Below, piece after piece: positions 1 through 64,000 of a stretch of DNA of 64,000 nucleotides. The DNA comes from Alphaproteobacteria bacterium (lineage in GTDB: Bacteria; Pseudomonadota; Alphaproteobacteria; Rhizobiales; BM303): contig JAJRYE010000086.1 in NCBI GenBank assembly GCA_024275895.1, forward strand, positions 1 through 64,000, written 5' to 3'. Position numbers and translations under genes: made by a program. Under the pieces are notes generated by a model. That model did no database searches. It was not told the origin of the DNA and saw nothing but the letters and a program-made list of their open reading frames with translations. Position 1 is the stretch's first letter. The number at the start of each line of letters is the position of its first letter.

Positions 1-200
1 GCGGCGGGCAGGCGCAGGCAAAATATCTTGCCGCCCAGATCGGCCATATCCGCCATGTGCTGGTGGAAAACGAAGATACGGGACATTCCGAGCATTTCGC
101 CCCGGTCAAACTGGACCGTCCCGCAAAACCCGGAGCAATTATCCCGGTGAGAATTACTGGCGCGGATCATGCCAGATGTGAAGGTATCATACTCACATGA
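1..200 (+). CDS. mtaB: MtaB-like tRNA methylthiotransferase, C-terminal end (5' truncated)
   Basis: An open frame enters from the left edge (codons in phase with base 3) and ends at TGA 198-200. Its last ~65 residues contain a GQAQ-KYLAAQIGH stretch, then VLVEN and a short beta-rich tail ending GADHARCEGIILT, which resembles the C-terminal region of the radical-SAM enzyme that adds methylthio to t6A37 of tRNA. The stop overlaps the ftsY start as ATGA, so the two are probably co-transcribed; mtaB-ftsY is a common alphaproteobacterial pair. The catalytic part lies outside the window, so the name rests on the tail and the neighbour. Confidence 0.65.
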   Translation, partial: GGQAQAKYLAAQIGHIRHVLVENEDTGHSEHFAPVKLDRPAKPGAIIPVRITGADHARCEGIILT

Positions 201-1246
201 GCAAGAAAAAAGGCATGTTCGGCCGTCTTTTCGGAACCGAATCAAAAACACAGGGAAAACTGGCAGAGCTGCAGAATGAAGCTGGGGATAATCGACAACC
301 CGTTGCCGGCAATAAAAAGAAACAGGGATGGTTCTCCCGCCTGAAACAGGGGTTATCGCGCTCCTCAAACGCCCTGAGCACCGGCATTGCCGATATCTTC
401 ACCAAACGCAAACTGGATGATGAAACCCTTGAAGAGCTTGAAGATATGCTCATTCAGGCCGATCTGGGCATTGATATGGCGCTGCGGATAACCGAGGCCG
501 TCGGCAAGGGTCGCTACGAGAAAGAGATCGACCCGGAAGACATCCGCGCCATTCTGGCACGGGAAATAGAAACCGTTCTTACCCCGGTGGCCAAAGCGCT
601 GGAAATCGATGCCGCCGCCAAACCCTTCACCATTTTAATGGTCGGCGTCAACGGCACCGGCAAAACCACAACTATCGGCAAGATGGCGGCGAAATTTCGC
701 GATGAGGGCCGCTCGGTGATGCTGGTGGCGGGCGATACCTTTCGCGCCGCCGCCATCGAGCAGCTTAAAATCTGGGGCGAGCGCACCGGCGCGCCGGTGA
801 TTGCCAGCAAGATCGGCGCTGACGCCTCGGGCCTCGTGTTTGACGCCATGCTCCGCGCGCGCGAAACCGGTACTGATATTGTCATGCTCGATACCGCCGG
901 ACGGCTGCAGAACAAATCCGAACTCATGGCGGAACTGGAAAAAATTGTCCGCGTTATCCGCAAAAACGACGCCTCCGCGCCCCATGCCGTGATTCTGGTG
1001 CTGGATGCCACCACCGGCCAGAACGCACTTTCCCAGGTTGAGATTTTCCAGAAAACCGCCGGCGTCACCGGGCTGGTGATGACCAAGCTCGATGGCACGG
1101 CCCGCGGCGGGATACTGGTGGCGATAGCGGAAAAATACCAACTCCCCGTTCACGCCATTGGCGTCGGCGAGAGCATCGAGGACTTGCACCCCTTCAGCGC
1201 CGCCGATTTCGCCAGTGCCATCGCCGGCACCGCAAAACCCGAATGA
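197..1246 (+). CDS. ftsY: Signal recognition particle receptor FtsY
   Basis: 349 aa GTPase that docks ribosome-SRP complexes at the inner membrane. After a short Lys-rich N-terminal region (residues 1-70) comes the four-helix N domain, then the G domain: P-loop GVNGTGKTT at 150-158, the DTFRAAA element near 180, DTAGR at 232-236 and TKLDGTARGG at 296-305, all intact. The acidic A domain of the E. coli protein is nearly absent, as is usual in alphaproteobacteria. The start overlaps the mtaB stop (ATGA). The 3' end faces ppa with only 20 bp between. Confidence 0.97.
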   Translation: MSKKKGMFGRLFGTESKTQGKLAELQNEAGDNRQPVAGNKKKQGWFSRLKQGLSRSSNALSTGIADIFTKRKLDDETLEELEDMLIQADLGIDMALRITEAVGKGRYEKEIDPEDIRAILAREIETVLTPVAKALEIDAAAKPFTILMVGVNGTGKTTTIGKMAAKFRDEGRSVMLVAGDTFRAAAIEQLKIWGERTGAPVIASKIGADASGLVFDAMLRARETGTDIVMLDTAGRLQNKSELMAELEKIVRVIRKNDASAPHAVILVLDATTGQNALSQVEIFQKTAGVTGLVMTKLDGTARGGILVAIAEKYQLPVHAIGVGESIEDLHPFSAADFASAIAGTAKPE

Positions 1247-1266
1247 CAGCCGCTCACAACCTGATC

Positions 1267-1803
1267 TTATGCCGGCCTGCCATCCTTGCGAACCATGGAG
1301 TTTTTGATAAATTCAAAAGCCTCATCCGCACCGCCCCAACGCTGGATTTTTACCCATTTGTCTTTTTCAAGATCCTTGTAATGCTCGAAAAAATGCGCGA
1401 CCTGGTCGAGCAGGATTTGCGGCAGATCGCGATAGGAGGAGACATCCTTGTAATAGGGCGATAATTTATCAACCGGCACCGAAATGATCTTTTCATCCTC
1501 GCCCGCCTCATCCTGCATCACCAGAACGCCAATCGGCCGGACGCGCACGATCGAACCGGGAACGACAGGAACCCGGCTGACCACCATAACATCGATCGGG
1601 TCACCGTCATCGGACAAGGTATGGGGGATAAAGCCGTAATTGCACGGATAGCGCATCGCGGTGTGCAAAAACCGGTCCACGACCAGAGCGCCCGACTCCT
1701 TGTTGATCTCATATTTGACCGGCTCGCCGCCCAGGGGAACCTCAACAACGACATTCACGTCATAAGGCGGGTTTTCGCCAATGGATATTGCATCAAGACG
1801 CAT
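1267..1803 (-). CDS. ppa: Inorganic pyrophosphatase (family I)
   Basis: 178 aa, the normal length for a bacterial soluble PPase, which hydrolyses pyrophosphate to drive biosynthesis. Visible signatures are the EINKESG segment, the [12 protein letters not shown] region and the metal-binding motif DGDPIDVMV (Asp residues coordinating Mg2+) near residues 65-73, followed by a Lys/Tyr-rich C-terminal half. It is convergent with ftsY and divergent from a small hypothetical gene. Stand-alone transcription is likely. Confidence 0.96.
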
Positions 1804-1999
1804 GAGGTCCTCCAGTTGTTGAAAAACGAGTGTTATCGCCGCTGCAGCGGCAGATCAACCTTTCTTTGGAATTATCCAGACCCGTGCGTTGAAGCCGGCA
1901 AAAGGAAACAATTTGTTAACCATAAAACCAGACTCAGGTTAGACTGGAAGCAGACACCAGCTGGCTGATTCGTAACAATTTTTAAAGAGTTCCGCTGAA

Positions 2000-2323
2000 A
2001 TGAGTTTTGTCAACGCCATATCCGTCAGCGCCGTCCGGGCCTACCGCACCCAGGCAAGGCCCGCCGCTTTGCCCGAACCCTCTGGAATTGCGCCAAAAAC
2101 GCATATCAACCGGCGCGATAACGGGGTGAAAATCGATCTCAGCCCGGATGCACGCAGGCTTCTGGCCCAAACCGCCGCAACAGATATGAGCACCGCCGCG
2201 CCGGACCGGCAGATTCAACCCGGCGCCATCGCCCCGGACGGGGTGGGCAGACGCGAGGCCCCGATGCGGACAACCACTCCGGCCTATCGCCCGCCGGGCG
2301 GCAGGGTTGATTTACGCGTGTAA
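2000..2323 (+). CDS. Small hypothetical protein
   Basis: 107 aa, Pro/Arg/Ala-rich and probably disordered; the only ordered-looking segment is VKIDLSPDARRLLAQ near residues 42-57. No signal peptide or membrane helix is visible. It starts at ATG 2000 after an AAAGAG-type ribosome site and fills the gap between ppa and the convergent flavoprotein gene. Function unknown. A chance reading frame in GC-rich DNA remains possible, although codon-position bias looks gene-like. Confidence 0.45.
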   Translation: MSFVNAISVSAVRAYRTQARPAALPEPSGIAPKTHINRRDNGVKIDLSPDARRLLAQTAATDMSTAAPDRQIQPGAIAPDGVGRREAPMRTTTPAYRPPGGRVDLRV

Positions 2324-2336
2324 AGTCCCCGGCCAG

Positions 2337-3749
2337 TCAGGATCCGCCGGAAAAGGCCACTTCAATGACACCTTCAGGTTTCCCGCCAACTCTGGCCGCC
2401 AGATCATAAAGCGCGTTTTGCATGCCCTCTTCAACCACCGGATGATAAAACGGCATTGCCAGCAAATCCCACACGGTCAGATTTTTCTCAATCGCCCAAG
2501 CCAGCTCATTGGCAAGATGCTCGCCCCGCGGCGCGATCATCTCCGCCCCCAGAATGAGTCCGTCGGATTTGCGGCCATAAATATGCAGCAGGCCGGCATT
2601 TTCGTGCAACACCCGCGCCCGCGCCTGAGTGTCGAAATTGCGCGCACCCACCGCAAAATCATCGCGCCCGGCCAGTGACTTCATGGTCTCGCCAACCCGG
2701 GCGATATTGGGACTGGTAAACGCAATGGCAAAAGGCGTCTTGCGGCGGAATGAAGCAATTTTTCCGGCAAAAATATTATATCCGGCAATCCGGCCCTCAT
2801 CACCCGCCTCATGCAGCAGCGCCCGCTCGCCATTGGCGTCGCCGACAACAAACATGCGTGTGCCCCTGATCTGCATGGTAGATGGATCAATTTCCGGCAT
2901 GCCTTTTTTATCCAGCGCAATCCCGGCCGCCGCCAGATCAAGGGTGTCGAGATTTGACCGCCGCCCGAGCGCCACCAGAACCTTGTCTACCACAACCTCG
3001 CGCGCACCGGCCCTGACCCAAACGCGCCCGTCCGGCGCCTCTTCAAGCTCGGCCGGAGACCCGAGCCAGATATCGAAATCTTCCGAGATCAGCCTTATGG
3101 CCTCATCGCGCACCGCCTCATCTTCCAGCCCGCCGATGCTGTCGAGCATATCGACGCCGGTGATCTCGATACCGAGCCGCGCCAGCGCCTGCCCCATTTC
3201 CAGACCAATTGCGCCAAGACCAAGAACCGCCATCTTGCCGGGCAAATTGTCTTGCTCGAAAAGGCTGTCTGTTGTCAAAATACGGTCGCCGAATCTCTCC
3301 CAGGCCGCCGGAACGACAGGGCGCGAACCCGGCGCGAGGATAAAGCCTTCCGCTTCGATCTCCTCGCCCTCCACGTCAACTACGCCCGGGGCAATAAACC
3401 GCGCCTTGCCCCTGATGAGTTTTTTTGCCGGACCCTTGTTGAAATTCCCCATCACGCCGCCAACAAATATATCGCGCATGGCGCGCACATGGCGCAACAC
3501 TTCGGGGATATCAACGCTCAGGCCCTTCCCCCCCGAAATGCCGGTTGCGGCAAAATGCTTGCGGGAGTGAAAATCCTCCGCCGCCTGAATAAGCACTTTG
3601 GAGGGCATGCATCCGACCCGCGCACATGTCGTGCCCAGGGGGCCGCTGTTGACAATAACAAAATCGCCCGTGTGCTTGCGTAACTGACCAAGCGAGAACA
3701 AACCCGCTGAACCTGCACCGACAACGCAGGCTTTGACTTTTCGCCGCAT
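2337..3749 (-). CDS. Dihydrolipoamide dehydrogenase-like flavoprotein
   Basis: 470 aa, class I pyridine nucleotide-disulfide oxidoreductase. The N-terminal FAD motif is VGAGSAG. The redox disulfide is in TTCARVGCMPSK (C-x4-C). The second Rossmann fold is VLGLGAIGLEMG, and the dimer-domain catalytic His-Glu pair is in HPVVEE near the C-terminus. The start ATG at 3749 is preferred over an upstream GTG because an AGGTGG site sits 5 nt before it. No 2-oxoacid dehydrogenase subunits are adjacent, so it is not shown to belong to such a complex. It could reduce lipoamide or another disulfide; its neighbour trxC also handles thiols. Confidence 0.85.
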   Translation of the reverse strand: MRRKVKACVVGAGSAGLFSLGQLRKHTGDFVIVNSGPLGTTCARVGCMPSKVLIQAAEDFHSRKHFAATGISGGKGLSVDIPEVLRHVRAMRDIFVGGVMGNFNKGPAKKLIRGKARFIAPGVVDVEGEEIEAEGFILAPGSRPVVPAAWERFGDRILTTDSLFEQDNLPGKMAVLGLGAIGLEMGQALARLGIEITGVDMLDSIGGLEDEAVRDEAIRLISEDFDIWLGSPAELEEAPDGRVWVRAGAREVVVDKVLVALGRRSNLDTLDLAAAGIALDKKGMPEIDPSTMQIRGTRMFVVGDANGERALLHEAGDEGRIAGYNIFAGKIASFRRKTPFAIAFTSPNIARVGETMKSLAGRDDFAVGARNFDTQARARVLHENAGLLHIYGRKSDGLILGAEMIAPRGEHLANELAWAIEKNLTVWDLLAMPFYHPVVEEGMQNALYDLAARVGGKPEGVIEVAFSGGS

Positions 3750-3883
3750 AATACCCACCTTTATTCGTGAATTCGAAATTTAACCGAAATCGGGAATTAA
3801 CATATGCGCGTTTCCTGATATAACTTCAAGTCCCTGAAAAACTATCGGCAGCCGCATCTCTCAATTGAAGGAGACAAAGCAAG

Positions 3884-4318
3884 ATGTCCCAGAGCTATCA
3901 AGTCGTATGCCCCCATTGCGGAACGATCAACCGTCTGCCAATTGACAAGGAAGCCAGATCCGCCGATTGCGGCAAATGCCACCGGCCGCTATTTACCGGC
4001 GAACCGGTTGTGTTGAACAGTGCCAATTTTAACCGTCATATTACCAAAAGCGACATTCCGGTTCTGGTTGATTTCTGGGCCGAATGGTGCGGGCCATGCA
4101 AAATGATGGCGCCCATATTCGCTCAGGCCGCCGGCGAGTTGGAACCGGCCATGCGCCTTGCCAAGCTTGACACCGAAAGCGCCCCGGATGTCTCCGCCCA
4201 ATACGGCATCAGATCAATCCCCTCTCTGGTGATGTTCCGCCGCGGCCTTGAGGTTGCCCGTCAGGCTGGCGCCATGCCCCTGCCGCAGCTCCTGAGCTGG
4301 GCGCGCTCGCAATTGTAG
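3884..4318 (+). CDS. trxC: Thioredoxin 2 (TrxC type)
   Basis: 144 aa. The first ~35 residues hold two CxxC pairs (CPHCG, CGKCH) that form the zinc ribbon of the thioredoxin-2 family. A thioredoxin fold follows, with active site WCGPCK near residues 68-73 and the cis-Pro loop RSIPSL near 110. It is a cytosolic disulfide reductase linked to oxidative stress in relatives. A GAAGGAGA ribosome site precedes ATG 3884. It is divergent from the lipoamide dehydrogenase-like gene, with 134 bp between that could hold both promoters. Confidence 0.95.
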   Translation: MSQSYQVVCPHCGTINRLPIDKEARSADCGKCHRPLFTGEPVVLNSANFNRHITKSDIPVLVDFWAEWCGPCKMMAPIFAQAAGELEPAMRLAKLDTESAPDVSAQYGIRSIPSLVMFRRGLEVARQAGAMPLPQLLSWARSQL

Positions 4319-4477
4319 CCGTACAACCATGAATGGCGATCTATCCTGACAACATAGGAATAAATGACAATTAACCAGAATATTAAGAAATTAATCCTGT
4401 TAAAGCTTTATTAGCAACAACAATACGACTATAAGCTGTACAGATATCAATTTCATCTGATTCGGGTTGATTCGCCA

Positions 4478-4963
4478 ATGCTCCGATCTCAATCGCTTGC
4501 AATTTTCTTCGCCCTTACGGGGCTTGTTTATGTCAGCACCGCGCCGGTTCAGTCCAAAAGCGCCTATCTGCCCGGACCGGTTCTGGGCTATCTGGAACAG
4601 GTTATCGACGGCGACACCATTCGCGCCAGAGCCCTGATCTGGCTGAGACAGGAAGTGCGGGTTACCATTCGCCTGAACGGCGTTGATACGCCCGAACTGC
4701 GCGGAGGCTGCGCCGAGGAAATCGCCATGGCCCGCAAGGCGCGTCAGTTCACCGCCGACTGGCTCGCCAACGGGCCGATCCGTCTGACCCGTATCCGGCA
4801 GGGGAAATTTGGCGGCCGGATTATCGCCAAAATCGCCAATACCGCAGGCGCGGATCTGGGTCGCGCCCTGCTGGACCAAGGTCTGGCCCGGCCCTATAGC
4901 GGTAAAAAACGCCAATCCTGGTGCCGGATTGCCCGGCGGCCACAGGCGCGCTATCAGCCCTGA
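4478..4963 (+). CDS. Secreted staphylococcal nuclease-like protein
   Basis: 161 aa with a hydrophobic N-terminal segment (residues ~6-25) typical of an exported protein, then an SNase (OB-fold) domain. Visible catalytic signatures are VIDGDTIRA (metal-binding Asp), RLNGVDTPE (Arg and Glu/Asp of the active site) and a GKFGGRIIAKI strand. These proteins hydrolyse nucleic acid outside the cytoplasm, though some homologues are non-catalytic. The 3' end overlaps the convergent aminotransferase gene by 10 bp. Confidence 0.8.
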   Translation: MLRSQSLAIFFALTGLVYVSTAPVQSKSAYLPGPVLGYLEQVIDGDTIRARALIWLRQEVRVTIRLNGVDTPELRGGCAEEIAMARKARQFTADWLANGPIRLTRIRQGKFGGRIIAKIANTAGADLGRALLDQGLARPYSGKKRQSWCRIARRPQARYQP

Positions 4964-6123
4964 TTCAGTACCTCCATTGCCGCAAGGACGCCGCCTCTTT
5001 CAAACGGAATATTCGCTGCCTCAAAACCCATCTCGACACCTGAAAGCGCTCCCGCCAGGGTCAGGGCATTCATATACCCCAAATGGCCGATCCTGAATAC
5101 CCGGCCGGCAATTTTGCCCAGCCCGGCCGCCAGAGACATATCAAATTTGTCCAGAACGATAGCCCGGTAGGCATCGGCATCATGCCCCTCCGGCAAACGC
5201 ACCGCTGTCACCGCACTGGAATATTCTGAAGGCTTGCGGCACTGGATATCAAATCCCCAAGCCGCAACAGCGGCGCGCGTTGCTGCCGCCAGTCTGGCAT
5301 GACGGGCAAAAACATGCTCCAGCCCCTCTTCTTGCAGCATGGTGAGGGATTCGCGCAAACCGTAAAACAGGGTAACCGGCGGTGTATAGGGGTAAAGCCC
5401 GTTCCCCGCCGCCTCGATCATGGGTTCCCAGCGAAAATATCCCTTGGGCAGATTGGAAGCCTTGCAACGCTCAAGGGCCTTTTCACTGGCCACCGTAAAG
5501 CTCAGGCCTGGCGGCAGCATAAAGCCCTTTTGCGAGCCGCAGATTGTGACATCAACCCCCCAAGCGTCATGGGCGTAATCCATCGCGCATAGCGATGAGA
5601 TGGTATCGACGAAAAGCAGTGCGTCATGACCGGCGTTATCCATGGCGCGGCGCAGCGCCTGAATATCAGACGTGACCCCGGTCGCGGTTTCATTATGCAC
5701 CGCCAGAACCGCCTTGATCTCATGTCTTTCATCCGCCCGTAAATACGCCTCGACAACATTTGCATCAATGCCGCTGCGCCAGTCACCACTGATTTCGGTA
5801 ACATCAAGGCCAAGGTCAATGGCAATCGTCTTCCACAGACAGGAAAAATGACCGGTTTCAAAAATCAGCACCTTGTCACCCGCGCTCAGCGTATTGACGA
5901 TGGCCGCCTGCCAGGCACCTGTGCCCGATGAGGGAAAAATCATCACCGGCTGTCTGGTTTTGAACACCGCTTTCAGATCATTGGAGATCCGTGCCGCCAT
6001 GGCAGAAAATACCGGGCCGCGATGATCAAGTGCCGGCATCGCCATTGCCGCGGCTACCCGGTCCGGGATAATTGTCGGACCGGGGACTTGCAGGAAATAA
6101 CGGCCCGAAGCAGCTGTTGGCAT
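4954..6123 (-). CDS. Alanine/serine-glyoxylate aminotransferase family protein
   Basis: 389 aa, class V PLP-dependent aminotransferase. It begins FLQVPGPTIIPDRV with LDHRGP soon after, both typical of the alanine/serine-glyoxylate group. The PLP lysine lies in GSQKGFMLPPGL near residue 190, preceded by a VDTISSL aspartate. The ATG at 6123 is chosen because AGAGG lies just upstream; a 20-residue extension to 6183 lacks these features. It probably transfers amino groups to glyoxylate in glycine/serine metabolism. The exact substrate cannot be read from sequence. Confidence 0.88.
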   Translation of the reverse strand: MPTAASGRYFLQVPGPTIIPDRVAAAMAMPALDHRGPVFSAMAARISNDLKAVFKTRQPVMIFPSSGTGAWQAAIVNTLSAGDKVLIFETGHFSCLWKTIAIDLGLDVTEISGDWRSGIDANVVEAYLRADERHEIKAVLAVHNETATGVTSDIQALRRAMDNAGHDALLFVDTISSLCAMDYAHDAWGVDVTICGSQKGFMLPPGLSFTVASEKALERCKASNLPKGYFRWEPMIEAAGNGLYPYTPPVTLFYGLRESLTMLQEEGLEHVFARHARLAAATRAAVAAWGFDIQCRKPSEYSSAVTAVRLPEGHDADAYRAIVLDKFDMSLAAGLGKIAGRVFRIGHLGYMNALTLAGALSGVEMGFEAANIPFERGGVLAAMEVLNQG

Positions 6124-6422
6124 GAATGACCTCTTTTTGGTAATATTGTTCAGGACGGTGAAAAAGACCATATGCCGAAGCATATGAGAACTGCATGTTT
6201 CATAGACGCTGCTGAATTAATCATCAATACGGATTTTTCGCCTTCAATTTGCCACAGCTTTCTGGCAGGGAAAAAAGCAAATTCGGGGATAAGGACTGTT
6301 ATTGCATCCCATCAGCTTGTATATAATGCATATATGACAGGAACGGATCTGGTTTTGCAACAAAACACGCAACAAAAACAATGGAATAGAGCATTCAGGT
6401 TGAGCTAGGTATAATCAGTATC
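6124..6422. other. Divergent intergenic region
   Basis: 299 bp between the aminotransferase (minus) and the DUF3576-leuS run (plus). A 78-codon open frame at 6172-6408 has no ribosome site or recognisable features and is not called. The only clear signal is a sigma70-like promoter facing right. Confidence 0.6.
6299..6327 (+). promoter_or_regulatory. Candidate sigma70 promoter for DUF3576-leuS
   Basis: A perfect -10 hexamer TATAAT (6322-6327) lies 17 nt downstream of TTATTG (6299-6304), a weak match to TTGACA. The start codon of the lipoprotein gene is ~95 bp further on. This is the best promoter-like match in this gap; activity is inferred. Confidence 0.45.
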
Positions 6423-6971
6423 ATGACGGACAAGACAATCGGCAAACATGTATTCTTTCGCGGCCTTGCTCTAGTATTGGCGGCGTCTTTCCTTTCCGCC
6501 TGCACATCAGGCGCCAATGTCAAGCAAAGCTACCCGGTTGAGCAACGCGGCAGGTATTACCAGAGCAAGGATGACACCCCCATCAAGGGCAAGCTGTTTG
6601 GCGAAGATGGCGGCCTGCTCAAAGGCAAGCGAAAAAACCGCGATGGCGGCGGCGGCATTGGCGTAAACGGCTACCTGTGGCGCGCCTCGCTTGATACCGT
6701 CTCTTTCATGCCGCTGAAATCCGCCGATCCGTTTGGCGGCGTTATCATCACGGACTGGTATATCTCGGAAAAAACACCCAATGAGCGGCTAAAACTCACC
6801 GTCTATATTCTAGACCGGCGGCTGCGTGCCGATGCTGTTCGCGTTTCGGTTTTCAAGCAGCGCCGCAGAGGTGGATGGCGTGATACGCCGGTAGGCAAAG
6901 ACACCGCCCGCAAGATCGAAAACCAGATTCTGACCCGCGCAAGGCAACTGCGTATTTCGCATCTCGACTAA
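6423..6971 (+). CDS. DUF3576-type lipoprotein
   Basis: 182 aa. The N-terminus has a lipoprotein signal ending in the lipobox LSAC (Cys near residue 27), then a low-complexity Gly/Lys stretch and a domain starting GVNGYLWRASLDT that matches the DUF3576 family as I know it, which commonly precedes leuS and lptE in alphaproteobacteria. Its position directly before an outer-membrane biogenesis gene suggests an envelope role, but none is established. Confidence 0.8.
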   Translation: MTDKTIGKHVFFRGLALVLAASFLSACTSGANVKQSYPVEQRGRYYQSKDDTPIKGKLFGEDGGLLKGKRKNRDGGGGIGVNGYLWRASLDTVSFMPLKSADPFGGVIITDWYISEKTPNERLKLTVYILDRRLRADAVRVSVFKQRRRGGWRDTPVGKDTARKIENQILTRARQLRISHLD

Positions 6972-6997
6972 TTTTTATAGCTTAAGGGGCTGATCAC

Positions 6998-9607
6998 TTG
7001 ATATCTGAGCGTTACAACGCCCGCAAATGCGAGCTGCACTGGCAATCTGTGTGGGAACAAAATTCAGTTTTTCAAGCCGCTGAAGATCCGGCAAAACCGA
7101 AATATTACGTCCTGGAAATGTTTCCCTACCCGTCGGGACGAATCCATATGGGCCATGTGCGCAATTACGCCATGGGAGATGTGGTCGCCAGATACAAACG
7201 CGCCAGGGGCTTTAACGTTTTGCATCCCATGGGCTGGGATGCCTTTGGCATGCCGGCTGAAAATGCCGCCATGGAACGCGGCGTCCATCCGGGAGAGTGG
7301 ACCTACTCCAATATTGACGCCATGCGAACCCAGCTCAAGCATATGGGCCTCTCGCTCGATTGGTCGCGCGAATTTGCTACCTGCGATCCGGAATATTACC
7401 GCCATGAACAGGCCATGTTTATTGATTTTCTTGCCATGGGCCTGGCTTACAGAAAAAAATCGCGGGTGAACTGGGATCCGGTTGACAATACCGTACTTGC
7501 CAATGAGCAGGTTATTGACGGCCGCGGCTGGCGTTCCGGTGCTCCGGTGGAGCAGCGCGATCTTTCACAATGGTTCCTCAAGATCACCGATTATGCCGAA
7601 GATCTGCTTGAATCTCTGGATGGACTGGAAAGATGGCCGGAAAAAGTCCGCGCCATGCAAAGGAACTGGATCGGCAAATCCCGGGGCCTTCTGGTCCGCT
7701 TTGCCTTTTCGCCCGATAAGCGCCTGAAATCCGGCCAGAGCCTTGATGTTTACACCACCCGGCCCGATACGCTCTTTGGCGCCAGCTTCTGCGCCCTCTC
7801 GCCGGAACACCCAATCAGCAAATCTCTTGCCGCCGGCAATCCGGATCTGGCTGCCTTTATCCGTGAATGCCAGCAACTGGGAACAAGCGAGGAGGAAATC
7901 GAGAAGGCGGAAAAACGCGGCTTTGATACCGGCCTTAAGGTTCTTCATCCGTTTGACTCAAACTGGCAGCTTCCTGTTTATGTCGCCAATTTCATTTTGA
8001 TGGATTATGGCACCGGCGCCATTTTCGGCTGTCCGGCCCACGACCAGCGCGATCTTGATTTTGCCAATGCCTATAAACTCGATGTTGTCCCTGTTGTGAT
8101 CCCCGAAGACGCCGACCCCGCCACATTCACGATTGAAAACGAGGCCTATACCGGCCCCGGGAAAATTGCCAATTCAAAATTCCTTGACGGTCTGAGCGTT
8201 AACGAGGCGATGGATGTTGTAGCCGCCAAGCTGGAGAAAAGAGGCACAGGAGAGCGCCAGACTCATTATCGCCTGCGGGACTGGGGGGTCTCGCGCCAAC
8301 GCTATTGGGGATGCCCGATCCCGATAATTTATTGTGAAAATTGCGGGACAGTGCCGGTGCCAAAGGCTGAACTTCCAGTGCGTCTGCCCAAGGATGTAAG
8401 TTTCGACAAACCGGGCAATCCGCTCGAATCCCATCCAGACTGGAAATATGTCAAATGCCCGCAATGCGGCCGGGACGCTCTTCGCGAAACTGACACCTTC
8501 GACACCTTCATTGATTCATCTTGGTATTTTGCCAGATTTTGCGCCCCCCGTTCCTCCAATCCCACGGAAACGCAAGCCACCGATTACTGGCTACCGGTTG
8601 ATCAGTATATCGGCGGTATTGAGCATGCCATCCTGCATCTTCTTTATTCGCGCTTTTACACCCGCGCCATGCACAAGACCGGCCATATCAATATCGATGA
8701 GCCTTTTGGTGGCCTGTTTACCCAGGGCATGGTCATCCACGAAACCTACCGGACGCCGGAGGGCAACTGGCTCACCCCCGATGAAGTCAAAATCACCGGC
8801 GAGGGGGAAACCCGGTCGGCAATTCAGATTGAAACCGGCCAAAAGATCATAATAGGCCCCATCGAAAAAATGTCAAAATCACGCCGCAATACGGTTGATC
8901 CGGCCCGGATTATCGAACATTACGGCGCCGATACCGCCCGCTGGTTCATGCTTTCTGACTCGCCTCCCGAGCGCGATATCGAGTGGACCGATGCTGGCAT
9001 AGAAGGTTCATCGCGCTTTGTGCAAAGATTATGGCGAACCCTGCAACAGGGCCTGCTGATCATATCCCCCATCGCGGCGCCAAAACCGGATCGTTTTGGC
9101 GCCGAATCGAATTTGCTCAGAAAAGCCACCCACCGCACTCTGGCGGCGGTCAGCGCGGATATTGAAACTTTAAGATTTAACCGCGCCGTTGCCCGTATCT
9201 ATGAATTTACCAATACCATTGTCGCAGCCGTTTCCACAGCAGATGCGCATAAAGATAGCGGTTTTGCCTGGGCATTAAGAGAAGCCTTGCAATATCTTAC
9301 CTGCATGATCGGTCCGATGATGCCGCATCTTGGCGAAGAATGCTGGTCTGCCCTTGGTCAGGAAACACTTCTGGCCAATGCAAGCTGGCCGCAAATCGAG
9401 CAGGATTTGCTGGAGGATGACACGGTCACCATTGCGGTTCAGATCAATGGCAAAAGGCGCGGTGAAATCACCTATCCCCGCGGCAGTTCCAATGATGTGA
9501 TCGAATCCCTTGCCTTGAAGCTGGACAGCGTCAGCCGGACATTGCAAAGTAAAGAAGTGCGAAAAATTATTATCGTACCGGAAAGAATCGTCAATGTGGT
9601 CATCTAG
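6998..9607 (+). CDS. leuS: Leucyl-tRNA synthetase
   Basis: 869 aa class Ia aminoacyl-tRNA synthetase, full length. The HIGH-equivalent HMGH lies in [13 protein letters not shown] (near residue 50), the CP1 editing domain has the TTRPDT signature, and KMSKS lies in EKMSKSRRN near residue 625. An anticodon-binding helical domain and a small C-terminal domain follow. The start is TTG at 6998 after a TAAGGGG ribosome site; no ATG gives a better N-terminus. The last 14 bp overlap lptE. Confidence 0.98.
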
Positions 9608-10130
9608 AAAAATCAACAATCTCCTGATCGGTTTTCTGATTATTGGTGGTTTTTCATATCTTTCCGCCTGCGGCTTCCGCCCCCTTTACGGCAACGCGGC
9701 AAACTCGAAGCCGGTCAAAAGCGCTCTGGCGTCAATATCGGTTGAAGAGCCCAAAACCCGGTTGCAGCAGGTGATCAGAAATCATCTTGTCTATCTGCTT
9801 CTCACAGATGAAGCGGTCCCGGCCCGTTACAAACTCAAATTTACCGCAACCGAGCAGGAAACCAATGTTCTGGTTCAGCGCTCAACCCAAGTTGACCGGC
9901 AGATTTATCAGATCGATATCAAGTTTGAACTTTTTGATCTCAGCCGCCCGGACAGCAAGGTACCGGTCTATAAAGGAACGGATGTGGTAAAACTCTCCTA
10001 CACCCGCACCGCTTCTGAATTCAATAATATACGCACCAGGAAAAGCGCTTCGGAGAGAGCCGGCAAAAGAGCGGCGGAGAACCTCCATATCAGGCTGGCG
10101 GCCTGGTTTGCCCGCAACACCGCATCCTGA
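9594..10130 (+). CDS. lptE: LPS-assembly lipoprotein LptE
   Basis: 178 aa. A signal peptide with lipobox LSAC is followed directly by GFRPLYG, the hallmark start of mature LptE in alphaproteobacteria. LptE plugs the LptD barrel in the outer membrane and helps deliver lipopolysaccharide to the surface. The gene overlaps leuS by 14 bp and is followed by holA after 39 bp, the leuS-lptE-holA order found in many proteobacteria. Confidence 0.92.
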
Positions 10131-10169
10131 TATCCATTATTTTGTGAATGCGACTTATTAAAATTTATC

Positions 10170-11204
10170 ATGACGGTTCTTAAAGGCAAACAGATCCAAT
10201 CCTTCCTCGCCAGTCCGGATCCGGGTATCAGCGGGATATTGATATATGGTCCAGACCGGGGCAGGGTCAGGGAACGGGCCAGGCAGATCGTGACATCCGT
10301 CCTTGGGGAAGAGGATGATCCGTTTTGCCTCACGGAACTGGGTCCGGCAAATTTGTCTTCGGACCCGGCCCTGCTGCGGGACGAATTGATGGCCATTCCG
10401 TTTCTGGGCAACAGAAAAATTGTCTGGCTGTGCGGCACGGATAAAAACTCAGAAAATATCATCCGGAAAACCATAAGGGATGAACGCACTCATCAGGCAT
10501 TACTTGTTATTGAATCACTTGCCCTTAAACCGTCATCGGCGCTGCGAAAGACATTTGAACAATCGCGGCATCTGGTTTCGGTTGCCTGTTTTGAAGATAA
10601 TGAAAAATCATTGGGGCAGGTTCTTGATGATGAACTGATGCGGATGAATCAGACCATCTCGCCAGAGGCCCGGACGCAGCTCATTTCACAACTGGGATCG
10701 GACCGGGCGCTATCGCGCAATGAAATTGAAAAACTGTGTTTATATGCCGGCAAGGGGCAACGGATTGAACTGACCGATATAGAGGCCATTTCAGGTGATA
10801 CATCCTCCCTGACCATGGACATGATTGCCGATAATGTCGGCAGCGGTAATGTTGATTCTCTTGACAAGGATTATCAGCGCGCCATTTCCAGCGGCATTCA
10901 ACCCACCTCAATCCTTCTCAACGTGACCCGCCATTTGAGCTGTCTCCACTTTGTCCTGGCAAGTGCGGCGCAGGGCCAGTCACGCCAATCCCTGCTGTTA
11001 CGCCTGCGGCCACCCGTTCATTTCAAACGCAAGGACGCGTTTGCCCGGCAATTGAACAGATGGAGTGAGCCGCAACTGAGAAAGGCGCTTGGTCTTTTAA
11101 GGGAGTCAGAACTCCAGAGCCGCACAGGCCACGCCGATCCGGCGACGCTCGTTAACCGTGCCTTGCTTCAGATCTCGACCCTGGCCTCACCCCGCCGCGG
11201 ATAA
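10170..11204 (+). CDS. holA: DNA polymerase III delta subunit
   Basis: 344 aa clamp-loader subunit that opens the beta clamp. It begins FLASPDPGISGILIYGPDRG, the degenerate P-loop region of delta, followed by the FLGNRKIVWL strand, an [16 protein letters not shown] motif and the helical C-terminal collar domain. Length is normal. Gene order after lptE supports the call. Confidence 0.93.
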   Translation: MTVLKGKQIQSFLASPDPGISGILIYGPDRGRVRERARQIVTSVLGEEDDPFCLTELGPANLSSDPALLRDELMAIPFLGNRKIVWLCGTDKNSENIIRKTIRDERTHQALLVIESLALKPSSALRKTFEQSRHLVSVACFEDNEKSLGQVLDDELMRMNQTISPEARTQLISQLGSDRALSRNEIEKLCLYAGKGQRIELTDIEAISGDTSSLTMDMIADNVGSGNVDSLDKDYQRAISSGIQPTSILLNVTRHLSCLHFVLASAAQGQSRQSLLLRLRPPVHFKRKDAFARQLNRWSEPQLRKALGLLRESELQSRTGHADPATLVNRALLQISTLASPRRG

Positions 11205-11234
11205 CCGGCCGTAATCATGCTAATCTGATCGGGA

Positions 11235-12125
11235 TTAAAACGCATCCGAATCGGGTTTGGTTGTCAGACGGCGGCAAATTTCATCGAGCTGCTCGAGGGT
11301 TTTATAAGAAATCCGCATTTCCCCGCCCCTGCTGCCCTTGTGCCGGATATCGACTTTAAGCCCGAGAGCCGTAGTCAGGTCATTTTCCAGTGCAAGCGTA
11401 TCGGTATCCTTTTGCGCCCTGGGCGTCTTTTTGGTTTTTGCCTTCCCGGGTTCTTTCACCAACCGCTCGGTTTGGCGCACATTCAAACCTTCCTGAACAA
11501 CCCGCAAGGCATCGGTCTCGGCATCAGCTGAAGCCAGCAGCGCCCGGGCATGCCCGGCGCTGAGAAGACCATCGGTAACAAAATCCTTGATTTTCCCGGG
11601 CAGCTTGAGCAGACGCAACGTATTGGTCAGATGCGGCCGGCTTTTGCCGATCGCCCGCGAGAGCTGCTCCTGGGTATAGCCAAACTCGTCAATCAGACGA
11701 CGATAGCCATTGGCCTCCTCCATGGCGTTCAAATCGGTTCTTTGCACATTTTCTATGATGGCGATTTCAAGCGCTTCGGCATCAGAGACATCGCGGCGAA
11801 TAACGGGCACTTCATGCAACTGCGCGTGTTGCGCCGCCCGCCAGCGCCGCTCGCCGGCGATAATTTCAAAATTCTTGTCGGAACCGGGCGCGCGCCGCAC
11901 CACAATCGGCTGTAACAAACCCTTTTCCCGGATCGAGTCCGCCAGCTCCTCGATATCCTCGGGATTGAAATTCTTTCTGGGATTGAGGCTGTTGGGTACG
12001 ATAAATTCGATAGGCACGCTCCGCAAACCTCTGGCGCGCTCCACGCTCTCATCTTCAGCATAATCATCGCCAAGCAGCGCCGCAAGGCCGCGGCCCAGTC
12101 TGTCTTTTACATGTTCATTAGCCAT
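11235..12125 (-). CDS. parB: Chromosome-partitioning protein ParB
   Basis: 296 aa CTPase/DNA-binding protein that loads at parS and spreads. N-terminal RGLAALLGD; CTP-binding boxes NPRKNF and AGERRWRAAQ with the GERR element; HTH DNA-binding domain around the EQLSRAIGKSRPHLTN segment; and a C-terminal dimerisation domain after a Lys-rich linker. It lies 84 bp downstream of parA. Two matching parS sites are nearby at 13645-13660 and 15653-15668. Confidence 0.98.
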   Translation of the reverse strand: MANEHVKDRLGRGLAALLGDDYAEDESVERARGLRSVPIEFIVPNSLNPRKNFNPEDIEELADSIREKGLLQPIVVRRAPGSDKNFEIIAGERRWRAAQHAQLHEVPVIRRDVSDAEALEIAIIENVQRTDLNAMEEANGYRRLIDEFGYTQEQLSRAIGKSRPHLTNTLRLLKLPGKIKDFVTDGLLSAGHARALLASADAETDALRVVQEGLNVRQTERLVKEPGKAKTKKTPRAQKDTDTLALENDLTTALGLKVDIRHKGSRGGEMRISYKTLEQLDEICRRLTTKPDSDAF

Positions 12126-12209
12126 TTGTTTTATCCTACAGCCTCAGCGGCGAATATATCGTGCCGGACATGAATCGATCTGCCGGAATAAACCGGCACT
12201 AAGATTTCC

Positions 12210-13055
12210 TCACGCCGCGCGCAGCGTTTTCTCCCGCTGGATAATTTCCGAGGCCAATTTGATATAGGCCTGTGAACCGGTACAGGTATGATCATAAAGC
12301 AGCGCCGGCTTACCGTATGACGGCGCCTCTGAAATTCTGACATTACGCGGTATAACCGTTTTATAAACCTTGTCCCCCAGATAGGCCCTGACATCATCTG
12401 CCACCTGCCCCGAAAGATTATTTCGCTTATCAAACATTGTCAGGATGATGCCATGAATATCCAGATCGGGGTTCAGGGTATTGCGCACGCGCTCCACCGT
12501 GCGCAACAGCTGGCTCAAACCCTCCAGGGCAAAGAACTCGCATTGAAGCGGAACCAGAACCGAGCTCGCCGCCGCCAGTGCATTGATGGTGAGCAAATTG
12601 AGCGAAGGCGGGCAGTCAACCAGAATATATGAGTAGTTACGTTCATGAATCGAATTCGCCTTGCCTTCAACCAGCCGGGCTATGGCGTCTTTAAGGCGAT
12701 AAGTCCGCCGCGCCGCCTCCGAAAGCTCCAGCTCCGCGCCGAGCAAATCCAGAGTGGAGGGGGCAACATGCAAACGCGGTATGCCCGTCTCGACAATTGC
12801 CTGCGACAGCGGCTTTCTGCCCATCATGACATCATAAGTTGAATGTTTGCGTTTTGATCTGTCAAGACCAAGCCCGGTACTGGCGTTCCCCTGCGGATCA
12901 AGATCAATGATCAGTACATTTTCTTCAACAGCGGCGAGCGCCGTCCCCAGATTGATCGCCGTTGTCGTCTTGCCAACACCGCCCTTTTGATTGGCCAGAG
13001 TCAGTATTCTGGGGGTTTTGGCCGTTTTGCGGCGAAGCTTTCCCAAATTAAACAT
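12210..13055 (-). CDS. parA: Chromosome-partitioning ATPase ParA
   Basis: 281 aa deviant-Walker ATPase that moves ParB-parS complexes. Walker A is KGGVGKTTT near residue 27, Walker A' is DLDPQGNAS and Walker B is VDCPPSL. ATG 13055 is chosen because GGAAAAG lies 6 nt upstream, although it overlaps the rsmG stop by 8 bp; in-frame starts at 13079 and 13088 are possible but weaker. The order parB-parA-rsmG-mnmG is the usual origin-proximal cluster. Confidence 0.97.
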   Translation of the reverse strand: MFNLGKLRRKTAKTPRILTLANQKGGVGKTTTAINLGTALAAVEENVLIIDLDPQGNASTGLGLDRSKRKHSTYDVMMGRKPLSQAIVETGIPRLHVAPSTLDLLGAELELSEAARRTYRLKDAIARLVEGKANSIHERNYSYILVDCPPSLNLLTINALAAASSVLVPLQCEFFALEGLSQLLRTVERVRNTLNPDLDIHGIILTMFDKRNNLSGQVADDVRAYLGDKVYKTVIPRNVRISEAPSYGKPALLYDHTCTGSQAYIKLASEIIQREKTLRAA

Positions 13056-13713
13056 GATGTTCTTTTCCGGATCTTGCATGGATATCACTCACGACCAGAA
13101 TTTTCCCGTTTGGATCCGTCCGGCTTGGGTGAATTTGAGCCGTAATATTCCAACATTTAGAGGCCCGGGTCAATTCTTCATCTACATATTGTCCCTTTAG
13201 AAACAAACAGCGGCTGTTTATCCCCAGAAAAGGCTGCACAAAACCCAGCAGCTTATCCAAAGGCGCCAGCGCTCTGGCGGTGAGAATATCCACTTTAATC
13301 TCACCGGGTCTGAAACTCTCTATCCTGCGGTTTAAAACCTCGACCCTGATATCGGTCACACGGGCCGCCTCACGTAAAAAGGCGCATTTTTTACCATTGC
13401 TTTCAATCAGCGTGAATCTGGCATCCGGCCACTCATGAAGCGCCATGGCCAGAATCAGACCAGGAAAACCGGCACCGGACCCGATATCAAGAAATGAAGT
13501 GGCCCCGGTCGGAATAAAATCCAGCAATTGCAACGAATCCGCGATATGACGTTGACGCAAGCGTTGTATCTCACCTGCACCGACAAGATTCATGTGACTG
13601 TTCCACTTAAAGAGCAATTCGATAAATCGCTCTAGTCTCGCCTCTGTTTCACGTGAAACATCGGGAATCGGGCAGGGCGCATTCCCGGAAGGATTAATTT
13701 TCATTTCTGACAT
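13048..13713 (-). CDS. rsmG: 16S rRNA m7G527 methyltransferase RsmG (GidB)
   Basis: 221 aa SAM-dependent methyltransferase. The SAM motif is [11 protein letters not shown], with the N-terminal WNSHMNLVG element typical of RsmG. Its 5' end includes codons for DVSRET, which overlie a perfect parS site, a frequent arrangement in bacteria. The start overlaps the mnmG end by 13 bp and the stop overlaps parA, so translation is probably coupled. Confidence 0.97.
13645..13660. promoter_or_regulatory. parS site 1 (within rsmG)
   Basis: TGTTTCACGTGAAACA, a perfect 16-bp palindrome identical to the bacterial chromosomal parS consensus. It lies inside the 5' part of rsmG, 1.5 kb from parB. It is the expected ParB loading site. 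Confidence 0.96.
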
Positions 13714-15578
13714 GAATCGATCTTTTTCACATACCGTAACAACAAGGTAACAGCCGCCGGAGTCATACCATCAATTCTCGAAGCCTGACCCAGCGTTTGC
13801 GGCTGCACCTCAATAAGTTTTCCCCGTATCTCGGACGATAAACCCGATATCTGATTATAATCAATAGCGCCGTCCAAAATCAGGTTCTCCTCCTTGCGAA
13901 AGGCATTGATCTCATCCTTTTGCCGTTCAAGATAAACTGAGTATTTAGCATCGATCTGCAATTGCTCCGAGATTACGGGATCAAATTGTTTAATCTGTGG
14001 CCAGATACGGCTCAGTTTTTCCCAGCCTATTTCTGGATAAGATAAATATTCAAGCGCTGTCCGCCGAACCCCGTCCATGGCAACCTGGATTCCGAAATGT
14101 CTGGCTTCATTGGGCGTCATTGTTAGTTCGGAACATAACCGGCGCGCCGACTTCAGTTTTTCAATTTTCTCCAAATAGCAGACATTCCTGCTATGGCCTA
14201 TACACCCGGCGGCCATACCTTTGGCGTGAAGCCTCTGATCTGCGTTATCAGCCCTGAGGCTTAACCTGTACTCGGCTCTTGATGTGAACATCCGGTAGGG
14301 CTCGGTAATCCCGCGTATAACCATATCATCGATCATAACCCCTATATACGCATCGCCACGATCTAGTATAAACGGCTCCAGTGCCGTGCATAATCTTGCT
14401 GCATTGATGCCGGCAACAAGCCCCTGGGCCGCCGCTTCCTCATAGCCTGTTGTGCCGTTAATCTGTCCGGCCAGAAATAATCCCCCGATTTGCTTTGTTT
14501 CCAGGGAGTGAAGCAATGATCTGGGATCAATATAGTCATATTCTATCGCGTAACCCGGCCTGAGTATTTTGGCATTCTCCAGACCTGCGATCGTATGAAT
14601 GAATTCTTGCTGCAGTTTTTGCGGCATGGAGGTCGATATACCGTTGGGATAAACCGTATCATCGTCAAGCCCTTCGGGTTCAAGAAATATCTGATGGCTG
14701 GATTTATCGGCAAAACGCAAAACCTTGTCTTCAATAGATGGGCAGTACCTTGGCCCGCGCGATCCGATCTGGCCCGAATATATCGGTGCCGAATCGAGGT
14801 TTGATTTAATGATCTCATGTGTATCCGGATTCGTTTGGGTCAAAAAGCAAGAGATTTGCGCCGTGGTGATTTTCCGGGTTAAAAAGGAAAAAGGCACCGG
14901 TGGCGTATCGCCCTTTTGTTCTTTCAGAATATCCCAGTTGATACTGCGCCCAGATAATCTTGCCGGCGTTCCGGTTTTCAAACGCCCCAGCGGAAATTGC
15001 GCCTCATGAAGCGACTTTGCCAGTCCTAGAGCCGGTTCGGCTCCGAATCGTCCGGCCGGCCATGACTTGTCACCGATATGAATAACACCGCGTAAAAAGG
15101 TTCCGGTAGTAAGCACAACACTGCGCGTGGGCAAAAAACATCCATCCTTCAAGCTGATTCCGGTAATGTTAGCGTTCTTGATCTCAAGGTTTTCTGCACT
15201 ACCTTCAACCAGATCAAGATTTCCAATATCCTGAAGACTCTTCAGCATGGCCTGCCGGTAGAGCTTCCTGTCACTTTGTGCCCGCGGTCCCCTGACGGCT
15301 GGTCCCTTTCTCTTGTTCAATATTCTGAATTGAATGCCCGACATATCAGCGACCCGGCCCATCAAACCATCAAGCGCATCAATTTCACGCACCAGATGCC
15401 CTTTACCCAGCCCGCCAATGGCCGGATTGCACGACATTTCTCCTATTGTCGCCAGATCATGCGTAATCATGGCCGTCCTGGCGCCAAGCCTCGCTGCAGC
15501 TGCAGCGGCCTCGCAGCCGGCCTGGCCACCTCCGACAACCACAACATCGTAGGAATATGCAGATTTCACCGTTATCAT
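13701..15578 (-). CDS. mnmG: tRNA uridine-34 carboxymethylaminomethyl enzyme MnmG (GidA)
   Basis: 625 aa FAD enzyme that with MnmE modifies wobble U34. FAD motif [16 protein letters not shown] at the N-terminus, [14 protein letters not shown], the [10 protein letters not shown] signature and the [16 protein letters not shown] segment are all present. ATG 15578 is preferred; a TTG at 15599 would add seven residues of non-family sequence. Convergent overlaps with rsmG and 90 bp from mnmE mark a co-oriented cluster. Confidence 0.97.
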
Positions 15579-15652
15579 TTTCCTATGATTGGCGTTCAAG
15601 ATTTAATCTTCTGACTGTATAATCTACTGAGAATATCTTTTCGGGGTCGAAA

Positions 15653-15668
15653 TGTTTCACGTGAAACA
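15653..15668. promoter_or_regulatory. parS site 2 (mnmG-mnmE spacer)
   Basis: A second perfect TGTTTCACGTGAAACA palindrome, immediately next to the mnmE stop codon (15669-15671). It is 2.0 kb from site 1 and about 5.3 kb from the presumed origin. A parS pair this close to the origin fits ParB-dependent origin segregation. Confidence 0.96.
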
Positions 15669-17006
15669 TTATTTTCCAATGCAGAATTCAGCAAAAACCA
15701 CATCCAGAATCTCCTCAACGCCCACCTTGCCGATGATCACCCCTATTTTATCTATGGCAATTCTGATCATTTCTACTTTCAGGTCGAATTGCTCATCGGT
15801 AAATTCCCGAGCCTGTTTTATCGCCTCAACACATTGCTGCAAATATAATTTATGTCTTTGCCTGATGACAACGGAATCTATTCCGCTTTGCAAACCCGCA
15901 CTGGCTTTTTCAGCCAAATGATTCAGCAATTTCTCAATCCCCTGACCGGTTTTCGCCGATATGTAAAACTCACCTTGTGTTTCTTGCATTTCTCCCAGAT
16001 CAATTTTATTCCAGACTATCAAGGTCTCAACCTTGTCGAATATTCCATCCAGCGGCATTTTGATTCCGGAGGAAAATCGATCCTTGATATGCAGCACCAG
16101 ATCAGCTTTGCTGATTTCGCTAACCGCCCGCTTGATGCCCTCCTTTTCAATATCCTCCTTGCTCTTTCTCAAACCTGCTGTATCACTGACAAGTACTGGC
16201 ATTCCCAACAGATCGAGTTGAACCTGCAGGACATCTCGTGTTGTTCCTGGTTGATCGGAAACAATGGCAACGTTCCTTCGCGCCAGAGTATTGAGCAAAG
16301 TTGATTTTCCGGCATTGACATCCCCCGCCAGAACAATACGAAAGCCGCTTCTTAATCTCTCACCATGAATCGCCGTGTTAAGCGATTGCTCTATCTCATC
16401 GGTAAGATGTTGTAATTTCGTATCAATTTTGGCGTTCAAATCATCACTCAGTTCTTCTTCTGAAAAATCTATGCTGGCTTCCATAAAGGCCAGTAAACTT
16501 TTTAAATCCTCGCGCCATATGCCATATTGCCGGCTCCCAAAGCCCTGATAGTGTTTTAACGCCAGTTCAATTTGCGATTCGGTTTCCGCATGGATAAGAT
16601 CCGAAAGCGCTTCTATCTCCGTTAAATCCATTTTTTGATTTAAAAAGGCCCGCCGGGTGAATACTCCCGGATCAGCGGGAACCAATCCTTCATATTTCAT
16701 CAACTCGGTGAACAAAAGACGCGTCACCGCCAAACTGCCATGAACATGAAATTCAACAACATCTTCACCCGTATAGCTGGACGGAGCCGGAAACCACAAA
16801 ACCAGCGCTTCATCAATGATTTTATCCGACCCATACCGGCGAAGATTCCTCAACGCGGCATATCTCGGCTTCGGAACACCGCCCGTCATTCCGGTTAAAA
16901 CCTGCCGGCAATGAGGCCCAGAGAGCCTGACAACGTGAATTCCGGCCACACCCTTTCCCGAAGCAACGGCAAAAACCGTCTTGCCTTCTTGTGCTCCTAT
17001 GATCAT
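15669..17006 (-). CDS. mnmE: tRNA modification GTPase MnmE (TrmE)
   Basis: 445 aa. N-terminal tetrahydrofolate-binding domain, helical domain, then an inserted G domain with P-loop AGDVNAGKSTLL near residue 226, switch region PGTTRD, DTAGLR and NKID. It ends in CIGK, the conserved C-terminal Cys motif. It works with MnmG on U34 of tRNA. Base composition is more AT-rich than the 25-60 kb part of the window, as for several genes close to the origin. Confidence 0.97.
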   Translation of the reverse strand: MIIGAQEGKTVFAVASGKGVAGIHVVRLSGPHCRQVLTGMTGGVPKPRYAALRNLRRYGSDKIIDEALVLWFPAPSSYTGEDVVEFHVHGSLAVTRLLFTELMKYEGLVPADPGVFTRRAFLNQKMDLTEIEALSDLIHAETESQIELALKHYQGFGSRQYGIWREDLKSLLAFMEASIDFSEEELSDDLNAKIDTKLQHLTDEIEQSLNTAIHGERLRSGFRIVLAGDVNAGKSTLLNTLARRNVAIVSDQPGTTRDVLQVQLDLLGMPVLVSDTAGLRKSKEDIEKEGIKRAVSEISKADLVLHIKDRFSSGIKMPLDGIFDKVETLIVWNKIDLGEMQETQGEFYISAKTGQGIEKLLNHLAEKASAGLQSGIDSVVIRQRHKLYLQQCVEAIKQAREFTDEQFDLKVEMIRIAIDKIGVIIGKVGVEEILDVVFAEFCIGK

Positions 17007-17154
17007 TCTGCTCTCTTGTTCTGCCTATTCAAACCGGTATCATTACGCTTGTGAATCAAAGTCAATTTATTTAGATCGTTTCTAAATAATATTGAATTAG
17101 GCCAATTCCTGCATATGTTAGTGCAGTATCTGTGTTTAACCGAAGGAAATCAAA

Positions 17155-17856
17155 ATGGGAATTGAAATTGATATAGCCTGTCCCGATCGAACATTCATGG
17201 GCTATCTTTCCATGCCCGAACATAAAGTCGGACCCGGCGTTGTTCTCCTTCATGACAAATTTGGTATTGATGCCGTTCTTCGCTCCAGAGCCGATGTCCT
17301 GTCCCGGAGGCTTAATGTCTTTGTCCTTGTCCCGGATTTGTTCTGGCGCCAGCAGCCTTGTGTAAACCTGAATGCCTTATCGGAGAAAGATCAGGTAAAG
17401 GCCAACACATTGCAAAACAACTTTGATTTTGAAACCGGAAGTACGGATACACACGATTCCATAATCGCCCTGCGCGAGATCGGGGGTTGCACCGGCCGCG
17501 TCGGCATTCTTGGATACGGCCTTGGCGGCCGCCTTGCGTTTATGGCCTCGGCCCGCAGCGATATAAATGCCTCTGTCAGCTATTACGGCACCGGAATCGA
17601 AAAACATCTTGCCGAGGCCATCAAGATAACAAATCCTCTTCTGCTGCACTTTGCCGCCAAAGACGAGCCCGGCGGCAGTGCTACCAGAGAGAATATCCTC
17701 ACATCGCTAAAAGACTATTTTATGATTACCCATCATATTTATCACGATTGCCGCCATGGTTTTGCCCGCCCCGGCATTTCAGTATTTGATGCTGAAAATG
17801 CCCGGCTTGCCGACAAGCGCTCGGAAGAGTTTCTCGCCGCCAATCTGGCTTTTTAA
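17155..17856 (+). CDS. Dienelactone hydrolase-family protein lacking the Cys nucleophile
   Basis: 233 aa alpha/beta-hydrolase. The size and layout match dienelactone hydrolase: VVLLHDKFG near residue 30, nucleophile elbow GYGLGG at 120-125, Asp170 in AAKDEP and His201 in CRHGFARPG. In the family the elbow reads G-Y-C-L-G-G, so position 122 should be the catalytic Cys but is Gly (codon GGC, 17518-17520). The Asp and His sit where the triad needs them. It may be a non-hydrolytic or altered-mechanism member. It starts after a CGAAGGAAA ribosome site, between mnmE and rho. Confidence 0.85.
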   Translation: MGIEIDIACPDRTFMGYLSMPEHKVGPGVVLLHDKFGIDAVLRSRADVLSRRLNVFVLVPDLFWRQQPCVNLNALSEKDQVKANTLQNNFDFETGSTDTHDSIIALREIGGCTGRVGILGYGLGGRLAFMASARSDINASVSYYGTGIEKHLAEAIKITNPLLLHFAAKDEPGGSATRENILTSLKDYFMITHHIYHDCRHGFARPGISVFDAENARLADKRSEEFLAANLAF

Positions 17857-17956
17857 TATTTTTTTTCATCACCGAAAATCGTCCGGTACTGTACTATCAC
17901 GGTGATTACGCGCTCGAATCGAATTTACAACCTTTCTGCAACATATCAGTACTGGT

Positions 17957-19222
17957 CTATGTGTTCATCGAGTCGAAAAATTCTTTGTTGTTTTTGGTCT
18001 GGGAGAGTTTATCGAGCAGGAACTCAATGGCGTCAACCGTTCCCATCGGATTGAGAATCCGCCGCAGGACATACATCTTCTTCAGAACATCCGCTTCAAC
18101 GATCAGTTCTTCTTTTCTCGTTCCCGAGCGTAAAATATCCATCGACGGGAAAACCCGTTTATCGGCGCATTTGCGGTCCAGTATAATTTCCGAGTTGCCG
18201 GTCCCCTTGAATTCTTCGAAAATCACCTCGTCCATACGGCTGCCGGTATCGATAAGCGCTGTTGAGACGATAGTCAGTGATCCGCCTTCCTCGATGTTTC
18301 GCGCCGCGCCAAAAAAGCGTTTTGGTCTTTGCAGCGCATTGGCGTCCACACCGCCCGTGAGCACTTTTCCCGATGACGGCACCACTGTATTATAAGCCCG
18401 TCCCAGCCTGGTGATTGAGTCCAGCAAGATGACAACATCGCGCCCATGCTCCACCAGACGCTTTGCTTTTTCGATCACCATCTCCGCCACCTGCACATGC
18501 CGTGTCGCCGGTTCATCAAATGTCGAGCTGACAACCTCGCCCATAACCGAGCGCTGCATATCCGTGACCTCTTCTGGTCGTTCATCGATAAGAAGAACGA
18601 TCAGATAGCATTCAGGATGATTTCTGGTCACGCTATGGGCGATATTTTGCAGCAAAACCGTTTTGCCGGTTCGCGGCGGGGCAACTATAAGAGCGCGCTG
18701 CCCCTTGCCAAGCGGCGCAACAATATCAATAACCCGCGAACTTCTGTCTTTTAGCTCCGGATCATCAACTTCCATATACAAACGTTCATCAGGATAAAGC
18801 GGCGTAAGATTATCGAAATGAATTTTGTGGCGCGCTTTTTCCTTATCATCAAAGTTGATCTTATTCACCTGCAGCAGGGCAAAATACCGCTCGCCTTCAC
18901 GTGGCGACCGTATAGGCCCCTCGATGGTATCACCGGTTTTGAGATTAAATTTCCTGATCTGCGAGGGCGAGACATAAATGTCATCAGGCCCCGGGAGATA
19001 ATTGGCATCGGGTGAGCGCAAAAATCCAAATCCGTCCTGCAACACCTCGACCACGCCTTCACCTATTATTTCAATTCTTTTTTCCGCCAGTTCCTTCAGG
19101 ATCGCGAACATCAATTCTTGTTTTAACAACGCACTGGCGTTTTCAACATCTTGTTCTTCAGCGAATATCAACAGCTCTGTTGGCGATTTCTCTTTAAGAT
19201 CCTGTAATTTGATCTGTTCCAT
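17957..19222 (-). CDS. rho: Transcription termination factor Rho
   Basis: 421 aa hexameric RNA helicase. N-terminal RNA-binding cold-shock-like domain with [12 protein letters not shown], then the RecA-type ATPase: Walker [12 protein letters not shown] near residue 180, the ERPEEVTDM catalytic Glu region, Walker [12 protein letters not shown] and the Q/R-loop segment [17 protein letters not shown]. Full length. A gene next to the origin cluster in many alphaproteobacteria. Confidence 0.98.
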
Positions 19223-19393
19223 AAAATCAGCTCCTCTTCATCCGCTCTGGTTCACAATCGCAATGCTGTGAATACCGCTCTGCACTCTGGATGGATATTA
19301 GATAAGATATAGTCTTGGAAAAAAGGACATCTCCCGCGGACGCGGTGCCTCGATTGATAACAGATTGTTTCAGGCCTGAAAAGCCATCAATCC

Positions 19394-19846
19394 TTAAAAA
19401 GGTCTCACAATGACCAAAATCACAATGACGATCATGAGCAGTGTCGGAATTTCGTTTATATACCGGAAAAATTTTTCCGAATGTTGATTCCGGTTTTTTT
19501 GAAATAATGTAACTTGTTTTCCCAGATAAAAATGGAATATTGTAATCAAAACAACAAGAACAATCTTGATATGAAACCAGATATCAGTTTGGAAATCAAT
19601 AATACCCGGAGTTAACAGACATAATAATCCAAATAACCACATTAAAAATAATGCTGGATGCATAATATAATTGTATAATTTATATTCCATTATTTTAAAT
19701 TTACCACTGGATAGTTCAGTGTTATCTTTTTGGCTGTGATATACAAATAGTCTTGGAAGATAAAAAATACCGGACATCCATGCAATCATACTTATGACAT
19801 GCAGTGCCTTGGTCCAAGGATATAGTTCACCTAGAATATCAAACAT
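19394..19846 (-). CDS. hemJ: HemJ-type protoporphyrinogen oxidase (CopD/UPF0093 family)
   Basis: 150 aa membrane protein with four predicted helices. His in the WTKALHVISMIAWMSG helix and in a later HPALFLMWLFG helix match the conserved heme-ligand pattern of HemJ, which oxidises protoporphyrinogen IX. The adjacent hemE (one base upstream) supports a tetrapyrrole role. The gene is strikingly AT-rich compared with its neighbours, with long runs of A and T in codons. Confidence 0.85.
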   Translation of the reverse strand: MFDILGELYPWTKALHVISMIAWMSGIFYLPRLFVYHSQKDNTELSSGKFKIMEYKLYNYIMHPALFLMWLFGLLCLLTPGIIDFQTDIWFHIKIVLVVLITIFHFYLGKQVTLFQKNRNQHSEKFFRYINEIPTLLMIVIVILVIVRPF

Positions 19847-19847
19847 T

Positions 19848-20909
19848 TTATAGTCTTATAAGCTCCAGAATCCGTTGGACATTTTCCGGCGGTGTTTCTG
19901 GAACCAGACCATGTCCCAGATTGAAAATAAACGGGCCTGAAGAAAGCGTGGCAAGAATATTGTGAACCGCCGCTTCCATTGTCTTTCCCCCCGCGACAAC
20001 AACCAGCGGATCCAGATTGCCCTGCACCGTGACCTTGTCCTGCAAATGATCCCGGGCCCAGCCACATTGCATGGATGTGTCAATTGACACCGCGTCCACG
20101 CCCGTAGCCTCGACATAGGAAATATAAAGCTCTCCGCTTCCTTTTGGAAAACCGATGATCGGCACATCCGGGTGAACCGCCTTTACCCCCTGGACAATAC
20201 GTTTCATAGGCAAAAGACACCATTTGTAAAACTCGTCCGGCGGCAGATTTCCGGCCCAGCTGTCAAAAACCTGCAAAACCTCTGCCCCGGCCTCGATTTG
20301 CCGCCGAAGATAAAGGATTGAAGCCTCAACCAACATATCAATCAGTTGTCCAAATGCCTCTTCATCCCTGTAGGCCCACAACCTGGCCTCTTTTTGATCC
20401 GGAGAGCCCCGTCCCCCCACCATATAACTCGCGACAGTCCACGGGGCGCCGCAAAACCCGATAAGCGCGGTTTCCCCAGGCAATTGCTCCGCAACTCTCT
20501 CCAGCGCCTCAAAAACCGGTTCAAGATGATTGAGAAAGCCGTTGGGATTTAATGTTTGCAGTCCTGATTTTTCCCGGATCGCATCCAGAACCGGCCCCTC
20601 ACCGGTTTTAAAAGCAACCTTCTGGCCCAGTGCATCGGGAATAACGAGAATATCGGAAAAAATGATGGCGGCATCAAAGTGATATCGTCTGATCGGCTGA
20701 AGGGTAACCTCTGCCGCCAGAACGGGCGAATAACAAAGATTAAGAAAGTCGCCGGCCTCCTTCCTTACTGCCATATACTCGGGAAGATAGCGCCCGGCCT
20801 GCCGCATCATCCATACAGGGGGAACTTCAAGAATCTCTCCCTTTAACGCTTGTAGGAACGGCTTGTTTTTCATGTTGGTTTTCACTTGTTTGTCTTCATA
20901 CAAAGTCAT
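19848..20909 (-). CDS. hemE: Uroporphyrinogen decarboxylase
   Basis: 353 aa. PVWMMRQAGRYLPEY near the N-terminus (substrate-binding Arg residues) and IIFSDILVIPDALG (the catalytic Asp loop) are intact, as is the FCGAPWTVASYM segment. It decarboxylates uroporphyrinogen III to coproporphyrinogen III for heme, the branch competing with siroheme synthesis encoded at 53-56 kb. ATG 20909 has an AAGAGA site; ATG 20873 is an alternative. It flanks the presumed origin, as in Caulobacter and Rickettsia. Confidence 0.97.
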   Translation of the reverse strand: MTLYEDKQVKTNMKNKPFLQALKGEILEVPPVWMMRQAGRYLPEYMAVRKEAGDFLNLCYSPVLAAEVTLQPIRRYHFDAAIIFSDILVIPDALGQKVAFKTGEGPVLDAIREKSGLQTLNPNGFLNHLEPVFEALERVAEQLPGETALIGFCGAPWTVASYMVGGRGSPDQKEARLWAYRDEEAFGQLIDMLVEASILYLRRQIEAGAEVLQVFDSWAGNLPPDEFYKWCLLPMKRIVQGVKAVHPDVPIIGFPKGSGELYISYVEATGVDAVSIDTSMQCGWARDHLQDKVTVQGNLDPLVVVAGGKTMEAAVHNILATLSSGPFIFNLGHGLVPETPPENVQRILELIRL

Positions 20910-21287
20910 TTAATGTCTCTTATATCTTTTTAGTATTGTTTTTTAAGGCGACCAAACCTGTGGATAAAAAACTATCCACATAAAATTCACAACTCATGTG
21001 ATCTCAATCTGTAAAACCGCTCATCCAATACCGCGCTGACCACGCTCAGATAACACACTATTTATCAAGCCGATAGAAATTTCATTTCCCAACTGCAATT
21101 GGCAAAAATTCTTGATGTGGATCAAAGCCTGAAATCCGATCTGAATTTATCCTCCTCACACTGTCTTTTTTAACAGGACTCTTTCTGTTAACTATCATGT
21201 TAACGAATCTTAACGAAAAGTTAACATCAGATTGTCCTTTGCGGTTATCAAGAATCTATCCACAGGAATCTCAACGGATTTTTCCTC
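20910..21287. other. Presumed chromosomal replication origin (oriC)
   Basis: 378 bp gene-free, AT-rich gap between divergent hemE and the DUF299 gene. DnaA boxes: a perfect TGTGGATAA at 20959-20967, and one-mismatch boxes CTATCCACA at 20972-20980 and 21256-21264 and TGTGGATCA at 21116-21124. Three GTTAAC palindromes and a TTAA-N7-TTAA CtrA-type site lie at 21187-21225. hemE and the RP001-type gene flank the origins described for Caulobacter and Rickettsia; I take the DUF299 gene here to be that homologue. Genes diverge on both sides for about 4-10 kb. Function as an origin is inferred. Confidence 0.8.
21187..21225. promoter_or_regulatory. CtrA-type site cluster inside the presumed origin
   Basis: GTTAAC occurs at 21187-21192, 21199-21204 and 21220-21225, with another TTAAC at 21210-21214. 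The pair at 21210-21224 has the TTAA-N7-TTAA spacing recognised by the cell-cycle regulator CtrA in Caulobacter, where CtrA silences the origin. The other spacings (8 and 6 nt) are off by one. ctrA itself is not in the window. Confidence 0.6.
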
Positions 21288-22103
21288 ATGAAAAAGTTTT
21301 TTCATCTCCATCTGATATCAGATGCTACCGGTGAAACACTCAATACGATAGCCAATTCCGTCACGGTTCAGTTTCCATCCGTTCAGCCAATCCAGCATCT
21401 TTACGCACTCGTTCGTACCGAGGATGATCTGGCCGGTGTCGTCCGTGAAATTGAATCGGCGCCGGGGATTGTTTTTTATACCATCGTGGATAAGGATATC
21501 CGCAATATCCTGATCACGGCCTGTGAGCGCATGAATATCCCGGCAATTGCTGTTCTCGATCATACATTTTCGGCCCTGAGAAGTTATCTCGGTGCCGAAT
21601 CAAAACCTAAAATCGGTGGCCAGCACAGAACAAATGAGGATTATTTCAACCGTATCGAGGCACTAACCTTTTCCATGTCCCATGATGACGGCCAAATGAT
21701 TTCAGATATTGATTCTGCCGATATTGTTCTGATCGGCGTCAGCCGCACCTCCAAAACCCCGACATCAATCTATCTTGCCAACCGCGGCTATAAAACGGCC
21801 AATATTCCCCTCGTCAATGACATCGCCCTGCCCGAACCCCTTTACAAGGCCTCCCGTCCTCTCATCGTTTGTCTGATCGCCAGCCCTGACTATATTGTTC
21901 AGATCCGAAAAAACCGCATGAAATCACTCAATGTCGCCAATGAAACTTCCTATATAGACAAGCAGGCCGTTATCCGAGAAATCAGAAATTCACGCGAAAT
22001 CGCCGCGCTGAATGACTGGCCGGTGGTGGATGTCACCCGCCGTTCCATTGAGGAATCAGCCGCTACGATTCTTAATATTTATCATGCCAGGTCTCAGGAC
22101 TGA
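21288..22103 (+). CDS. DUF299 bifunctional kinase/pyrophosphorylase (PEP synthase or PPDK regulator)
   Basis: 271 aa. N-terminal LHLISDATGETLNT is the family signature; a P-loop GVSRTSKTPTS lies near residue 155, followed by KTANIPLV. Members phosphorylate a Thr on pyruvate phosphate dikinase or PEP synthase using ADP and remove it by phosphorolysis, so they switch gluconeogenic flux. Which target applies is unknown, as neither enzyme is in the window. It is the first gene on the right arm next to the presumed origin and leads a run with maf, aroE, coaE and dnaQ. Confidence 0.95.
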   Translation: MKKFFHLHLISDATGETLNTIANSVTVQFPSVQPIQHLYALVRTEDDLAGVVREIESAPGIVFYTIVDKDIRNILITACERMNIPAIAVLDHTFSALRSYLGAESKPKIGGQHRTNEDYFNRIEALTFSMSHDDGQMISDIDSADIVLIGVSRTSKTPTSIYLANRGYKTANIPLVNDIALPEPLYKASRPLIVCLIASPDYIVQIRKNRMKSLNVANETSYIDKQAVIREIRNSREIAALNDWPVVDVTRRSIEESAATILNIYHARSQD

Positions 22104-22111
22104 CAAAACAA

Positions 22112-22723
22112 ATGCAAACAATATCCCATCTCGTCATTCTGGCCTCGGCAAGCCGAATTCGCGCGGCCCTGCTTGAAAAAGTCGGTCTGCAATTCAGCGT
22201 TCATCCGGCTGATATTAATGAGGATCTAATCCAGGACCGCTATCTGACCATTCCCGGCCCGCCATTGAATGAACTGGCGCTAAAGCTGAGCGAAGAAAAA
22301 GCAAGGGCGGTCAGCCCGATCTACCCCGGCCGCCATATTATCGGCGCCGACCAGCTTCTGGTTTTGAAGGATGAAATTTTCAGCAAACCGGAAACAATGG
22401 CAAAAGCCAAAACCCAGCTCTTGCAGCTTCGTGGCCAAACCCACCACCTGATCAGTGCAGTGAGTGTTGTTCTGGACGGTGAAATCCTCTGGTCCCATGC
22501 CGGCCGGGTGGATATGCATATGCGCGCTTTTTCAGAGGCCTTCCTGGCCCGGTATCTGGAAAACTGCGGCCACGAAGTTGTAAATTGTGTCGGGGGGTAT
22601 CAGCTTGAAGGCATGGGGGCGCAGCTTTTTGAAGCCGTGAAGGGTGACTATTTCACTGTTCTGGGATTGCCGCTAATCCCGCTTCTTGCATTTTTACGAA
22701 CCCGAAAAATACTTGTTCCATGA
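22112..22723 (+). CDS. maf: Maf-family nucleotide pyrophosphatase
   Basis: 203 aa. Starts with ILASASRIRAALL, the Maf signature, followed by PADINED, IIGADQLLVL and the KAKTQLLQLRGQTHHL motif. Family members hydrolyse non-canonical or modified nucleoside triphosphates (dTTP/UTP or m7GTP type). The 8-bp spacing after the DUF299 gene and the overlap with aroE (ATGA-like, 4 bp) suggest one transcript. Confidence 0.95.
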   Translation: MQTISHLVILASASRIRAALLEKVGLQFSVHPADINEDLIQDRYLTIPGPPLNELALKLSEEKARAVSPIYPGRHIIGADQLLVLKDEIFSKPETMAKAKTQLLQLRGQTHHLISAVSVVLDGEILWSHAGRVDMHMRAFSEAFLARYLENCGHEVVNCVGGYQLEGMGAQLFEAVKGDYFTVLGLPLIPLLAFLRTRKILVP

Positions 22724-23565
22724 CTATGAAATCACCAAAAGCCTTTGTCGCCGGGTGGCCGATTGATCACTCGCGCTCACCGCTCATTCATCAGTACTGG
22801 CTCAAAACCTACAATATCAGCGGTGAATACAAAAAAAAGGCTATCGCTCCCGATAAATTCGCTGCCGGGTTCCTGCAACTGCGCGACAAGGGCTATTGCG
22901 GCGGGAATATCACTATCCCCCATAAGGTCCGGGTCATGAAGCTGGTAGATGAAACCGATGTCATGGCGAGAAAAATCGGCGCCGTGAACACGATCTGCTT
23001 TCATGATGATAAAATCATAGGCTCCAACACGGATGGATACGGCTTTATAACCAATTTGCAAGCCTGCGCGCCACAATGGTCCTGCCGCAATTCTCATGCC
23101 GTAATACTCGGCGCGGGCGGCGCTGCCCGCGCCGTTATTGCCGTTTTGCTCTCGAGAGGGGCACAACAGATTATCCTTTGCAACCGCACGCTGGAAAAGG
23201 CGACAGAGCTCAAAGCCCGCTTCGGCGAGCGCATTGAGGTCTGTGGCTGGGAACGGCGCGCCCAAATTCTGACGGAAACCGATCTTCTGGTGAATACCAC
23301 ATCACTTGGAATGATCGGCAAACCCAGGCTGGATATTGATATCGGCGGATTGAATGAAAAGGCGATTGTTGCCGATCTGGTTTATACCCCGCTTGAAACC
23401 CGGCTTCTTCATACCGCACGCCGGAACGGGCATACCATCGCCGATGGTCTTGGCATGTTGCTGTATCAGGCGGTGCCCGGTTTTGAAATCTGGTTTGGCC
23501 GGCGTCCGCAAGTCACCGCTGAGCTGCGCGATCTCGTCATTGACGATCTGGCCAAAAGAACATGA
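22720..23565 (+). CDS. aroE: Shikimate dehydrogenase
   Basis: 281 aa. Shikimate-binding PIDHSRSPLIH at the N-terminus, catalytic Lys in NITIPHKVR, NTDGYGF with the catalytic Asp, and the NADP motif ILGAGGAARAV followed by CNRTLEKA. It reduces 3-dehydroshikimate in aromatic amino acid synthesis. The start overlaps maf and the stop overlaps coaE (ATGA). Confidence 0.97.
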   Translation: MTMKSPKAFVAGWPIDHSRSPLIHQYWLKTYNISGEYKKKAIAPDKFAAGFLQLRDKGYCGGNITIPHKVRVMKLVDETDVMARKIGAVNTICFHDDKIIGSNTDGYGFITNLQACAPQWSCRNSHAVILGAGGAARAVIAVLLSRGAQQIILCNRTLEKATELKARFGERIEVCGWERRAQILTETDLLVNTTSLGMIGKPRLDIDIGGLNEKAIVADLVYTPLETRLLHTARRNGHTIADGLGMLLYQAVPGFEIWFGRRPQVTAELRDLVIDDLAKRT

Positions 23566-24173
23566 TAACAATTGGCCTGACCGGCTCCATCGGCATGGGC
23601 AAAAGTGAAACTGCGCGCATGTTTGCAAAGCTGGGCGTACCGGTCCTTGATTCGGATCAGATCGTTCACCGTTTATACGCAAAGGGAGGCCGGGCGGTGA
23701 AGCCCGTTTCCGAAGCCTTCCCGGCAAGTCTGGTTTCCGGCGCCATTGACCGGAAAATTCTGGCAAATCTTGTGCTCGGTAACGCTGTGGCCCTGAACAG
23801 GCTCGAAACTATCGTCCATCCTTTGGTGCGCGAGACGCAAAACCGGTTTATCGATAAGATGCGGCAACAAGGGGCAAAATTCATTATTCTGGAAATCCCG
23901 CTGCTGTTTGAAACCGGCGCTGATAAATGGCTTGATAAAACCATTGTGGTCAGCGCCGGGGCTGATATTCAGCGCGCCCGGGTTCTTGCCCGTCCGCAAA
24001 TGAACCTTGAAAAATTCAGCAATATCCTTCGCCGTCAGATGCCGGATGAGGAAAAATGCCACCGGGCCGATATCGTGATAGACACATCAACCGGTCTGGA
24101 AACAACGTTTGCGAGAGTCAGGCAGATTGTCCGGGGCCTTGGTGGCCGGGGAGGTGAGACAGACCATGCGTGA
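23562..24173 (+). CDS. coaE: Dephospho-CoA kinase
   Basis: 203 aa. P-loop [14 protein letters not shown], then LDSDQIVH and the lid region RRQMPDEEK near the C-terminal third. It makes the last step of coenzyme A synthesis; the first step (coaA) is encoded at 34.7 kb. The start overlaps aroE by 4 bp; the end overlaps dnaQ by 8 bp. Confidence 0.96.
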
Positions 24174-24864
24174 AATTATCCTTGATACGGAAACAACAGG
24201 ACTTGATCCGGCCAGAGGCGACCGGGTTGTCGAGATCGGGTGTATCGAACTTGAAAACCATCTGGCGACCGGGAGAGTTCATCATGTCTATATCAATCCT
24301 GAACGCGACATGCCCGAAGCGGCTTTTCGCGTTCACGGCCTCTCGCAGGACATGCTGCGGGATAAACCGGTATTCGCCGCCATCGCCGCCGAATTTCTTG
24401 AATTTATAGCCGATGCTCCGCTGGTTATCCATAACGCCTCATTTGATATCGGCTTTTTGAATGCCGAACTGGAGCGGGCCGGTCACGAGCCGATTGACGC
24501 CGGGCGCGCTATCGACACCCTTGAAATGGCACGTAAAAAGCATCCCTTCGGCCCCAATTCACTTGATGCGCTGTGCCGCCGCTACGGCATTGACAATTCC
24601 GCCCGCCAACTCCACGGCGCCTTGCTTGATTGTGAGTTGCTCGCCGAGGTCTATCTGGAACTTATCGGCGGCCGCCAGCCCGCTCTGACCCTGGAGCCCA
24701 ACAAACCGGCCGCAAGGCAAGCGCAAAAAACCCGGCGCAGAAAAACTCTCAAACGGCCCCGGCCGCTAGGCGCGCGTCTGAACCAGAAAGAAGCTTCGGC
24801 GCATCATGAACTCACCAAAACCCTTGGTGAAAACGCCATCTGGAATATATATTTCAAGACATAA
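24166..24864 (+). CDS. dnaQ: DNA polymerase III epsilon subunit (proofreading exonuclease)
   Basis: 232 aa DEDDh exonuclease. Exo [11 protein letters not shown] with the metal-binding Asp and Glu; Exo [13 protein letters not shown]; Exo III His and Asp in [11 protein letters not shown] basic C-terminal tail would carry the alpha-subunit contact. ATG 24166 follows a strong GGAGGTGAG ribosome site; the in-frame upstream start at 24109 lies inside coaE and adds non-family residues. Confidence 0.97.
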
Positions 24865-24945
24865 TCCGGCCCCGAAACAACCTGTATTTGCGGTTATACA
24901 CACGGGCGGTTTCCGGTCCGGAATAAAAAGGCCGGTGAGGGAAAC

Positions 24946-25455
24946 TTAAGATTCCGCCTCGGCTTCGGGCTGCATCACGCGATCCTGATACAGACGTGCA
25001 AAATCAATCGGATCCAGCATCAGCGGCGGGAAACCTCCGTTGCGCGTCGCATCCGAAATAATCTGGCGGGCAAAGGGAAACAGCAATCTGGGACCTTCGA
25101 TCAAAACAACGGGTTGCAGGTTTTCCGGCGGAATATTGCGGAAGGAAAAAACCCCGCCATAATGAAGCTCAATGGCGAACACTGCGGAATCATTTGCCTC
25201 CGCCTTGGCTTCGATCATCAGATCAACTTCAAAATCCTGCATATCCTCGCCCAGCGGCGTGGCATTCACATTAACCGAAACACTGATTTGCGGCTGCACC
25301 GCCTGGTCCTGAAGAACCATTGGCGCGTTGGGGTTTTCAAAAGAAAAATCTTTCAAATACTGAACCAGAACCTGAATTGAGGGCTCGCTTTCCCCGCCTG
25401 CGGCTCCATTGCCGCCCGCTGCCGTCCCGGTATCCTTCGTATCGTCATTCGCCAT
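24946..25455 (-). CDS. secB: Protein-export chaperone SecB
   Basis: 169 aa tetrameric chaperone that keeps precursors unfolded for SecA. QVLVQYLKDFSFENPNAP is the typical opening. LHYGGVF, LLFPFARQIISDATRNGGFPP and the LDPIDFARLY end are all present. The C-terminal tail is acidic and binds SecA in relatives. Convergent with dnaQ; close to fxsA and timA-like genes as in other alphaproteobacteria. Confidence 0.97.
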   Translation of the reverse strand: MANDDTKDTGTAAGGNGAAGGESEPSIQVLVQYLKDFSFENPNAPMVLQDQAVQPQISVSVNVNATPLGEDMQDFEVDLMIEAKAEANDSAVFAIELHYGGVFSFRNIPPENLQPVVLIEGPRLLFPFARQIISDATRNGGFPPLMLDPIDFARLYQDRVMQPEAEAES

Positions 25456-25518
25456 TTAAATATCCTCATAAAATCCGCTTGCCCGCTTTCGCTAACAATA
25501 TTGGCGCAAGAGATCAAG

Positions 25519-26046
25519 TCATGGATTTTTCTTATTCCGCCACGGCGAGGCCGGGTTGGGCGGGCCGGACGGGATATCCTCCACCTCAAATTCACCCTCT
25601 ATGAAACCGTCTTCACGGGTTAAAGCCGCATCATCATGCGCATACACCGCTGAACCGGTTTCAAAATGCGAATATGTGAACGATCCTGATTTTGTTGCCA
25701 GCGACCATAAATAGCGCGCGATAAAAAGGCGCACGGGCGCGATAAGCAACAAAAACCCGAGCGCATCGGTGATAAAGCCCGGGGTGAGCAAAAAGGCGCC
25801 GGCAATCATCAGGAAAATCCCGTGGATGGCCGAATCCACTGGCAGGCGGTTCTGCGCCATGGCCTCTTGCGCCTGCATAAAGGTCCGCACCCCCTGATGC
25901 TGCAACATGAACACCCCCAGCACCGCCGTGAGAAAAACAAGCGCAATCGTCGCGACAACACCGATCTCGCCGCCGATTTTTATCAAAAGCGCGATTTCAG
26001 CAGCCGGAACGCCGATCAGCACCGCAAGGGCAAGAAAAAAATACAT
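25519..26046 (-). CDS. fxsA: FxsA-family inner-membrane protein
   Basis: 175 aa. Three to four hydrophobic segments in the first ~115 residues with the FxsA core GVPAAEIALLIKIG and LTPGFITDALG; a soluble acidic tail ends the protein. FxsA of E. coli modulates phage T7 exclusion by F-encoded PifA; its normal role is unknown. ATG 26046 is chosen because the helix begins there; the upstream frame to 26100 is polar and unlike the family. Confidence 0.85.
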   Translation of the reverse strand: MYFFLALAVLIGVPAAEIALLIKIGGEIGVVATIALVFLTAVLGVFMLQHQGVRTFMQAQEAMAQNRLPVDSAIHGIFLMIAGAFLLTPGFITDALGFLLLIAPVRLFIARYLWSLATKSGSFTYSHFETGSAVYAHDDAALTREDGFIEGEFEVEDIPSGPPNPASPWRNKKNP

Positions 26047-26198
26047 ATCGCAACACTCTTTCACTTCAAATGAAGATTTGCGCCAACTCCGGGCTCGCAA
26101 CTTCAGAGGACTTATCTTATATTGGTATTGTCAGTTGTAATAAAACCACCTCGCTCGACGATTCTTGAAAAACCTGTTGCAAAGAGCCTGAACATCCG

Positions 26199-26918
26199 AT
26201 GCAAGAAATATTCGATCCTTTCAATCTGATCATCATTGCGATTGCAGTTGTGATATTTTTACGTCTGCGGAATGTGCTGGGCCGCCGCGATGGTCATGAA
26301 AACCGTCCCCTGGACCCCTTTACCCGAACCGATAAGCCAGATGGCGATGAGAAGGGAAGCAGTAACGTTATCCCGCTGCCGACCAGTTCGCCGGCCGGCC
26401 GCGAGACTGATAAATCCGCCAAGGACGGGCCCTCGCCGTGGAACGGGGCCGGTGCGGAGGATACGCCGCTGAACCGGACCTTGCGCCAAATTGCTCAGGC
26501 GGACCCGGAGTTTGAGCCGGAAAAGTTCCTTGACGGCGCCAAAATGGCTTATGAAATGATTGTGCAGGCTTTCACGCAAAGCGATCTGGAAACACTGAAA
26601 AACCTGCTTTCGAGAGAAGTCTATGCCGGTTTTGAAAGCTCGATCCACGACCGTGAAAAACAGGGCGCCGTTATGCAGACCGAATTCATCGGCATTGATT
26701 CGGCCGATATTGTCGATGCGGAAAAAAATGGCAATGAAGTGCGGGTCACGGTTAAGTTTGTCAGTGAACTCATCCAGTTCACAAGCGATAAGGATGGCAA
26801 GGTGCTTGAGGGCGAACCTGATGTCGTGCGCGAAGTTGTCGATATCTGGACATTCGGCCGCGATGTGACCTCAAGGGATCCCAACTGGAAACTGGATGCT
26901 ACGGAATCGGCGAACTGA
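26199..26918 (+). CDS. Tim44/TimA-like membrane-anchored protein
   Basis: 239 aa. One N-terminal helix (residues ~8-24), a polar Pro/Asp-rich linker to about residue 95, then a Tim44-like domain starting with the DPEFEPEKFLDGAKMAYEM segment. The alphaproteobacterial homologue of mitochondrial Tim44, located as usual between fxsA/secB and mltA. It probably acts at the inner membrane, but its bacterial role is not settled. The end overlaps mltA by 23 bp. Confidence 0.88.
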   Translation: MQEIFDPFNLIIIAIAVVIFLRLRNVLGRRDGHENRPLDPFTRTDKPDGDEKGSSNVIPLPTSSPAGRETDKSAKDGPSPWNGAGAEDTPLNRTLRQIAQADPEFEPEKFLDGAKMAYEMIVQAFTQSDLETLKNLLSREVYAGFESSIHDREKQGAVMQTEFIGIDSADIVDAEKNGNEVRVTVKFVSELIQFTSDKDGKVLEGEPDVVREVVDIWTFGRDVTSRDPNWKLDATESAN

Positions 26919-28110
26919 TCCTGTGCGCGGCGCTTTGGCAAGGCTGTTGGCGGGTCTGGCTTTTGTGATTTTCGCGATGGGTGGCGGTGAAACAATGGCG
27001 GGGAAGACTTACCGTCTTGAAAAAACATCCTTTTCAGCCCTCAAGGGCTGGAGAGCGGATGCCCATGCAAGGGCTTTTTCCGCTTTCCTGAAATCCTGCG
27101 CCCCCAGGCTCGCGCCGTTTGAAACAGAAAGATCGCGGCAAAATCCGAAAAAATCAGGCAAAAACAGATATCTCAAAATCTGCCGCGCCGCCGCAAAGCT
27201 TGGTGAAAACCCCGGCAATATTCAGGCCCGCCGCTTTTTTGAAAAATATTTTGCCCCCTATCAGGTCAGTTGGAAGGGGCGTAAAAAGGGCCTCTTCACC
27301 GGCTATTATGAGCCCGAATACAAAGGTTCGCGGCAAAAAAGCAAAAAATATTATGTCCCGGTTCTTGCCACGCCGGAAAACCTTGTCTCCATGGTAGGGA
27401 AGAAGAAGCCAAAGGGCTTTCCACGCAAACTCACCGCCGCCTTGCGCCATGGCAAAACCCTTAAACCGGTGCCCAGCCGCGCCGGAATAGAAAACGGCGC
27501 GCTTGATAAAAGCGCCAGGGTACTGGTCTGGCTGGCGGATCCGGTGGATGCATTTTTTCTTCATATCCAGGGATCAGGCCGCATTATATTGCCCGATGGC
27601 AGCACGATGCGTCTAGGTTTTGCCGGGCGCAACGGCCATCCCTACAGCTCGATCGGCAAGGCGCTGCTGGAAAAGGGGATACTGAAATCAAACCAGCTTT
27701 CGATGAAATCGGTCCAGAACTGGTTGCGCAGCAACAAAAAGAAGGCACGCAAGATCCTGCACGGGAACAAATCCTATATTTTCTTCCGCGAAATTGAGCT
27801 TGATGCCGGCCTTGGCCCCATAGGCGGTGAGGGCGTACCCCTGACAACCGGCCGTTCCCTGGCCATTGACCGGCGCTTTCACGCCTATGGCCTTCCCGTC
27901 TGGCTCGATACCCAAATCCCCGGTGAGAATGGTGAAGCCTATACACGCTTTCGCCGTTTGCTTATGGCCCAGGATACCGGCGCCGCCATCAGGGGCGCCA
28001 TCAGGGGCGATATATTCTTCGGCACTGGTAAGAAAGCGGGTGAAATTGCCGGCCGGGTCAAGGAACCGGGACGCATGTATGTTCTGCTGCCGAAAAAGAG
28101 AAAATCATGA
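26896..28110 (+). CDS. mltA: Membrane-bound lytic murein transglycosylase A
   Basis: 404 aa. Signal sequence in the first ~35 residues (a GTG at 26923 would give a cleaner one), then the MltA barrel with FTGYYEPE, the HIQGSGR segment, GFAGRNGHPYSSIG and the 3D domain carrying the catalytic Asp in AQDTGAAIRG...GDIFFG. It cleaves peptidoglycan glycan strands in the periplasm. No lipobox Cys is seen, so it may be soluble rather than lipidated. Confidence 0.93.
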   Translation: MLRNRRTDPVRGALARLLAGLAFVIFAMGGGETMAGKTYRLEKTSFSALKGWRADAHARAFSAFLKSCAPRLAPFETERSRQNPKKSGKNRYLKICRAAAKLGENPGNIQARRFFEKYFAPYQVSWKGRKKGLFTGYYEPEYKGSRQKSKKYYVPVLATPENLVSMVGKKKPKGFPRKLTAALRHGKTLKPVPSRAGIENGALDKSARVLVWLADPVDAFFLHIQGSGRIILPDGSTMRLGFAGRNGHPYSSIGKALLEKGILKSNQLSMKSVQNWLRSNKKKARKILHGNKSYIFFREIELDAGLGPIGGEGVPLTTGRSLAIDRRFHAYGLPVWLDTQIPGENGEAYTRFRRLLMAQDTGAAIRGAIRGDIFFGTGKKAGEIAGRVKEPGRMYVLLPKKRKS

Positions 28111-28628
28111 CACGCCGCAATCGCCGTGATTTATCCTCCGAGGAGCATCAGCTATGGAGCCGGGTCCGGCAAACCGCGACGCCGCTGCATGTGGATATCG
28201 CGCGTATCCAAATGGATGGTTTGTCATTCCAGCCTCCGCAAAGCATAAGGGTAAAATCCGAACCTGCCCGTATCCCTGCTCCGGTTGCGACAAAACGGCC
28301 AGGCGATAATAACTATCCCGCCGCCTTCGACAGACGCACAAACCGGCGTTTGGGGCGCGGCAGGGAACATATTGACGCAAGGCTTGATCTCCACGGGCAG
28401 ACGCAAGGCAGCGCCCATCAGGCGCTGCATTCCTTCCTGCATGCATCGCACAGAAAAGGAGCGCGTTTTGTCCTCATCATCACCGGCAAAAGCGGCGTAT
28501 TGAACCGGTTCGTGCCCCTATGGCTCAATGAGCCGGCCATGCGCGCCCATATCGGCGCCGTTTCTCCCGCAAGCCCGCGCCACGGCGGCCACGGCGCGCT
28601 TTATGTGCGTCTGAAAAGACCCGGTTGA
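28107..28628 (+). CDS. Smr-domain protein
   Basis: 173 aa. The N-terminal half is polar; the C-terminal Smr domain starts LDLHGQTQGSAHQALHSFL and continues with VLIITGKSG and GGHGALYVRLKR. Stand-alone Smr proteins are endonuclease-like nucleic-acid binders, some acting on RNA in ribosome rescue. The start overlaps the mltA stop (ATGA). Confidence 0.9.
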   Translation: MTRRNRRDLSSEEHQLWSRVRQTATPLHVDIARIQMDGLSFQPPQSIRVKSEPARIPAPVATKRPGDNNYPAAFDRRTNRRLGRGREHIDARLDLHGQTQGSAHQALHSFLHASHRKGARFVLIITGKSGVLNRFVPLWLNEPAMRAHIGAVSPASPRHGGHGALYVRLKRPG

Positions 28629-28655
28629 TTGGCGTTGAATTTTTTTCCCACCCGG

Positions 28656-28880
28656 ATTTTTTGTTTTCCGCCTGCCCATCCGGGCGTGCGTCCGTTCACG
28701 GGCTGGCGCCGGCTTTGCCAGCTTGCCCTGCCACGGAGGGGGAGCGCCGCCCCGGAACCCACAGTTTTCTGTTTCCGCCCACGGCCGCGACTGCGGCCCG
28801 GCGCTTATGCACCGTCCCCATGGAGGCCCGCGCGTCAGCGAGGAATAGCCGCGAATGATATAAACCAATACCCGCGAGTG
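28656..28880 (+). repeat. Dispersed ~220-bp repeat, copy A
   Basis: A non-coding block immediately after smr that is clearly related to 38108-38325. Shared blocks in order include TTTTTTGTTTTCCGCC, GGGCTGGCGC, GCTTGCCCTGCCACGGAGGG, CCCATGGAGGC, GGAATAGCCGCGAATGATAT and AATACCC. Between them are hairpins whose sequence differs but whose pairing is kept (for example GGCCGC-GACT-GCGGCC here). No gene, terminal inverted repeats or target duplication was recognised. Confidence 0.85.
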
Positions 28881-28906
28881 CGGTCCCGAATTGCCGTGAG
28901 TGAGAT

Positions 28907-30217
28907 TTAAAGAATAAACTTGGAAAGATCGGCATTCCTGGCCAGATCGCCGATATGGGCCTCGACAAAAGCGGCATCGATAACAAAATGTTCACCGGAG
29001 CTGTCAGTGGCGGTAAAGCTGATCTCATCCAGCACCCGCTCCAATACGGTCTGCAAGCGCCGCGCGCCGATATTTTCAACCGATGTATTGACCTCAACCG
29101 CGATTGAGGCCAGCGCCTCGATCCCGTCATCGGTAAACTCAAGTTTTACCCCTTCGGTGCCGAGAAGCGCCACATATTGCTTGATCAGCGAGGCTTCGGG
29201 CTCGGTCAGGATGCGGATGAAATCTTCCTTGGTCAAAGCGCGCAACTCGACCCGGATCGGCAATCGCCCCTGCAATTAGGGCAGCAGATCGGAGGGTTTG
29301 GAGAGATGAAAAGCGCCAGAGGCGACAAACAGGATATGATTGGTTTTCACCGTGCCGTATTTGGTGCTCACAGAGGTACCCTCGATCAGCGGCAGCAGGT
29401 CGCGCTGCACCCCTTCGCGGCTGACATCGCCACCGCTGCGTTCGGACCGGGCGCAGATTTTATCCACCTCGTCGAGAAAGACAATGGCGTGATTTTCAAC
29501 CATGTCGATAGCGGCGCTCACCACTTCGTCATCATCAAGCAGTTTGTCGGATTCTTCCGCCACCAGAACCTTGTGACTCTCAACCACACTCAGCTTGCGG
29601 GTTTTGGTGCGCCCGCCCATCATCTTGCCGAACATGTCATTAAGATTGACCATTCCCATCTGCGCTCCGGGCATGCCGGGAATATCAAAGCTCGGCATGG
29701 TGGCGGAGCCGGTGTCCTCAACCTCGATCTCGATTTCTTTCTCGTCCAGCTCGCCCGAGCGCAGTTTGACCCGGAAAGCCTCACGGGTTGCCGCGCTGGC
29801 ATTTTCGCCCACCAATGCGCTCAAAACCCGCTCTTCGGCATGGGCGTGGGCCTTGGCTTCAACCGCCTTGCGTTTGTCCTTGCGGGTCATGGTGATGCCA
29901 ATCTCGATCAGATCGCGCACAATCTGCTCCACATCGCGCCCGACATAACCAACCTCGGTAAACTTGGTCGCCTCGACTTTCAAAAACGGCGCATTGGCCA
30001 GTCTGGCCAGCCGCCGTGAGATTTCCGTCTTGCCGACGCCGGTGGGGCCGATCATCAGGATATTCTTGGGCAGAACCTCCTCGCGCAGCGCATCATCGAG
30101 CTGCTGCCGCCGCCAGCGGTTGCGCAGGGCGATGGCGACGGCGCGCTTGGCGTCCTTCTGGCCGATAATATAACGGTCAAGTTCCGAGACGATCTCGCGG
30201 GGGGAAAAACTGCTCAT
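28907..30217 (-). pseudogene. hslU: HslU protease ATPase, interrupted by an in-frame TAA
   Basis: Together the frame is 436 codons, the normal length for the ClpY unfoldase that feeds HslV. N-terminal [17 protein letters not shown], Walker [14 protein letters not shown] near residue 63, the I domain, Walker [10 protein letters not shown], and after the break RLPIRVEL and the C-terminal [14 protein letters not shown] sensor-2 region. At 29276-29278 codon 314 reads TAA where the family has Glu in LLPELQGR. There is no other lesion. The upstream product would lack the C-terminal domain that activates HslV; a TTG right after the stop is the only nearby restart. Mutation, read-through or consensus error are all possible. 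Confidence 0.9.
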
Positions 30218-30241
30218 GTCAGGAATACTTTCGCAAGTGAA

Positions 30242-30802
30242 TCAATCCTGAGAGGCAAGGCTCTCAACAATGATGTTGTCATTGGTGTAAATACAAATCT
30301 CTGCCGCGATTGTCATCGCCTTGCGGGCAATTTCTTCGGCGCTCATACCGCTCCCATCCAGCGCCCTTGCCGCCGCCAGCGCAAACGAGCCGCCCGAACC
30401 GATTGCCGCCATGCCGTTTTCCGGCTCCAGCACATCACCGGTGCCGGTGAGAACCAGGGTGGTGGATTTGTCAGCCACGATCATCATGGCCTCAAGGCGG
30501 CGCAGATAGCGGTCGGTGCGCCAGTCCTTGGCCAGCTCGACACAGGCGCGCATGAGCTGGTCCGGATATTGATCCAGCTTGGCCTCGAGGCGCTCTAACA
30601 GGGTAAAGGCATCCGCCGTGGCCCCGGCAAACCCGGCAATCACCTGCCCCGAGCCCAGCGGGCGCACCTTGCGGGCGCGCGATTTGATAACCGTGTTGCC
30701 CAGTGTCACCTGCCCGTCGCCGGCAATGACGACCTGTCCGTCCTTGCGCACCGAAACAATGGTCGTGCCGCGCCATGACGGTGGAGATTGAGAACCGCTC
30801 AT
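30242..30802 (-). CDS. hslV: HslV peptidase subunit (ClpQ)
   Basis: 186 aa proteasome-like Thr peptidase. The pro-segment ends at WRG and the mature chain begins [13 protein letters not shown] with the catalytic Thr; [24 protein letters not shown] and [14 protein letters not shown] follow. ATG 30802 is chosen because AGGA lies just upstream. HslV needs HslU, which is interrupted directly downstream; the two genes are 24 bp apart. Confidence 0.96.
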
Positions 30803-30980
30803 TTCATTCCTCATGCAAATAAATCTCGTGCTTCGCTGCTCATTTAGGTGTTTTGGAGTGGAAAGAAAAGGTTTTATGAGTAAAGAAGCTGTATCGTGGC
30901 GCCGCGCCCTATTGGCGCGGGGGCGGCTTTGCTGTTACAAGAGCGCCTGACAAGCGATCATTTTTTAAGGAGTTGGGAAT

Positions 30981-31583
30981 ATGCGCGCCGCCACTGTGGA
31001 ACGCAAGACGAAAGAGACGCAAATTGCTGTTTCGCTCAATCTGGACGGAACCGGCCAGTATGAGATTGCAACCGGTATCGGGTTTTTTAACCATATGCTG
31101 GAGCAACTCTCGCGCCATTCCCTGATTGATCTGAAAGTCAGGGTGAAGGGCGATCTTCATATTGACATGCATCATTCGGTGGAAGATACCGGCATCGCCA
31201 TGGGCGCGGCGCTCAAAGAGGCGCTGGGCGAGCGCCGCGGTATCCGCCGTTATGCGCAAAGCACCATTCCCATGGATGAATGCCTCACCCGGGCGGCCAT
31301 TGATCTTTCCGGCCGCCCCTGGCTGGTGTGGAAGGTCAAATTCAGCCGCGATAAAATCGGCGAGTTTGATACCGAGCTTTTCCATGAATGGTTTCAGGCC
31401 TTTGCCCAAAATGCCGGGATCACCTTGCACATGGAAAATCTCTACGGTGAAAATGCGCATCATATTGCCGAATCCAGCTTCAAGGCACTCGCCCGCGCCC
31501 TGCGCGATGCGGTGGAAATCGATCCGCGCCAGGCCGGTGAAGTGCCCTCGACAAAAGGCACATTGACAGGCCCCGGCGCCTGA
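30981..31583 (+). CDS. hisB: Imidazoleglycerol-phosphate dehydratase
   Basis: 200 aa, monofunctional. Mn-binding His motifs [14 protein letters not shown] and [13 protein letters not shown] in the first half, and their duplicates [14 protein letters not shown] (as LFHEWF) and [20 protein letters not shown] in the second. Sixth-seventh step of histidine synthesis. A TTAAGGAGTTGGGAAT ribosome site precedes ATG 30981. First gene of the hisB-DUF2628-hisH-hisA-hisF-hisE operon. Confidence 0.98.
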
Positions 31584-31601
31584 TCAGGATATTTAACCGC
31601 C

Positions 31602-32033
31602 ATGCGCATGTATTCGGTATATTTTCCCTCTGAAGAGGATATGGAAACACGGCTGGAAAAGGCGGTGTTCATCAAGGAGGGGTTTTCCTGGCCTGCCCTG
31701 TTTTTCTCATGGGTCTTTCTTGCTCTTCACCGGATGTGGATCGTTCTTGTTATTTTTACGGCACTCACGATCACGGCGGCGGGGCTCTTGCGGCTGTTTG
31801 ATGCGCCCTCCCAGATCATAACTCTCACTCTGGCGGGGCTCACCTTGATGCTTGCCTTTGAAGCCAATGCACTGCGCGGCTGGAGCCTGTTGCGGCGCGG
31901 TTATGAATTTGGCGGCAAGATTTCGGCCGCGAATCTTTTGCAGGCGGAAGAAAAGCTGTATGAAAACGAATTTGCCGCCTGTGAAGCTGCTGATCAGGCA
32001 AGGGAGCCGTCATTATGCGAGTCGCCATCATAG
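31602..32033 (+). CDS. DUF2628-type membrane protein in the his operon
   Basis: 143 aa. A short N-terminal soluble part (MYSVYFPSEEDMETRLEKAVFIKEGFS) precedes three hydrophobic segments (about residues 30-50, 50-72, 73-90) and a polar tail. The pattern matches DUF2628 proteins, often found between hisB and hisH in alphaproteobacteria. It overlaps hisH by 19 bp. Role unknown; no histidine-pathway reaction is missing that it would supply. Confidence 0.8.
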   Translation: MRMYSVYFPSEEDMETRLEKAVFIKEGFSWPALFFSWVFLALHRMWIVLVIFTALTITAAGLLRLFDAPSQIITLTLAGLTLMLAFEANALRGWSLLRRGYEFGGKISAANLLQAEEKLYENEFAACEAADQAREPSLCESPS

Positions 32034-32665
32034 ATTATGGTTCGGGCAATTTGCGCTCTGCCGCCAAGGCCTTTGAATGGGCCGCCGCCAATAGCGGCGT
32101 AAGGGCCAATATCGAGGTCACCAGCGATCCGGAGCAGGTTGCCCTTGGCGACCGTATTGTCCTGCCCGGCGTCGGCGCCTTTGCCGATTGCCGCAACGGG
32201 CTTTACGCCATTGCGGGCATGCGTGAAGCTCTGCAAACTCAGGTCATTGAAAAAGGGCGCCCCTTTCTGGGCATTTGCGTCGGCATGCAGCTCATGGCCA
32301 GCATCGGGCGCGAACACGCCTCAACCCCGGGATTTGACTGGATAAAGGGTGAAGTGATTAAAATAAAGCCCGATGATCCGGAGCTGAAAGTTCCCCATAT
32401 GGGCTGGAACACGCTTGAACTAAAACACGATCACCCACTCTTTGCCGGGATTGCCACAGGCAAACAGGGCCTGCACGCCTATTTTGTCCACTCCTATCAC
32501 ATGGAAGTTGAAAACGGTGCTGATTTGCTCAGCACGACCGGCTATGGCGGCCAGATAACTGCGGCTGTTGCCCGCAACAATTATGCCGGTTTGCAATTCC
32601 ACCCGGAAAAAAGCCAGGCGCTGGGCTTGAAGCTGATTTCAAATTTCCTGCACTGGTCACCTTAA
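32015..32665 (+). CDS. hisH: Imidazole glycerol phosphate synthase, glutamine amidotransferase subunit
   Basis: 216 aa class I glutaminase that passes ammonia to His[12 protein letters not shown] opening, catalytic Cys in [11 protein letters not shown], and the His-Glu pair in FHPEKSQ near the C-terminus. Overlaps the DUF2628 gene at its start; hisA follows after 16 bp. Confidence 0.98.
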
Positions 32666-32681
32666 GAAGAAAGCCAATTCC

Positions 32682-33419
32682 ATGATTCTTTTTCCGGCAA
32701 TCGATTTAAAAGACGGTAAATGCGTGCGCCTCAAACAGGGCGATATGGGCCGCGCAACGGTTTACAATATCGATCCGGGGGCACAGGCGGCGGAGTTTGA
32801 AGCTTTGGGATTTTCCTGGTTGCATATCGTTGACCTCAACGGCGCCTTTGCCGGCCGGCCGGTCAACGCCGGTGCGGTGGATCAAATCCTCAAATCCATC
32901 GCCATGCCGGTGCAGCTTGGCGGCGGCATACGCGATATGGCCACGATCGAACACTGGCTTGCCCGCGGTGTTACCCGGGTCATACTCGGCACGGCGGCGG
33001 TGCGTGAACCTGAACTTGTGCGCGAGGCCTGCAAGGCATTTGCCGGCAGGATTGCCGTTGGCATTGATGCGCGCAAGGGAAATGTCGCGGTGGAGGGCTG
33101 GGATGAGGCCTCGGGCATACCGGCGCTTGATCTGGCAAAAAAGTTTGAAGATGCCGGCGTTGCCGCCATTATCTATACCGATATCGACCGCGACGGCGTA
33201 CTTGCCGGTCTTAATCTCGATATGACGGTAGAGCTTGCCGATACCGTCTCCATACCCGTGATCGCCAGCGGCGGACTGTCCTCGATTGAGGATATCGAAG
33301 CCCTGCTTGAACCGCGCTGCGCCGGACTGGAAGGGGCGATCTCGGGCCGCGCCCTTTATAACGGCCGTCTTGATCCCAAAGCCGCCCTTACCCTGATCGA
33401 AAGCAGAAAAAATGCTTAA
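32682..33419 (+). CDS. hisA: Phosphoribosylformimino-AICAR-P isomerase
   Basis: 245 aa TIM barrel. Catalytic Asp in [20 protein letters not shown] phosphate-binding loop, and IYTDIDRDG carrying the second Asp, with SGGLSS as the other phosphate site. The 3' end overlaps hisF by 8 bp. Confidence 0.98.
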
Positions 33420-34188
33420 AGCCCGGATTATTCCCTGTCTCGATGTACGCGATGGCCGTGTGGTCAAGGGGGTGAATTTTGTCAATCTGGTGGACGCGGG
33501 CGATCCGGTGGAATGCGCCAAGGCCTATGACAAGGCCGGAGCGGATGAGCTGTGCTTTCTTGATATCACCGCCAGCCATGAAAATCGCGGCACCATGCTT
33601 GATGTTGTGCGCCGCACGGCGGAGGAATGTTTCATGCCCGTTACCGTGGGTGGCGGGGTGTCCAGGGTCGAGCATGTCCGCGCCCTGCTTCTGGCCGGTG
33701 CCGATAAAGTAGCGATCAACACGGCGGCGGTGAACAACCCGGATTTTGTACGTGAAGCGGCGGAAAAATTCGGCTCGCAATGCATCGTGGTGGCCATTGA
33801 CGCCAAGCAGGTCTCGGGCGAGGGCGAGCCCCTGCGCTGGGAGATTTTCACCCATGGCGGCCGCAAGGCAACCGGTATTGACGCGGTTGAGTTCGCCAAA
33901 GAGGTGGTGGAAAAAGGTGCCGGCGAGATTTTGCTCACCTCCATGGACCGCGACGGCACCCGCAAGGGCTTTAATCTGGAGCTTAACCGCGCCATCACCG
34001 GGGCGGTAGGGGTACCGGTCATCGCCAGCGGCGGCGTCGGCACTTTGCAGCATCTGGTGGAAGGGGTGCGCGATGGCCATGCCAATGCGGTGCTCGCCGC
34101 TTCCATTTTCCATTTTGGTGAATACTCAATCCGTGAAGCCAAGGAATATATGGATAAACAGGACGTTCCGGTAAGGCTGGATTATTGA
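33412..34188 (+). CDS. hisF: Imidazole glycerol phosphate synthase, cyclase subunit
   Basis: 258 aa TIM barrel. Opening [18 protein letters not shown] with the catalytic Asp, VGGGVSR and [10 protein letters not shown] with the second Asp, SGGVG phosphate loop. Forms the synthase with HisH, producing IGP and AICAR. hisE begins 2 bp after its stop. Confidence 0.98.
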
Positions 34189-34189
34189 T

Positions 34190-34531
34190 ATGGCTGTTGA
34201 AAAAACACCTGCTGCCGCCGAAATTCTCGACCGCCTTGCCGACACCATTGCGCAAAGGGCCGAAGATGCGCCGGAGAACTCCTGGACGGCGCGTCTGCTC
34301 GGCAAAGGCATAAATGTCTGCGCCCGCAAACTGGGCGAGGAGGCGATTGAAACCGTAATTGCTGCCTGCGAGAAAGACAAACAGGCGCTGGTCAGCGAAT
34401 CGGCTGATCTTCTCTATCACTGGCTGGTGCTGTTAAAGGCCTCCAACGTCAACCCGCATGATGTCTATGAGGAACTGCGCCGCCGCGAGGGGCGCTCCGG
34501 CATTGAGGAAAAAGCCTCGCGCTCAGGATAG
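34190..34531 (+). CDS. hisE: Phosphoribosyl-ATP pyrophosphatase
   Basis: 113 aa all-helical MazG-like enzyme, second step of histidine synthesis. Metal-binding KLGEEAIETVIAA and ESADLLYHWLVLL motifs are intact. A stand-alone HisE (not fused to HisI), as is common in alphaproteobacteria. Last gene of this his run; two strong palindromes follow. Confidence 0.96.
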   Translation: MAVEKTPAAAEILDRLADTIAQRAEDAPENSWTARLLGKGINVCARKLGEEAIETVIAACEKDKQALVSESADLLYHWLVLLKASNVNPHDVYEELRRREGRSGIEEKASRSG

Positions 34532-34578
34532 ATCAACCTGCGTTCAAGAGGAATCATTTGAATGCAGGCAAGTTGATC
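34531..34578. repeat. Palindromic element P1 (after hisE)
   Basis: Imperfect inverted repeat: GATCAAC + CTGCGTTCAA, a 10-nt loop, TTGAATGCAG, a 4-nt bulge GCAA, then GTTGATC. The outer arms and the ten-base inner arm (one G-T pair) are complementary. A related element with the same outer arms lies at 38923-38971. No T-run follows, so it is not a simple terminator. Confidence 0.75.
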
Positions 34579-34592
34579 GGCATAAACGAATC

Positions 34593-34631
34593 AGAGCACG
34601 GTTTTGATTCCATCAAAACATAGCGTGCTCT
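34593..34631. repeat. Palindromic element P3 (before coaA)
   Basis: Long inverted repeat AGAGCACG + GTTTTGAT, loop TCC, ATCAAAAC, a 4-nt bulge ATAG, then CGTGCTCT: 16 paired bases with a single bulge on the 3' side. It sits 15 bp after P1 and 25 bp before the coaA start, so if transcribed it would fold in the coaA leader. Confidence 0.75.
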
Positions 34632-34655
34632 GGCGCGCCAATATGGACAGGTTGA

Positions 34656-35603
34656 ATGCCCAATAGCATAATTTCCCCTTATCAGGATTTCACCAAGAGC
34701 GAATGGGCGCGTATGCGCAAGGATACGCCGCTCACCCTGACCGAATCCGAGCTCGTCCATCTGCGTGGTCTCAATGAACCGGTATCCATGGACGAGGTTG
34801 TGCAGATTTACCTCCCCCTCTCGCGTCTGCTTAACCTTTATGTCTCGGCCACCCAGGGATTGTTTCAGGCCACAACCGAGTTTTTGGGCCGCAAGGGCAA
34901 TGTCAAAACCCCCTATATTATCGGCATGGCCGGGTCGGTGGCCGTCGGCAAGAGCACCTTTGCGCGGATTTTGCGCCATCTTCTCGCCCGCTGGCCGCAT
35001 CATCCCAAGGTTGATCTTGTTGCCACTGATGGGTTTTTATGGCCCAATGCGGTTCTGGAAGAGCGCGGATTAATGTCACGCAAGGGCTTTCCAATCAGTT
35101 TTGATCGCCCGCGCCTGCTGCAGTTTCTGTCCGATATCAAGGCCGGCAAGCGTCATGTTACGGCTCCGGTCTATTCCCATGTCGCCTATGATGTTCTTCC
35201 TGATCGCGAGATCGTCATAGACCTGCCTGATATCCTGATCATTGAAGGGCTGAATGTCCTGCGCCCCGGCAAATTGCCCAAGGATGGCGAGGCGATCCCT
35301 TATGTTTCCGATTTCTTTGACTTTTCTATCTTCATCGATGCTGATGAGAGCGTTATTCATGACTGGTATATTGAGCGATTCCTGAAACTGCGCCGCACCG
35401 CCTTTCGCGATCCGGCGTCCTACTTTCACAAATATGCCCATTTGAGCGATGAGGACACCACCAAGATAGGCGAGGCTATCTGGCGTGATATCAACCGCGC
35501 CAATCTGCGCAAAAACATCCTCCCCACCCGCCAACGCGCCGATCTCATTCTGCGCAAAGGTGCCGATCATGCCATTGAAAAGGTCAAGCTGCGCAAGCTT
35601 TAG
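34656..35603 (+). CDS. coaA: Pantothenate kinase (type I)
   Basis: 315 aa. P-loop [17 protein letters not shown] near residue 90, [11 protein letters not shown] and a C-terminal [11 protein letters not shown] segment typical of the bacterial CoaA. First committed step of CoA synthesis; usually feedback-inhibited by CoA. In many alphaproteobacteria coaA follows hisE, as here. The leader carries palindromes P1 and P3. Confidence 0.97.
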
Positions 35604-35645
35604 GCTTTTCTTGCCCGCTATCCACGGAACTGAAAAGAGAAAAAC

Positions 35646-36290
35646 ATGCCCCGGGAAATGACGGCTGAAGAGATCGAGGAAATGTTCGCCCGCCTCAGCA
35701 AGGACAATCCGGAGCCGCAAAGCGAGCTGGAATATGTCAATACCTATACCCTTCTGGTTGCTGTCGTGCTCTCAGCCCAGGCGACGGATAAGGGGGTGAA
35801 CAAGGCCACGAGGCCGTTATTTGCCAGGGTGGATACGCCGGAAAAAATGCTGGCATTGGGTGAGGGGGCCCTGCGCGACGCCATTAAAACCATTGGCCTT
35901 TACCGCAACAAGGCTAAAAATGTGATCGCGCTTTCGCAAAAGCTGGTAGATGAGTTTGGCTCAAAGGTCCCCGATACCCGCAAGGCACTGGAAAGCCTGC
36001 CCGGGGTAGGGCGAAAAACCGCCAATGTGGTTTTGAATGTTGCCTTTGGCCAGCCGGCCATGGCGGTCGATACCCATATTTTCCGCCTCGGTAACCGCAC
36101 CGGGCTGGCACCGGGAAAAACGCCTCTGGAGGTGGAAAAGAAACTTGTTGCCCGCATTCCACAAAAATATATGCGTCATGCCCATCACTGGCTGATCCTG
36201 CACGGGCGCTATGTCTGCAAGGCGCGCAAACCCGATTGCCAATCCTGTATTATCAGCGATTTGTGCCAGTATGAGGATAAGGATCTATAA
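35646..36290 (+). CDS. nth: Endonuclease III
   Basis: 214 aa base-excision glycosylase/AP lyase. Helix-hairpin-helix with catalytic Lys in ESLPGVGRKTANVVLN, catalytic Asp in AVDTHIFRLGNR, and the [4Fe-4S] loop CKARKPDCQSCIISDLC (C-x6-C-x2-C-x5-C) at the C-terminus. It removes oxidised pyrimidines. The end overlaps the convergent CysZ-like gene by 38 bp. Confidence 0.97.
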   Translation: MPREMTAEEIEEMFARLSKDNPEPQSELEYVNTYTLLVAVVLSAQATDKGVNKATRPLFARVDTPEKMLALGEGALRDAIKTIGLYRNKAKNVIALSQKLVDEFGSKVPDTRKALESLPGVGRKTANVVLNVAFGQPAMAVDTHIFRLGNRTGLAPGKTPLEVEKKLVARIPQKYMRHAHHWLILHGRYVCKARKPDCQSCIISDLCQYEDKDL

Positions 36291-36951
36291 CGCCAAGAGC
36301 CTCAATCCGCTTGAACTGATGCACCATGAAGGCGGTGGCGAATAGCGGTGTGAGCAGATTGAGAATCGGGATCGAGACTAAAAAGGCGATCAAAAGCCCC
36401 GAGAGAAACACCCGCAATCGGTATTTTTCGCGCAGGCGTCTGGCCTGCGCATAGGGGTGATGGCGCAGCGCCACAAGCTCAAAATATTCCCGCCCCAGCA
36501 GATAGCCATTGGCAATATAAAAAATAACCAGATTAATCCCCGGCAGCAGCAGCAAAAACAAAACGCCGATATTGACCAAGATGACCACAAGGGTGAATTT
36601 GGCCGCAATCACCAGCGAACGAGCAATGGGCAATTCGCGCCCCGGCGGATCGCCGGGATAATAGCGCGCCTCGACCGCCCCGGCGATTTCATCAAGAAAA
36701 AGCCCGGCAAACAGCGAGGTAATGGGTACGAGAAGGAAAATCGCGCCAAAAAATATCCCCAGACCGGTGGCAACCGCCGCCAGGGTGCTGAGCCATTCAT
36801 TGGGAATAGCGGCAAAATAGCGCAAAGCCCCTTCAGCGGCAAAACCGATAGCGACGAACAGGCCGATGGTGAGGCCAAGCGAGCGAATCAGCACCGATCG
36901 GAAAGGCTTTGAGAAAAGCTGGGCCAGTGTTTTTTCAAAAGATGAAAGCAT
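36253..36951 (-). CDS. EI24/CysZ-like membrane protein
   Basis: 232 aa with four or more hydrophobic segments (about residues 25-45, 58-85, 120-150, 195-215). The pattern and the LLPGINLVIFYIANGYLLGREYF region resemble the EI24 family, which includes the sulfate permease CysZ. A sulfate role would be interesting beside a sulfur-oxidation locus, but alphaproteobacterial members are not shown to carry sulfate, so I leave the substrate open. Confidence 0.75.
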   Translation of the reverse strand: MLSSFEKTLAQLFSKPFRSVLIRSLGLTIGLFVAIGFAAEGALRYFAAIPNEWLSTLAAVATGLGIFFGAIFLLVPITSLFAGLFLDEIAGAVEARYYPGDPPGRELPIARSLVIAAKFTLVVILVNIGVLFLLLLPGINLVIFYIANGYLLGREYFELVALRHHPYAQARRLREKYRLRVFLSGLLIAFLVSIPILNLLTPLFATAFMVHQFKRIEALGVIDPYPHTGTNR

Positions 36952-37110
36952 GATGGTAAAGCACCGCCGCGAACTTGTCTAGGATCAGATGCAGGTAAGC
37001 ACAAAGCGCAGGGCTTGCAAGTGTGCAAGAGCAAACAAAGGGCTGTTGTTGAAGCCTTATATTTGTTATCCAGCTTCAAACCTGATTATCTTCAAGACAA
37101 AGGGAACACT

Positions 37111-38097
37111 ATGCCGGAGAGTAAATATGATGTCCTGGGCATCGGGAATGCGATTGTTGATGTTCTGGCGCGGGCCGATGAGGCTTTTCTGGCCCGGCAC
37201 GGGTTTGTCAAGGGCACCATGCAGCTGGTTGATGAAGAAACAGCACAGAATCTTTATACTCAAATGAGCGCCGGCGTGGAGCAATCAGGCGGCTCGGCGG
37301 CCAACACCATAGCCGGGATTGCCGCCCTTGGCGGGCGCGGCGCTTTTATCGGCCGGGTCAGGGACGACCAGCTGGGCGAGATTTTTGCCCATGATATCCG
37401 CGCTATCGGTGTGCATTTTGACACCCCGCCGGCAAGCAAGGGCCCGACAACCGCCAGATGTCTCGTGCTGGTAACCTCCGATGGCGAGCGCACCATGAAC
37501 ACCTATCTGGGCGCCAGCACGGCGCTGGGCCCGCGCGATATCAACCCGCAACTGGTCGCGCAGTCGAAAGTGACCTATCTGGAGGGCTATTTATGGGACC
37601 CCGAAGAGGCCAAACAGGCTTTTCTTTAAGCCGCTTCCCTGGCCCACAGGGCCGGGCGCCAGGTGGCTTTAAGCCTCTCCGATCCGTTTTGCGTTGACCG
37701 CCACCGCGAGGATTTCCGCAAACTGGTTGTAAATGAGGTCGATATTCTTCTCGCCAATGAAGACGAGATTAAATCCCTCTATGAAGTTGAGCATTTCGAT
37801 GATGCCCTGCAAAAAGTGCGCAGTGAATGCGAACTGGCCGTGTTAACCCGCTCCGCCGCCGGCTCAGTCATCGTGAATGGCGAGGAAACCCATATTATCA
37901 GCGCCGCCCCGGTTGATGAGGTGATTGACGCCACCGGCGCCGGTGATCTTTTCGCCGCCGGTTTCTTGTATGGCCATACCAACGGATTTGATGTCACCCG
38001 CTCGGCGCGGCTGGGCGCCCTGGCCGCCAGCGAAGCCATCAGCCATTTCGGTGCCCGCCCCGAAAGCGAGATAAAATCCTTTATTGATCAGGTTTGA
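37111..38097 (+). pseudogene. Adenosine kinase-like PfkB sugar kinase, interrupted by an in-frame TAA
   Basis: 328 codons plus stop in one frame. N-terminal VLGIGNAIVDVLA, then GGSAANTIAGIAALGGRGAFIG; after the break, the PfkB anion-hole/catalytic signature DATGAGDLFAAGFLYG near residue 275. Codon 173 (37627-37629) is TAA between AF-L and AASLAHRAGR, where Lys, Glu or Gln is expected. Both halves remain in phase with no other damage. The first part would lack the ATP site and catalytic Asp. ATG 37111 follows AAAGGGAAC. Family: alphaproteobacterial adenosine/ribokinase-like; substrate uncertain. Confidence 0.88.
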
Positions 38098-38107
38098 GTT
38101 AAAGGGG

Positions 38108-38325
38108 TTTTTTTGTTTTCCGCCCGCCTCCGGCATGCGTCTGCTCGCGGGCTGGCGCTTGCTTTTGCAAGCTTGCCCTGCCACGGAGGGGGGGAGCACC
38201 CCGGGACCCATAATTTTATACCCCACGGCCGCCGACGGCGGCCCGGCGTTCCTGGCCGCCCCCATGGAGGCCTGAGCGCCAGCGGGGAATAGCCGCGAAT
38301 GATATAAACTAATACCCGTGAGCGC
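38108..38325 (+). repeat. Dispersed ~220-bp repeat, copy B
   Basis: Related to 28656-28880 in the same orientation, again directly downstream of a plus-strand gene. Its hairpins are stronger: GGCCGCC-GAC-GGCGGCC at about 38226-38242, and GCTTGC-TTTT-GCAAGC at about 38157-38172. In copy A these positions have different bases but still pair for the most part. The block ends before a promoter-like stretch leading to the CpaC-domain gene. Confidence 0.85.
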
Positions 38326-38434
38326 AAAAAATGTCCCGATTTGGCGCGGATGTTTGCATTTTGTTTATCATTTGCGCGCTAGACTCCCAAGTCATAGAGT
38401 TGCGCGGGATTGCCATCAGACAAGGAACAACGAT

Positions 38435-38923
38435 ATGGCCGGGACGAAGGTTTTTCAAAAAGCTGTTTTGATTGTGGCCGGTTTTATGCTGGCTCTTGTC
38501 CCGTCCGCAGATGTGCTGGCCAGGGAAGTCAAGCTCGTGCCTGACAAGGCCAAAATCCTGCGGCTGGATCGTCCGGCAAGCACGATCATTGTCGGCAACC
38601 CCGCCATAGCCGATGCGACCATCCGCAGCGGTTCAATGATGGTTCTGACCGGAAAATCCTATGGCAACACCAATTTGATTGCGCTTGACGGGGCGGGCGA
38701 GGAGATTGCCAATATCAACCTGACAGTCGCCCCCCCCGAGGCCCGGACCCTGTGGCTTTACAGGGGGGTTGCACATGTCTCTTACAATTGCAATCCAAGA
38801 TGCGCCCGTGTTCTGGCAATTGGTGATGAAAAAGGCGCTTTCAATCTCACCAATGACCAGATCGGCAAAAAGACCGGCCTGGCCACCGGGGATGCAAGCA
38901 CATCGGGCGCCGCGCCGCAATAG
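38435..38923 (+). CDS. Secreted protein with CpaC-type secretin N-terminal domain
   Basis: 162 aa. Signal peptide in residues 1-30, then a VKLVPDKAKILRLDRPASTIIVGNP segment and SMMVLTGKSYGNTNLIALD, the pattern of the pilus-assembly (CpaC/RcpA) N-terminal domain. No secretin barrel follows, so it is a free-standing domain, and no tad/cpa genes are near. A Cys pair (CNPRC) lies near residue 125. ATG 38435 follows AAGGAACAACGAT. Confidence 0.75.
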   Translation: MAGTKVFQKAVLIVAGFMLALVPSADVLAREVKLVPDKAKILRLDRPASTIIVGNPAIADATIRSGSMMVLTGKSYGNTNLIALDGAGEEIANINLTVAPPEARTLWLYRGVAHVSYNCNPRCARVLAIGDEKGAFNLTNDQIGKKTGLATGDASTSGAAPQ

Positions 38924-38971
38924 ATCAACCGGCTTTCAAACAAAATAATTCGAAAAGCAGATAAGTTGATC
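38923..38971. repeat. Palindromic element P2 (after the CpaC-domain gene)
   Basis: GATCAAC, CGGCTTTCAA, a ~10-nt spacer, TTCGAAAAGCAG, a 4-nt ATAA and GTTGATC. The outer arms, inner TTCAA/TTCGAA element and the GCAG-N4-GTTGATC end match P1 at 34531-34578, although the inner stem is weaker. It overlaps the stop codon of the preceding gene. Confidence 0.65.
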
Positions 38972-39206
38972 GCCGCAACAGGATTCCGGCCTTTTTTACT
39001 TTGACCGCTCGCCTGGTGCTGGCCGGATTTGCCGCGGGTTGCAAATATTTTTTACAAACTCCGCTCTCCGCGCCCGGATCCGGCAATCATGGGTAAAGCA
39101 CTGATATCAGGGGTAAAAAATGTTTTTGTTTTAATATGCAAAAAATATGATATTTTGGCGCAGATCAAGCTGACCCGTACAGGATGAAACAGAGGGAACC
39201 AACAAA

Positions 39207-39704
39207 ATGTCTGACGCTTCCAACACCAAGAAAATGACGATTATCGTGACCAAGGGAACCTTGGACTGGGCCTATCCGCCCTTTATTCTCGCCACGACGG
39301 CAGCGGCCATGGATGTGGAAGTCAACATGTTTTTCACCTTCTACGGGTTACAGCTTTTGAAGAAAAAGCTTGATCACCTCAAAATTACCACTCTCGGCAA
39401 TCCGGGTATGGAGATGCCGATGATGGGCATGCATATGACCATGCCCAATATCGTTTCCATGATCCCCGGCGTCGATGCGGCCGCCTCCGCCATGATGCGC
39501 TCGCTGATCAAGAAAAAAGGCGTCGCCTCGGTGGCCGATCTGCGTGACGCCGCGGTGGAAATGGAAGTGAAGATCATCGCCTGCCAGATGACGCTTGACC
39601 TGTTTGAGTGGTCAAAGGATGACATGATCGACGGTATCGATATCGGCGGCGCCGCCACCTATATCGAAATGGCCAAGGAATCCGATATCAATCTGTATAT
39701 CTGA
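39207..39704 (+). CDS. dsrE2: DsrE2-like sulfur-trafficking protein
   Basis: 165 aa DsrE/F-superfamily protein of the DsrE2 group. IIVTKGTLDWAYPPFILATTAAAM opening, FFTFYGLQLLKKK, a Met-rich segment at 68-80 and the conserved Cys126 in KIIACQMTLDLF, the likely persulfide carrier. In sulfur oxidisers DsrE2 often travels with rhodanese and tusA and passes sulfane sulfur towards DsrC. tusA is 15 kb away here and no rhodanese gene is adjacent. A hairpin-T terminator follows. Confidence 0.85.
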   Translation: MSDASNTKKMTIIVTKGTLDWAYPPFILATTAAAMDVEVNMFFTFYGLQLLKKKLDHLKITTLGNPGMEMPMMGMHMTMPNIVSMIPGVDAAASAMMRSLIKKKGVASVADLRDAAVEMEVKIIACQMTLDLFEWSKDDMIDGIDIGGAATYIEMAKESDINLYI

Positions 39705-39729
39705 TTCGCGGGATTTTGCAGTGATTTGA

Positions 39730-39765
39730 AACAGCGCTCCGGGCCGCCGGGGCGCTGTTATTTTT
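39730..39765 (+). terminator. Terminator after dsrE2
   Basis: AACAGCGCTCC (39730-39740), 8-nt loop, GGGGCGCTGTT (39749-39759), then ATTTTTG. Eleven-base stem with one G-T pair followed by a T-run. It overlaps the 3' end of the convergent 71-aa gene. Confidence 0.75.
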
Positions 39766-39973
39766 GCCTTGCCGCCCAGTCGGCAAAATTCTGTGCCAGG
39801 GCAGCGGCATTCTCCGGCATAAGCTCAAGATCGGTAAAACGCCGCCCTTCGCGTATGCGCAGCCGCAGCATGGTCATGCCGCCCTCATAGCAGATTTCCT
39901 GAACACTGGCATGCTTGTTCCAGGGCAACTCATATTCCGCCAGGATTGTTGTTTTCTCAATGCCGCCGCTCAT
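39758..39973 (-). CDS. Small hypothetical protein next to the dioxygenase
   Basis: 71 aa, soluble, with one Cys (EICYEGGMTMLRLRIREGRRFTDLEL) and the look of a small beta-sheet protein with a C-terminal helix. Its start overlaps the end of the TauD-like gene by 4 bp (ATGA), which strongly suggests translational coupling. Not recognised; a role with the dioxygenase is an inference from position. Confidence 0.7.
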   Translation of the reverse strand: MSGGIEKTTILAEYELPWNKHASVQEICYEGGMTMLRLRIREGRRFTDLELMPENAAALAQNFADWAARQK

Positions 39974-40881
39974 AATATCCCTCCTGTAGCCTCAACTTCC
40001 GTGCCGGCTATCCGGTCATAATAGCGCGCCCTGTAGAGCAGGCGGGCGTTATCGGCTCCTGCATCTGAAAACCCCGCCCGGTCATGCAGCGGATTGTTTC
40101 CGATCAGCCCCTGACCCGCCTGCATTAGATGGCGGTATATATAAGGTGTATCACTGCCCAGAAATGCCATCAGGGCCTTGAGCGCCTCTTTTGTCAAATC
40201 GTCATCTTTCCATCTGATATGGCGCTTGCGGGCCGTAAAGCGCATGTGAAGCGCGCCCGGCCGTGTCAGACTGAACACCGGTCCCGTGCTCTCCCCGCGC
40301 TCGATAAAATCATTCACCTCATTGGGCGGAATGCTCATCACTTCCTTGTCCGACAGCGCCATGATAAATTGCGGGTTTAGGTCGCGCAAATGGATATAGG
40401 CCATATCCGGGTCCATGACTGCATTTTCCCCCCCCTTTGCCGCCGGCCGGGCGCAATGCAGGATCAGGCCGCGCACCTGACGTTCGGGTGAATTGTAATA
40501 TCCGTCCGTATGCCAGGATATGGCCCGGGACGTATAGGGGATATAAATCGCCCCGTCCCGGCACGACTTGACTTCAAGCGATGTAACCGCATCTTCGTCC
40601 GAATACGGGTTGGCATCAAGGTTCACAAGCCCGAATCGCAGTCCGAATTGGCGCAATGCCGCCTTGCTGACAGCCTTGCCGCCGGTATCGTAAAGCGCCA
40701 TGTTATTGTGCCGCAAACGCTGCATGAGAGCGTCAAATTCCGCCCCGCCGGGGTTTTCCGGATTGCGAATTTCCACCACCAGATCGCTAAGCGTCCGGGC
40801 GGCCTTTGCCAGCTTTTGGTCACGCCAGCGCCGGTAGGTTTCATCGTCGTCAAGATCATAGGGGCTGCGGGATTTATTCAC
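39970..40881 (-). CDS. TauD/TfdA-family Fe(II)/2-oxoglutarate dioxygenase
   Basis: 303 aa. Iron-binding HxD in SWHTDGYYNSPERQV; a distal His is expected and HDRAGF near residue 276 is the best candidate, followed by Arg-rich LLYRARYYDR. Closest in character to the TauD group, which oxidises organosulfur or related substrates and releases sulfite or aldehydes. GTG 40881 is chosen because AGGAG lies 6 nt upstream; a GTG at 40905 would extend it by eight residues. It lies between dsrE2 and dsrA, so sulfur metabolism is a reasonable but unproven link. Confidence 0.85.
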   Translation of the reverse strand: MNKSRSPYDLDDDETYRRWRDQKLAKAARTLSDLVVEIRNPENPGGAEFDALMQRLRHNNMALYDTGGKAVSKAALRQFGLRFGLVNLDANPYSDEDAVTSLEVKSCRDGAIYIPYTSRAISWHTDGYYNSPERQVRGLILHCARPAAKGGENAVMDPDMAYIHLRDLNPQFIMALSDKEVMSIPPNEVNDFIERGESTGPVFSLTRPGALHMRFTARKRHIRWKDDDLTKEALKALMAFLGSDTPYIYRHLMQAGQGLIGNNPLHDRAGFSDAGADNARLLYRARYYDRIAGTEVEATGGIL

Positions 40882-41383
40882 GGGCGTCTCCTCTTCTCTT
40901 CTCACCCCGCCGCATCTGGCAACGCGGCGGATTACCCCGGTATGAACCTGCCGCTCAACCGGTACGGGCCACAGGCAATGAACTGGAGTTGGAAAAATGT
41001 GGATTAATTTTTTTCTTGTCCTTACCTTCCTTTCTGTATATTAGATGTTGTTAATAAAAGGAAGAGATGGTACAACTTTAGAACAGGTATAAACTACTTG
41101 TTTCCGGTGCGCGACAGTACGAGCTGCTTGAAATCAGGGTATTGAAACCTGCTTCGGCGGCGCGTCTTTTATCACCTTGTGGCCGTGTTTGGGCTGAAAG
41201 TGACGGTTCCGGCGACTAAAAGCTTATTTGCCTGTGCAATAAGAACTGGTTCTGTTGTCATTGCTCTTTTGCGATTGAGGGATCGTAGGTGTTCAAGGGT
41301 CTTAAATCCTTCTTTTCGCGATCAAGCGCAGGTGACACCGGTTTGCCAGGTATCATTTTGAACGACGCAGCAAAGAGGATGCC
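40882..41383 (+). promoter_or_regulatory. 502-bp upstream region of dsrA
   Basis: No convincing gene. Promoter-like pieces for the dsr operon include TTGTCC (41016-41021) with TATTAG 17 nt on, and TATAAA at 41088-41093. A perfect palindrome AGAAC-TG-GTTCT sits at 41242-41253 and could be an operator. A GAGGAT ribosome site precedes ATG 41384. The leader is long for a bacterial operon. No riboswitch was recognised. Confidence 0.45.
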
Positions 41384-42643
41384 ATGACAAAAAAAATGCC
41401 TGAAACGCCCCTGTTGGATCAGCTGGAAAGCGGTCCGTGGCCGAGTTTCGTAACCGGCCTGAAAAGGCTGGCCGATTCTGAGGAAAACGGCCCCTATATG
41501 AAAAGCCTGCTAGGGCAGCTTGAGCATTCTTATGAAACCCGCAAGGGCTACTGGAAAGGTGGCACCGCCGGCGTCATCGGTTATGGGGCAGGGGTCATTC
41601 CGCGCTTTTCCGAAGTTGCCGAGGAATATCCTGAATCATCTGAATTTCATACCATCCGCATCATGCCGCCTGCCGGTATGCATTATGACACGGGCACCCT
41701 TCGCAAGATGTGCGACATCTGGGAAGAATATGGCTCGGGGCTGATCGCTTTTCATGGCCAGTCCGGCGATATCATGTTTCAGGGCTGCACCACCGATAAC
41801 ATCCAGCCCGCCTTTGATGCCTTGAATGAGCTTGGCTTTGACATGGGCGGCGCCGGGGCCGGCGTGCGCACATCCATGAGCTGCGTTGGCGCGGCGCGCT
41901 GCGAGCAATCCTGTTTTGACGAGGCGCGCGCCATGCGCACCGTCGTCAACAATTCGCTTGATGATGTTCATCGCCCCTCGCTTCCCTACAAGATGAAGTA
42001 TAAATTCTCCGGTTGCGCCAATGATTGCGTAAACGCCACCCACCGCGCCGATTTTGCGGTAATCGGCACCTGGAAGGATGATATTCAGGTCGACGAGGAG
42101 GCCTGGAAAGAGGTTCTGGCCGAGCGTGGCCGCAAGGAAATCAATGATCAGGTCATCAATATGTGCCCCACACGGGCCCTGAGCCTGAATGATGACGACA
42201 CACTCGAGATTGACAACAAGAGCTGTGTCAAATGCATGCACTGCATCAATGTTCTGACCAAGGCGCTCTCGCCGGGCAAGGAGCGCGGCATCACCATTCT
42301 GGTCGGCGGCAAACGCTCGCTCAAGATCGGCGATCTCATGGGCACGGTCGTGGTGCCGTTCATGAAGCTGGACACGGATGAGGATTTTGAAAAACTCGCT
42401 GAACTGGCTGAAAACGTTCTTGAATTCTTCGCCGAAAACGCCCTTGAGCATGAGCGCACCGGCGAAATGATCGAGCGCATCGGCATTACCAATTTCCTTG
42501 ACGGTCTTGGTCTTGATGCCGATCCCAATATGATCAATCATCCGCGCACCAGCTCCTATGTCCGTCTTGATAACTGGGACGAGGAGGTCGAGAAATGGAA
42601 TGCGCGCAAAGCGACAAAAGCGGCCGTTGAGGCGGCCGAATAA
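41384..42643 (+). CDS. dsrA: Dissimilatory sulfite reductase alpha subunit
   Basis: 419 aa. Siroheme-[4Fe-4S] ligands appear as SCVGAARC (C-x5-C) and GCANDC (C-x3-C), then a ferredoxin domain with MCPTRALS and CVKCMHC. In sulfur oxidisers the alpha2beta2 enzyme runs in reverse, oxidising DsrC-bound sulfur to sulfite in the cytoplasm. First gene of the operon; dsrB follows after 45 bp. Confidence 0.98.
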   Translation: MTKKMPETPLLDQLESGPWPSFVTGLKRLADSEENGPYMKSLLGQLEHSYETRKGYWKGGTAGVIGYGAGVIPRFSEVAEEYPESSEFHTIRIMPPAGMHYDTGTLRKMCDIWEEYGSGLIAFHGQSGDIMFQGCTTDNIQPAFDALNELGFDMGGAGAGVRTSMSCVGAARCEQSCFDEARAMRTVVNNSLDDVHRPSLPYKMKYKFSGCANDCVNATHRADFAVIGTWKDDIQVDEEAWKEVLAERGRKEINDQVINMCPTRALSLNDDDTLEIDNKSCVKCMHCINVLTKALSPGKERGITILVGGKRSLKIGDLMGTVVVPFMKLDTDEDFEKLAELAENVLEFFAENALEHERTGEMIERIGITNFLDGLGLDADPNMINHPRTSSYVRLDNWDEEVEKWNARKATKAAVEAAE

Positions 42644-42688
42644 CGGCCCCCCAGTGTTTAAGGTTTCCTAACGAGGAGAGAAATTGAG

Positions 42689-43768
42689 ATGAATGCTCCG
42701 ACACCGCCCCGCATGCCTGACGAGACGGGCGTACCCAATCATATGGACTACATGCATCCGCTGCTGAAGGCCAATTACGGCAAATGGAAATATCACGACC
42801 GTCCGCGTCCTGGCGTCTTGCATCATGTCGCGCGTGATGGCGCCGAGGTCTGGACCATCAAGGCCGGCACCCAGCGCCAGATGGATGTGACCACCATCCG
42901 CATGCTTTGCGATATTGCCGATGAGCTTGCCGGTGGTCATGTGCGTTTTACCACCCGATCGAATGTCGAATTCATGGTGGATGCTGAAGACAAGGTTCAG
43001 CCGCTGCTTGATCGCCTTGCAGAGGAAGGCCTGCCCGTCGGCGGCACCGGCAATTCGATCTCAATGATCTCGCATACCCAGGGCTGGCTGCATTGCGATA
43101 TTCCCGGAACCGACGCTTCGGGCGTGGTCAAATCCCTGATGGATCATCTGCATGAAGACTTTATCAAAGAGGAAATGCCCAACCGGGTGAAGATCACCAC
43201 CTCATGCTGCCAGATCAACTGCGGCGGACAAGGTGATATCGCGATTAATATCCAGCACACGAAACCGCCGACGATCAATCATGATCTGGTGGCCAAGCAG
43301 TGCGAGCGTCCGGCGGTGATTGCCCGCTGTCCGGTGGCGGCGATCCGCCCCGCGCTGGTGAACGGCAAGCCCTCGCTGGAGATTGACGAGCGCAAATGCA
43401 TTTGCTGCGGCGCCTGTTTCCCGCCATGCCCGCCGATGCAAATCAATGATCCGGTGCACTCGAAACTGGCGATCTGGGTTGGCGGCAAGCATTCCTCGAC
43501 CCGCTCCAAACCCGCTTTCCACAAGCTGGTGGCGGCAGGTCTGCCCAATAACGCGCCGCGCTGGCCCGAGGTTGCCGAAGTCGTCAATAAAATTCTCGCC
43601 GCCTACAAGCAGGACGGACGCCCGTGGGAGCGCATGGGCGAGTGGATCGAGCGTATCGGCTGGCCGCGCTTCTTTGAAATGACCGATCTGCCCTTCACCA
43701 AGTATCATCTTGATGACTGGCGCGGCGGCCGGGCCTCACTCAATGCTTCGGCGCAGGTGCGGCTCTAG
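42689..43768 (+). CDS. dsrB: Dissimilatory sulfite reductase beta subunit
   Basis: 359 aa. N-terminal MDYMHPLLKANYGKWKYHD, siroheme-cluster motif SCCQINCGGQGDIAI, and a ferredoxin domain CICCGACFPPCPPMQI with CPVAAI upstream. Pairs with DsrA and carries the catalytic siroheme in known enzymes. A CGAGGAGAG ribosome site precedes ATG 42689. A 132-bp gap separates it from dsrE, the longest within the early operon. Confidence 0.98.
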   Translation: MNAPTPPRMPDETGVPNHMDYMHPLLKANYGKWKYHDRPRPGVLHHVARDGAEVWTIKAGTQRQMDVTTIRMLCDIADELAGGHVRFTTRSNVEFMVDAEDKVQPLLDRLAEEGLPVGGTGNSISMISHTQGWLHCDIPGTDASGVVKSLMDHLHEDFIKEEMPNRVKITTSCCQINCGGQGDIAINIQHTKPPTINHDLVAKQCERPAVIARCPVAAIRPALVNGKPSLEIDERKCICCGACFPPCPPMQINDPVHSKLAIWVGGKHSSTRSKPAFHKLVAAGLPNNAPRWPEVAEVVNKILAAYKQDGRPWERMGEWIERIGWPRFFEMTDLPFTKYHLDDWRGGRASLNASAQVRL

Positions 43769-43900
43769 CATAAACGGAAATAAGGGGGTTTTGGCGGTGT
43801 TGCCCATCTTGATATCCTGTTTGGAGGGATTGATATAAAGGGGCAGGGCCTGCCGAAATTCCTGAAGATACAAGGTCAAGCCAGGGGGAGTTATTGAGCC

Positions 43901-44260
43901 ATGAAGTATGGCATTTTGATAAATGAAGGCCCGTTCACGCATCAGGCATCGGACACGGCCTACCATTTCACCAAGGCGGCGATCGAAAAAGGCCACCGCG
44001 TCATGCGCGTCTTTTTCTATCATGACGGCGTTTACAACGCCAACGCACTTTCCGAGCCGCAATCGGATGACCGCAATATCGTCAAGCTGTGGGGTGATCT
44101 GGCCAAAGAACACAAGATCGATCTTGTGGTCTGTGTTGCCGCTGGACTTCGCCGCGGCATCAAGGATCAGGTGCTGGCTGAAGGTTTCCGCATATCGGGG
44201 CTTGGCCAGTTGACGGAAATTGGCATGGCGGCGGACCGCCTGATCACCTTTGGTGACTAG
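43901..44260 (+). CDS. dsrE: DsrE, sulfurtransferase subunit
   Basis: 119 aa DsrE/TusD protein. The sulfur-carrying Cys78 is present in LVVCVAAGLRRG, at the same position as in Allochromatium DsrE. DsrEFH is a hetero-hexamer that passes persulfide sulfur to DsrC. The ribosome site is CAGGGGGAG. Presence of dsrEFH points to the oxidative direction. Confidence 0.97.
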   Translation: MKYGILINEGPFTHQASDTAYHFTKAAIEKGHRVMRVFFYHDGVYNANALSEPQSDDRNIVKLWGDLAKEHKIDLVVCVAAGLRRGIKDQVLAEGFRISGLGQLTEIGMAADRLITFGD

Positions 44261-44285
44261 AAGCTGAAGTTGAGGGAAAGCTGCA

Positions 44286-44726
44286 ATGAGTGAAGAAATC
44301 CAGACCGAATACGAGACCGAAGGCGTTGAAAAAAAGTTTATGTTTTTGAACCGCAAGGCGCCTTACGGTACGATCTATGCGCTTGAGATGCTGGAAACCG
44401 TGTTGATTTCCGCCGCTTTTGATCAGGATGTCACGCTGGTGTTTATGGATGATGGCGTTTATCAGTTGAAAAAAGGCTGCGACACCAAGGCGGTGAATAT
44501 GAAAAATTTCTCGGCAACCTACAAGGCGCTGGGTGATTATGATATTTCCAGACTTTTTGTCGAAAAAGAGTCAATGGACGCGCGCGGTCTCACAATCGAT
44601 GATTTGGTTGAGGTCATCTTTGAAGATGAAGACGATGACTGGGCCGAAAAACCGGCTGTGCATGTCAAATCGCGCGATGAGATCGCCAGATTGATGGAAG
44701 AACAGGATGTCATTATTTCCGCCTAG
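44286..44726 (+). CDS. dsrF: DsrF, DsrEFH complex subunit
   Basis: 146 aa, TusC-like. Core YALEMLETVLISAAFDQDVTLVFMDDGVYQLKKG. One Cys (KKGCDTK near residue 65), not the transfer Cys of DsrE. A longer acidic C-terminus (EDEDDDW) distinguishes it. Structural partner in the sulfur relay; follows dsrE after 25 bp. Confidence 0.96.
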   Translation: MSEEIQTEYETEGVEKKFMFLNRKAPYGTIYALEMLETVLISAAFDQDVTLVFMDDGVYQLKKGCDTKAVNMKNFSATYKALGDYDISRLFVEKESMDARGLTIDDLVEVIFEDEDDDWAEKPAVHVKSRDEIARLMEEQDVIISA

Positions 44727-44763
44727 CGGAAAACCTTAAAGACAAGTTTCAAGGAAATTCAAT

Positions 44764-45060
44764 ATGTTGCATCTGGTAAACAAATCTCCCTTCGAGCGCG
44801 GCGCTTTTGAAAGCTGCCTCAATATGGCGCGCAAGGGTTCGGCGATTTTGCTGATCGAGGACGGCGTTTATGCCGCCTTGAAAAATACACCATTTGAAGA
44901 CAAGGTTTCAGCTGCGGTGAAGGATATCAGGATCTGCGTCCTGGGGCCTGATCTGGCTGCACGTGGAGTGGATCAGGTTATTGAAGGCGTTGAGGTCGTG
45001 GATTACGGTGGATTTGTCGATCTGACCGTTGATCATACACCGGTTCAGTCCTGGTTGTAA
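44764..45060 (+). CDS. dsrH: DsrH, DsrEFH complex subunit
   Basis: 98 aa, TusB-like. N-terminal MLHLVNKSPFERGAFESC with Cys18 near the conserved Cys20 position of DsrH, then ILLIEDGVYAAL. Completes the DsrEFH relay. Follows dsrF after 37 bp. Confidence 0.96.
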   Translation: MLHLVNKSPFERGAFESCLNMARKGSAILLIEDGVYAALKNTPFEDKVSAAVKDIRICVLGPDLAARGVDQVIEGVEVVDYGGFVDLTVDHTPVQSWL

Positions 45061-45108
45061 TTGTGGTAACACCAACAGTACAAATTCTCAGTAAGTCAGG
45101 AGGAAAAC

Positions 45109-45444
45109 ATGGCTGCTTATGAAGTGAACGGAAAATCCATCGAGCATGATGAAGAAGGGTATCTTGAGGATATCGGTGAGTGGTCGCTCGATTTGGCCAA
45201 GATCATTGCCAAGGAAGAAAACCTTGAAATGACCGATGAGCATTGGGATGTCATCAACTACCTGCGCGAATATTATGACGAATACCAGATTGCGCCGGCG
45301 GTTCGCGTTCTTGTGAAAGCGATCAAGAAGAAATTTGGTCCTGAAAAAGGCAACAACAAATATCTCTATGAGTTGTTTCCCTATGGACCGGCCAAGCAGG
45401 CTTGTAAAATTGCCGGCCTGCCTAAACCGACGGGTTGCGTCTAG
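45109..45444 (+). CDS. dsrC: DsrC sulfur carrier
   Basis: 111 aa. The mobile C-terminal arm ends ACKIAGLPKPTGCV with both essential cysteines, Cys99 and penultimate Cys110, eleven apart as in functional DsrC (not a TusE or RspA form). DsrC carries the sulfur atom as a persulfide or trisulfide between DsrEFH, DsrAB and DsrMKJOP. CAGGAGGAAAAC is an unusually strong ribosome site, in keeping with high expression. Confidence 0.98.
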   Translation: MAAYEVNGKSIEHDEEGYLEDIGEWSLDLAKIIAKEENLEMTDEHWDVINYLREYYDEYQIAPAVRVLVKAIKKKFGPEKGNNKYLYELFPYGPAKQACKIAGLPKPTGCV

Positions 45445-45463
45445 TCAATATAATGTTCGGCTG

Positions 45464-45480
45464 ACGGGCAAGCAGCCCGT
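45464..45480 (+). promoter_or_regulatory. Hairpin between dsrC and dsrM
   Basis: ACGGGC-AAGCA-GCCCGT, a six-base perfect stem 20 bp after the dsrC stop, with no following T-run. It is placed where an mRNA-stabilising or processing hairpin would separate highly expressed dsrC from the membrane-complex genes. A short stem, so moderate confidence only. Confidence 0.4.
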
Positions 45481-45540
45481 TGGCGGCATTAGAGGGACCA
45501 GCCGTCCATTGGCGGCAGGTGACGGGTGAGGTGTGACGAT

Positions 45541-46323
45541 ATGGATGTTGTGATTACATATGCCTATGCGGGGATGTTTTATCTTGCCGGCCTGATTTTG
45601 CTGGCCGGTCTGGCGTGGAAAGTCAGCCGTTTTGCCTTTACGCCCGCCCCGTTGAAAATCCCCGTAACCCCGGCCCCGGTCACCTGGGTCGGCGTCCCGG
45701 TTCGTCTGGGTAAAGAGATCATCTTTTTCGCCTCCCTGTTTAAATCCAACAAATGGATCTGGCTGTTCGCGGCGCTGTTTCATGCCGCGCTGTTATTGGT
45801 CCTCATCCGCCATTTGCGCTACATTATCGAGCCGGTTCCCTACTGGCTGACCCTGGCGCAGCCCTTTGGCGTCTATGCCGGTTTTGCCATGCTGGCCGGT
45901 CTCGCCGGGTTATGGGCGCGCCGTTTTATTGTGGACAGGGTGCGTTATATCACCGGAGTCTCGGATCATCTCATGCTGTTGCTGCTGGTGCTGATCGGGT
46001 TTTCCGGCCTGATGATGAAATTTGTCTCCCGCACCGACGTTATCCAGGTCAAGGCCTTCTTCCAGGGGCTGATCTACTTCCAGATTCAACCTCTGCCCAC
46101 CGATATTCCCCTGCTCGTCCATCTTTCGCTGGTCATCACTTTGATGATTGTTTTTCCCTTCAGCAAGCTCCTGCACGCGCCGGGCATTGTCTTCATGCCC
46201 AGCCGCTATCAGGTCGATAATGCGCGTGAAAAACGTTACATCGTGCGCTGGGTGGCGAAGATGATGCAGCAGATGGATGAAAAAGATGACGCGGCAGCGC
46301 AAAAAGCCGCCGAAAAAGCGTGA
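45541..46323 (+). CDS. dsrM: DsrM, membrane cytochrome b subunit
   Basis: 260 aa with about five to six membrane helices (NarI-like). His residues in FHAALLLVLIRHLRYII and in LVHLSLVITLMIVFPFSKLLH would bind two heme b. It exchanges electrons with the quinone pool in DsrMKJOP. ATG 45541 is chosen over 45526 for its GGTGAGGTG site and because the protein then opens with the helix. Confidence 0.96.
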   Translation: MDVVITYAYAGMFYLAGLILLAGLAWKVSRFAFTPAPLKIPVTPAPVTWVGVPVRLGKEIIFFASLFKSNKWIWLFAALFHAALLLVLIRHLRYIIEPVPYWLTLAQPFGVYAGFAMLAGLAGLWARRFIVDRVRYITGVSDHLMLLLLVLIGFSGLMMKFVSRTDVIQVKAFFQGLIYFQIQPLPTDIPLLVHLSLVITLMIVFPFSKLLHAPGIVFMPSRYQVDNAREKRYIVRWVAKMMQQMDEKDDAAAQKAAEKA

Positions 46324-46335
46324 AGGAAGTAAGCC

Positions 46336-47832
46336 GTGGCCAAGCCGACATTTGATACGCCTGAATATCGCGAATTTCCCTCCCCGCCCGCCATTGAGGA
46401 AGGGGCGATGGAGCATCTCGAGACCTATATCGCCAAACCCGAGCACCAGGAAGCGCTTGGCTGGGCCGGCGAGCTGGAAGAGGGCTGGGAGCAAAGGGCG
46501 GTTGACAAGCTTGGCGATCTGCTGGGCAAGAACAAGGCGCTGCGGGTTTATCTCGACAGCTGCGTCAAATGCGGCGCTTGCACCGATAAATGCCATTATT
46601 TCATCGGTACCCGCGATCCCAAGAACATGCCGGTGGCGCGCCAGGATCTGCTGCGCTCGGTTTACCGGCGTTACTTTACCCTTTCAGGCAAACTCTTCCC
46701 CGATCTTGTCGGCGCGAAGGACATGAACAAGGAGGTTCTCGACGACTGGTACAAATATTATCACCAGTGCTCCGAATGCCGCCGCTGTTCGGTTTTTTGC
46801 CCCTACGGCATTGACACTGCCGAGATCACCATGGCCGCGCGCGATATCATGAACCATATCGGCATGGGGCAGAAATACACCAATGAAATTCTCGGCAAGG
46901 TCCACAAGATCGGCAACAATCTCGGCCTCCCGGGACCTGCCCTGATGGACACGATGGAAGGTCTGGAAGAAGACGTTTTTGACGATGACGGCGTCGCCGT
47001 CAAATTTCCGGTTGATATGCACGGCGCCGATGTCCTGCTGGTCACCCCGTCGGCTGATTTTTTTGCCGAGCCCCATGTTGACGGCCTTATCGGTTATGGC
47101 AAGGTTTTTCATCAGGCCGGCATCAGCTGGACGGTCAGCTCCTATGCCTCCGAAGCGGCCAATTTCGCGCTTTTTGCCGGCTCCACCGAGCAAATGCACA
47201 AAGTGGCGCGGCGCATCCGCAAGGTGGCGCAGGAGTTCGGCGTCAAGCGGATTATTTTCGGCGAGTGCGGCCATGCCTGGCGCGTCGCCTATTCCTTCCT
47301 CAACACCCTAGCCGGGCCGTTTGATTTTCTCGACCCGAAATATCCGGTGCCGCAGCATATTCTTGAGTTCACCCATGATCTGATAAACCGCGGTGCGCTC
47401 GCCCTTGACCCTTCGGCCAATGACGACAAGGTTGTGACCTTCCATGATTCGTGCAATGTCGCCCGCGCCTCGCGCATGGGGACCAAACCGGGCGGCCAGT
47501 TTGATATCCCGCGCGCCGTGATCCGGGCGGTGGTCAATAATTATGTCGATATGGACCCCGAGACCACCCATGAAAAGACCTTCTGTTGCGGCGGCGGCGG
47601 CGGTTTGCTTACCGATGATCTGCTGGAGTTGCGGGTTAAAGGCGCTTTGCCGCGCATGGAAGCGCTGCATGAAGTCGTGCAGAGCCACGGCGTAACCCAT
47701 ATGGCCGCCATCTGCGCCATCTGTAAAACCCAGTTCGCAAAAGTCCTGCCCTATTACGGAATGCAAATGGACATGATCACCTCGGTTCATCATCTGGTAG
47801 GTGACGCTATCATTCTGGGCGGCAAGGAATAA
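46336..47832 (+). CDS. dsrK: DsrK, HdrD-like iron-sulfur subunit
   Basis: 498 aa. Two [4Fe-4S] motifs SCVKCGACTDKCHYF and CSECRRCSVFCPYG near residues 75-155, then cysteine-rich CCG-type domain features CCGGGGG near residue 415 and CAICKTQFAKVLPYYG. The catalytic subunit of DsrMKJOP, which acts on DsrC. GTG start at 46336 with GAAGGAAG upstream, 12 bp after dsrM. Confidence 0.97.
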   Translation: MAKPTFDTPEYREFPSPPAIEEGAMEHLETYIAKPEHQEALGWAGELEEGWEQRAVDKLGDLLGKNKALRVYLDSCVKCGACTDKCHYFIGTRDPKNMPVARQDLLRSVYRRYFTLSGKLFPDLVGAKDMNKEVLDDWYKYYHQCSECRRCSVFCPYGIDTAEITMAARDIMNHIGMGQKYTNEILGKVHKIGNNLGLPGPALMDTMEGLEEDVFDDDGVAVKFPVDMHGADVLLVTPSADFFAEPHVDGLIGYGKVFHQAGISWTVSSYASEAANFALFAGSTEQMHKVARRIRKVAQEFGVKRIIFGECGHAWRVAYSFLNTLAGPFDFLDPKYPVPQHILEFTHDLINRGALALDPSANDDKVVTFHDSCNVARASRMGTKPGGQFDIPRAVIRAVVNNYVDMDPETTHEKTFCCGGGGGLLTDDLLELRVKGALPRMEALHEVVQSHGVTHMAAICAICKTQFAKVLPYYGMQMDMITSVHHLVGDAIILGGKE

Positions 47833-47885
47833 ACCGGCCCCGGGGCCGGAGATGAATAGAGATACGCAAGGAAAGGATCGCAAGC

Positions 47886-49820
47886 ATGAGCATAACGGAA
47901 ACAGGTGGTCTGAATTACCATCGCTACGACAATAGCGATATCGCTTATGACGATTTTCAGGACAAGATATTTCAGGCCAGCTGGTCGCATAAATGCCCGA
48001 CCTATGTGCAAAAAACCCCGCCTTGTTCCGGAAGCTGCCCTTCGGGTCACGATATCCGGGGCTGGCTGGCGATTGCCCGCGGCATGGACAAGCCTCCGGT
48101 GGAAGGCATGGCCTGGCAGGAATACGCCTTTAACCGCATGGTTGAGGCCAATCCTTTTCCTGCGGCCATGGGCCGGGTATGCCCGGCGCCGTGCGAGACC
48201 GGCTGCAACCGCAATGATGTGGAGGATTTTGTCGGCATTAACTCGCTGGAGCATTATATCGGCGACTGGGCGATCCGGAACAATCTCAAGCTTCCCGAGG
48301 CCGGCGCGGCTACGGGCAAGAAAGTCGCGGTTATCGGCGGTGGCCCGGCCGGGCTTTCCGCCGCCTATTTCCTGCGTCTTGAAGGCCATGATGTGACGCT
48401 TTTTGAGGCCAATGAAAAGCTTGGCGGCATGATGCGCTACGGCATTCCCGAATACCGCGTACCGCGTGATATGCTGGACGCTGAAATCGGCCGGATCCTC
48501 GACATGGGCGTTGAAGTGCGCACCGGCGTCAAGGTTGGCAAGGATGTCCCGGTCGAGGCGCTTGACAAGGACTTTGATGCTGTTTTTTGGGGGCTTGGGG
48601 CGCAAAAGGGCCGCTCGCTTCCTGTCAAGGGCTGGGATGATACGCCCAACTGCGTCGATGCGGTCTCGTTCCTGAAGGCTTTCAATGAGGGCCGTCTGAA
48701 ACATGTAAAAGGCCCCGTCATCTGCATCGGCGGCGGCGATACCTCCATCGATGTGTGCTGCGTGGCGCGGCGGCTGGGCACGGCTGAAGGCGCAGTTCCC
48801 GTTGAGGCGGTGCTGGGCGGCGCGGCGGCGCAGCAGGATGTGGATTACGCCGATAAAACCAATGTTGATGTCACGCTCACCTCGCTGTTCCCGGTTGACA
48901 ACATGTTTGCCACCGACCGTGAGGTCCGTGATGCGCTGAATGAAGGCGTTGTTATTAATGGCGGCGTCATGCCGCTGGAGCTGATCCGGGATGCAAGCGG
49001 CCGCGCAACAGCCCTGAAAATGTGCGAATGCGATATGGACGGCATGACGCCGATTGCAAAGGAAGGCACCGAATTTATTCTTGAAGGTGAGCTTTTCGTC
49101 GTCGCCATCGGCCAGTTCGGCGATATGGACGGTCTTGGCGATCTGGGCAATGAACACGCTTTTATCGATGCCGACAAGGTTTATCAGATCAAGGGCCACC
49201 CGGGTCATTTTGCTGGCGGTGATGTGCTGCGCCCGCACCTGCTCACCACCGCAATCGGCCATGGCTGCATCGCCTCTGATTCCATCACCGACTATCTTAA
49301 CGGTGAAGAGCCGGACAAGCGCCCCAAGGTTGATGTTCATAATTTCGACCTTCTTGAAGAGCTCCAGCAGCGCCATCATTCACCGGCAGAATACAATCAC
49401 CAGCCAACACGCGGCACATTCACCGCCAATTTCGCCGTTCATAACTATGAGGACCGCAGCCAGAATGAAATCATCAAATCGAAAGATTTGTTCCTTGGTC
49501 ATTTCACGGCGGAGCCGCGCAATCTGCGCGAGGAAATTCATATTTCCGCCGACGAGGTCCTCGGCGATTTCAAACCCCGCCTTAAAGCCCTTTCCGAAGA
49601 ACAGGCGGTCAGGGAAGGCGGGCGCTGTATGAGCTGCGGCCTGTGCTTTGAATGCGACAACTGCGTTATCTACTGTCCGCAGGACGCTGTTCAACGCGTC
49701 AAAAAAGCCGACCGGACAGTGGGGCGCTATGTCTATACAGACTACACACGCTGCATTGGCTGCCATATCTGCGCCGATGTCTGCCCGACGGGCTATATCG
49801 AAATGGGTCTTGGCGAATAA
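47886..49820 (+). CDS. dsrL: DsrL, NAD(P)-linked flavin oxidoreductase
   Basis: 644 aa. N-terminal Cys clusters PPCSGSCPSGHD and CPAPCETGCNR, FAD fold VIGGGPAGLSAAY, NAD(P) fold CIGGGDTSIDV, and a C-terminal ferredoxin domain CMSCGLCFECDNC and CIGCHICADVCP. In sulfur oxidisers DsrL accepts electrons from DsrAB-driven oxidation and reduces NAD+. Its presence supports oxidative use of the locus. Long minus-strand frames over this gene are shadows. Confidence 0.97.
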   Translation: MSITETGGLNYHRYDNSDIAYDDFQDKIFQASWSHKCPTYVQKTPPCSGSCPSGHDIRGWLAIARGMDKPPVEGMAWQEYAFNRMVEANPFPAAMGRVCPAPCETGCNRNDVEDFVGINSLEHYIGDWAIRNNLKLPEAGAATGKKVAVIGGGPAGLSAAYFLRLEGHDVTLFEANEKLGGMMRYGIPEYRVPRDMLDAEIGRILDMGVEVRTGVKVGKDVPVEALDKDFDAVFWGLGAQKGRSLPVKGWDDTPNCVDAVSFLKAFNEGRLKHVKGPVICIGGGDTSIDVCCVARRLGTAEGAVPVEAVLGGAAAQQDVDYADKTNVDVTLTSLFPVDNMFATDREVRDALNEGVVINGGVMPLELIRDASGRATALKMCECDMDGMTPIAKEGTEFILEGELFVVAIGQFGDMDGLGDLGNEHAFIDADKVYQIKGHPGHFAGGDVLRPHLLTTAIGHGCIASDSITDYLNGEEPDKRPKVDVHNFDLLEELQQRHHSPAEYNHQPTRGTFTANFAVHNYEDRSQNEIIKSKDLFLGHFTAEPRNLREEIHISADEVLGDFKPRLKALSEEQAVREGGRCMSCGLCFECDNCVIYCPQDAVQRVKKADRTVGRYVYTDYTRCIGCHICADVCPTGYIEMGLGE

Positions 49821-49838
49821 CAGTGTAAGGATACTGTC

Positions 49839-50330
49839 ATGACGGATCTTCGTCAGACTAAAACATACGCGGTTCTGACCGCCGCCCTTTTCATGATGAG
49901 CCTGCTCTTTATGGCCGGTGCGGCAGGCGCGGGCGAGGAACGCGTTCCGTTGCCGCATCCTGCCATGTCGGAAAAAGCGCAAAAAGCTGAAAACTGTGTT
50001 GCCCCCGTGTCCGAAATGCGGCGCTATCACATGCAATATCTCAAGCACCAGCGTGTCGAGACCCTGCGCAAGGGGGTGCGCGGCAATCCCTACAGCCTGA
50101 AGAGCTGCGTCAATTGCCATGCGGTAAAAGACAAGGCGGCGGGCGGCGCGCGCACCGCGGATGCGTTTTGCAGCTCCTGCCACAAATACGCAGCCGTAAC
50201 CATTGACTGTTTCAGCTGTCATACCAACAAGGCAGCGGACAGGAAAAAGACCTCCGCCGTCCAATCTCCGGTTAGTCAGCTGGCCGCGCATCTGGAAAAA
50301 GCGGCGAAAGACAGGAGTCTTTTGAAATGA
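49839..50330 (+). CDS. dsrJ: DsrJ, periplasmic triheme cytochrome c
   Basis: 163 aa with an N-terminal helix (residues ~10-30) and three CxxCH motifs: CVNCH 90-94, CSSCH 111-115, CFSCH 124-128. Cys53 in ENCVAP is positioned as the unusual Cys heme ligand known in DsrJ. Periplasmic part of DsrMKJOP. Its stop overlaps the dsrO start (ATGA). Confidence 0.96.
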   Translation: MTDLRQTKTYAVLTAALFMMSLLFMAGAAGAGEERVPLPHPAMSEKAQKAENCVAPVSEMRRYHMQYLKHQRVETLRKGVRGNPYSLKSCVNCHAVKDKAAGGARTADAFCSSCHKYAAVTIDCFSCHTNKAADRKKTSAVQSPVSQLAAHLEKAAKDRSLLK

Positions 50331-51070
50331 GCACATCCAACAAGCAAACCGCCGATCTGGCCCGCCGCCGCTTCTTGTCCGGCGCGGTTGCTCTGGGCTC
50401 TGTTTCCATCGCTTCGGGTTTTACCCTCTACACCGCCAGCGCCCGCCCCAAGGGTGAGCCGGCCAGTTCCAAAATCCGCTGGGGATTACTGATCGATACC
50501 GGCAAATGCGAAGATTGCAATATCTGCGTCGAAGCCTGCAAAACTGAAAATGGCTGGGAGGGCCATCGCGGTAACCTGACCGATCCGCAATGGATCCGCA
50601 AAGTCGGGCTGACGGACAAGCGAACCGGCAAAAAGCAGTCCCTGCCGGTTATGTGTCTGCATTGCGAATACCCGCCTTGCGTGGATGTCTGCCCTGTCGG
50701 CGCCTCCATGAAACGCGCCGACGGCATTGTGCTGGTTGATCGTCATCTTTGCATCGGCTGCCGCTATTGCATGATGGCCTGCCCCTATGGCGCACGGTCA
50801 TTCGTGCATGAAAAAGTCACGAACCAGAAACCCTATATGCCGCGCGGCCAGGGAACAGTCGAATCCTGTACCCTTTGTGCCCACCGCATCGATGACGGCC
50901 GCATCCCCGCCTGTGTCGAGGCCTGCACAAAGTCAGGCCGTGAAGCGATGCTGTTTGGCGATCTTAACGATCCGCAAAGCGCAATCTCAAAGCGCATTGT
51001 CCAGGTTTCAACGACCAAGCTCCGGGCGGATCTTGGTTTGGAGCCGAATGTCCGTTACGTGAATTTTTAA
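50327..51070 (+). CDS. dsrO: DsrO, periplasmic ferredoxin-like subunit
   Basis: 247 aa. Tat signal with ARRRFLSGAVALGS, then four [4Fe-4S] motifs: CEDCNICVEAC, CLHCEYPPCVDVCP, CIGCRYCMMACPYG and CTLCAHRI...CVEAC. Electron-transfer subunit between DsrJ and membrane DsrP. Overlaps dsrJ by 4 bp. Confidence 0.97.
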   Translation: MSTSNKQTADLARRRFLSGAVALGSVSIASGFTLYTASARPKGEPASSKIRWGLLIDTGKCEDCNICVEACKTENGWEGHRGNLTDPQWIRKVGLTDKRTGKKQSLPVMCLHCEYPPCVDVCPVGASMKRADGIVLVDRHLCIGCRYCMMACPYGARSFVHEKVTNQKPYMPRGQGTVESCTLCAHRIDDGRIPACVEACTKSGREAMLFGDLNDPQSAISKRIVQVSTTKLRADLGLEPNVRYVNF

Positions 51071-51085
51071 AGAAGGATATCAATT

Positions 51086-52321
51086 ATGGGTCTCAGGGAT
51101 AATTACCACAGGCTGGTAGATCATGGTCCGTTCTTCTTTGCTCTCATGCTTGCCCATGCGCTGGTTATCCTTCTCGGGCTGACGGCGGCGTATTATATGG
51201 AACATAACGGTCATTACGTCACCGGCATGAACAATCAGGTGGTCTGGGGCATGCCGCATGTCTTTGCCGTTTTCCTCATTGTCGCCGCCTCGGGGGCGCT
51301 CAACGTGGCCTCGATATCTTCGGTTTTCAACCGTCTGGCCTATAAGCGCTTTGCGCGCCTCTCCGCCATTCTGGCCGTATCGCTTCTTGCCGGCGGCCTG
51401 TTTGTTCTGCTGCTTGACCTGGGGAGGGTTGATCGTCTGATCATCGCCATGACCTCGTACAACTTCAAGTCCATCTTCGCCTGGAACATCTATCTCTACA
51501 CCGGCTTCTTCGCCATCGTCGGGATTTATTTGTGGACGATGATGGAAAAGCGCATGAACCGCTACAGCAAATATGCCGGCTATGCCGCCTTTGTCTGGCG
51601 TTTGATCCTCACCACCGGCACGGGCTCGATCTTTGGTTTTCTCGCCGCCCGCGAGGCCTATGACACCGCTCTTCTTGCGCCTCTGTTTATTGCTTCCTCC
51701 TTCGTTTACGGCCTCGCTTTCACCGTGTTGGTCTTGCTGACCATGTGCTGGACTTTGGGAATCACCCTGATGGACAAGGAGTTCGTCCAGAAAGTCCGTG
51801 GCCTGCTGATCATTTTTACCGTCACAGTGCTCTATTTTACCACCGTGCAGCATCTCACCAATATCTATGCCACCCAGCATCACGGTGTGGAGAGCTATCT
51901 TCTGCTCACCGGCGGCGTTATCCCGGCTGTTTTCTGGGGCGTCCAGATCGTTATTGGATCGATTTTGCCGTTGCTGATTCTGGCCCATCCCACTCTTGGC
52001 CTGACACGCCATGGCCTCTCCCTGGCGTCTGTCCTGCTGCTGATCGGCGGTCTGGGCCAGATGTATGTGATCATTATCGGCGGCCAGTCCTATCCCCTCA
52101 ACATCTTCCCCGGCATGGAAGCTACAAGCTCATGGATTGACGGCCGCTTTGCCCATTATGTGCCAAGCCTGGCTGAAATCGTGCTGGGGGTGAGCGGAAT
52201 TTCCATTGCCATGCTGGCGACCGCCATGGCGCTCAAGGTCTTGCGTTTCCTGCCCAATCCGATAGAAGAAAACAATACATCAAAAAACAAGCCAGAGGCC
52301 AAGACTGCCGGGGCGGCTTGA
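51086..52321 (+). CDS. dsrP: DsrP, NrfD-like quinone-interacting membrane subunit
   Basis: 411 aa with about ten membrane helices, including FFALMLAHALVILLGLTAAYY, LLAGGLFVLLLDLGR and VILVLLTMCWTLG-type stretches, matching the NrfD/PsrC family. Completes DsrMKJOP. The short polar tail (PEAKTAGAA) is cytoplasmic. dsrN follows after 16 bp. Confidence 0.96.
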   Translation: MGLRDNYHRLVDHGPFFFALMLAHALVILLGLTAAYYMEHNGHYVTGMNNQVVWGMPHVFAVFLIVAASGALNVASISSVFNRLAYKRFARLSAILAVSLLAGGLFVLLLDLGRVDRLIIAMTSYNFKSIFAWNIYLYTGFFAIVGIYLWTMMEKRMNRYSKYAGYAAFVWRLILTTGTGSIFGFLAAREAYDTALLAPLFIASSFVYGLAFTVLVLLTMCWTLGITLMDKEFVQKVRGLLIIFTVTVLYFTTVQHLTNIYATQHHGVESYLLLTGGVIPAVFWGVQIVIGSILPLLILAHPTLGLTRHGLSLASVLLLIGGLGQMYVIIIGGQSYPLNIFPGMEATSSWIDGRFAHYVPSLAEIVLGVSGISIAMLATAMALKVLRFLPNPIEENNTSKNKPEAKTAGAA

Positions 52322-52337
52322 TTGATCGCGATATACA

Positions 52338-53726
52338 ATGGGACATCTGCTCGTTTCGGCAGCCCACAAATCATCAGGCAAGACAACCCTGACGACGGGG
52401 CTGTGCGCCGCGCTGAAGAATCGCGGTCTCGGCCTACAGCCGTTTAAAAAAGGCCCTGACTATATTGACCCGCTCTGGCTTGGCGCGGCGGCGGGCCGGG
52501 CCTGCCGCAACCTTGATTTTCACACCCAGGGCAAGCAAGAGATCAGCGCCTATTTTGCCCGCCATATGAAAAATGCCGATATTGGCGTGATTGAAGGCAA
52601 TAAGGGTCTTTTTGACGGCGTTGAGCTTGATGGCCGCAATTCCAATGCGGCGCTGGCCCGGCTTCTGGGCAGTCCGGTTGTCCTGGTCATCGATACCCAG
52701 GGCATGACCAGGGGCATCGCGCCGCTGCTCAAGGGCTATCTTGATTTTGAGCGCGGTCTTGATTTCGCCGGGGTGATTCTCAACAAGGTCGCCGGCGCGC
52801 GCCATGAGGGCAAATTGCGTGCCGTTATCGAATATTACACCGATCTGGAGGTGATTGGCGCTGTCGGCCGGCGTCCGGAAATGGAGATCGCCGAACGCCA
52901 TCTGGGTCTGGTGCCCTCCAATGAGCAAAGTGGCGCTCAGGAGCGCATCCGGGCCATGGCGAAAATCACGGCTGAGTATGTTGATCTCGGCAGGATCATT
53001 CTTGCCGCAAATCAGGCGGCGTTGCCAAAAAGCGTGCCGGAGGAAACGCAAGGTATTTGCGCACCCGATATCACGATCGGCTATACCCGCGATGCGGCTT
53101 TTAATTTTTACTATCAGGACGATCTCGATGCCTTGCGTCGCGCCGGTGCGAAACTGGTAAAAATTGACACCTTGCAGGATGCGCATTTGCCCGTCCTCGA
53201 CGGGCTGTTTCTGGGCGGCGGATTTCCCGAGACCAATATGAAAGCGCTGGAAGCCAATATATCCCTGCGCCAGGAAATCAGAGGCGCCATTGAAGCGGGT
53301 TTACCCTGTTACGCCTAATGCGGCGGTTTGATGTATCTGGCGCGCCGCATCATATGGAAAGGCGAAAGCGCCGAGATGGCCGCTGTCCTGCCCGCCGATG
53401 CGGTGATGTATGATAAACCGCGCGGGCGCGGATATGTTATCCTGGAAGAAACCGCGGATCATCCCTGGCCGCTCGCGGCAGAGGCGGGCGGGGCGGTGAG
53501 CCATGCCGTGCACGAGTTTCATTATTCCCGTCTGGAAAATATTTCAGGAGAGTTGAAATTTGCCTATATAGTCCGGCGCGGCGCCGGTCTTGACGGGGAA
53601 AATGACGGCATTGTCTATAAAAACCTGCTGGCGGGTTATGCCCATATGCGCCATGTTGACAAAAACCCGTGGGCCGCGAGATTTGCCGCCTTTGTAAGAA
53701 AGACCAAAGCATGCCGAAACCCGTAA
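52338..53726 (+). pseudogene. dsrN: DsrN (CbiA-like siroheme amidase), interrupted by an in-frame TAA
   Basis: 462 codons in one frame, the normal CbiA/DsrN length. The N-terminal synthase domain has P-loop SAAHKSSGKTTLTTGL and EGNKGLFDG; the C-terminal glutaminase domain starts with GLFLGGGFPET. At 53316-53318 codon 327 is TAA in the segment PCYA-stop-CGGLMYL where the family has Glu before the catalytic Cys, so the stop falls one residue before the nucleophile. No other damage is visible. DsrN of Allochromatium amidates siroheme for DsrAB. The truncated product would lack glutaminase. Confidence 0.9.
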
Positions 53727-54478
53727 ATCCTGTGTATCTGGTCGGCGCCGGCCCCGGTGATCCCGAACTGATCACGGTCAAGGCCAAACGCCTGATCGAG
53801 AGCGCCGATGTGCTGGTTTATGATCTGCTTGTTTCCGAGGAGATTTTAAAACTGGCCGGCCCGGACGCCATGCGTATTTTCGCCGGCAAGGCGGCGCGCA
53901 ACCACCATATGCCGCAACAAGAGATCAATCATCTTCTCGTCTGTCTTGCCGGGCAGCATGAGGTTGTGGTGCGTCTGAAGGGCGGCGATCCGTTCGTTTT
54001 TGGCCGCGGCTCCGAAGAGGCCCTTTATCTGGCGGCACATGACATCCCGTTTGAGATTGTCCCCGGCGTGACCGCCGCCAGCGGTTGCGCCGCCTATGCC
54101 GGCATCCCGCTGACCCATCGCGGCCTGTCGCGCTCGGTGCAGTTGATGACCGGGCATTCCATGCTCGGCCGTTCGGTGGATGAGGACATCAACTGGGAAA
54201 GCCTCTCGGATCCCGAAACCACCCTTGTCATCTATATGGGGCTGACCAATTCGCCCCTGATCGCGCGGCGCTTGATAGAAGGTGGCCGCCCCGGTAACAC
54301 GCCTGTCGCCGTTATTCAGGACGGGACCACAAACAAGCAGCGTCTGGTTCTGACAACTTTGGCGCAATTGCCTGAAGATGTGAGTAAAGCTAAAATCCGC
54401 TCGCCGGCTTTGTTTATCATCGGTGAAGTTGCAGCCCTGTCACAAAAACTTGCCTGGTTTAAGGCCGGGAAATCATAA
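53711..54478 (+). CDS. cobA: Uroporphyrinogen-III C-methyltransferase
   Basis: 255 aa SUMT. VYLVGAGPGDPELITVKA SAM loop, YDLLVS, RLKGGDPFVFGRGSEE and GVTAASGCAAYAGIPLTHR are intact. It methylates uroporphyrinogen III twice to precorrin-2, drawing hemE substrate into siroheme. ATG 53711 overlaps the dsrN 3' end by 16 bp, tying cofactor supply to dsr expression. Confidence 0.96.
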   Translation: MPKPVNPVYLVGAGPGDPELITVKAKRLIESADVLVYDLLVSEEILKLAGPDAMRIFAGKAARNHHMPQQEINHLLVCLAGQHEVVVRLKGGDPFVFGRGSEEALYLAAHDIPFEIVPGVTAASGCAAYAGIPLTHRGLSRSVQLMTGHSMLGRSVDEDINWESLSDPETTLVIYMGLTNSPLIARRLIEGGRPGNTPVAVIQDGTTNKQRLVLTTLAQLPEDVSKAKIRSPALFIIGEVAALSQKLAWFKAGKS

Positions 54479-54674
54479 GTAATGGCCTTATCCTGAATTT
54501 TTTTGTAGCCGGATATGATCATATTCTGATAAATGAATACACCGCGTCTATTCGGGATAGACAAAGCGCTGTTTTGAATGGAGGCTTGAAGATATTGCCC
54601 CCGCCACCCTTTATTACGATGGTGGTTTGCGCATATCCCGCAGGACAACGGATTAACATAAGGGACAAGACAAC
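54479..54674. other. Spacer between cobA and tusA
   Basis: 196 bp with a small hairpin GTCTAT-TCGGG-ATAGAC (54546-54562) and AT-rich stretches that could carry a separate tusA promoter. No gene and no clear terminator; the dsr transcript could end here or run on. Confidence 0.35.
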
Positions 54675-54899
54675 ATGGCTACTCAGACATTGGACGCCAA
54701 GGGGCTCAACTGCCCGTTGCCGGTTTTAAAAACCAAGAAAGCGCTTAAAGGCCTGAATTCCGGCGATACGCTTGAAATGCTTTCAACCGATGCCGGTTCC
54801 ATCAAGGATATCGAAGCGCTTTGCCGTTCCAGCGGTGACAAAATCCTCGAAAGCGGCGAGAGTGGCGGCACCTACCGTTTTGTGATTGAAAAATCCTGA
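54675..54899 (+). CDS. tusA: TusA sulfur carrier
   Basis: 74 aa. The CPLP signature at residues 13-16 carries the persulfide Cys13, followed by VLKTKKALKGLNSGD. In sulfur oxidisers TusA hands sulfane sulfur to DsrEFH; in general it serves tRNA thiolation. Its position beside the dsr locus supports the first role. Ended by a strong terminator. Confidence 0.95.
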   Translation: MATQTLDAKGLNCPLPVLKTKKALKGLNSGDTLEMLSTDAGSIKDIEALCRSSGDKILESGESGGTYRFVIEKS

Positions 54900-54919
54900 G
54901 TGGTAATTTTGATGTGATA

Positions 54920-54960
54920 AAAAGCCGGTTATTCATTTTACGAATAACCGGCTTTTCTAT
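54920..54960 (+). terminator. Intrinsic terminator after tusA
   Basis: A perfect 15-base stem AAAAGCCGGTTATTC (54920-54934) with GAATAACCGGCTTTT (54942-54956), 7-nt loop, followed by CTAT. The T-run is part of the stem, and the symmetric A-tract means it could also work on the other strand. It closes the dsr-cobA-tusA transcript ahead of the CysG-like gene. Confidence 0.85.
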
Positions 54961-54971
54961 CTGGATCCGCC

Positions 54972-55964
54972 ATGTCAGACAATCAGCTTCATAAACTGGT
55001 CAAATTTCCGGTTTTTTACGATCTTGCAGGTAAGGTTGTGCTGATTGCCGGTGACAACGCAGCGCTGATCCCCAAGGCAAGGCTGCTGGCCATGACCGGC
55101 GCCAGGGTGAAAATCTGCGCTCCGGAGATGAAAGTTGAATTTGATGATCTGCGGCAAAATTTCAGCCCGGCCCGGGGCATCATATTCGCCGGACGCGAAT
55201 GGCGCCGGGAAGATCTGCGAAATGCAGCGCTGGCGATAGGCGCTTTCTCCGGGCTTGAAATGGCCACCCGTTTTTGCAAAGCGGCGCGTAGCGCCAAGGT
55301 GCCGGTAAATCTGGTGGACCGGCCCGGCCTGTGTGATTTCCAGATCCCCGTTATTGTCAATCGCTCGCCGCTTGTTATCGGTATATCAACCGGCGGCGCC
55401 GCGCCCGTTATCGGCCAGTGGCTGCGCGGCCGTCTGGAAACCCTGCTTCCGCATGGAACAGGCGCGGTTCTGGAGGCGGCATCGGCCCTGCGGGATAAAA
55501 TAAACGCCCGGTTGAAGAGGCCTGCCGCCAGACGCACATTCTGGAAAAAGCTGGCGGAACAGGATTTAAGCCGCCTCGCCCGGGAAAAATCGGTATCAAA
55601 AATCGAGCAAGTTATATTGAATCGTCTTGAAAAAGCCGGATATGAGGATTTTGACAAGGGCAAGGTGCTGCTGATAAGCGTTCCGGAACGGACCGAAGAT
55701 ATGCCGCTGAAAACCCTCTCAATACTGCAAAACGCCGACGTCATTATCAAATCCGGCGATGTTGATCCTGAATACCTCGATTTTTGCCGCCGCGACGCCC
55801 TCCGGATCGGGGAAGGAGACATGCCGGTTGATACTCAGCAGGTCGCGTCTTTGACGCTGGAAGGGCACTACATCGTCTGGCTTCACGGCAAGACAAGCGG
55901 GCGGAACATGGCAGACACGGCAGCCCGGCTGTCAACCGCCGGGATTGGCGTCTGGACAGCCTGA
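54972..55964 (+). CDS. cysG: CysG-like siroheme synthase with a decayed methyltransferase tail
   Basis: 330 aa. Residues 1-~210 match the CysG N-terminal module (precorrin-2 dehydrogenase/sirohydrochlorin ferrochelatase): NLVDRPGLCDFQIPVIVNRS and ISTGGAAPVIGQWLRGRLE. The NAD-loop equivalent is unusual (LIAGDNAALIPKARLL rather than a GGG motif). From ~228 to the end, KVLLISVPERTEDM, LQNADVIIKSGDV, FCRRDALRIGEGD and HYIVWLHGKT align by eye with the first half of the SUMT domain, but the glycine-rich SAM loop is lost and the rest is absent. The SUMT step is supplied by separate cobA upstream. Confidence 0.8.
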   Translation: MSDNQLHKLVKFPVFYDLAGKVVLIAGDNAALIPKARLLAMTGARVKICAPEMKVEFDDLRQNFSPARGIIFAGREWRREDLRNAALAIGAFSGLEMATRFCKAARSAKVPVNLVDRPGLCDFQIPVIVNRSPLVIGISTGGAAPVIGQWLRGRLETLLPHGTGAVLEAASALRDKINARLKRPAARRTFWKKLAEQDLSRLAREKSVSKIEQVILNRLEKAGYEDFDKGKVLLISVPERTEDMPLKTLSILQNADVIIKSGDVDPEYLDFCRRDALRIGEGDMPVDTQQVASLTLEGHYIVWLHGKTSGRNMADTAARLSTAGIGVWTA

Positions 55965-55975
55965 AACGGACCGGC

Positions 55976-56464
55976 TCAGTCCTGTAATTTTTCCACCACC
56001 CACCGGGTTACAATTGCCGTCGCCTCGGCGCATTTCATATCGCGGGCCTCATCAAAGGCCTTGTATTCCCTTGCGTTCCAGAAATCATAGGTTTTGCCGG
56101 TAAAGACCTGTTGCAGTTCCTTGCAGGTGACGCCGCCAAATTCTTGCTTGAACCGCTCGACAAGCTCACGCGCATCCTGAAAATTACCCAAACCGCGTCC
56201 CTGATCGAGCTTGTCTCTCTCGCGCCCGGATTTGGCGCTCAGCGCCATCAGGCCGCCGGTAAGCGCCCCGCAGGCCCCCTCGCCGTTGAGGCCGCCGCCG
56301 CCCGAAAGCCCGTGCGAGGCCTTGATGGTTTCATCGGTAACATAGCCCACGACCTCCTGCACACTGGCCAGAACGCATTGCGGGCAGCAGCCGAATTCAA
56401 GTTCGTAATTCAGGGCCCGCTGATAGGCTTCCTCGGCCAGCACATCCTTTTTACCGTTACTCAT
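55976..56464 (-). CDS. C_GCAxxG_C_C-type redox protein
   Basis: 162 aa with the spaced cysteines of this small family: FGCCPQC (26, 27, 30), GEGACGALTGG (Cys65), GGVTCKEL and DMKCAEA. Members are thought to bind a metal or redox cofactor; the function is not established. It is 11 bp from the CysG-like gene (convergent), at the border of the sulfur locus, so a role in sulfur or metal handling is possible. Confidence 0.75.
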   Translation of the reverse strand: MSNGKKDVLAEEAYQRALNYELEFGCCPQCVLASVQEVVGYVTDETIKASHGLSGGGGLNGEGACGALTGGLMALSAKSGRERDKLDQGRGLGNFQDARELVERFKQEFGGVTCKELQQVFTGKTYDFWNAREYKAFDEARDMKCAEATAIVTRWVVEKLQD

Positions 56465-56494
56465 ATTTCACGCTCCAACAGCCCCTTAGGCAAA

Positions 56495-58930
<2,436 letters not shown>

Positions 58931-58938
58931 TTATCCTC

Positions 58939-60168
58939 TCAGCGGCGCGTGATCGCGCCATCATTGACGTGCCAGAATGCGGCCTCGTTCTCAAGCCGGG
59001 AAAACAATCGCGCATCAGTGCCGGTCATAAAGGTCTGAACCCCCATATCCAGCAGGGCCGCAAACAGTCCATCACGCCGCCGCGCATCAAGATGAGCGGC
59101 AATTTCATCCAGCAGCAAAACCGGTCCGGCGCCCATATGTCCCCGGTTTGCGCCCTCCTGGGCAATCATACGCGTCTGGCCGAGTATCATTGCGATCAGC
59201 AAGGTTTTTTGTTCTCCCGTCGAGCACAGTTTCGCCGCCATATTTTTTGGTCCGTGCAAAACCTCCATATCCGAACGGTGCGGCCCATGCAAACAGCGCC
59301 CGGCCGCCGCATCGATTTTACGCGAATCACCCAGCATTGTACGATAATTATCCTCAACCTCCACCGCCGCATGTCCATCAAGGTCATTTTCCAGACGGCC
59401 CTTGGCGCCAAGTATGGCAAAGGGAAAAACCGCGGTTGAAGCGGCGCCGTTTTCAGGCGCCATAAGCATGTTCAGCCGCGCCGCGCTTTCCCGCCTCGCC
59501 GCTGCAATTGCGGTTCCTTGTTCGGCCATCTGCCGCTCAAGCGCCGAGAGCCAGGCGCTGTCGGGCGCGGGATTTTCCAGCAGCTTGTTGCGCTCGCGCA
59601 TGGCCCGTTCAAACGCGCTTAGCCGCCGCGCATGAGAGGGGTCATGGGCGGTGACAATGCGGTCAAGAAAGCGCCGCCGCTCAGAGGCGGGGCCTGAAAA
59701 CAGCCCGTCCATGGACGGGGTCAGCCAGATGAGGCGTAAAACTTGCAAAAATCCCCCCGGCCCGGTCTTGTTTTGCCCGTTGATACGCACAATCCGCGAT
59801 GGCTTGCCATCATTCTCATGCCCCGACGCCCGCCCGGTGCCAAGCTGCATCATCCCGGCGGGGCTCCTCACGCCAAGCCCGGCGCTCCAGCCGCCTGCGC
59901 CCTGCGCCCGCGCCAGAGTTTCCGCCGGGGCGCCTCTGAGCCCGCGTCCGGGCATGAAAAGCGAGATCGCTTCAAGAAGATTGGTCTTGCCCGCCCCGTT
60001 CTCGCCAATCAGCACCACGGGTTCCGGACCAAGCTGCAACGACAGGGAAGCATAATTGCGAAAATCGGATAAAGTGATTTTTACAATGCCTGGCCGCACC
60101 ATTTTCTCCAGCCGCGTAAAATCGGGCGAATTACAAATATCAGGATCAGGGGGTGACGTGGTATCCAT
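58939..60168 (-). CDS. recF: Recombination/replication repair protein RecF
   Basis: 409 aa SMC-like ATPase. Walker A LIGENGAGKTNLLEAISLF near residue 55, signature CSTGEQKTLLIAMILGQ, Walker B GPVLLLDEIAAHLD. It binds gapped DNA and helps load RecA. A non-conserved N-terminal ~25 residues may be too long; a start near residue 23 (MVRPG) is possible. Confidence 0.95.
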   Translation of the reverse strand: MDTTSPPDPDICNSPDFTRLEKMVRPGIVKITLSDFRNYASLSLQLGPEPVVLIGENGAGKTNLLEAISLFMPGRGLRGAPAETLARAQGAGGWSAGLGVRSPAGMMQLGTGRASGHENDGKPSRIVRINGQNKTGPGGFLQVLRLIWLTPSMDGLFSGPASERRRFLDRIVTAHDPSHARRLSAFERAMRERNKLLENPAPDSAWLSALERQMAEQGTAIAAARRESAARLNMLMAPENGAASTAVFPFAILGAKGRLENDLDGHAAVEVEDNYRTMLGDSRKIDAAAGRCLHGPHRSDMEVLHGPKNMAAKLCSTGEQKTLLIAMILGQTRMIAQEGANRGHMGAGPVLLLDEIAAHLDARRRDGLFAALLDMGVQTFMTGTDARLFSRLENEAAFWHVNDGAITRR

Positions 60169-60276
60169 GCCTGGTTACATACCAGTTTTTTGCCTGCATC
60201 AATAGCGCCGCGTGTCATAATTTACCTGAAACCTGCGCGTCCGGCCTCTCGCCGCCAAAGACAAAAAGGGATAAAT

Positions 60277-61080
60277 ATGAAACTCAGAATTGCCACCTGG
60301 AACATTAATTCGGTTCGCTTGCGCGCGCCGCAGGTCGCGCGTTTTCTTCGCGAATACGCACCGGATGTTTTATGCCTGCAGGAAACCAAATGTCCCGATG
60401 ACCACTTCCCCCACGGCGCCTTCAAGGGTGAGGGTTATGATCACATCGCCATTCACGGCCAGAAGGGCTATAACGGCGTTGCGCTCATCTCGCGGCTTGA
60501 GTTGGGCGCGGTGCAAAAACGCGGGTTTTGCGGCCGCGGCGATACCCGGCACATATCCGCCATGCTGACCGGTGTTCCGGGCAATCCGTTCATCCATAAT
60601 TTTTACGTTCCCGCCGGTGGTGATGAGCCGGACCCGGAGGTGAATGAAAAATTCGCCCATAAGCTGGACTTCCTGGATGAAATGGCAAACTGGTTTGCCA
60701 ATGGTATCGGCGATGATCCGATGATTCTGGTCGGTGATCTCAACATTGCGCCGTTGCCGGATGATGTCTGGTCCCACAAGCAGCTGTTAAAAGTGGTCTC
60801 CCACACGCCGGTTGAAGTGGAGCGTTTGCAGCAGGTGCAAAATGCCCGCCCCTGGGTGGATGTCATGCGGGTGCAAATTCCCGAACCGGAAAAGCTTTTT
60901 ACCTGGTGGAGCTACCGCTCGCGCAACTGGCGCGAATCCAATCGCGGCCGACGGCTCGATCACATCTGGGCCAGCCCTGATCTGGGAAGCAAATGCTCTG
61001 ACATGCGGATTATCGATGAGGCCCGCGGCTGGGAGCGCCCCTCGGATCATGCCCCGGTTATCGCTGATTTTAAGCTTTAA
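60277..61080 (+). CDS. xthA: Exonuclease III
   Basis: 267 aa AP endonuclease. KLRIATWNINSVR opening, LCLQETKC with the catalytic Glu, GDLNIAP with Asn, and the C-terminal His in PSDHAPVIADF. ATG 60277 follows AAAAGGGATAAAT; a 29-residue N-terminal extension would be Arg-rich and unlike the family. Acts with Nth in base-excision repair. Confidence 0.96.
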   Translation: MKLRIATWNINSVRLRAPQVARFLREYAPDVLCLQETKCPDDHFPHGAFKGEGYDHIAIHGQKGYNGVALISRLELGAVQKRGFCGRGDTRHISAMLTGVPGNPFIHNFYVPAGGDEPDPEVNEKFAHKLDFLDEMANWFANGIGDDPMILVGDLNIAPLPDDVWSHKQLLKVVSHTPVEVERLQQVQNARPWVDVMRVQIPEPEKLFTWWSYRSRNWRESNRGRRLDHIWASPDLGSKCSDMRIIDEARGWERPSDHAPVIADFKL

Positions 61081-61103
61081 AACGCGTCATTTTTTACTTG
61101 ATC

Positions 61104-61122
61104 CGGCACCGGCCCGGTGCCG
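61104..61122. terminator. GC-rich hairpin between xthA and fabI
   Basis: CGGCACCG-GCC-CGGTGCCG, an eight-base perfect stem between convergent xthA and fabI. There is no clear T-run on either side, so it could be a weak or Rho-assisted terminator. Confidence 0.4.
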
Positions 61123-61139
61123 ATTAAACGTGAAAGACT

Positions 61140-61952
61140 CTAAAGCCGTTCCGGGCGCGGGGTGGAGATGATGTTGTAGCCTGCATCCACATAGTGAATT
61201 TCGCCGGTTACCCCGCCGGAGAGCGCACTGAGCAGATAAATCGCCGCGCCGCCGATATCATTGAGCGAGACCGTGCGTTGCAGTGGCGAGTGTTTTTGCT
61301 GGAAGGCAAACATGGCGCGCGCATCGGTAATCCCGGCCCCGGCAAGAGTGCGCATGGGCCCGGCGGAAATGGCGTTCACCCGGATATCCCGCGGCCCGAA
61401 ATCCGCCGCCAGATAGCGCACCGAAGCCTCAAGCCCGGCTTTGGCCACCCCCATAACGTTGTAATTCGGCATGACCTTGCTCGCCCCGCCATAGGTGAGC
61501 GTGATCATGGCGCCGCCATCATCCATCATTGCTGCCGCCCGCCGGGCGATTTCGGTAAAGGAAAAACACGAAATCACCATTGTGCGGACAAAATTCTCCC
61601 GGCTGGTGTCGGCATAAAGCCCCTTGAGCTCGTTACGGTCGGAAAACCCGATCGAGTGCACAACAAAATCAAGCTTTCCCCATTTTTCCCGCAAGGTTTC
61701 AAACAGCGTATCCACGCTGGCCGTATCTTCCACATCGCAGGGGATCACCATATCGGAACCGGTTTGCTCCGCCAGCGGCGCAACCCGGCGCCCGAACGCC
61801 TCGCCCTGATAGGTAAAGGCCAGCTCTGCGCCCTGACCGGCCAGCGCCCGGGCAATACCCCAGGCGATGGAATGGTCATTGGCAACCCCCATGATCAGGC
61901 CACGCTTGCCCTTCATGAGGGGAGTGGGAAACGGGGATTCGATTGTACTCAT
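61140..61952 (-). CDS. fabI: Enoyl-ACP reductase
   Basis: 270 aa SDR enzyme. Nucleotide-binding GKRGLIMGVANDHSIAWGIARAL, and the FabI active-site pair in YNVMGVAKAGLEASVRYLA (Tyr-x6-Lys). Reduces enoyl-ACP in fatty acid elongation. Last of the fabA-fabB-fabI operon; 15 bp after fabB. Confidence 0.97.
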   Translation of the reverse strand: MSTIESPFPTPLMKGKRGLIMGVANDHSIAWGIARALAGQGAELAFTYQGEAFGRRVAPLAEQTGSDMVIPCDVEDTASVDTLFETLREKWGKLDFVVHSIGFSDRNELKGLYADTSRENFVRTMVISCFSFTEIARRAAAMMDDGGAMITLTYGGASKVMPNYNVMGVAKAGLEASVRYLAADFGPRDIRVNAISAGPMRTLAGAGITDARAMFAFQQKHSPLQRTVSLNDIGGAAIYLLSALSGGVTGEIHYVDAGYNIISTPRPERL

Positions 61953-61967
61953 GTATTAAGCCCTCTC

Positions 61968-63185
61968 TCAGGCGCCAAAGCGCTTGAAAACCAGCGTGGC
62001 GTTGGTGCCGCCAAAGCCGAAACTGTTCGACATGACACAGTTCAACTCGGCATTGTCGATGCGTTTGCGCACAATCGGCATATCGGCAAAATCAGGATCA
62101 AGCTCCTCGATATGGGCCGATTCGCAAATAAAGCCGTGCTGCATCATCAACAAGGAATAGATCGATTCCTGAACCCCCGTTGCTCCCAGCGAATGTCCGG
62201 TCAGGGATTTGGTGGCGCTGATGGGCGGGATTGTATTGCCGAACACCTCACGGATCGCCTCGATTTCGCGCAAATCCCCGATCGGCGTCGAAGTGCCGTG
62301 GGGATTGATATAGTCAATGTCGCAATCGACATTTTGCAGCGCCATCTGCATGCAGCGCACCGCGCCCTCGCCGGAAGGCTGTACCATGTCGTAACCGTCG
62401 GACGTGGCGCCGTAACCGATAATTTCACCATAAATCGTGGCGTCGCGCCCCAGCGCATGATCCAGCTCTTCCAGCACCACAACGCCGGCGCCGCCGGCGA
62501 TCACAAAGCCGTCGCGATTTTTGTCGTAGGCGCGGCTGGCGCTGGCGGGGGTTGCGTTATATTTGCTCGACATGGCGCCCATGGCGTCAAACAGGTTTGA
62601 CAAGGTCCAGTCCAGCTCCTCGCCGCCGCCGGCGAAAATCACATCCTGCTTGCCAAGCTGGATAATCTCCATTGCGTTGCCGATGCAGTGATTGGAGGTG
62701 GCGCAGGCCGAGGAGATGGAATAATTCACCCCCTTGATTTTGAACGGCGTTGCCAGGGTTGCCGAATTTGTTGAACTCATCGCTTTTGGCACCGCAAAGG
62801 GACCGATGCGTTTGGGGCCTTTCTCACGGGTGATATCCGCGGCCAGAACGATCGCCGGGGTGGAAGGCCCGCCCGAGCCCATGATCAAACCCGTGCGTAC
62901 ATTGGAGATATCGTCTTCCCCCAGCCCGGCATCCGCGATCGCCTGTTGCATGGCGATATAATTCCATGCCGCGCCCGCGCCCATAAAGCGCCGCGTGCGC
63001 CGGTCCAGCACCTTTTCCCAGTCCAGCTCCGGCATGCCCTGCACCTGGGAGCGAAAGCCAAGTTCGGCGTATTTTTCCGCCCGGCTTATTCCCGACCGCG
63101 CCATGCGCAGTGATTCCGTGACCTCATCGGTTGAATTGCCGATGCTTGAAACAATTCCCATTCCCGTAACGACAACGCGCCGCAT
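61968..63185 (-). CDS. fabB: 3-oxoacyl-ACP synthase I
   Basis: 405 aa ketoacyl synthase. Catalytic Cys in [12 protein letters not shown] near residue 160, the His-His pair in [11 protein letters not shown] and [12 protein letters not shown], and [13 protein letters not shown] typical of KAS I, needed for unsaturated fatty acids. The long plus-strand frame over this gene (61194-62600) is a shadow. Confidence 0.97.
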
Positions 63186-63230
63186 GATGACCTCTCATGT
63201 TGTATTTTCTGACCCGCGATTATCCCGCGT

Positions 63231-63746
63231 TTATTTCCCGTCGTCCTGAAACAGGCCGACCCGCATATCCCTGGTGGTGTAGATCACTTCGCCATCGGCG
63301 CGCAGGGTCCCCTCGCCGCAGCCCAGAACAAGGCGCCTTCTGATCAGGCGGCTGACATCCACGGTATATTCAAGTTTTGTCACCTCCGGCGTCACCATGC
63401 CGGTGAATTTGACCTCACCGACGCCAAGCGCCCGTCCGCGCCCCGGCTCACCGAGCCAGCCGAGGAAAAAGCCCAGCATCTGCCACAGGGCGTCGAGTCC
63501 AAGGCAGCCGGGCATAACCGGATCGCCCTTGAAATGACAGGCAAAGAACCACAAATCCGGATTGACATCCAGTTCGGCCACAATCTGCCCCTTGCCGTGC
63601 GGGCCACCCGTTTCGGTGATGCTGGTAATCCGGTCGAACATCAGCATCGGCGGCAGGGGCAACTGGGCGTTTCCGGAGCCAAACATCTCCCCGCGCCCAC
63701 AGGAGAGAAGATCTTCATAATCATATTGTGATTTTTGCTGCACCAT
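63231..63746 (-). CDS. fabA: 3-hydroxydecanoyl-ACP dehydratase/isomerase
   Basis: 171 aa hot-dog enzyme. [23 protein letters not shown] carries the catalytic His and Asp. It introduces the cis double bond in anaerobic unsaturated fatty acid synthesis. First gene of fabA-fabB-fabI, which is the usual alphaproteobacterial order. Confidence 0.97.
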
Positions 63747-64000
63747 TTTTATTCCCGCAAATTACCAGTGACTCTGGAGCCTGCTGCTTCAGTTGAAGTT
63801 GTTGACAAAACACCAAGCCTGATTGCTTCCTATCACAGGCGCAAGGCGAGGCAAAGAGATGATTGGTCGGGACAATATGCCACATCGTCAAATTATCCTT
63901 TTAAGTTGCGGAGTTGCGCCGGACTGCCGTATTATTAGAAGTCTTATAATTTACGGGCTGCCGGAATTTCGGTAGTCTGTTCCAACCGGGATCGTATCTA
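63747..64000. other. Right-edge region upstream of fabA
   Basis: 254 bp to the window edge. It should contain the fabA promoter. An AT-rich stretch (AGAAGTCTTATAATT near 63940-63954) is the main feature. irr often lies divergent from fabA in alphaproteobacteria, but no frame here reads as Irr. No gene is called. Confidence 0.4.

Follow-up and report, generated by a model that had tools for sequence, protein, structure and literature searches.

Textbook knowledge of how CtrA controls a replication origin rests on Caulobacter. The origin of Caulobacter crescentus, Cori, lies between hemE and a gene of the COG1806/DUF299 family (PMC1914354), carries DnaA boxes, among them the high-affinity G-box TGATCCACA (PMC4285127), as well as TTAA-N7-TTAA sites, and has parABS nearby. 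According to a 2015 review, CtrA-type origin sites were not seen outside Caulobacter, except possibly in Rickettsia, and in open-access papers CtrA sites had, as far as we could find, not been described before for Hyphomicrobiales origins.

The locus studied here shares all these features of Cori. It lies in a 64,000-nucleotide stretch of DNA (the window) from an uncultured, sulfur-metabolising, deep-branching Hyphomicrobiales bacterium, whose assembly (G000) is a MAG of 2.47 Mb in 138 contigs, 86.7% complete. The named relatives of its PPRP (DUF299) protein are Hyphomicrobiales, the best named match being that of MAG SZUA-8 (61%). An earlier note on this DNA had proposed that the gap between hemE and the DUF299 gene is a replication origin with DnaA boxes and a cluster of CtrA-type sites. 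The note had placed the gap correctly (Table 1), and its statement that the neighbours are those of the Caulobacter and Rickettsia origins is borne out by the gene order, which equals that at Cori and at the Rickettsia flanks (PMC1914354). The two genes are divergent around the gap, and the gap falls within the size of about 300-700 bp of the hemE/COG1806 origin type.

Table 1. Coordinates of the features discussed in the text (positions in the window).
Feature	Position	Strand	Remarks
parB	11235..12125	-	
parA	12210..13088	-	
parS TGTTTCACGTGAAACA	13645..13660	.	perfect match
parS TGTTTCACGTGAAACA	15653..15668	.	perfect match
hemE, uroporphyrinogen decarboxylase	19848..20909	-	PF01208, 4e-120; start at 20909
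hemE/PPRP (DUF299) intergenic gap	20910..21287	.	378 bp, 36% GC; predicted chromosomal oriC
candidate unwinding element	20910..20949	.	40-bp stretch of highest AT content in the gap (78%); role predicted
DnaA box TTATCCACA	20959..20967	-	exact
DnaA box CTATCCACA	20972..20980	+	convergent with the preceding box, 4 bp between
DnaA box TGATCCACA	21116..21124	-	identical to the Caulobacter G-box
TTAAC half-site array	21170..21224	.	five half-sites; predicted CtrA-binding region
TTAACGAAAAGTTAA	21210..21224	+	exact CtrA consensus TTAA-N7-TTAA; sole such site in the window
DnaA box CTATCCACA	21256..21264	+	about 30 bp ahead of PPRP
PPRP/DUF299 (COG1806) kinase-pyrophosphorylase	21288..22103	+	PF03618, 5e-89; start at 21288
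dsrA	41384-42643		
dsrB	42689-43768		
dsrK	46336-47832		
weakly dsrP-like gene	51086-52321		below NCBI's cut-off

The four DnaA boxes of the gap have at most one mismatch each and were correctly listed before, one as perfect and three with a single mismatch. Their expected number is 0.14, and none of 5000 dinucleotide shuffles of the gap contained four. The identity of the third box to the Caulobacter G-box (PMC4285127) makes it more than a near miss. The AT-rich stretch at the hemE end of the gap lies beside the convergent pair of boxes. Across the corresponding gaps of the order the commonest position of a DnaA box is 25-50 bp before PPRP.

Several other lines of evidence converge on the same place. 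Both parS sites are 5-7 kb from the gap, and together with parAB they lie, as had been claimed, within 10 kb. Genes diverge from the gap: of the coding length, the minus strand has 92% over 11-21 kb and the plus strand 70% over 21-35 kb. Within the order, 148 distinct gaps show the hemE/PPRP gene order, as do 100 of 108 loci from a sample of the class. Ten genomes assembled into one or a few contigs carry the exact parS motif, and in each of them all copies are 3.7-15.5 kb from PPRP, with none elsewhere. As the source genome is in 138 contigs, the skew switch was read from a complete Hyphomicrobiales genome, G044, whose hemE/PPRP gap (locus L170) carries the same kinds of sites. There the GC skew changes from -0.108 to +0.050 at PPRP; the 10 kb values are negative up to 1,492,000 and then positive (PPRP starts at 1,492,197), which places the sign change less than 2 kb from the gap. 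Because of the gene order, the DnaA boxes, parS, the diverging genes and the skew switch in the complete relative, the gap is almost certainly a chromosomal replication origin of the Caulobacter Cori type.

The second characteristic of the gap is an array of TTAAC half-sites between the third and fourth DnaA boxes, without clear overlap with a box. Its TTAA half-sites are at 21170, 21188, 21200, 21210 and 21221, the last four being spaced 12, 10 and 11 bp. Eight TTAAC/GTTAA strings were counted in the gap against 1.04 expected, a number not attained in any of 5000 dinucleotide shuffles (each GTTAAC palindrome was scored as two strings, thus the eight strings represent five TTAA half-sites). 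GTTAAC occurs three times, at 21187, 21199 and 21220, against 0.08 expected, which was matched in one of 5000 shuffles; over the whole window it is not enriched (8 vs. 6.2 expected). The single TTAA-N7-TTAA site (0.03 expected) was matched in 141 of 5000 shuffles, hence it is weak alone and was rejected as proof. It must be noted that the third GTTAAC is the right half of the N7 site, therefore these two features are not independent. Among the intergenic stretches in 70 kb of the contig, none besides the gap approached its number of DnaA boxes or of half-sites. The palindromes and the N7 site are all where the earlier note had put them. The CtrA-type cluster it described stands as a non-random cluster, and is backed by the excess of one particular spacing in the order as a whole (see below), but the N7 site contributes little by itself and overlaps the third palindrome. 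No IHF site of full consensus is present in the gap; there are two one-mismatch matches, at 21063 and 21246, neither of which overlaps the array, and these are raw matches. Just past the window, the intergenic gap at 65987-66235 of the same contig (locus L040) has a second TTAA-N7-TTAA site and four TTAAC/GTTAA strings, which possibly represent a CtrA-type promoter.

The survey of the order gave a stronger result than the locus itself, and it is the part of interest. In the 148 origin gaps we found 66 TTAA-N7-TTAA sites, distributed over 56 gaps, against 1.6-2.2 expected. When all spacings from N0 to N24 were scanned in these gaps, most gave about 2 sites; the largest excesses after that of N7 were N17 (16), N6 (11), N3 (10) and N14 (10). 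The N6 and N17 excesses are what half-site arrays spaced 10 and 11 bp, such as the one described here, would yield. Outside the gaps, the same loci contained no TTAA-N7-TTAA in 439,552 bases, which are mostly coding. Six Microvirga species have two CtrA-type sites about 59 bp apart, and the half-sites of these two, together with the DnaA boxes, form conserved islands in an otherwise diverged gap. Of the 38 families represented by genomes, 14 had at least one N7 site. To judge from these sequences, CtrA-type sites are very probably under selection at origins of the order, and for a large part of it the motif excess disagrees with the statement of the 2015 review.

The presence of N7 sites follows phylogeny, since on the PPRP tree the trait requires 20 changes as compared to 31 with shuffled labels, and none of 500 shuffles was as low. 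Among the clades that lack an N7 site altogether are Rhizobiaceae with Martelella, Hyphomicrobiaceae, and the group of Parvibaculum/Rhodobiaceae, and there was none in the four Rhizobiaceae/Aurantimonadaceae gaps identified by name. In the rest of the class an N7 site was present in 8 of 71 gaps from ctrA-bearing genomes, and the genomes without ctrA showed no excess (1 of 27). With only 8 of 71 ctrA-bearing genomes outside the order having one, the idea that a CtrA site is a universal feature of alphaproteobacterial origins was rejected. We lean slightly towards the view that direct CtrA control of initiation is a widespread Hyphomicrobiales trait, which has been repeatedly gained or lost, is absent in Rhizobiaceae, and for which the array at 21170-21224 would be one of several independent layouts.

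Some side observations were made in the survey. GANTC, the CcrM methylation site, is about 1.6-fold enriched in the 148 origin gaps (429 vs. ~270). In Methylocystis and relatives (L078, L023, L173) the N7 sites TTAACACTCTGTTAA, TTAACGCTTTGTTAA and TTAACGCTTTATTAA resemble the Caulobacter dual IHF/CtrA sequence TAACGCTCTGTT (PMC4285127). Two public MAG contigs titled Lysobacterales and Hyphomonadaceae (L107, L134) carry a hemE/PPRP locus of Hyphomicrobiales type, and their PPRP branch among Hyphomicrobiales on the PPRP tree; these are probably mislabelled or mixed bins.

The search for cell cycle genes elsewhere in the genome, suggested by the earlier note, was successful for gcrA and a CcrM-like RAMA protein gene but not for ctrA. 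The 86.7% complete assembly yielded no ortholog of ctrA (best match 39-40%) with an approximate Caulobacter CtrA query, and the result was the same with ctrA of G014, a same-genus genome (70%). G014 ctrA has 85% identity. Its neighbours are, we presume, flhA, flhF, yajQ, fliI and cheR, and the G014 orthologs of flhA, yajQ, fliI and cheR were likewise not found in the source assembly, which does carry chpT and sciP. In the order ctrA is present in 186 of 199 genomes, and in 170 of 173 good ones. As the whole ctrA block is missing, chpT and sciP are present and the same-genus genome has ctrA, an assembly gap is the simplest and likely explanation. Loss of ctrA together with the flagellum in this lineage would be a less simple reading, and true loss was rejected as first choice on the same grounds. 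At the G014 origin about one half-site is left and there is no N7 site, so that the array is young or fast-changing; the next nearest origins (G026, G006, G036) have no N7 sites either.

The earlier note had also seen in this locus an extension of CtrA control to one rDsr-bearing lineage. The sites are there, but the survey shows a common, patchy trait of Hyphomicrobiales, and the control itself is a prediction. A dissimilatory sulfite reductase cluster, of oxidative or reductive type, was confirmed in the window (41384-52321, 20-31 kb from the predicted origin).

Our proposed mechanism is inferred from Cori, where CtrA excludes DnaA (PMC4468827; PMC4285127). DnaA would assemble on the four boxes, with its likely core at the convergent pair next to the AT-rich stretch of the hemE side, and would open this stretch. 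The CckA-ChpT relay would supply phosphorylated CtrA, which would bind the helically phased array between the G-box and the PPRP-proximal box and, until removed, would prevent DnaA from assembling on the PPRP side or delay its assembly there. Hindrance of DnaA is suggested by the arrangement, with boxes at both ends, an AT-rich hemE end and the array between boxes three and four. We think it rather likely that this account holds as a whole, with binding, repression and timing deduced by analogy. That the array acts on initiation in the source organism may be stated a shade less firmly, its function in this lineage being only probable because the nearest relative lacks the array.

The GC skew of the window itself left some room for an origin elsewhere, with the gap as an ordinary intergenic region. 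At 22 kb the skew rises in a step from -0.18 to about 0, which agrees only in part with the check proposed earlier: the sign does not change cleanly, and the cumulative skew is lowest at the far end of the window. Set against the cluster of DnaA boxes, parS, the order and orientation of the genes, and the skew switch that G044 shows at this locus, this explanation is very improbable. The two remaining alternatives both keep the origin call. One is that the array serves as a promoter element through which CtrA regulates PPRP (or hemE), with no role in initiation: it lies about 63-118 bp ahead of the PPRP start codon, CtrA mostly works at promoters, and in Rhizobiaceae it regulates genes without touching the origin (PMC4433202). 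Against this, the N7 sites of the order are at no fixed distance from either gene, 44 to more than 400 bp before PPRP and many of them close to mid-gap. Moreover, only 2 of 156 other intergenic gaps of G044 (600 kb) have an N7 site, the number of gaps being approximate as genes were called simply by longest ORF, and Caulobacter uses this position to repress its origin. We consider this function unlikely.

Somewhat less likely still is that the half-sites are a relic, a chance AT-rich cluster or the target of another protein, in a lineage which no longer uses CtrA at its origin. The lack of ctrA in the assembly, the lack of the array in G014 and other nearest relatives and the repeated gain or loss of the N7 trait all fit this possibility. 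It is at odds with a half-site count above that of all shuffles, with the presence of chpT and sciP, which serve CtrA, and with the near-constant occurrence of ctrA in good genomes of the order; the missing neighbours flhA, yajQ, fliI and cheR are what an assembly gap would give. An origin at which bound CtrA hinders DnaA is the reading we prefer.

The origin call is ordinary and right, and the CtrA-type cluster is real in the sequence. A doubtful generalisation about CtrA and the origins of the rhizobial order becomes directly testable in cultured Roseibium, Microvirga, Bosea and Chelatococcus, and sister lineages with and without sites offer a way to ask how a cell-cycle regulator gains or loses an origin. 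Rhizobiaceae, a clade without N7 origin sites, is where the model organisms of the order are.

It is useful to compare the locus with the origins described so far. Sinorhizobium meliloti and Brucella abortus belong to the same order and CtrA is essential in both. At the S. meliloti origin CtrA motifs are absent and CtrA does not bind (PMC4433202), in agreement with the Rhizobiaceae gaps of our survey, and B. abortus CtrA was reported not to bind the origin (PMC2877005). Rickettsia prowazekii and Wolbachia have, according to what PMC1914354 cites of Brassinga 2002, a hemE-side origin with CtrA-type sites; they differ in being a distant lineage with reduced genomes, and in Wolbachia hemE lies far from COG1806. 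In Hyphomonas neptunium, on the Caulobacter side of the class, a CtrA ChIP-seq peak adjoins the chromosomal origin (PMC7200025); there binding was shown, whereas the gap described here is known from sequence. The closest counterpart is Cori, with differences in the layout of the sites. Several Caulobacter CtrA sites overlap DnaA boxes and the array does not, the gap has no IHF site of full consensus, and in place of the five separate sites of Cori there is one exact N7 site within a phased array of half-sites.
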